Source: a virus. From it: a DNA stretch of 20,405 nt. The notes beneath the pieces were generated by a model, which saw only the letters and a list, made by a program, of their open reading frames with translations, had not been told where the DNA came from and made no database searches. The stretch lies in the IMG/VR virus record IMGVR_UViG_3300042540_000318, positions 1 to 20,405 of that record; one strand, given 5' to 3'. Positions 1-20,405 of the stretch are shown here, piece by piece; within the stretch, counting starts at the first letter, position 1; each line of letters begins with the position of its first letter. The position numbers and the translations under genes were made by a program.

Positions 1-559
1 ATTCTACCGCAAGTGTGCGATCCTCATCAGAAAGTTTGTTCCATACAGCAAGGGTTTGTTTCTTGTCAACCTTCTTGTCGTAAGCAAGCCAAAACTGCTC
101 GAAATTATACTTACTTTCTTCTTTTACTTTATTCTTTTTATTATGTGAGCATTCTAGAGCAGGGGTATGATCATTTTTGAGCAGGGGGTGCGCTTGTTTT
201 TGAGCAGGGGGGTAGTCAAATTCATCCTCCTCATTTTCAGATATTGGTATCTCCGGGGTAACCGTTCTGCTTAGTATGTCAGCATCTGGGTTAATGGTCA
301 AGCATCTTACCTCTACTTCGTTTCGGTTGTTGAGTTTTACAATTCTCCCTAAAATCCCCTTTTGTTCCAAATCAGCAATAACCCGCCTGACAGTATGCTT
401 GGATAAACCAAGACATTCCCCAAGGTAATGATTCGAGGCAAAACAATACCCCTTGATGTTTGAGAGGTTTGAAATGACACCTATGAGTAACTTCTCAGTA
501 GACGACAACTCCTTGCTAAGCAATACGCTTGCAGGGATAATTGAATATTGATTATGCAT
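1..559 (-). CDS. Replication initiator-like winged-helix protein (3' end outside the window)
   Basis: Translation of the minus strand from ATG at 559 stays open to the window edge (186 codons), so the C-terminus is missing. Residues about 25-85 read as a winged helix/HTH: helices around STEKLLIGVISNL and YLGECLGLSKHTVRRVIADL, then a wing-like GILGRIVKLNNRNEVEVRC. Residues about 86-150 are a polar linker, followed by FEQFWLAYDKKVDKKQTLAVWNKL (written here as one motif; its key residues are FW, AY, KK and W). That motif resembles the C-terminal region of phage and plasmid replication proteins of the helix_turn_helix_36 and DnaD-like type. I infer origin recognition or helicase loading. The linker-coding DNA contains three direct repeats (see separate entry), as in lambda gene O. 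It has its own promoter and a terminator-bearing leader just upstream. A transcription regulator is the main alternative. Confidence 0.72.
   Translation of the reverse strand, partial: MHNQYSIIPASVLLSKELSSTEKLLIGVISNLSNIKGYCFASNHYLGECLGLSKHTVRRVIADLEQKGILGRIVKLNNRNEVEVRCLTINPDADILSRTVTPEIPISENEEDEFDYPPAQKQAHPLLKNDHTPALECSHNKKNKVKEESKYNFEQFWLAYDKKVDKKQTLAVWNKLSDEDRTLAVE
152..220. repeat. Three iteron-like direct repeats inside the initiator gene (candidate replication origin)
   Basis: On the plus strand GAGCAGGGG recurs at 157, 179 and 202, a spacing of 22 and 23 bp (about two helical turns). The last two copies share the longer form TTTTTGAGCAGGGGG. The repeats fall in different reading frames: the protein reads PPAQKQ, then HPLLKND, then TPALE. 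The DNA, not the peptide, is therefore what repeats. An AT- and pyrimidine-rich stretch at about 105-145 lies next to them on the side downstream in gene direction, and would suit duplex unwinding. Iterons then an AT-rich region within the initiator gene is the lambda origin layout. Origin function is inferred. Confidence 0.6.
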
Positions 560-673
560 AAGATAAAAAAAGCCCGTAAGAGCAACTTTACGGGCCTAAT
601 TAGGTAAAAGATAATTTACCTATCCCAACCCCCGTTTGCTGTTGCTCGTAAACAAACGGGAGGCGGGATATAT
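560..673 (-). ncRNA. Structured leader or stand-alone small RNA upstream of the initiator gene
   Basis: The predicted minus-strand transcript starts near 673 and can form three consecutive hairpins. Hairpin A has a core stem 631-638/653-660, extendable with mismatches to about 623-668. Hairpin B is 601-608/615-622. Hairpin C is 572-579/588-595 and is followed by seven U (565-571). In RNA sense the loop of A contains GAGCAAC (641-647) and the loop of C contains GUUGCUC (580-586), a perfect 7-nt match that could form a kissing complex or drive refolding. The initiator ATG (559) is 5 nt beyond the U-tract. The element therefore fits either a transcription-attenuating leader or an independent RNA of about 110 nt with its own promoter and terminator. 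Known RNA families could not be checked. Confidence 0.5.
565..595 (-). terminator. Intrinsic terminator immediately upstream of the initiator start codon
   Basis: In minus-strand sense, GCCCGTAA and TTACGGGC form an 8-bp GC-rich stem with an 8-nt loop (positions 572-595), directly followed by seven T (571-565). It would end transcripts from the 63-aa gene and from the leader promoter. Its placement directly before an ATG suggests regulated readthrough. Confidence 0.75.
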
Positions 674-676
674 TTT

Positions 677-708
677 GCAAACATAAAACAACCACGCGAG
701 GTTGTCAA
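677..708 (-). promoter_or_regulatory. Bacteroidota-type promoter for the structured leader and initiator gene
   Basis: On the minus strand TTG (708-706) is followed by 20 nt and then TATGTTTGC (685-677), fitting the -33/-7 consensus of Bacteroidota. The -33 box overlaps the stop codon of the upstream 63-aa gene. The predicted transcription start is about 670-674, which gives a leader of about 110 nt before the initiator ATG at 559. Confidence 0.6.
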
Positions 709-896
709 GGGTTTTCTTCATTATTTTTTATATGCCAGGTTTCACACTCCCAACACATATAGAACTGTTGGTCATAATCGCAATGCTCCTGAGCCTCTTT
801 ACGAGTCTTGTAACATCTTTTACCACAGCCATAAATAGAGTTCTTAATCATCAGATAGATAGATACAACAGTTAAGGTAATTGAGAGGATAAACAT
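705..896 (-). CDS. Small membrane-anchored zinc-ribbon-like protein (63 aa)
   Basis: This is a short protein with a hydrophobic N-terminus (residues about 2-17, FILSITLTVVSIYLMI) that could be a membrane anchor. A Cys-rich part follows, with C24, C28, C39, the pair C48-x2-C51, and W54-H55. The pattern (a basic Y-K-T-R-K-E-A helix, then Y-x-C-x2-C-x2-WH) matches a type of small zinc-ribbon protein common in phages, and metal binding is inferred. The start at 896 is supported by the promoter: its -7 box ends 4 nt before this ATG, the same spacing as the divergent gene. An internal start at M17 would give a soluble 47-aa form with a conventional leader and cannot be excluded. Its function is unknown. 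Confidence 0.6.
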   Translation of the reverse strand: MFILSITLTVVSIYLMIKNSIYGCGKRCYKTRKEAQEHCDYDQQFYMCWECETWHIKNNEENP

Positions 897-899
897 ATT

Positions 900-930
900 G
901 CAAATCTACGTTGTTTAGTACTATTTCCAA
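900..930 (-). promoter_or_regulatory. Divergent promoter, leftward arm
   Basis: On the minus strand TTG (930-928) is followed by 19 nt and then TAGATTTGC (908-900), a consensus Bacteroidota promoter. The start codon of the 63-aa gene (896) lies 4 nt after the G of the -7 box, so the mRNA should be leaderless or nearly so. Confidence 0.7.
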
Positions 931-937
931 GCAATAA

Positions 938-969
938 TTTGACACTATGTTGTTTTTGAGTATATTTGC
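938..969 (+). promoter_or_regulatory. Divergent promoter, rightward arm
   Basis: TTTG (938-941) is followed by 19 nt and then TATATTTGC (961-969), a full consensus match. The ATG of the GroES-like gene (973) lies 4 nt after the G of the -7 box, mirroring the leftward arm. The two -33 boxes are only 7 nt apart within CAAGCAATAATTTG (928-941), a roughly dyad sequence where a regulator could act on both promoters. Confidence 0.75.
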
Positions 970-972
970 AGC

Positions 973-1188
973 ATGACGAAATTGAGACCACCAGACGGGC
1001 GTGTCTTTGTAACCATTGACAAAAGGCAGCCAAAGCAAATAGATGTAACCATAACGGCGGTAGGAAACGGGGTTGACCTAGAGGTCGGCCAAAAAGCTTG
1101 CGTTATAGGTAAGATTGAAAAGGTTGAACTACAAGACACGGAAACCTACTCTGTGCATGAACGCCACATCGCATTTTTGTATGAATAA
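973..1188 (+). CDS. GroES-like mini co-chaperonin lacking the mobile loop (71 aa)
   Basis: The protein follows the GroES order of strands. LRPPDGRVFVTID matches the GroES IRPLHDRVIVKRK start, TAVGNGVDLEVGQ matches the AVGNG...VKVGD core, and ETYSVHERHIAFLYE matches the closing V-L-I-M-S-E-S-D-I-L-A-I-V strand. GroES is about 95 aa and this protein is 71. The missing part includes the mobile loop (GGIVL in E. coli GroES) that docks on GroEL, since only KRQPKQID separates the first strand from the AVGNG strand. It may assemble with a partner or with the loop-bearing GroES-like protein encoded at 1706. It is the first gene of the rightward block, close behind the promoter, and overlaps the next gene by 8 nt. 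The fold call rests on motif order alone. Confidence 0.6.
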   Translation: MTKLRPPDGRVFVTIDKRQPKQIDVTITAVGNGVDLEVGQKACVIGKIEKVELQDTETYSVHERHIAFLYE

Positions 1189-1483
1189 GATAGATAACTG
1201 GAAACGAGCCATCTCTATTGTTAATCAGATGATTGACGACAAGATAGAGATTTACGAGGTGATGAAGATCTTCACGCCAATGGCCACATCTGCGCGGAGA
1301 AAACTGCTTTACTGCGATCCACACATTACGTCGGAAGACTTGGACCAGGTGGAGAAGGCAATCGTGAGATATAAGAACACGTTAGAAGAAATAGGAAAGA
1401 CACAGGTTGAGACCCGCATCAAGCGTTCGATGTATTTCCAAAAACTGAAGGAACACTATGATAAGGACAAAGACAAAAAATAA
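1181..1483 (+). CDS. Hypothetical small helical protein (100 aa)
   Basis: I do not recognise this protein. It begins MNKIDNWKRAISIVNQM and looks mostly helical, with a highly charged C-terminus (KLKEHYDKDKDKK). I chose the start at 1181, which overlaps the preceding stop by 8 nt (ATGAATAA, translational coupling). The upstream in-frame ATG at 1115 would overlap the GroES-like gene by 74 nt. A run of six A (1475-1480) directly precedes its stop codon, and the next gene overlaps it by 26 nt in another frame. Its place between GroES-like genes and the packaging genes gives no firm functional clue. Confidence 0.7.
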   Translation: MNKIDNWKRAISIVNQMIDDKIEIYEVMKIFTPMATSARRKLLYCDPHITSEDLDQVEKAIVRYKNTLEEIGKTQVETRIKRSMYFQKLKEHYDKDKDKK

Positions 1484-1706
1484 TTACCACAGGATTATAG
1501 AGGTGTACAAATACTACATCGAGCGTGAGAATACAGACATGAAGGATGTAGAGAAGCTGATGAGTAATTGGGACGCCATAAACTTGTTTGGAACGTACTC
1601 ATCCCTGCGCCGGGGCGTGAATAAAATAAAAAGACGTATGCCGGTTGGGAAGAAAAACTTTGAGACACAAAAGAATCTGTTTGAAATTTACAAAAAGATA
1701 CTCTAA
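1458..1706 (+). CDS. Hypothetical small basic protein (82 aa)
   Basis: I do not recognise this protein. It is Lys/Arg-rich and probably helical, with a distinctive GTYSSLRRGVNKIKRRM segment in the middle. It overlaps the preceding gene by 26 nt, and its stop TAA overlaps the next ATG as TAATG, so translation is probably coupled. An internal ATG at 1539 would remove the overlap but also a third of the protein. Its basic character is compatible with nucleic-acid binding, but that is only a possibility. Confidence 0.65.
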   Translation: MIRTKTKNNYHRIIEVYKYYIERENTDMKDVEKLMSNWDAINLFGTYSSLRRGVNKIKRRMPVGKKNFETQKNLFEIYKKIL

Positions 1707-2509
1707 TGAACTTTGAAGATATTGAAATAGAGTCATTGAGGCTTATAGATGGAGACTGCTTGGTTGAGATACATTCTTGGACCGAAGACGAGATATCTTT
1801 CAATGGAGGGACCTTGAAGTTGGTTAACAGCCTGAAAGGAATGACTGACTCAGGGAGTGTAAGCGACATGAACTCTCTTGTAAAGTCAATGAAGAAGAGT
1901 AACTACAAGGACAAGAGGGCCATGTCCGAATACATGAGAATGGCCGGCGAGCAAAAAAAAGAAGTAGACCCAAACAAGGAAGACATTAGAGCGACACAGG
2001 CCGTTAGAAGGGGAGTGCTTGTAAAGAAACCTGAAAAAGGGTCTACAACCAAGAATTGGGACTTCTCTTGTGATTTTGACGGCCAGCCTGGAGACGAGAT
2101 TTGGTTTGATTCAACCTATACTAGAAACTTTATAACAGAGGGTGACGGAGGATTTGAAAAGGACGGAAAAAGATATGTGCTTGTTCCTTCTGAGTGTATC
2201 TATGCCGCTAAACGAAATGGCGAGATAAAGAGCATGAACGGATACATTATCGGAAAGGTTCTACCCAACGACAGAAAGGCGGGAAGCATTTTTCTACTAG
2301 ACTCAGAAACCGAAAGGGTGCAGGTAGAAGTACCGCCAGCAAAGATGCCCAAATATGTTGCCGATGACGTATGGACAAACACGGAGGTAAAGAAGGGAGA
2401 CGTGGTATGTATTAAGAAACACTTCTCAGTGAAGTTGGACTCAACAATGGCTGAGTCAAGCGACTACGTTCGCTTTCAGCCAAGGGTCATATTAGCAATC
2501 GAAGAATGA
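1706..2509 (+). CDS. Tandem GroES-like (Cpn20-like) co-chaperonin, 267 aa
   Basis: Two GroES-like folds appear to be fused. In the first, residues about 12-23 (LIDGDCLVEIHS) match the first GroES strand, NGGTLKLVNS (about 33-42) the mobile loop, RRGVLVKKPEK (101-111) and QPGDEIWFD (127-135) the barrel core, and KRYVLVPSECIYAAKR (155-170) the last strand. A charged insert lies at about 45-99. In the second, MNGYIIGKVLP (177-187) is the first strand, KAGSIFLLDS (191-200) looks like the mobile loop with a hydrophobic IFL tripeptide, VKKGDVVCIKK (228-238) matches VKVGDIVIF, and DYVRFQPRVILAIEE closes the fold. Tandem GroES folds are known in chloroplast Cpn20, and phage T4 gp31 is a GroES analogue used to fold the capsid protein. 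I infer a similar role for this phage's MCP. The family call needs a profile search. Confidence 0.55.
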   Translation: MNFEDIEIESLRLIDGDCLVEIHSWTEDEISFNGGTLKLVNSLKGMTDSGSVSDMNSLVKSMKKSNYKDKRAMSEYMRMAGEQKKEVDPNKEDIRATQAVRRGVLVKKPEKGSTTKNWDFSCDFDGQPGDEIWFDSTYTRNFITEGDGGFEKDGKRYVLVPSECIYAAKRNGEIKSMNGYIIGKVLPNDRKAGSIFLLDSETERVQVEVPPAKMPKYVADDVWTNTEVKKGDVVCIKKHFSVKLDSTMAESSDYVRFQPRVILAIEE

Positions 2510-3159
2510 TAAAACTAGACTTTAGTAAAATATCCTACAACATTGAAGGCATCCCGGATGACGAGGCGGTAATATATCGTTTCTCGGACCTGGCTAGTCA
2601 AGCCCATATTCTCGATAGGTCTGACGACCTTCCTGAGGGGGTTAGCGCCGACAAGGTTGTTCGATATCTCATATATATGTTCGCTCCAGGTACACCTGTA
2701 AAAGATGCGTATCCGGACATCAACCAGCGCAAGCGATATACTTTGAACAAACTGAATATTATGGTTGATGACACGGATTCGGAGGACGGGTACGCTCAGC
2801 TCTGCATGATGAATGTGGACTGGGCGGTGGAGCGGTACATCACGTTCACGCGCCTGCAATGCTCGGAAGACTATTCGATTATGAGTACGGCGGACATCCG
2901 AATCGCGGCACTTCAGAGGGCTTTGTTGACACAACCTGTCGACAGATCCAATGACGATAAAAATTTCCAGGCAGGTCTTGAGAGTTGGCGTCAGACCCTT
3001 GTAGATGCGCGTAGTCGGATAATGAATGACGAGGTAAGCATTACATTACAGAAGGCAATTACATTCTCAGTTCGGGCGGAAAACTTAGGGATACAGCCCG
3101 AACACTACGCTAGAGTATGGCGTGAAAAGAAAGAGATATTCCCGGAGGTTATGCCATGA
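2506..3159 (+). CDS. Conserved-position protein before TerL; candidate small terminase subunit (217 aa)
   Basis: No motif is recognised with confidence. The protein looks largely helical after residue 40, with VSADKVVRYLIYMFAPGTP in the first third and a long helical C-terminal half with many Arg and Gln residues. ATGA overlaps link it to both neighbours (2506-2509 and 3156-3159), so it is translated together with the large terminase. Position directly upstream of TerL is where the small, DNA-recognising terminase subunit normally sits, and that is the only ground for the candidate role. No clear helix-turn-helix was seen at the N-terminus, which argues for caution. Confidence 0.8.
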   Translation: MIKLDFSKISYNIEGIPDDEAVIYRFSDLASQAHILDRSDDLPEGVSADKVVRYLIYMFAPGTPVKDAYPDINQRKRYTLNKLNIMVDDTDSEDGYAQLCMMNVDWAVERYITFTRLQCSEDYSIMSTADIRIAALQRALLTQPVDRSNDDKNFQAGLESWRQTLVDARSRIMNDEVSITLQKAITFSVRAENLGIQPEHYARVWREKKEIFPEVMP

Positions 3160-5618
3160 GTTACCAGTACGAGGAGGAGGATAAGTTTGTTTCGTTCCAT
3201 GAGGACGACGATGAGTTGGACACGATCCGAATCCCTCTCCCGCGCCTTGAAGAGTGGTATTCCCATCACTTAAAGCGAGATGTAACAAGAGAGGAGGCTC
3301 TCATGTATGTAGATGGTTATGGCCTTGCGCCAAAGGACCAAAAGTTTACCTATCAGGAAACTCCCGAAAAGATACGTTTGATTTACGAGGTCGTGTTCAA
3401 CAAGAAACACGCAACTAACAAGTCTAAGTACAAGGAAGTCGGCGACGTAAGGTTAGAGGATATTTACGAGGAGATTGAGTCAAACCAGAAGTACTACGCC
3501 ATGGAGATTGAATGGATCAAGCTCCAAATCAAGCGCAGATACGTCGGGTACTGGTGTTTCATTAAAGGGAAACCTACCTACATCAACGGAGCAAATTACT
3601 TCTTCTTAAACTTCTGGACAGTAAAGAACTTTGGAAAGAACAACAACAGGCCCGACTACAGGGACTACCAGCGAAAGATGTTCCACCTGTTCATGTACGC
3701 CTACTCTACAGAGGATGCGTTTTACAAGCACAAGGTAATATATCGGGAGGAAGGAACAGTAAAAACAAAGTACTCAAACCAAGACGTCAAGAACGTAGTT
3801 GACGAAATGAACGAGATGGGTGTGGAGTATTTCATGGAGCCGAACGTCAACATAACTGTTAAGAAGGGAAAGAGAACGGTTCACGGTATTAACTTTGTTT
3901 CCGGGCGCCGTATAGCAAAAACAGCTATTGCTTGTTGCTTCTGTACGTGGGGAACACTCAACATGCCCGACCAAACCTTTATCATCCAGGCGATGAATGA
4001 GGACCAGGCGGTCAACAAGATATTCATAAAGCAAATTCAAACACCTGTAAGCAAGCTCCCTTTCTTCTTCCGACCCTATTACAGGGGACGGATAGAGGCA
4101 AAGGAGGGTTTGCGTTTTCAATATGAAGGAGCAATCGCATCAGCAGCAAGGGCGGGAATCGTGCCAGAACAAATGGAGTGTTTCATCACGCCGCTCCCGT
4201 CGACGGAAAAAGCAGCGGATGGGGAAGCGGAAATCGCTTTTGTTTACCGTGACGAACCGGCGAAGAAAACGGACGCGAAGGCGGCTGACCAAAACATCCC
4301 GACGTGGTGGTACAACACGATGAAGCCGGCAATCGAGCGCGGTGAGAACATCCGAGGGTTCTGCATCATGCCGTCTACAGTAGGCGACATGGACACAGGG
4401 GGTGGAGCGCAGTTCTTTGACATTGCCAACGACTCGCACTTCTCAGACCGAAACGAGAACGGAACAACTCCTTCGGGGCTTATCAACTTCTTCCTTCCCG
4501 GTTACTACGCGGTTGAAGGGTATATCGACGAGTATGGTGCAAGTATTATCGACGACCCTAAGGAACCTGTAATGTCCAACGAGGGTAAGTGGATAACCAA
4601 GGGAGCCAAGTCGTATCTGTTAAACCAGGCAGACTACTTCGAGCGTAAGCGCGAGTGGCAGAAGCTGATTAAGTTACAGCAGAACTTCCCAATGAGTTGG
4701 AAGCAGGCGTTCGCAGTAATTCCAAAGGACATGGGTATGCCTATTGAGAAGATGCGTGACCGTATATCCGAACTCAAGTTTTCTCGCACCCCTATCACAA
4801 CAAAGATTAACTTCAAGTGGATGGGGGATAAGTTTGGTGGAGATGTTTATGTGGAGAACGATCCTAAAGGAAGTTGGACCATGAGTTACCTTCCTCCAAA
4901 CGAGATGCGTAACAGGAAGACAGTTGTTACAGCGGAAGAGGGTTATATTCCACCAAAGACAAGAGGACCTATTTACGCTCCTGATCCGTCAGTAATGAAT
5001 AAGTTCTTCCTTTGCTGTGACCCGGTAAAGTTCCACAAACGAAACACTGTAGGTAAGAAGAAGTCAAACGCGGCTGCTGCTGTGTTCTACAAAAGGGATA
5101 GTCAGGTAGATCCCGATACTAAGCCTAGAAGCGAGTGGGTAAGCAACGACTGGGTATTGATTTACAACCGCCAAACAGAGGACAAGGCTGAGTACCACGA
5201 AGAGTGGCTAAAGGCGGCCATATTCCTTGGGGCGTATGTTTACCCAGAATGGCCCGACGGAGAGGCTCTTGTTGAGTACTTTAGGGACAATGGGTTTGAT
5301 GGATATCTACTGAAGGATCTTGGATCGGATGGAAAACAGGACTCAAGACCAGGCGTTTGGGCGGGAGAGGCTGAGAAGAACGAAATGGCCGGGGACATCA
5401 TGACCTTCTTTAATAACAACGTCAAGTATGTGAAGATGTGGGAGATAGTAGAGGAGTGGAGTCAGATGAGAGGTATTGACGACTTAACAAACCATGACTT
5501 GTGTGCCGCTACAGGGTGGTGCATGAGGGCTATAAAGAGCCGGATGCCAGACCTTTACAAAGAAGTTTACCAACCGATAGAGGTGCAAGGAGGGTTCTCA
5601 ATTTTTGAAATAGATTGA
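3156..5618 (+). CDS. terL: Terminase large subunit (packaging ATPase and nuclease), 820 aa
   Basis: This is the phage packaging motor, which pumps DNA through the portal and cuts it. The ATPase part has a deviant Walker A, FVSGRRIAKTA (G250 to T256), and a Walker B, IAFVYRDEP, with D366 and E367. The RNase H-like nuclease part has acidic candidates at D622 (FFLCCDPV), E698 (YPEW) and D781 (NHDLCAA), the usual spacing of the three catalytic acids. Two points are unusual. About 240 residues precede Walker A, much more than in compact terminases, and the Gly that normally precedes the Walker A Lys is Ala254. Start: ATG at 3156 overlaps the upstream stop as ATGA. A GGAGG at 3143-3147 is suitably placed but lies in the upstream coding sequence. 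A portal gene follows after 64 nt, as expected. Confidence 0.93.
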   Translation: MSYQYEEEDKFVSFHEDDDELDTIRIPLPRLEEWYSHHLKRDVTREEALMYVDGYGLAPKDQKFTYQETPEKIRLIYEVVFNKKHATNKSKYKEVGDVRLEDIYEEIESNQKYYAMEIEWIKLQIKRRYVGYWCFIKGKPTYINGANYFFLNFWTVKNFGKNNNRPDYRDYQRKMFHLFMYAYSTEDAFYKHKVIYREEGTVKTKYSNQDVKNVVDEMNEMGVEYFMEPNVNITVKKGKRTVHGINFVSGRRIAKTAIACCFCTWGTLNMPDQTFIIQAMNEDQAVNKIFIKQIQTPVSKLPFFFRPYYRGRIEAKEGLRFQYEGAIASAARAGIVPEQMECFITPLPSTEKAADGEAEIAFVYRDEPAKKTDAKAADQNIPTWWYNTMKPAIERGENIRGFCIMPSTVGDMDTGGGAQFFDIANDSHFSDRNENGTTPSGLINFFLPGYYAVEGYIDEYGASIIDDPKEPVMSNEGKWITKGAKSYLLNQADYFERKREWQKLIKLQQNFPMSWKQAFAVIPKDMGMPIEKMRDRISELKFSRTPITTKINFKWMGDKFGGDVYVENDPKGSWTMSYLPPNEMRNRKTVVTAEEGYIPPKTRGPIYAPDPSVMNKFFLCCDPVKFHKRNTVGKKKSNAAAAVFYKRDSQVDPDTKPRSEWVSNDWVLIYNRQTEDKAEYHEEWLKAAIFLGAYVYPEWPDGEALVEYFRDNGFDGYLLKDLGSDGKQDSRPGVWAGEAEKNEMAGDIMTFFNNNVKYVKMWEIVEEWSQMRGIDDLTNHDLCAATGWCMRAIKSRMPDLYKEVYQPIEVQGGFSIFEID

Positions 5619-5648
5619 TTGTTTTCAAGCATTTATGAGAAATTTTTA

Positions 5649-5676
5649 TACATTTGTAGTTGTTTTATTAAATTTG
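5649..5676 (+). promoter_or_regulatory. Possible promoter for the portal-scaffold-MCP genes
   Basis: The 64-nt gap between TerL and portal is AT-rich and holds two matches to the -7 box TAnnTTTG: TACATTTG (5649-5656) and TAAATTTG (5669-5676), 20 nt apart. Neither has a clear TTG about 19-21 nt upstream, so this is only a weak candidate. This is the longest gap in the rightward block up to the capsid gene. Confidence 0.35.
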
Positions 5677-5682
5677 TAAGAT

Positions 5683-8079
5683 ATGATACTGCCTCAAATG
5701 GCTGGAAACTATTTGTTTCCAAGCGATAACGTGCCAGAGATAGAAAAGCTGAAGCCCGAGTTTGGCTTACGATGCGGAAGGGCGTTGTATTCTCGTTTCT
5801 GTACAGGAGGTACATATTTTGCTTACACGCAACTTCCAGAGATGCAGGAGACCCGAAACTATGGATCGGGAATCCAATCGGCGGAAAAATACAAGAACTG
5901 GTTTACAAACGGATCTCCTGTTGGAACCAAGACAAGATCAAACAACCAATCAGAGCAGTCAACCAAGGGGATGAGTACTGCACAGAGAAAGGCCATGGCT
6001 AACATCAGCTATGACATTTTCTCTCCAATGAAAAAATTAAGCAATGTTCTTTTATCGGTTCTTTCTGATAACGATTATAAACTTGACTGTGTTTCTCTTG
6101 ATAAAAACATCATCAATAAGAAGAAGCGCGAGAAGAATGATATTTACGCTAAGGCGAATTTTACGAATCCCTTAATGCGTGAGCTTGGGCTTCCTGAGTT
6201 CAAGTTGCCATTTGTGCCAAAGGACGAGGTTATGCTTGATATGGCGGATCGTCTTGGTTTCTTTAAGACTAAGTACGAGGTTGCTTTGGAGAAGCTTGCT
6301 GAGTCAGGTTTCCGTTCATCTAATTGGAGTTCAATGCGTAACGAGATAAATCGTGACGCTATCGACTACCACTTCCGTTCGGCTAAGATTTACAACGACC
6401 CAATCACAGGACAGGTAAAGGTTAAGTATATTGACCCTGCTCGTCTTATCATGCTTTGGAACGAGGACAATGAGAACGAGCCTGTTGCTATTGGTCATAT
6501 CGAGATTGAGACTATTCAGTCTATATTCCCTAAGCTTGTAGAGGCCGGGTTTGACGAGAAACAGATTCAGTCTATGGCCAAGTCTTACGTCCCTTACCAG
6601 ACGAACGCCTCCATGATTCCCGTGTGGGCATTTGAAAGAAAGGACGAGACGTCAAACCGTTGGGTTTGGATGGACTTCAAGGTTTACGTATTAAAGTTTG
6701 AATACCTTTCTACCGATTATAAGCAGTACGTAGAAAGAAAAAACAAGCAGGGATATGCCTCATTCCTTCGCAACAACAAGCCGGTAGAAGACAAGAAAAA
6801 GAATCCGAACGACACATACGAAGAGGTTGCCTGCAACTATTGGTATGAGGGTTCGTATATTATTTCAGGAACAGGTCTTGACCGAATCTACGAATGGAAG
6901 AAGAAGCCTAACCAGATGCAGAAGGGACTCACTCCGATGAGTTCTTATGTTATTGATCGTATTCCGGGTCAGTCACCAACCCGCAGTGTTAGAGGACTGC
7001 TTGACGACTTAATGTTTGCTATGCTAAAGCTTCGTGCCGCTGTATGGGCTGCTGCTCCAAAGGGATATCGAATCGACGTGGGCGAGGCTGCAAACATCAA
7101 GATTGGTGGTGTAGAATACGACCTTTTTGACCTTGTACACGTACATCGTCAAAACGGTATTCAGGTTGTTGCCACCAAGTTCAATGCGGCTACAGGAAAG
7201 TATATATCCCAACCACTTCAGGAGATGGACAATGGTTTAGGTCCGCAGGGAGCTGAGTGGATTCAGCAGATTGCTAACTTGCAGATGATGATTAAGGATA
7301 CGATGGGTATTCCTGACGCCATGGCCGCAAGTCCAGACCAAAGCGCGGAAAGACTTGTGGGCGTAATCGAGCAAGACTATCAAGCTGGTAATCACGCCAA
7401 CTGGACCCTTCGCGACTCAGAGCGTGAGTTTAAGCGTAAAGTTGGGGAGCGTATTATCCACCAGGCTCGCATAGATATAGAGTACGATTCTAAGATTCGC
7501 GACTTTTACGAAGCGATTATCGGCAAGCACATGATAGACTCTTTGGATGAAATCGAGGGATTGTCATTGGACCAGCTTGCAATTAGTGTAAAGTCCATCC
7601 CTAACGACAAGGAAAAGAGCATGATACTTCAGAGAGCAATTCAAATGTCTCAGATTCCAACCAAAGATGGTTCGGTTTTATTGTCCCCATCAAGCGTGGA
7701 GCGTGTTGCCCAGCTATTGAAGAATGGTGACGTGGACGAGGCACTTTGGTTCATGGCAACCGAGGAGACCGAGGCTCGTGAGCGTGAACAGAAGAATGCT
7801 CAGATGATGATGCAGCAGACAATTCAGGGTCAACAGCAGTCAGCGATGATGGCTGAGGAGGCCAAACGTCAAACAGCAATGCAGCTTGCTCAGATTGAAA
7901 TCATGAAACAGCGCGAGATGGCCAACATGGAACTGATGAAGGAACAGCAACTTGCCAAGATTAAGGCAGACGCTAACTATCAAGTCCAGTTGTTGAAAGG
8001 TCAGCAAGCGCTAGAGGAGATACAACTTGAGGCAAGTTTAGAAGCGGAATTAGGAAACGAAATCACAGGTAGAGTATAA
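5683..8079 (+). CDS. Portal protein, 798 aa
   Basis: The portal is the ring at one capsid vertex through which DNA enters and leaves, and which carries the neck. The call rests on size, position directly after TerL and before scaffold and MCP, and portal-like texture. That texture includes a central stretch with KYIDPARLIMLWNED, VIDRIPGQSPTRSVRGLLDD and AWxAxPKGYRI-type segments, then a long helical region (IQQIANLQMMIKDTMGIPDA, about 525-545) of the clip/stem type. From about residue 690 to the end the protein is very rich in Q, M, E and K and should be a long helix or coiled coil, comparable to the barrel helices of large podoviral portals. The start at 5683 follows an AT-rich leader without a Shine-Dalgarno sequence, and no in-frame alternative is better placed. 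Confidence 0.85.
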   Translation: MILPQMAGNYLFPSDNVPEIEKLKPEFGLRCGRALYSRFCTGGTYFAYTQLPEMQETRNYGSGIQSAEKYKNWFTNGSPVGTKTRSNNQSEQSTKGMSTAQRKAMANISYDIFSPMKKLSNVLLSVLSDNDYKLDCVSLDKNIINKKKREKNDIYAKANFTNPLMRELGLPEFKLPFVPKDEVMLDMADRLGFFKTKYEVALEKLAESGFRSSNWSSMRNEINRDAIDYHFRSAKIYNDPITGQVKVKYIDPARLIMLWNEDNENEPVAIGHIEIETIQSIFPKLVEAGFDEKQIQSMAKSYVPYQTNASMIPVWAFERKDETSNRWVWMDFKVYVLKFEYLSTDYKQYVERKNKQGYASFLRNNKPVEDKKKNPNDTYEEVACNYWYEGSYIISGTGLDRIYEWKKKPNQMQKGLTPMSSYVIDRIPGQSPTRSVRGLLDDLMFAMLKLRAAVWAAAPKGYRIDVGEAANIKIGGVEYDLFDLVHVHRQNGIQVVATKFNAATGKYISQPLQEMDNGLGPQGAEWIQQIANLQMMIKDTMGIPDAMAASPDQSAERLVGVIEQDYQAGNHANWTLRDSEREFKRKVGERIIHQARIDIEYDSKIRDFYEAIIGKHMIDSLDEIEGLSLDQLAISVKSIPNDKEKSMILQRAIQMSQIPTKDGSVLLSPSSVERVAQLLKNGDVDEALWFMATEETEAREREQKNAQMMMQQTIQGQQQSAMMAEEAKRQTAMQLAQIEIMKQREMANMELMKEQQLAKIKADANYQVQLLKGQQALEEIQLEASLEAELGNEITGRV

Positions 8080-8084
8080 AACAT

Positions 8085-9140
8085 ATGGAAAACAACGAAT
8101 TAGAAAATCAAAACGAACAGGTTAACGAACAAGTTAACGAAAAAGAAAATGAACAGGTTAATCAAGAGAACATTCCTTGGTTTGCTGCTTATGGTTACGA
8201 AAACGAAGAATCCTTTAAGAACGAGTTCGAAGAACTGAGAAGTTACAAGGAACGCGCTTCTTATATTGTAAGTAAGGAGGCTGAGATTAATGAAGGCCTT
8301 TCTTTGTTACAAGAAGCGGACGATCCGTTCGGAGGAAACGAAGAGGCGCGTACACTCGTTGCTTTTGGTAAGAAGGGAATCAATCCCTCTGTTGCCAATC
8401 AAATCGTTTCTTCTACACCGGACTCTTTAATGGAAGATCCACTCAAGGCTCTTGTCATTGCCGAGGCGGTAAAGAATCCAGATAAATTCAAGCGTTTAGG
8501 CCAATCCACTATTGAGGAGGCTATTCGTGAAAAGTATAACTTAGGTGACGGAGATTATTACGCCACAGCTCTTTTAAAGTCTGACGCTATAGATGCTATA
8601 GAAATAATTGAAAAGACTAAGAAAGATGTTGAAACTGTTAAAAATCCTTTTACCTTTGCAAAAGAGCTAAAGAGCCAAACTCAAAAGCAGATTGCGGAAA
8701 GACAGACAATAGCACTTGCCGAGGCAGAGTCCTACGCCAAGCAGCTAAAGGATGTCCCCTACAAGTTCGGAGAGTCAGAAGTTTCGTTAAAAGTTTCAAA
8801 CGAAGAGATCGATTCGATTTTGAAGTCGCAGTATGCAGGCTACTTGGGTCAAGCATTTGATACGACCACTAAAGAAGGAAAGCAAGCTGTTAGAAGCTGG
8901 TTAGAGAACCAAATCCTCATTCATAAGGTTCAGTCTGGGGATCTCGGAGTTCAAATAGCTAAGTCACTTTCGGCAAGCGTAGAAAAGAAGGTGGTCAAAG
9001 AGGTCTACAACGGTCAACCTAAAACGATTAACCGTGTAGACAAAACAACTGTAGACGCGAAGAATTTAACCCCTGCACAGCAAGACTTGTTGGCTAGGGG
9101 AATCGCTCTTCCGTCACAGAAAGTAAAGACTGTTGAATAA
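8085..9140 (+). CDS. Probable capsid scaffolding protein, 351 aa
   Basis: It lies between portal (5-nt gap) and MCP (19-nt gap), the classical scaffold position. The composition fits: the first 30 residues are a low-complexity N/E/Q/V segment (NEQVNEQVNEKENEQVNQ), followed by a largely charged helical protein with coiled-coil-like segments (for example at residues 180-220) and a basic C-terminus (SQKVKTVE), as in scaffolds whose C-terminal end binds the capsid protein. No protease motif was recognised. The N-terminal repeat is tandem at DNA level too. A candidate internal promoter lies in the middle of the gene. The alternative is another internal head protein. Confidence 0.7.
   Translation: MENNELENQNEQVNEQVNEKENEQVNQENIPWFAAYGYENEESFKNEFEELRSYKERASYIVSKEAEINEGLSLLQEADDPFGGNEEARTLVAFGKKGINPSVANQIVSSTPDSLMEDPLKALVIAEAVKNPDKFKRLGQSTIEEAIREKYNLGDGDYYATALLKSDAIDAIEIIEKTKKDVETVKNPFTFAKELKSQTQKQIAERQTIALAEAESYAKQLKDVPYKFGESEVSLKVSNEEIDSILKSQYAGYLGQAFDTTTKEGKQAVRSWLENQILIHKVQSGDLGVQIAKSLSASVEKKVVKEVYNGQPKTINRVDKTTVDAKNLTPAQQDLLARGIALPSQKVKTVE
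8112..8160 (+). repeat. Short tandem repeat in the scaffold N-terminus
   Basis: A 12-nt unit of the form AACGAACARGTT is repeated in tandem, then a degenerate copy (AACGAAAAAGAAAAT) and another GAACAGGTTAA. It encodes NEQV units in frame. Replication slippage is the likely origin, and length variation between relatives would be expected. Confidence 0.7.
8629..8659 (+). promoter_or_regulatory. Candidate internal promoter upstream of the major capsid gene
   Basis: Inside the scaffold gene TTG (8629-8631) is followed by exactly 19 nt and TACCTTTGC (8651-8659), the full Bacteroidota consensus. It lies about 500 nt before the MCP start and could add capsid transcripts relative to scaffold. Coding sequence alone can produce such a match by chance. 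Confidence 0.35.
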
Positions 9141-9159
9141 TAAAAAAATTTAGAAAAAA

Positions 9160-10548
9160 ATGGCAAATCTTTTAGCCCAAGCGATTCCCGGTGGTATTAC
9201 CAATGGGATTCTCAACAACTGGGATGCATTGAAGGCAGACTTCGATGCAGTAGCATACCTGCCCTTCGGCGACGAATATTGGGATGCTATGAACCAAATC
9301 ATGAACGGTATTGGTAACCGCGAAATTGCAACACAGCAGATTGTAAACTGGTTTGAAATGAACCGTATGGAGGTTCCTTTCACAGTTGCAACTGAATCAG
9401 GTGGAGCAACTGCTGGTTCAACAATTACCGTCACTATTCCTACTTCGGAAGTAGACGCCGTAACTGGTTACTCTTTCCCTATCGAGAATGAAATTTGGCG
9501 TCACGCTAAGACTGGTGAACTTTATCAAGTTATCAATAAGTCAGCGGCCAACACCTTGGAATTGCGTCCTTTGACAGCTACTGTAGTTCCTGCTACTGAT
9601 ATCGCTGCTGGAGACTCGTTCTTCTACGTTGGTGTATCTGTTGCTGAAAACTCAGGCGCTCAGGATCCTAAGTTCGTGTTCGATACAAAGTACAGCGCTA
9701 AACTGCAAACTTTCCGTAACGATGCGCTTGCTAGCTCTGAGGCTTTGTACAACCAACTTTGGTACTCTCAGCTTGAGAACGGAACTGCAACTCCTTACTC
9801 AAACTCACGCGACATCATCTACTTGCAGCGTGAACACCAGGTGGCAATCGTAAACACGTTCTTGGCCGGTAAGACCAATACCAACACAGGTATGAATGGC
9901 TACCAGTTCACAAACGGTTTGATTCCTACTATCTTGAGTTCAGGTCAGGTTGTAGACTGCGACACCACGACTGCTGGTCCTGACGTTGCTGACATCTACG
10001 CTTTGGAAGCCAAACTTGCTAAAATCGACGGTTCTGTAAAGAACTACATGGTTTGGACTAGCGGTCAAAGCTCATCTATTCTTGAGCAGTTGCTCTTGAA
10101 CTACAACAAGAATGCGAACATCAGCATCAACAAAGTTCAGATGGAGAAGACCTTCTGGGGCGAGGGTGCTTATGCAGACTTGATGTCTTCTACTTATAGC
10201 TTCAACAACCTCGTGTTCAACAACAAGAACTTCGCACTTGTTCGTATGGGTATCTTCGACAACCCACAGACGTTCAACGTGGCTCCTGGCAATGGAACTA
10301 ACCCATGGCCTGGTTACGCAGTGTTCTTGCCAATGACTTCTCAGGGTGTTGACGATGGCTTGGGTAACATGGGTAAATATATCCGTCTTTCTCACAAGCC
10401 AGGCGCATTCATGAACATGTGGCAGACAGGTGGTCGTGCGGCGGCTAACAAGACCGACAAATGGCAGCTCGGTGTTCACATCGTATCTGAAATCGCGTTC
10501 AAATTCATCAACGCTCAGAAGTACGGTTTGTTGACCAACATTAACTAA
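9160..10548 (+). CDS. Major capsid protein (HK97-fold expected), 462 aa
   Basis: This should be the shell protein of the head. The call rests on position directly after the scaffold gene, typical size, and texture. It has a helical N-terminus (NWDALKADFDAV), a beta-rich region at about 85-160 compatible with the E-loop and an inserted domain, and a long central helix region near residue 200. The C-terminal beta-rich part contains NNLVFNNKNFALVRMGIFDNP and ends in HIVSEIAFKFINAQKYGLLTNIN. Codon choice here is visibly more biased (AAC, TTC, CGT, GGT) than in neighbouring genes, as expected for the most expressed protein. The leader before ATG is a run of A with no Shine-Dalgarno. An intrinsic terminator follows 19 nt after the stop. 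Confidence 0.85.
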   Translation: MANLLAQAIPGGITNGILNNWDALKADFDAVAYLPFGDEYWDAMNQIMNGIGNREIATQQIVNWFEMNRMEVPFTVATESGGATAGSTITVTIPTSEVDAVTGYSFPIENEIWRHAKTGELYQVINKSAANTLELRPLTATVVPATDIAAGDSFFYVGVSVAENSGAQDPKFVFDTKYSAKLQTFRNDALASSEALYNQLWYSQLENGTATPYSNSRDIIYLQREHQVAIVNTFLAGKTNTNTGMNGYQFTNGLIPTILSSGQVVDCDTTTAGPDVADIYALEAKLAKIDGSVKNYMVWTSGQSSSILEQLLLNYNKNANISINKVQMEKTFWGEGAYADLMSSTYSFNNLVFNNKNFALVRMGIFDNPQTFNVAPGNGTNPWPGYAVFLPMTSQGVDDGLGNMGKYIRLSHKPGAFMNMWQTGGRAAANKTDKWQLGVHIVSEIAFKFINAQKYGLLTNIN

Positions 10549-10566
10549 TCTGTGTAAACTCAAAAG

Positions 10567-10595
10567 CGAGGGGGTCTAAAAGCCCCCTTGTTTTT
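10567..10595 (+). terminator. Intrinsic terminator after the major capsid gene
   Basis: An 8-bp stem (10567-10574 with 10583-10590, core GGGGG/CCCCC, one G-T pair) with an 8-nt loop is followed by TTTTT (10591-10595). It would end capsid transcripts. No promoter is evident between it and the next ATG at 10614, so downstream genes probably depend on readthrough. Confidence 0.85.
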
Positions 10596-10613
10596 ATAAA
10601 TCCAATATACGTT

Positions 10614-11537
10614 ATGCTTTTCGATATAAGTACAGGTGAGTCCATACCTGTTCCAATATGGGCAGATGAAATAATGCAAAGAGAGTTTCCTGAGTTTTAC
10701 AAAGGAACTCCACTGAAAATCAAGGTAACTGAGTCAAAAATGCTTCGACTCCAAAAGGTTTCTTCTCAAGACAAGAACGGAGAAATCAGAACTGTAATTG
10801 AGGCCCCTCCCGGCAACACAAGAAAGGCTAGAGGTCTTGTTGCTGACCCGGAAGACGGCTACACATATCCTGTTCAGTACGCGACAACCTACCCGAAAAG
10901 GGGTGATGGACAAGTGTCTTGGGGATATCCGTCGGGGTACATAACCCTTGAGAACGGAATGATGGTTCAGCCTGGACAAAAGGACTTTTTGTTTTATTTG
11001 TACTTCTTGTGTCCAAACATCAAGGGTAACAAGTGTATAAACCCTGCGGCAGATCCGTTCTATGAGTTCGACAGACCAGAGATGGATGCCAAGAGCAAGA
11101 TTCAGTCGGCCAAGAGCGCTCGTGAACTAGAGGACATGATTTATTTCACTGTCCCATACGACATGATCTTGAAGACAATCGACGGCCTTGCGCTTCCAAA
11201 GAAAGGTTCAGAGGAAGAAAACCGCGTAATGCTTCACGACTCTATCAAGAATGGTAGCGCTACGTTCCGCAAGAATGCGTTCGAAATACTTGACTCTCGT
11301 CCAAAGAAACAAGAGGTAAAGACCGAGGAGACTATCCACGAGATGGTAAATCGACTTTCTTCTGAAGGTTTTATTAAAAATGAGGACGGAATTTGGTATC
11401 TTCGCGACCGTAGAGGTGACGGAACCAAATGGTTAAAGAATCCGTTCTTCGAATCAACAGGAGAGAAGGATGCATTTGCCTTGATTGATCACCTCAAAGT
11501 AAATGATGAATTGTTAAGTAAATTAAGAAAACTATAA
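10614..11537 (+). CDS. Uncharacterised protein following the capsid gene (307 aa)
   Basis: I do not recognise a family with confidence. The N-terminal third is beta-rich and includes PVPIWADEIMQREFPEFYKGTP. Residues about 110-150 hold an aromatic segment (GQKDFLFYLYFLCPNIKGNKC) with a C-x7-C pair. The C-terminal part is helical (EETIHEMVNRLSSEGFIKNEDGIWYL) and could fold as a small winged helix. It is the first gene after the MCP terminator and lies between head and appendage genes, so a minor head or neck protein is plausible, but its charged, Lys-rich composition would also suit a non-structural role. The start at 10614 is 18 nt after the terminator T-tract. Confidence 0.85.
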   Translation: MLFDISTGESIPVPIWADEIMQREFPEFYKGTPLKIKVTESKMLRLQKVSSQDKNGEIRTVIEAPPGNTRKARGLVADPEDGYTYPVQYATTYPKRGDGQVSWGYPSGYITLENGMMVQPGQKDFLFYLYFLCPNIKGNKCINPAADPFYEFDRPEMDAKSKIQSAKSARELEDMIYFTVPYDMILKTIDGLALPKKGSEEENRVMLHDSIKNGSATFRKNAFEILDSRPKKQEVKTEETIHEMVNRLSSEGFIKNEDGIWYLRDRRGDGTKWLKNPFFESTGEKDAFALIDHLKVNDELLSKLRKL

Positions 11538-11541
11538 AAAG

Positions 11542-13875
11542 ATGATTAGCACCGTATCCCTTTCGTTTGATTTAACGTATACCGATCCTATTACAGGAAC
11601 GGTCATACCGCGATGCGTTGTCACCGATTCAACCGACTATGGAGCATTGTTTTCCGTGTCAACCCAACAAGCTAAGGGATACGGTGTTCTCACTTTTAAT
11701 GGAGATTTACTTCCAGCTAAAAATACTGTCGGAAATCCACTTATTGATTTAGAGGCTGGTGACACGATGGGTTTTATTGACCTTCCCCTTGATTTAAATG
11801 GGAATGTAGCAAATGGTATTTATACTTTTGAGTATAGCCTAAGACTAGACAGCTCGGGGTCTCCTTTGGCGTCTGGAACAATTACAGGAACTACAACTTT
11901 AACATCTCCTTCTGAATGGCTTTTTGATGTGTTACCTGTTGGCAGCTCTATAGACGCTGGTTCTAGCACGAATAATAGCGTGTCAGCAATATCGGTAGTA
12001 GGCTCAGATGCTGTAATTACTTTGGGTACGGCAACCACCAATGGTTTTGCCCTTATTTACGCAAACGATGTAGAGTCTCCTCAGTTTAGTGCGACTTACC
12101 CTTACTCAGGGTGTACGCAAACAACAGCTGATGTAGGCTTCATATACGACTGCGAGTACGGAAACAGCGGAACCTGGTCTGTATCTAACGCAACAGTTCT
12201 TGCAGCAACCGAGATTGTAACGAGTCTTAACTGCGTAATAAACTACCCGTCTTGGACATCTTCAAATCCATTGTTTAACCCACAGGTAATTACTACGGTT
12301 TTACCTTACCCAACATTGCCTGGAGATAACACTCCTTTGGCAACGGGTACTTATAGCGTGTCTTTATCACAGCAGATTCAGCAAACTCAAGCCTCAGGTC
12401 TTGTTGTCCTTTACAACAATTCTGTGATCAAGGAGTTTGCAGTAAGCTGCGCTGGAAGTTTGTGCGGACTTATCCCTTGCATGGAAAATCTTCGTGCGGC
12501 ACACGCGGCAGAACTTGTTCGAAACAGAATTTCTAAGTATCAAGTGTTTGTAGACAACGTAGCCCTTTATTACATAGAGGCCATGAACTACAGATCTTGC
12601 GGCGAGCTTGATAGATACCGAGACACAATCAACCTCATACAAGCTCAATTAGACGCCTCAGGATGCGACTGCGCTTGTTGTGACGACAACTCTTACTATT
12701 GGGTGTCAAACAACTCAGCTAACTCGATAATCGACGAGATTTTAGCCAACTTCCAATTCCGTTTGTACACAGGCCCCGGCGCTCCAAGCAATTCAGAGGT
12801 TGGAGTTGAGTTAGGCGCTCTTTGGCAAGATACCACAACCGGTATTCTTTATCGTTGCACAGGCGCTACACCAGGTAGTTTGACTTGGGCCTTGTATTAC
12901 GATCCTTCAGTTGTATATCCTACGGGAGCGGCTAATGGCTTGTCTATTTCGGGAAGCGACGTGGTTCTTGGTGGTTCTTTGACTGGAAATACTACCATTG
13001 ATTTAAACACAAGAAAATTAACTTTTTTAGGAACAACTGGAGACGTAGAGATTTCTGCAACTATTGGAACAGCGTTAGACGTAACAGGTACAACAAATGC
13101 TCTTAGCGTGGAAGGTACAAGTAACGCTCTTGATGTTCTTGCGACCACAAATACCGCAGCCACACTGCAAGTTGAACGGGCAACAAATAATGACGTTGCC
13201 ACAAACCTCATAGTAAGAACAAGCGTGAGCGGTGGCGCCGGTCTTGCCGGTCTTGGTTCGTCTATAGAGTTTATATCCGAAGGAACCTCTGGTTTAATCA
13301 CCACATCATCTATCGAAAGTGTTGTTACCAACCCAACAACAGGAAGAGGTCAGTTGAAGTTTAACGTGAAAGCAGCAGGGCCCACTGTGGCAAATTCGTT
13401 TACCTTAAATGATGATTTGTCTGTGACCCTTCCTTTTTATGGAAGCGGAACTTATGCGGGAACAGAAGCGTTTTCAATAGGTGTTGATTCTTCGGGTAAT
13501 ATAATTGAAACGGCTTCCAAAAAAGTATATGTAGCCCTATTAACCCAGTCTGGTACCGGAGATCCGACAGTTGTTGAGTGCGAAAACACAACGGGAGAAA
13601 CAATTACTTGGACCCGCAATGGTGAAGGCACATATAATGCGTCAATAACTAATAGTATATTTACCAGTAAAACATCCGTTAACGTTTCTTACGGAGGCAT
13701 AGCCCCTGTTGGAGGGTATGACGGAATACCAATCTGTGTAACAGGCCAAAGGCTTACATCTACTGTTGTTCAATTAAAAACATACGGAGCGCCAATTAAG
13801 ATTGGTGTTTTGCAGGACCCTGAAATAGATGACAATTTGTTGTATAATGCGACAGTAAGAATTGAAATTCATTAA
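11542..13875 (+). CDS. Fibre-like virion appendage protein with Cys-rich helical module (777 aa)
   Basis: Modular beta-rich protein. Residues 1-315 are Thr/Ser-rich and read as consecutive Ig-like or similar beta domains. Residues about 316-400 form a helical module with many Cys (CAGSLCGLIPC, then helices with SCGELDRYRDTINLI, then GCDCACCDD). At about 415-450 is a short fibre-type motif (GVELGALWQDTTTGILYRCTG). Residues about 470-660 are beta-strand repeats, including 9-residue A-L-x-V units. The last 110 residues (KKVYVALLTQSGTGDPTVVECENTTGETITW to the end) resemble a C-terminal beta module seen in appendage proteins of Bacteroidota phages. A head- or tail-fibre role in host contact is inferred from this and from its position. 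The start at 11542 lies 4 nt after the upstream stop. Confidence 0.8.
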   Translation: MISTVSLSFDLTYTDPITGTVIPRCVVTDSTDYGALFSVSTQQAKGYGVLTFNGDLLPAKNTVGNPLIDLEAGDTMGFIDLPLDLNGNVANGIYTFEYSLRLDSSGSPLASGTITGTTTLTSPSEWLFDVLPVGSSIDAGSSTNNSVSAISVVGSDAVITLGTATTNGFALIYANDVESPQFSATYPYSGCTQTTADVGFIYDCEYGNSGTWSVSNATVLAATEIVTSLNCVINYPSWTSSNPLFNPQVITTVLPYPTLPGDNTPLATGTYSVSLSQQIQQTQASGLVVLYNNSVIKEFAVSCAGSLCGLIPCMENLRAAHAAELVRNRISKYQVFVDNVALYYIEAMNYRSCGELDRYRDTINLIQAQLDASGCDCACCDDNSYYWVSNNSANSIIDEILANFQFRLYTGPGAPSNSEVGVELGALWQDTTTGILYRCTGATPGSLTWALYYDPSVVYPTGAANGLSISGSDVVLGGSLTGNTTIDLNTRKLTFLGTTGDVEISATIGTALDVTGTTNALSVEGTSNALDVLATTNTAATLQVERATNNDVATNLIVRTSVSGGAGLAGLGSSIEFISEGTSGLITTSSIESVVTNPTTGRGQLKFNVKAAGPTVANSFTLNDDLSVTLPFYGSGTYAGTEAFSIGVDSSGNIIETASKKVYVALLTQSGTGDPTVVECENTTGETITWTRNGEGTYNASITNSIFTSKTSVNVSYGGIAPVGGYDGIPICVTGQRLTSTVVQLKTYGAPIKIGVLQDPEIDDNLLYNATVRIEIH
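13069..13191 (+). repeat. Tandem 9-residue beta repeats in the appendage protein
   Basis: Residues about 510-550 read TALDVTGTTN, ALSVEGTSN, ALDVLATTN, TAATLQVERATN: a repeating A-L-x-V-x-G/A-T-x-N unit. This regularity suggests a beta-solenoid or trimeric fibre shaft segment. Confidence 0.65.
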
Positions 13876-13877
13876 CA

Positions 13878-14633
13878 ATGATTACCAATTTAGGTGAAAT
13901 ATATGAAGAGTTGCTCTTCCGCGCCGGTAAAGACCTGCGTGGTGGGTACATAACCCCCGAAACCTTTAACAAGGGAATCAAGACGGTTAATCAGCGGTAC
14001 TTGAACCGCCTGGTTGACCTTTTTGAAAAGAATCGGGAGATTACAAGCGACCTTCAGACGTTCATCAAGACATTGGGTAGCCCTCAGTATCCCGCGTTAA
14101 ACTTTACCCCTGTACTTGCGGGGGACCCGAAGAAGGGAGGTTACGCGGACGTTCCCGCCGACATTTGGTATGAGGCTTCTTCTAGTTACTTGGAACTCTT
14201 GAACGTGAACTGCGGGATTGAGACCAATTACAGAAGCGTGGAGTTCGTGAGCCAACACCAGTTCGATGCTAAGATGAGAAGCTCCTTGATTAGCCCTGTA
14301 GACAATCCTGAGGAGAACGATCCGATTCTTGTCACACGAAACGACAAGTACTTCATTTACCCATACCTTCCGCGCATCACGTTTACCTACATAAGAACCC
14401 CAAATATTCCTTACTTCGACTACGACATTGTTAACGGAGTTGCCGTATATTTACCTCCGGGTAGCGTACACGCCAACAATAGCGTCGAGCCTACTGGAAC
14501 GGAGAGTTTGAGCGTTGAGTTTGAATATCCTGAAAGTTGCGTAGACCACTTGATTGACATGATTAAGACATATGTTGGTATTGGTAACGAGAACCAGTGG
14601 AATGTTCAGACTCAAATGCCAAGTAAGGTATGA
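13878..14633 (+). CDS. Predicted head-to-tail connector/ring protein 1 (251 aa)
   Basis: It begins with a helical region (LGEIYEELLFRAGKDLRGGYITPETFNKGIKTVNQRYLNRLVDLFEKN) followed by a beta-rich body (YFIYPYLPRITFTYIRTPN) and a closing helix (CVDHLIDMIKTYVGIG). Helix bundle, beta-sandwich and helix is the texture of connector and tail-tube adaptor proteins of podoviruses. It starts a run of three similar-sized genes, joined by ATGA overlaps, that lead to the tail-tip gene; crAss-like phages also have sets of ring proteins below the portal. Role assigned by position and texture only. Pro- and Gly-rich turns (YLPPGSV) are unremarkable. Confidence 0.85.
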   Translation: MITNLGEIYEELLFRAGKDLRGGYITPETFNKGIKTVNQRYLNRLVDLFEKNREITSDLQTFIKTLGSPQYPALNFTPVLAGDPKKGGYADVPADIWYEASSSYLELLNVNCGIETNYRSVEFVSQHQFDAKMRSSLISPVDNPEENDPILVTRNDKYFIYPYLPRITFTYIRTPNIPYFDYDIVNGVAVYLPPGSVHANNSVEPTGTESLSVEFEYPESCVDHLIDMIKTYVGIGNENQWNVQTQMPSKV

Positions 14634-15250
14634 TAACAAAACGCCAAGCAATAGAACTCATACAGCACAGGTTGACTGGAGGGGATACTCCAGAGGACTT
14701 GCGCCGCTTGTATCCACGCTCGGTTATCTCTCGTGTGATCAACATGGCTCTTGCAGACATTGTAAGCGCCAACCCATACGATGCGAGCGACATGGCGGTT
14801 CCATACGTGTTTACTCCGGCTACTGATGCTAACGGATATTACGTGATTCTAAGCCCACAGCCTGTGGCGGGGTCACTTGCTATATTTACGGTAACAGACG
14901 AGGGTACAGGAAACAACGAGTATATTATCCAGACCAAGGCCGAGGCAAACGCCATGAAGGTGTTGCGTGGGACTAACAATTCGGCGGCCATTCTTTATAA
15001 CAACAAGCTCCGTTTCAACAAGAGACCAGAGGGAGACGTAACGGTTGTTATGGTCCCTAATTTCTATCAAATGGCGGACGATGATGTATTGATCATCCCA
15101 TCTAACGAAATGGGGCGTGGGGAAGGGTATCTCTTCCAGGTGTGTATGCAGCTACTTGCGTCACAGCAGTACCAAGACGACTTGAATAACGACTCTATTG
15201 ACGCTCAGTCACTTGCAAGAGATACATCAAGATTATACAGTAACGAATGA
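14630..15250 (+). CDS. Predicted connector/ring protein 2 (206 aa)
   Basis: It starts with MITKRQAIELIQHRLTGGDTPEDLRRLYPRSVISRVINMALADIV, a helical pair typical of head-completion and adaptor proteins. A beta-rich middle follows (YVILSPQPVAGSLAIFTVTD; VTVVMVPNFYQMADDDVLIIPS) and then a helical end (GEGYLFQVCMQLLASQQYQDD). ATGA overlaps on both sides (14630 and 15247) imply coupled translation with both flanking connector candidates. The exact place in the neck cannot be told from sequence. No enzyme motif was seen. Confidence 0.85.
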   Translation: MITKRQAIELIQHRLTGGDTPEDLRRLYPRSVISRVINMALADIVSANPYDASDMAVPYVFTPATDANGYYVILSPQPVAGSLAIFTVTDEGTGNNEYIIQTKAEANAMKVLRGTNNSAAILYNNKLRFNKRPEGDVTVVMVPNFYQMADDDVLIIPSNEMGRGEGYLFQVCMQLLASQQYQDDLNNDSIDAQSLARDTSRLYSNE

Positions 15251-15978
15251 CCATTAAGAACATAAAATATATTGCCACCTCGGCCCTATATCGTTTGGGG
15301 AAAAACCCAACAGGTCGTGAGCTGAACTGGATGGTGCAGGTTGCTATTGACTACTTCAGCGAAAAGTCTCCACTAGACGGAAACGTGTCGCTGAAAACGA
15401 TTTATGGCAAGATTGACACCGGGGCGCGGGTCTTCACCATGCCCAGCGACTGCATGAGGATTACTAAGGTCGGACTAAAGTCAGGCCGTCGCATTTGGAC
15501 TCTGACTCCCGATACGTCTTTGACTTACCCGGAGGAGTTCTTTTTGTGCGAAAGTGATAAAACCGACCCTGTGATTGCGGACGGTTTGTTTCCTTATGGG
15601 TACTTTGGTTTCTTTTACAATCAGACTCAGTTTGGCTTGGGGGGTGGACGTAATCAAAACTACTACCGAATAGACGGTAACAATATTATTTTCGACCACA
15701 ACATCCCCGACGGACAGCTTGTAATCGAATACTTCTCTAACGGCTCGGATGTTAATGAGAATAGCTTGATTGATACAGCCTATGCAGAACCATTCCGTTT
15801 GTACTTGATGGCGGAGTATTGCCTTCACAAGGGCAACGCTTTAGACCGCTCAAAGTTTAAGGAGTTGCAGATGCAGTATGAGGCAGCTCAGTGGAGTGCA
15901 AACATTTTGGTTAAGGCTCCAAGACTGAGTGAGATGATTGACGCGCTTGCACAAAGTTCATCGCTTAACTTAGGATAA
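15247..15978 (+). CDS. Predicted connector/tail-adaptor protein 3 (243 aa)
   Basis: The N-terminal helix region IKYIATSALYRLGKNPTGRELNWMVQVAIDYFSEK precedes a beta-rich body with RVFTMPSDCMRITKVGLKSGRR and YYRIDGNNIIFDHNIPDGQLVIEYFSNG. The C-terminus is helical (FRLYLMAEYCLHKGNALDRSKFKELQMQYEAAQWSANILV). Alternation of polar loops, aromatic strands and a long final helix is what tail-adaptor proteins (P22 gp4 or T7 gp11 type) look like, though no homology is claimed. The stop overlaps the ATG of the tail-tip gene (TAATG at 15976-15980), linking it to that protein. Confidence 0.85.
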   Translation: MTIKNIKYIATSALYRLGKNPTGRELNWMVQVAIDYFSEKSPLDGNVSLKTIYGKIDTGARVFTMPSDCMRITKVGLKSGRRIWTLTPDTSLTYPEEFFLCESDKTDPVIADGLFPYGYFGFFYNQTQFGLGGGRNQNYYRIDGNNIIFDHNIPDGQLVIEYFSNGSDVNENSLIDTAYAEPFRLYLMAEYCLHKGNALDRSKFKELQMQYEAAQWSANILVKAPRLSEMIDALAQSSSLNLG

Positions 15979-18900
15979 TGGATTTCAACGAGATAATAAC
16001 ATTTGAGGGCGGTATAAATACCGACGACACGCCACAGGGTGTGCCTAAGGGCGACTATCGTGACTTTTCATATTGTCGCCTTGGTTACAATTCCGGGAAC
16101 GCCTTTGCGGTGGAAACTTCGGCTGGAACTATTGAGATTAACAATAATGATATTGAGCCTGAAGACAAAGTTCTTGGGGCCGCTCAATGGCTCAAGGAAA
16201 ATGCGATTGTTTATTTTCTATACAAAGACACAGGGGTTCATGAGATTTGGGTTTACTATATCACGACTCAGACCCATCAAGTGGTGGTTCAAGACGCGGT
16301 ATTAAACTTCAGCCCAGACTGGCCAGTCTTCCATGCAAATGTTATTGACGATATCCTAAAGTGGACCGACGGTCGGTGGGACCCGGATATGTATGAAACG
16401 GATGGAACACGTCTTTTCAACCCTCCATATCAAATAAACCTACGCAAGGCTCTTGATAATTTTTACACTATTATCGACCTTCAGACCATAGACGCGATTA
16501 AGTGGCCAATGGAGCCGCCTATTGTTAGTTATTTTACGGACACAACACGTAACGACAATAAGTTACGAAACAAACTTTTTAAGTTCATAATTCAACCGAT
16601 ATATGAAAACGGAGAGCTTGGTGTTTGGTCGATGTATTCCAATTTGGCACTGCCCGACCAGTCTGAACTTGTTAGTGGAACTAACTGGGTATTTCTTAAT
16701 AACGACAACGTAATTAGGATTCAGTTTGATACAGGTCCAAAGGTTATTCGAGGATTTAATTTAGCGGTTCAGCAGTACGACAAGGACTCTTTTGGAACGG
16801 TTCCTCCGTTTGGGGTCTTTTTGCAGTTAGACAAGGTGCTTGACAACATAAACGACAATGCCTTTCACACCGTTAACTTTTATGGGGGTGTTGCCACGAG
16901 CGCGGCGGTTGATGTGTTCAAGAACTACGACAGGCTTCCAATAGTTGCTGACTGCCAAGAATATCTTCCAACCAACCAATTAACCTATTCTAACTTTAGA
17001 GAGGGGTACGACAAGCCCACCGACGTTCCATTCATATTAGATGTTCAGATGGGGTATGACGTCAATGAGATTGACTGGAACCCTGCGGATTTAAGGACAC
17101 TGTTTAATGCGATAATATCAGACGGCAGTACGGTTGGGTATCCAAACCCTGGATTTTATATTAATTATGATGGAAATGCATATGCGGATGTACAAAATCA
17201 ACTTATTTTCCAAGTCGGAGACATAATACAATTAGTTACATGGTCGGGTTCTACGACAAACCCATATGGTAATCAACGCTTGTTTTATAGTATATCTCAA
17301 GAAGATATAGAAACAGCCCTTTCGTTTCCGGCCTTTTTTGATCAAAACGCATACATATTTCAACTAATCGGCGACTCGTTTATACAGCAGTGGGACGCCA
17401 CAGGGTTTTATGAAATACCGGGAGTAGTCACGCCTTATAGTACTGACGGGATGCGGTATTACGCAAAAAGAAGGCCGGGATTTAATGGTTCCATAGAAGC
17501 ATCGGCTCTCCAAATCGGTACTAGCAAGATTATATTAGGGGGTGACTTTACAGTGGTTTCGGAGGTTCAGGCAAATAGAATATTTAGATTATCCAATATC
17601 GGAGATATAGACACATCGTTTTCAGATAATATAGGAACCGGATTTAACGATACGGTTTTAGCCATAGACATTCAACCCGACGATTATATATTGGTAGGGG
17701 GTAAGTTTACCGAGTTTAATGGCGCCTCTAGAAACGGGATAACAATGCTTGGCCCAGACGGATGGTTAGAGTTGGGCTTTAATGTTGGGACCGGGTTCAA
17801 TGGTGATGTATACGCCATAAAGATACAACCCGATGGAAAAATTTTAGTTGGTGGGAATTTTACAAGTTATGATGGAGATTCAAGCAATTTAATTGCTCGT
17901 CTAAACGGAGACGGTTCCATAGATCCTACCTTTACATCTCCAGTTACTAGTGTCGTTCCAGGGTCAAGTGCCGTATACGCGATAGATATCCAATCATCTG
18001 GGAAGATAATAGTGGGAGGAGCCTTCCTTGGTATACCGTCCTCGGCGTCTAATTATTTAGCTAGGTTAAACACTGACGGGTCATGCGACGCAACTTTTAC
18101 CGGAAACCCTAACGGCACTGTGTTTACTATTGATATTAGGCCAACTTCCCCCACAGATGAAGTATTTATTGGCGGTAGCTTCACCACTTGTAACACTGCC
18201 TCAAGAAATAGAATTGCAAGGTTAGACATCGACGGAGCGTTAGACGCCACATTCAGCCCAGGCACAGGGTTCGATGACTTGGTGAAGTCGGTTAATTTGG
18301 TCGGTGGTGATTTATATGTTTTAGGAAGATTCACAGACTATACCGGAAACACTGCTAACAAAGTAGTAGTTATAAATGAAACTACTGCTGCATTTATTTC
18401 AAGCGCTCCTAACGCCTTTACTTTTGACGGCTCCCCAACCTTAAGTTATCCAAGATCCTTTCTACAGCTTTCGGGTCAGTTTTGGGTGATGGGTGACTTT
18501 ACTTATTTTGATATTCCATATGATATAAATAGATTAATTCGTTTTGATTTTAGTCCAATATGGGACATCTTAGGGTCAGGAGGGGTGAATAATATCCTAC
18601 CATTTCAGAGCAAACCTTTAAAAGGTTTGGACTACGATAAGGTAACAGGAGCCGTCCCAAGCCTTAAGGTAGGGGCGACCCACGAGTTTGGTATTGTTTA
18701 CGGAGACAGGGCGTATAGAGACAGCACGGTTTACACCATAGAAGACATGAATCTTTTTGTTCCATGGTTCTATGACATAGCTACCTCTGGAGTGTTAGGT
18801 AATTTCAAGAATGCGTTCACCATAACCCCGAATATTACAATTAATCACGTACCCCCTGTTTGGGCTGATAGGTACTGGATAGTTGCTAAACCTGCTACGG

Positions 18901-20405
18901 AAATTTTAAGTTTTGGTCAGTATGTAACAAATAATAACGACGGGACCGCAACCTATCAAGAGTCTGTAAGCTTGACCGGGGTAGGAAATGGTAAAAGATA
19001 TAAAATATATATCGACAACTGGTACGAAAGGGAAAACAAAGGGGCTAACGTCAGACACGAAATCAAGGTTGGCGATAAGCTTAGGTTTAAGAGGTCAAAC
19101 TTTTATTATCTACAATACTTACCATACATAGAGCTTGACATTGTAGGGGTGGAACTTAACGCTGGTAACGACGGAAGGACGGCTGTATATACAAATCTTT
19201 TTGACAGAAACATCATATCTATTGCGGATGACTTTGCACAATCCGGAAATTTACTGTTTGGACAAGAGATTGAAATCTATACTCCCCGACCATCTGTAGA
19301 TGACACGGGTAACATATTCGTCTCTACATGGAAAGACGTCACAGAGTCTATTCCGATTATAAACGCCCACACCGAAGATAGGTCCCACGGATCTCCTGCT
19401 CAATACTATATTCAGGTTGGAAACTTTACAGGAACCGATGTGTTTTATATCACAGGAGACCAAAGTAAGTTAAATGGACTTACCGGGGCTAATATAACTG
19501 TACACTATGCGGACGGAAGCTTTGACCCGCCGAGTGTGACAAACATTACATCCGCGATATACAATAGTCTTGAGAATATAACGACTCTCCAACTATCTAC
19601 CGAGTCTGCTGACCCAACGATAGCGTATATCACAATAAACAATCAGGATCAGGTAGTTAATGCTTTAGCAAACGTAACCCCTGCTAGTTATTCGATAAAC
19701 TATGGAGACGTTTATCTAAGGCTTAGGAACAGCAGAAACGGAACCTTTGGAGTACAGGATGAGTTCTATTACTTCATGGAGGACTTTAACTACTCCGACT
19801 ATTATCCAAGCAACATCCATAATGACGGAAGGCTAAGGATTGAAGATCAAAACGCCAAGATGGTTCACCGCAAGGCGTCTTCTATTCATTCGGACTCTTT
19901 TATCTTGGGAACCCAGATAAACGGACTTTCCTCATTCGCCCTCGACAATCAGAATATTGAGGACATGAACCCTCTGTATGGAGAGATTGTAAGGACGTAT
20001 ATGTCGGGCCGAGAGGGTAAGACCTTGAAGTGTCTGCAACCAAAGAGAGAGAACTCGATATACATTCAATATTATCCAAACGAGGTGGGCTCTGACTCAA
20101 GTGTTCGTGTATCGAACAAGACGTTTGCGTCATGGTTTGACTACAAGAGTTTATTTGGATGTACAGACGCAGGAGCGACGGCACTCCTCCCAAACGGTTC
20201 GGTCATGTACTTTGACAACAACTCCGGGGTGTTTATTTACTCAGGTGGAAACGGTCAAATGATAGTGAGCGAAATAGACCCCGACACAGGCAAGGACTAC
20301 AAGTTCAGAACCAAGACTAAGCAATTAGCCAAGGCTTACAATGAGAGTGTAAACCCTCTTGTTAGGACCTATATAAACGAAACGGTTGGCGAGGTAGGCT
20401 TTGCG
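15978..20405 (+). CDS. Giant tail-tip (muzzle/nozzle-like) protein with a seven-blade propeller insert, partial (at least 1476 aa)
   Basis: I translated the frame from ATG 15978 to the window end without meeting a stop, so the C-terminus is missing. The N-terminus (ITFEGGINTDDTPQGVPKGDYRDFSY) and the position after three connector candidates recall the nozzle proteins that close podoviral tails (T7 gp12, P22 gp10) and the crAss-like muzzle protein. A core segment ending near residue 350 (LPIVADCQEYLP ... FREGYDKP) resumes near 885 with LKVGATHEFGIVYGDRAYRDSTVYTIEDMNLFVPWF. Between them lie a beta-rich region (about 370-490) and seven delta-60-type repeats (about 490-870). After 885 the protein is again beta-rich and Tyr/Asn-rich. 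Codons in the insert look more AT-rich than in the flanks. Function as a tail plug is inferred. Confidence 0.9.
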   Translation, partial: MDFNEIITFEGGINTDDTPQGVPKGDYRDFSYCRLGYNSGNAFAVETSAGTIEINNNDIEPEDKVLGAAQWLKENAIVYFLYKDTGVHEIWVYYITTQTHQVVVQDAVLNFSPDWPVFHANVIDDILKWTDGRWDPDMYETDGTRLFNPPYQINLRKALDNFYTIIDLQTIDAIKWPMEPPIVSYFTDTTRNDNKLRNKLFKFIIQPIYENGELGVWSMYSNLALPDQSELVSGTNWVFLNNDNVIRIQFDTGPKVIRGFNLAVQQYDKDSFGTVPPFGVFLQLDKVLDNINDNAFHTVNFYGGVATSAAVDVFKNYDRLPIVADCQEYLPTNQLTYSNFREGYDKPTDVPFILDVQMGYDVNEIDWNPADLRTLFNAIISDGSTVGYPNPGFYINYDGNAYADVQNQLIFQVGDIIQLVTWSGSTTNPYGNQRLFYSISQEDIETALSFPAFFDQNAYIFQLIGDSFIQQWDATGFYEIPGVVTPYSTDGMRYYAKRRPGFNGSIEASALQIGTSKIILGGDFTVVSEVQANRIFRLSNIGDIDTSFSDNIGTGFNDTVLAIDIQPDDYILVGGKFTEFNGASRNGITMLGPDGWLELGFNVGTGFNGDVYAIKIQPDGKILVGGNFTSYDGDSSNLIARLNGDGSIDPTFTSPVTSVVPGSSAVYAIDIQSSGKIIVGGAFLGIPSSASNYLARLNTDGSCDATFTGNPNGTVFTIDIRPTSPTDEVFIGGSFTTCNTASRNRIARLDIDGALDATFSPGTGFDDLVKSVNLVGGDLYVLGRFTDYTGNTANKVVVINETTAAFISSAPNAFTFDGSPTLSYPRSFLQLSGQFWVMGDFTYFDIPYDINRLIRFDFSPIWDILGSGGVNNILPFQSKPLKGLDYDKVTGAVPSLKVGATHEFGIVYGDRAYRDSTVYTIEDMNLFVPWFYDIATSGVLGNFKNAFTITPNITINHVPPVWADRYWIVAKPATEILSFGQYVTNNNDGTATYQESVSLTGVGNGKRYKIYIDNWYERENKGANVRHEIKVGDKLRFKRSNFYYLQYLPYIELDIVGVELNAGNDGRTAVYTNLFDRNIISIADDFAQSGNLLFGQEIEIYTPRPSVDDTGNIFVSTWKDVTESIPIINAHTEDRSHGSPAQYYIQVGNFTGTDVFYITGDQSKLNGLTGANITVHYADGSFDPPSVTNITSAIYNSLENITTLQLSTESADPTIAYITINNQDQVVNALANVTPASYSINYGDVYLRLRNSRNGTFGVQDEFYYFMEDFNYSDYYPSNIHNDGRLRIEDQNAKMVHRKASSIHSDSFILGTQINGLSSFALDNQNIEDMNPLYGEIVRTYMSGREGKTLKCLQPKRENSIYIQYYPNEVGSDSSVRVSNKTFASWFDYKSLFGCTDAGATALLPNGSVMYFDNNSGVFIYSGGNGQMIVSEIDPDTGKDYKFRTKTKQLAKAYNESVNPLVRTYINETVGEVGFA
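17445..18587 (+). repeat. Seven delta-60-type repeats encoding a predicted beta-propeller
   Basis: The signature (I/V)-x-V-G-G-x-F-T occurs seven times, with its first Gly position at residues 521, 574, 625, 680, 732, 782 and 838 (spacing 53, 51, 55, 52, 50 and 56). Copies 2-3 are canonical (IQPDDYILVGGKFT, IQPDGKILVGGNFT), with the linker IARLNGDGSIDPTF typical of delta-60 repeats (TIGR02608 / DUF5122). Copies 6 and 7 are degenerate (VLGRFT, VMGDFT). Seven units of about 53 residues equal one closed seven-bladed propeller. Confidence 0.8.

Follow-up and report, generated by a model that had tools for sequence, protein, structure and literature searches.

A replication initiator gene lies at the beginning of the window, the 20,405-bp virus record IMGVR_UViG_3300042540_000318 that was analysed here over its whole length, and the DNA in the middle of this gene carries three copies of a short repeat. 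Do these repeats mark the replication origin of the virus, or do they have some other cause? The gene has 186 visible codons, its 3′ end being lost at the contig end; close relatives have a full length of 234–240 codons. The protein matched the HTH_36 family (PF13730) with an E-value of 1.4e-11 and 44.4 bits, relative to a Pfam gathering cut-off of 25, and the replication initiation proteins of phrog_270 (E = 1e-22, residues 4–179 of 186). Terminase and portal genes were recognized by PHROG matches in the right part of the window, on the opposite strand from the initiator gene. We consider it very probable, from the sequence comparisons described below, that this tailed phage carries its origin within its own initiator gene, in the DNA that encodes the linker, with a winged helix predicted to bind the iterons and an AT-rich block predicted to open. 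The features of the locus are listed in Table 1.

Table 1. Features of the initiator gene and its predicted origin, in window coordinates.
Feature	Positions	Strand	Remarks
Replication initiator gene	2–559	−	From the ORF list, Pfam, a PHROG match and full-length relatives
C-terminal helical domain, start	2–112	−	Common to all three classes; FEQFWxxYDKKVDKK...
Predicted origin core	101–217		39 codons with iterons and AT block; near-zero synonymous change in 14 related genes
AT-rich block, predicted unwinding element	102–145		A-rich on the gene strand
Iteron 3 core	157–165	−	Arm behind it (146–151) reads TGCTCA on the gene strand, a direct rather than an inverted copy
Iteron 2 dyad	168–183		Gene strand TGCTCA-AAAA-TGATCA, 5/6 pairs
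Iteron 2 core	179–187	−	Frame unlike that of iterons 1 and 3
Iteron 1 core	202–210	−	Gene strand CCCCTGCTC, then AAAAA
N-terminal winged-helix domain, predicted iteron-binding	290–559	−	Residues 1–90; recognition helix at about 53–69
Terminator-like hairpin and T-run	570–597	−	Directly before the initiator ATG

The first-pass annotation had described three repeats at 22- and 23-bp spacing, and GAGCAGGGG is indeed present in exact copies starting at 157, 179 and 202; a search of both strands of the 20,405 bp found no further exact copy. A spaced pair arose in none of 100 dinucleotide shuffles, and the triple scored highest of all spaced triples among 67 chunks of the window. We considered the possibility that a repetitive linker peptide gave rise to the repeats as a by-product, since there are repetitive stretches in the peptide (PAQK, PLLKN) and some other HTH_36 genes have repeats spaced by 24 bp, which keeps the frame. 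However, the observed repeat score of 32 was not reached in any of 10,000 shuffles of the gene among synonymous codons, which preserve both the protein and the codon usage (null mean 23.1, maximum 28). In line with the first-pass annotation, the encoded protein therefore fails to explain the repeats. In the same test, 0 of 35 control gene pieces reached p = 0.05. Lambda O and Tuc2009 Rep, known intragenic origins, both passed with p = 0.002; EW ORF018 passed as well, and of the four named phage genes only that of Lactobacillus phage CL1 failed. The related claim that the copies lie in different reading frames was correct for two frames, not three: at gene positions 350, 373 and 395, the middle copy alone differs in frame, and the outer two share theirs. 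These two frames, the three frames used in a distant phage and the frozen synonymous sites (see below), together with a linker that is predicted to be disordered, leave the protein by-product with virtually no credence.

GAGCAGGGG is part of a longer unit and spans the junction of two of its elements, the gene-strand half-site TGCTCA and the C-run ACCCC that precedes it. On the gene strand, the whole unit reads ACCCC-TGCTCA-AAAA-(arm), with the half-site before the A-tract. Within the window only iteron 2 has a good dyad, which is perfect in two relatives, L003 and L013 (TGCTCA-AAAA-TGAGCA). Tested for dyad symmetry, the window gene alone gave p = 0.16, and L021 likewise stayed above 0.05; p ≤ 0.05 was reached by L003, L019 and 22 of the 50 HTH_36 representatives described below.

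Directly behind the repeats in gene order lies an AT-rich block, in which positions 105–145 are 82.9% A+T. The most AT-rich of all 41-bp stretches of the window starts at 102, which bears out the proposal that an AT-rich block adjoins the repeats in the same order as in lambda. The A–T skew of the block on the gene strand is +0.46, compared to +0.56 for the lambda AT region. The locus combines three spaced repeats beyond the demands of the protein with an adjacent AT-rich region, two of the marks of an intragenic iteron origin.

A scan of viral contigs for relatives of the initiator yielded 60 loci, comprising 18 of class A, one class A variant (L019), 24 of class B, 10 of class C and 7 unclassed. 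Three CCCCTGCTC copies within 50 bp were found in 18/18 class A loci and in 0/34 class B or C loci, and in all eight class A records that were searched whole, the copies cluster in the initiator gene only. Among 14 distinct class A genes, the window included, pairwise synonymous differences amounted to 1.9% in the codons that overlap the repeats; the AT block had none (0%), and the rest of the gene had 36.5%. Conservation of the repeats at the DNA level had been suggested as a check on the origin, and all 18 close relatives keep the three copies with almost no synonymous change. A conserved protein without repeats, which would have spoken against it, was absent: the class B and C genes that lack the repeats have another N-terminal domain, and the sole close relative without CCCCTGCTC copies, L019, has an altered winged helix and a different repeat triple. 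In the class B linker (16 distinct genes), synonymous change dropped to 0.05 in the lowest full 12-codon block and was mostly 0.2–0.47 elsewhere, except that it was low (0.04) in the last five codons, too. In class C (6 distinct genes), two adjacent blocks had values of 0.00 and 0.06, with 0.2–0.57 elsewhere. (L057, which fell to the start-motif filter, and L050, which is truncated, were omitted from the class B and C run.) The repeats themselves are weak in class B, with p < 0.05 in one of five tested genes (L025), and the case for this class therefore rests on the synonymous constraint.

Alternatively, the repeats might be an operator, through which the initiator would repress its own transcription from inside the gene while replication starts elsewhere. 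Intragenic binding sites could serve as a roadblock, and the terminator-like hairpin before the ATG suggests that the gene is regulated. However, an operator leaves unexplained why the AT-rich block shows an equal lack of synonymous change, and why both the order of the elements and their codon position match those of lambda O, in which, as in the window gene, the repeats begin at codon 115–116. Furthermore, no second cluster of these repeats was present in the eight class A records searched. We therefore regard an operator in place of an origin as unlikely; the repeats may have an operator role in addition to that of an origin.

The class B and C initiators have the same C-terminal domain as class A, and differ from it in their N-terminal domains and linker repeats. 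When class A loci were aligned with class B or C loci, DNA homology reached to within 7 nt of the ATG in five of six pairs, the exception being L011/L029, where it ended 68 nt upstream of the ATG. In all six pairs it resumed at nt 419–481, past the iterons, and the flanks were 71–84% identical. That homology stops near the ATG and resumes after the repeats indicates that the DNA-binding domain and its iterons are exchanged between relatives as one cassette; what is kept is the leader, the C-terminal domain and also the next gene. In L019, the changed winged helix is accompanied by three copies of CCCYATGACY, a triple that is absent in classes B and C, and the alignment of L019 with L003 is unbroken at 85%. 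Since the exchange does end at this block, the apparent constraint could conceivably be mimicked by a recombination hotspot that homogenises it. This we consider highly improbable: classes A, B and C have different repeats, and in each of them the dip in synonymous change coincides with the repeats of that class; the same iteron is present in an otherwise distant phage (L336, below); and selection for a matched domain and target would itself yield exchange at this boundary. The natural swaps, in which the flanks and the C-terminal domain are kept, amount to ready-made domain-swap experiments on the specificity of initiators for their origins. They are unusually clean. The principle itself has precedents in lambdoid phages, in SPP1, in lactococcal phages and in the plasmid pPR9.

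An AlphaFold2 model was made on L002, a relative that is 94% identical to the window protein. The model has a winged helix at residues 1–90 (pLDDT 74–93), a disordered stretch at residues 96–149 (pLDDT under 50) and C-terminal helices from residue 154 onwards; the disordered linker holds the repeat codons and most of the AT-block codons. The best Foldseek matches were initiator N-domains of the RepA_N type, and the fold matches include those of Rep/RepA (5kbj, 4pql and 4pt7) and DnaD-N (2v79). The agreement with a RepA/DnaD-type winged-helix fold (5kbj_H, E = 2.5e-4; 4pql_A, Z = 9.7 over 93 residues, rmsd 3.0) has to be read with the fact that many other winged helices score close to these matches. 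In the relative L006, the gene after the initiator matches phrog_18375 (E = 8.9e-55) and PF08800 and encodes a primase/helicase; behind it come a gene without assigned function and one for a protein with a DnaA DNA-binding domain. We envisage that the N-terminal winged helix binds the three A-tract iterons, about 22–23 bp apart, and that this binding would bend the DNA and open the adjacent, strand-asymmetric AT-rich block. The C-terminal domain would then recruit the phage primase/helicase encoded, in L006, by the next gene, and replication would presumably start there. The same early gene run of L006 includes, at 7440–7925, a 161-aa protein that consists of DnaA DNA-binding domain IV alone (PF08299, E = 2.5e-18). 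The DnaA box consensus is TTWTNCACA, and no such box was found in the window.

The locus had been called lambda-like. This holds for its architecture (repeats, AT block, their order and their place in the gene) and does not hold for the protein family, which is PF04492 in lambda and PF13730 (HTH_36) here. Lambda O itself matches PF04492 (Phage_rep_O) at E = 5.7e-36; neither this family nor PF06970 (RepA_N) was among the 14 Pfam families found for the window protein at E-values up to 1, and the window initiator is a member of neither. Lambda O and the window protein do share matches to phrog_678, phrog_391 and phrog_345, and hhalign, run with a shallow alignment, gave a non-significant probability of 0.2% for the pair. 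On the best reading of these comparisons, the predicted origin is built like that of lambda, with an initiator that is nearer to the HTH_36 and RepA_N initiators. According to PMC7466680, PMC4488673 and PMC8022706, each lambda O iteron is an imperfect inverted repeat that contains an A-tract, and the iterons lie in mid-gene, ahead of an asymmetric AT-rich block; P22 and L have different iterons in gene 18. The window shares with lambda the A-tract iterons, the AT-rich, strand-asymmetric block behind them and the location in the middle of the initiator gene. Lambda, however, has four iterons of 18–19 bp, whereas the window has three, and in lambda a separate gene P follows O, whereas the next gene in L006 is that of the primase/helicase.

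The RepA_N initiators of pSK41 and pTZ2162 and the RepA of PLE have, according to parts of PMC5703833 and PMC7145576, a winged-helix N-domain, a central linker and a C-terminal recruiter, and in pSK41 the linker-coding DNA is the origin. In the relevant part of PMC7145576, the characterised RepA_N iterons are mostly semi-palindromic around a poly-A tract, and those of PLE lie in a non-coding region. The window initiator resembles this group in its domain layout and its A-tract iterons, and differs from it in family (PF13730 rather than PF06970) and, with respect to PLE, in having its iterons in coding DNA. The nearest precedent is the staphylococcal plasmid pPR9. PMC5703833 describes its chimeric initiator, in which an HTH_36 (pfam13730) N-domain sits on a pSK41-type C-domain: a block of about 500 bp, made up of the HTH_36 domain together with the origin region, took the place of the corresponding segment, leaving the C-terminal domain and the upstream region unchanged, and the chimera is able to replicate and shows compatibility with pSK41. 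A joint exchange of this kind is seen here as well, running from the ATG to the end of the iterons. Whereas pPR9 is a Gram-positive plasmid that was tested experimentally, the present case is known from sequence and concerns phages, in a lineage that comprises three classes plus one sub-variant. Sections of PMC6316719 and PMC8965321 place oriL of SPP1 in gene 38 and describe organizers in TP901-1 and Tuc2009, all with repeats in the cognate initiator gene that are bound by its product; SPP1 oriL has an AT-rich unwinding element, and SPP1 also has a second origin, oriR. Repeats within the phage's own initiator gene are thus common to these systems and the window, as is the AT-rich element in SPP1. 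Tuc2009 Rep, however, belongs to other PHROGs, and the eight class A records lack a second cluster that might correspond to oriR.

When other HTH_36 initiators were used as queries, a further scan found 80 loci in bacterial genomes. Together with the earlier loci, the survey comprised 112 genes, of which 13 shorter than 420 nt were dropped and 99 were tested. Fifty HTH_36 representatives with less than 60% identity were selected; 31 of these had significant repeats at p = 0.05, and 19 missed this level, as compared to 3 of 10 significant representatives with other N-domains. In 28 of the 31, both spacings were 21–24 bp, and the first copy in the significant representatives started at codons 82–144. 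The motif ACCCC/GGGGT was observed 39 times in the survey, against 11.3 expected, and in 41 of the 50 the 60 nt after the repeats exceeded the gene in A+T content. In many HTH_36 genes the arms meet at an A-tract, for example TGGACA-AAAA-TGTCCA (L237) and GGCCCG-AAAA-CGGGCC (L276). These genes suggest a common plan that would consist of a conserved A-tract centre, a recurrent ACCCC/GGGGT between units, variable half-sites and then an A-rich block. Whether all HTH_36 initiators carry an origin in the linker with this plan, and whether phages diversify by joint swaps of domain and iterons, is to our mind evenly balanced. We also compared recognition helices with half-sites. The plain correlation was 0.16 (reached in 17 of 2000 permutations), and a partial Mantel test on 45 representatives gave r = 0.10, with 128 of 2000 permutations as high. 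In a scan of residue and half-site pairs (23 representatives), the top pair, residue 59 with position 4, was equalled or beaten in 127 of 300 permutations. A recognition-helix code for the half-sites is thus suggestive only. We found no survey of origins in HTH_36 linkers in the open-access literature, subscription papers being mostly outside the scope of the search.

The present analysis needs nothing but sequence to predict where replication begins in a lineage of uncultivated phages and in their relatives, and a look at the linker of HTH_36 initiators could reveal the origins of many phages and prophages that have yet to be studied. If linker origins are indeed family-wide, the swaps would prevent cross-talk between phages that infect the same cell, or between a phage and a resident replicon, and the family would provide a large natural library on how a winged helix chooses its DNA.

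Viral contigs were also scanned by DNA pattern alone, which gave 92 stretches. Among the 80 that were examined, triples with 22/23 spacing were confined to class A contigs and L336, and the matches other than initiators were mostly in-frame 24-bp or low-complexity repeats. The L336 initiator matches PF13730 (E = 2.5e-11) and is 24% identical to the window protein. Its three copies occupy all three frames (PCSKT, PPAQKR and PLLKND), so an explanation by protein repeats fails for L336. In this 110-kb phage contig, the iteron at 6647–6712 is nearly the same as that of the window (TGCTCAAAAAYGATCA); it is possible, judging from this match, that distant phages share iteron specificity.

A GC-skew switch near the initiator had been suggested as a sign of the origin. 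In nine of ten contigs, with the gene set at zero, the cumulative GC skew did reach its minimum upstream of the C-terminal motif and no more than 1 kb from it, but since gene orientation switches there too, the initiator being located where early and late genes diverge, the skew is uninformative, and it was dropped as evidence. Third-codon-position skew by strand showed no clear switch. The rotation assumed circular contigs, with end repeats present in two only (G008, 127 bp; G006, 2.9 kb). In the record IMGVR_UViG_3300031857_000124 (L014, L015 and L104–L107), the first 2,903 bp recur at the other end with 99.9% identity, and each copy contains the initiator gene, representing either terminal redundancy or an assembly overlap.

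A first scan of the window gene against genome contigs found no relative, and therefore no host or prophage was identified in this way. Among 87 named phage records that contain a terminase relative, 68 were of Flavobacterium phages and 15 of Cellulophaga phages, with identities of about 25% among the matches listed. Because these phages dominate the terminase relatives, the host of the virus is likely to belong to the Bacteroidota.

The hairpin before the initiator ATG is found in the same place in L003, L006, L019, L037, L022, L040 and L051. Its stem is kept in relatives through changes on both sides (GCCCGTAA/TTACGGGC versus GCTCGCAA/TTGCGAGC), and it may be an attenuator or an antitermination target. 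A strong promoter-like site with 11 of 12 consensus bases is located at 939–966 on the plus strand, between the initiator side and the late genes that run rightward. A late gene on the same strand (1706–2509), encoding 267 amino acids, has weak matches to GroES co-chaperonins (phrog_3188, E = 0.011; phrog_13932, E = 0.041).

Follow-up and report, generated by a model that had tools for sequence, protein, structure and literature searches.

A predicted seven-bladed delta-60 propeller nested in a muzzle-type tail-tip protein of a crAss-like phage relative

Background

Does a phage tail protein that contains a run of bacterial-type repeats carry a complete foreign domain and, if so, how was this domain gained and what might it do at the tail tip? 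The question is raised by a virus record of IMG/VR (IMGVR_UViG_3300042540_000318, positions 1 to 20,405), the whole 20,405-nucleotide stretch of which is referred to below as the window. A sequence-only reading of this DNA proposed that seven copies of the delta-60 signature, lying inside a giant tail protein, make up a whole propeller that was acquired as a unit and could serve as a receptor- or glycan-binding head, as a gate for the tail channel or as a structural collar.

The muzzle protein gp44 of PhicrAss001 is a hexamer that gates the tail channel (Bayfield et al. 2023, PMC10172136). It comprises a ring-joining domain, a seven-bladed propeller that bears the gate loop, the domains IG1 and IG2 and a crass domain; the core propeller is T7-nozzle-like, IG2 is given as residues 318-1021, and length variation of muzzles through insertions in the IG2 and crass domains has already been reported (PMC10172136).

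Results and discussion

The host protein and the insertion site

The features on which the argument draws are as follows (window coordinates, strand; residues are those of the muzzle-type protein).

15247..15978, +: tail protein directly 5' of the muzzle gene, in the ring-protein position (phrog_394 tail protein, E=8.3e-6)
15978..20405, +: muzzle-type tail-tip protein ORF, 1476 aa, open at the contig end (phrog_14478, gp44 profile, full-length relatives)
15978..17015, +: N-terminal core, residues 1-346 (aligned with gp44 1-316)
17016..17486, +: IG2-site receiver segment, residues 347-503 (carrier/non-carrier alignments; gp44 about 317-365 by profile alignment)
17445..18587, +: seven-bladed delta-60 (DUF5122) propeller as predicted, residues 490-870 (Pfam/NCBIfam, AlphaFold2, Foldseek)
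17487..18614, +: interval missing in the sister non-carrier, residues about 504-879 (junction alignment; ends uncertain by some 10 residues)
18615..19307, +: host-domain continuation YDKVTxAxPSLKVGATHEFGIVYGDRAYRD... (aligned with gp44 365 onward)

Sequence homology identifies the host protein as the muzzle of a relative of the crAss-like phages. The ORF matches the virion structural protein family phrog_14478 (E=1.1e-25), the flanks of the delta-60 block match virion structural proteins of phi38:1, elemoviruses and others, and a profile of 52 relatives is collinear with a profile of nine gp44-type muzzles (E=1.9e-13, 98% probability, 1-1210 against 1-1330), two rows of which (cr273 and cr109) contain in-frame stops. 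With hhalign against gp44 as a single sequence only the N-terminus aligned, and the site fragment alone gave no significant match to gp44. The nearest named muzzle relatives (phi38:1, Pervagoviridae; elemoviruses) are filed outside the order Crassvirales. The position of the gene is that of a crAss-like muzzle: within the tail module it directly follows the gene for the ring/tail tubular protein, and the order of tail tubular protein and muzzle is the same in the window, crAss001 and phi14:2.

Two side observations concern these genes and their surroundings. Under translation table 11 the cr273 muzzle gene (L170:2524-7311) has 9 and the cr109 muzzle gene (L172:1884-5996) 18 in-frame stops, which would fit stop-codon recoding, and the window encodes, in the stretch that separates its head genes from the tail module, a 777-aa fibre-like protein without a PHROG match (11542-13875).

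The segments on either side of the block had been taken for continuous tail-tip core, and this holds: muzzle sequence is found on both sides, and relatives that do not carry the block join across it. By homology to gp44, residues 1-346 would represent the ring-joining part and the first blades of the core propeller; they are 89-93% identical between carriers of the block (dN 0.04-0.08). Full-length relatives measure 1754-1817 aa with the block and about 1440-1470 aa without it. Near residue 86 (window about 16233-16240) the core of the three other carriers (L006, L010 and L090) contains a run rich in proline (such as PPPVPPFPPPPIPH), which is absent in the window and in the aligned non-carriers.

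The insertion site lies between 'GNRIVLGNYVEGYN' and 'LKSNRGYEVGIVYLDD' of phi38:1 and corresponds by alignment to gp44 about 317-365, where IG2 begins; in the alignments, segment 347-503 is common to carriers and close non-carriers. In phi38:1 and L032 the site is 25-31 aa long; close non-carriers have 147-169 aa there and most distant relatives about 200-250, with one elemovirus reaching 335 and the compared carriers 541-558. As far as the alignments tell, more distant relatives have unrelated inserts, or almost nothing, at this site. In L008, L009 and most of L017-L088 it is occupied by inserts of about 200-335 aa that do not include the delta-60 block.

The delta-60 block and its predicted fold

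Residues 490-870 match DUF5122 (PF17164) of Pfam with E=4.1e-44 (149 bits, cut-off 27), five stretches of the block doing so independently, and the delta-60 model TIGR02608 of NCBIfam with E=2.5e-26 (91 bits, cut-off 76.5), both above the curated cut-offs. The seven copies first noted by eye, 50-56 residues apart, were recovered exactly, the motif starting at residues 518, 571, 622, 677, 729, 779 and 835 (spacing 53, 51, 55, 52, 50 and 56). Repeats 6 and 7 are degenerate and fall under the Pfam threshold, and their positions, together with GxF(T) and the strand pattern that follows it, are retained in all four carriers. The Por_Secre_tail sorting domain, the mark of bacterial-type export, had no match in the muzzle ORF (Pfam/NCBIfam), nor did the BACON domain in the muzzle protein (Pfam).

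AlphaFold2 modelling of residues 344-921 with 13 aligned sequences gave a closed ring with a mean pLDDT of 77.7 and a pTM of 0.72, most of blades 1-6 lying at about 80-97 and blade 7 mostly at about 48-73. In Foldseek the block model matches seven-bladed WD40 proteins (5yzv, WDR5) with a target-normalised TM of 0.72-0.75, and a larger model of residues 1-1190, which is poor outside the block (pTM 0.43), matches the solved seven-bladed designed propeller 7big (TM 0.76, 3.7 Å). The proposal that seven blades form a closed ring, which a prediction lacking such a ring would have refuted, is thus well supported by the model and by its matches to 7big and the WD40 rings, blade 7, of low confidence, being the weakest part of the prediction. 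PDB sequence searches with the block and with the muzzle returned nothing useful. As a gp44-type muzzle already has a core propeller of its own, the block would be a second one, situated in the IG2 region, and for this reason a role as gate for the tail channel, one of the three first offered, is unlikely.

Distribution and origin

Among 38 close-family loci three carriers were found (on the same contigs as L006, L010 and L090), making four with the window. A tree built from 33 distinct muzzles places the four carriers in a single clade (100/100) that is nested within the 29 non-carriers, and the non-carrier L128 is its sister (100/100). Compared with L128, the window muzzle has about 376 extra residues (504-879) at an apparent hairpin turn, in a junction alignment that took in L128, L130, L132, L140 and L142. 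No DUF5122 match was found elsewhere in four non-carrier genome records, which may be incomplete. Since the carriers form one clade nested among non-carriers, the simplest account is that the block was gained once, as a unit, much as the sequence-only reading had it; exactly this block is absent from the relatives.

It is very improbable that the block instead belongs to the ancestral muzzle core and has been lost from most relatives. A clean junction would also result from deletion, but ancestral presence would need many independent losses, given the nested position of the carriers and their non-carrier sister, and the distant relatives and gp44 lack the block as well. Ancestry of the block had been set beforehand as the refutation of a later gain; 29 of the 33 related muzzles are without it, and we reject ancestry on the tree and the distribution.

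A scan of bacterial and archaeal genomes with the block yielded 20 loci, 32-45% identical to it, 19 of which are from Bacteroidota, chiefly Flavobacterium and other Flavobacteriales but also Cytophagales. A T9SS sorting domain lies above the cut-off in four of the five bacterial relatives checked and is sub-threshold in the fifth. On this sequence evidence the nearest cellular relatives are T9SS-exported or surface proteins of Bacteroidota, which is also the phylum of the hosts of the nearest cultured phages, and we infer that transfer ran from Bacteroidota to phage. Least probable of all is an origin by internal duplication of the core propeller that the muzzle already has: both parts are propellers, but DUF5122 and TIGR02608 are matched by the block only and its best relatives are the bacterial delta-60 proteins just described, so that family matches lend this origin no support.

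Divergence, selection and codon use

Between carriers, dN is 0.41-0.57 in the block against 0.04-0.09 in the N- and C-terminal core, and the rate of divergence of the block is 5-14 times that of the muzzle core. In protein sequence the blocks are about 50% different from carrier to carrier; they are open, in frame and seven-bladed in all four, blade identity being highest in blade 3 (72%) and lowest in blades 6-7 (28-35%; blade 7, 28%; window 17475-18581). With a dN/dS of about 0.2 (0.18-0.25 where computable) the block is under purifying selection, the estimates being rough because synonymous sites are near saturation throughout.

The block had also appeared richer in ATA, TTA and AGA codons than its flanks, which was read as later acquisition or faster divergence. 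Compared with the core of the same gene, TTA (p=0.005) and AGA (p=0.03) are indeed enriched and ATA is not significantly so (p=0.2). Faster divergence is borne out by dN; codon use is weak evidence of later acquisition, since blocks that are about 50% diverged speak for an old insertion and since GC3 is similar in other variable segments (0.37 in the block, 0.36 in the preceding segment). Nor does codon bias differ significantly between the block and other variable segments of the gene, and foreign codon use is unconvincing as proof of recent transfer.

In a second variable segment, residues 1111-1245 (window 19308-19712), L006 and L090 are 87% identical (pS 0.46), against 61-64% in other pairs (pS 0.80-0.90); a recent exchange of this segment between carriers is probable from these sequences.

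Possible roles of the propeller

As 29 relatives do without the block, it is dispensable for tail function. We consider host contact its most likely role, with a structural collar next, and favour, with modest confidence, the reading that the block is a captured adhesin-like propeller that forms a host-contact head round the tail tip. The ancestor of the carrier clade would have acquired the delta-60 propeller once, spliced into a hairpin of the muzzle IG2 region. The muzzle would cap and gate the tail and, since it is hexameric by homology, up to six extra propellers would encircle the distal tail outside the channel, an external position drawn from gp44 homology only because the host part of the large AlphaFold2 model is poor. 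Each propeller might bind a surface glycan or protein of the Bacteroidota host and help the muzzle to settle on the outer membrane; the IG2 and crass domains would then shift and the gate of the core propeller would open. The hexamer, the external position, the binding and this coupling to the gate are presumed. Docking of the IG and crass domains on the cell, thereby opening the gate, has been proposed (PMC10172136; review PMC10136315), and a propeller in IG2 would enlarge the cell-contact surface. Host contact is favoured by the exported relatives in Bacteroidota, the fast divergence, the muzzle homology and the single gain, and by another phage that has a free-standing delta-60 gene directly downstream of its tail sheath gene. 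The fast divergence also fits relaxed constraint, and the literature searched yielded no ligand or binding datum for delta-60 propellers.

A collar or spacer that widens or stiffens the tail tip, or touches the tail fibres, with no host binding, is in our view rather unlikely. Propellers are common scaffolds, bulk is tolerated at a site that ranges from 25 to 558 residues across relatives, and the gradient from blade 3 to blades 6-7 could mark a virion interface. Divergence so much faster than that of the core would, however, be unusual for an interface fitting conserved partners, and the sister of the carrier clade is entirely without the block.

More improbable still is a hitch-hiking, tolerated insertion of little function that survived by chance in one clade. 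A single gain, seen in 4 of 33 distinct muzzles, would suit such an insertion, as would the rough selection estimates that follow from synonymous saturation, but in none of the four carriers has the block lost its open reading frame, although its protein sequence has diverged by about 50%; it has kept seven blades in each and has the dN/dS of a sequence under purifying selection.

Host contact may be taken one step further, in a version that we regard as possible rather than probable: the propeller, captured from an exported Bacteroidota surface protein, would form a six-fold ring on a muzzle whose IG2 site would be a general docking slot for exchangeable host-contact domains beside the ejection gate. 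If this were true, receptor binding would be wired directly into the gate protein and not into fibres.

Comparison with known systems

Like PhicrAss001 gp44 (PMC10172136), to which its homology is collinear and full-length, the window muzzle is encoded by the last of the tail genes, following that of the ring/tail tubular protein. In gp44 the seven-bladed core propeller is the only one and the site spans about 50 residues, whereas the window muzzle has about 540 residues there, including a second propeller of another family. Nozzles of the T7 gp12 type likewise hold a propeller within a tail-tip protein, but theirs is the core propeller round the channel, while the delta-60 block is additional and of a different sequence family. 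The Bacteroidota delta-60/DUF5122 proteins (TIGR02608, PF17164) have the same repeat and spacing, the nearest with 36-45% identity over most of the propeller. Those examined stand alone and are exported; most have a T9SS sorting domain and several have 13-14 repeats, whereas the block is exactly one seven-blade unit, without export signals, nested in a tail protein. In crAss-like phages, tandem BACON repeats occur in tail-associated proteins, and a role in host binding has been suggested for these repeats (de Jonge et al. 2019, PMC6949934); like the block they are a Bacteroidota-type surface domain recruited to a tail-associated protein, and unlike it they are a different domain, in tandem arrays and not a nested muzzle insertion (PMC6949934).

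Other phage delta-60 proteins exist, and BFVD holds one named 'Delta-60 repeat'. L094:3504-7070 encodes an 1188-aa protein of almost nothing but delta-60 repeats, directly downstream of a tail sheath gene, with a second delta-60 ORF near 92-94 kb of the same 153-kb record. Free-standing proteins are further found in L095:7893-10205 (770 aa), L097-L100 and L102:7551-12023 (1490 aa), and the neighbours of the genes in L095 and L102 matched no tail family among those tested. In the literature searched, the terms 'delta-60 repeat' with 'phage', and delta-60 with repeat and propeller, gave nothing, DUF5122 gave a modelling paper only, and no paper on the function of delta-60 propellers was found.

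Recruitment of Bacteroidota domains and phage delta-60 proteins are thus known, and the novelty lies in a complete delta-60 ring, as predicted, that forms a nested second propeller in a muzzle. IG2 and crass insertions have so far been reported as length variation, with no identified example like this one in the literature found; here an insert has a name, a bacterial family, a position in a tree and close relatives with an empty site. The function of a muzzle insertion can therefore be tested by comparing carriers with non-carriers, and delta-60 propellers gain a defined setting.
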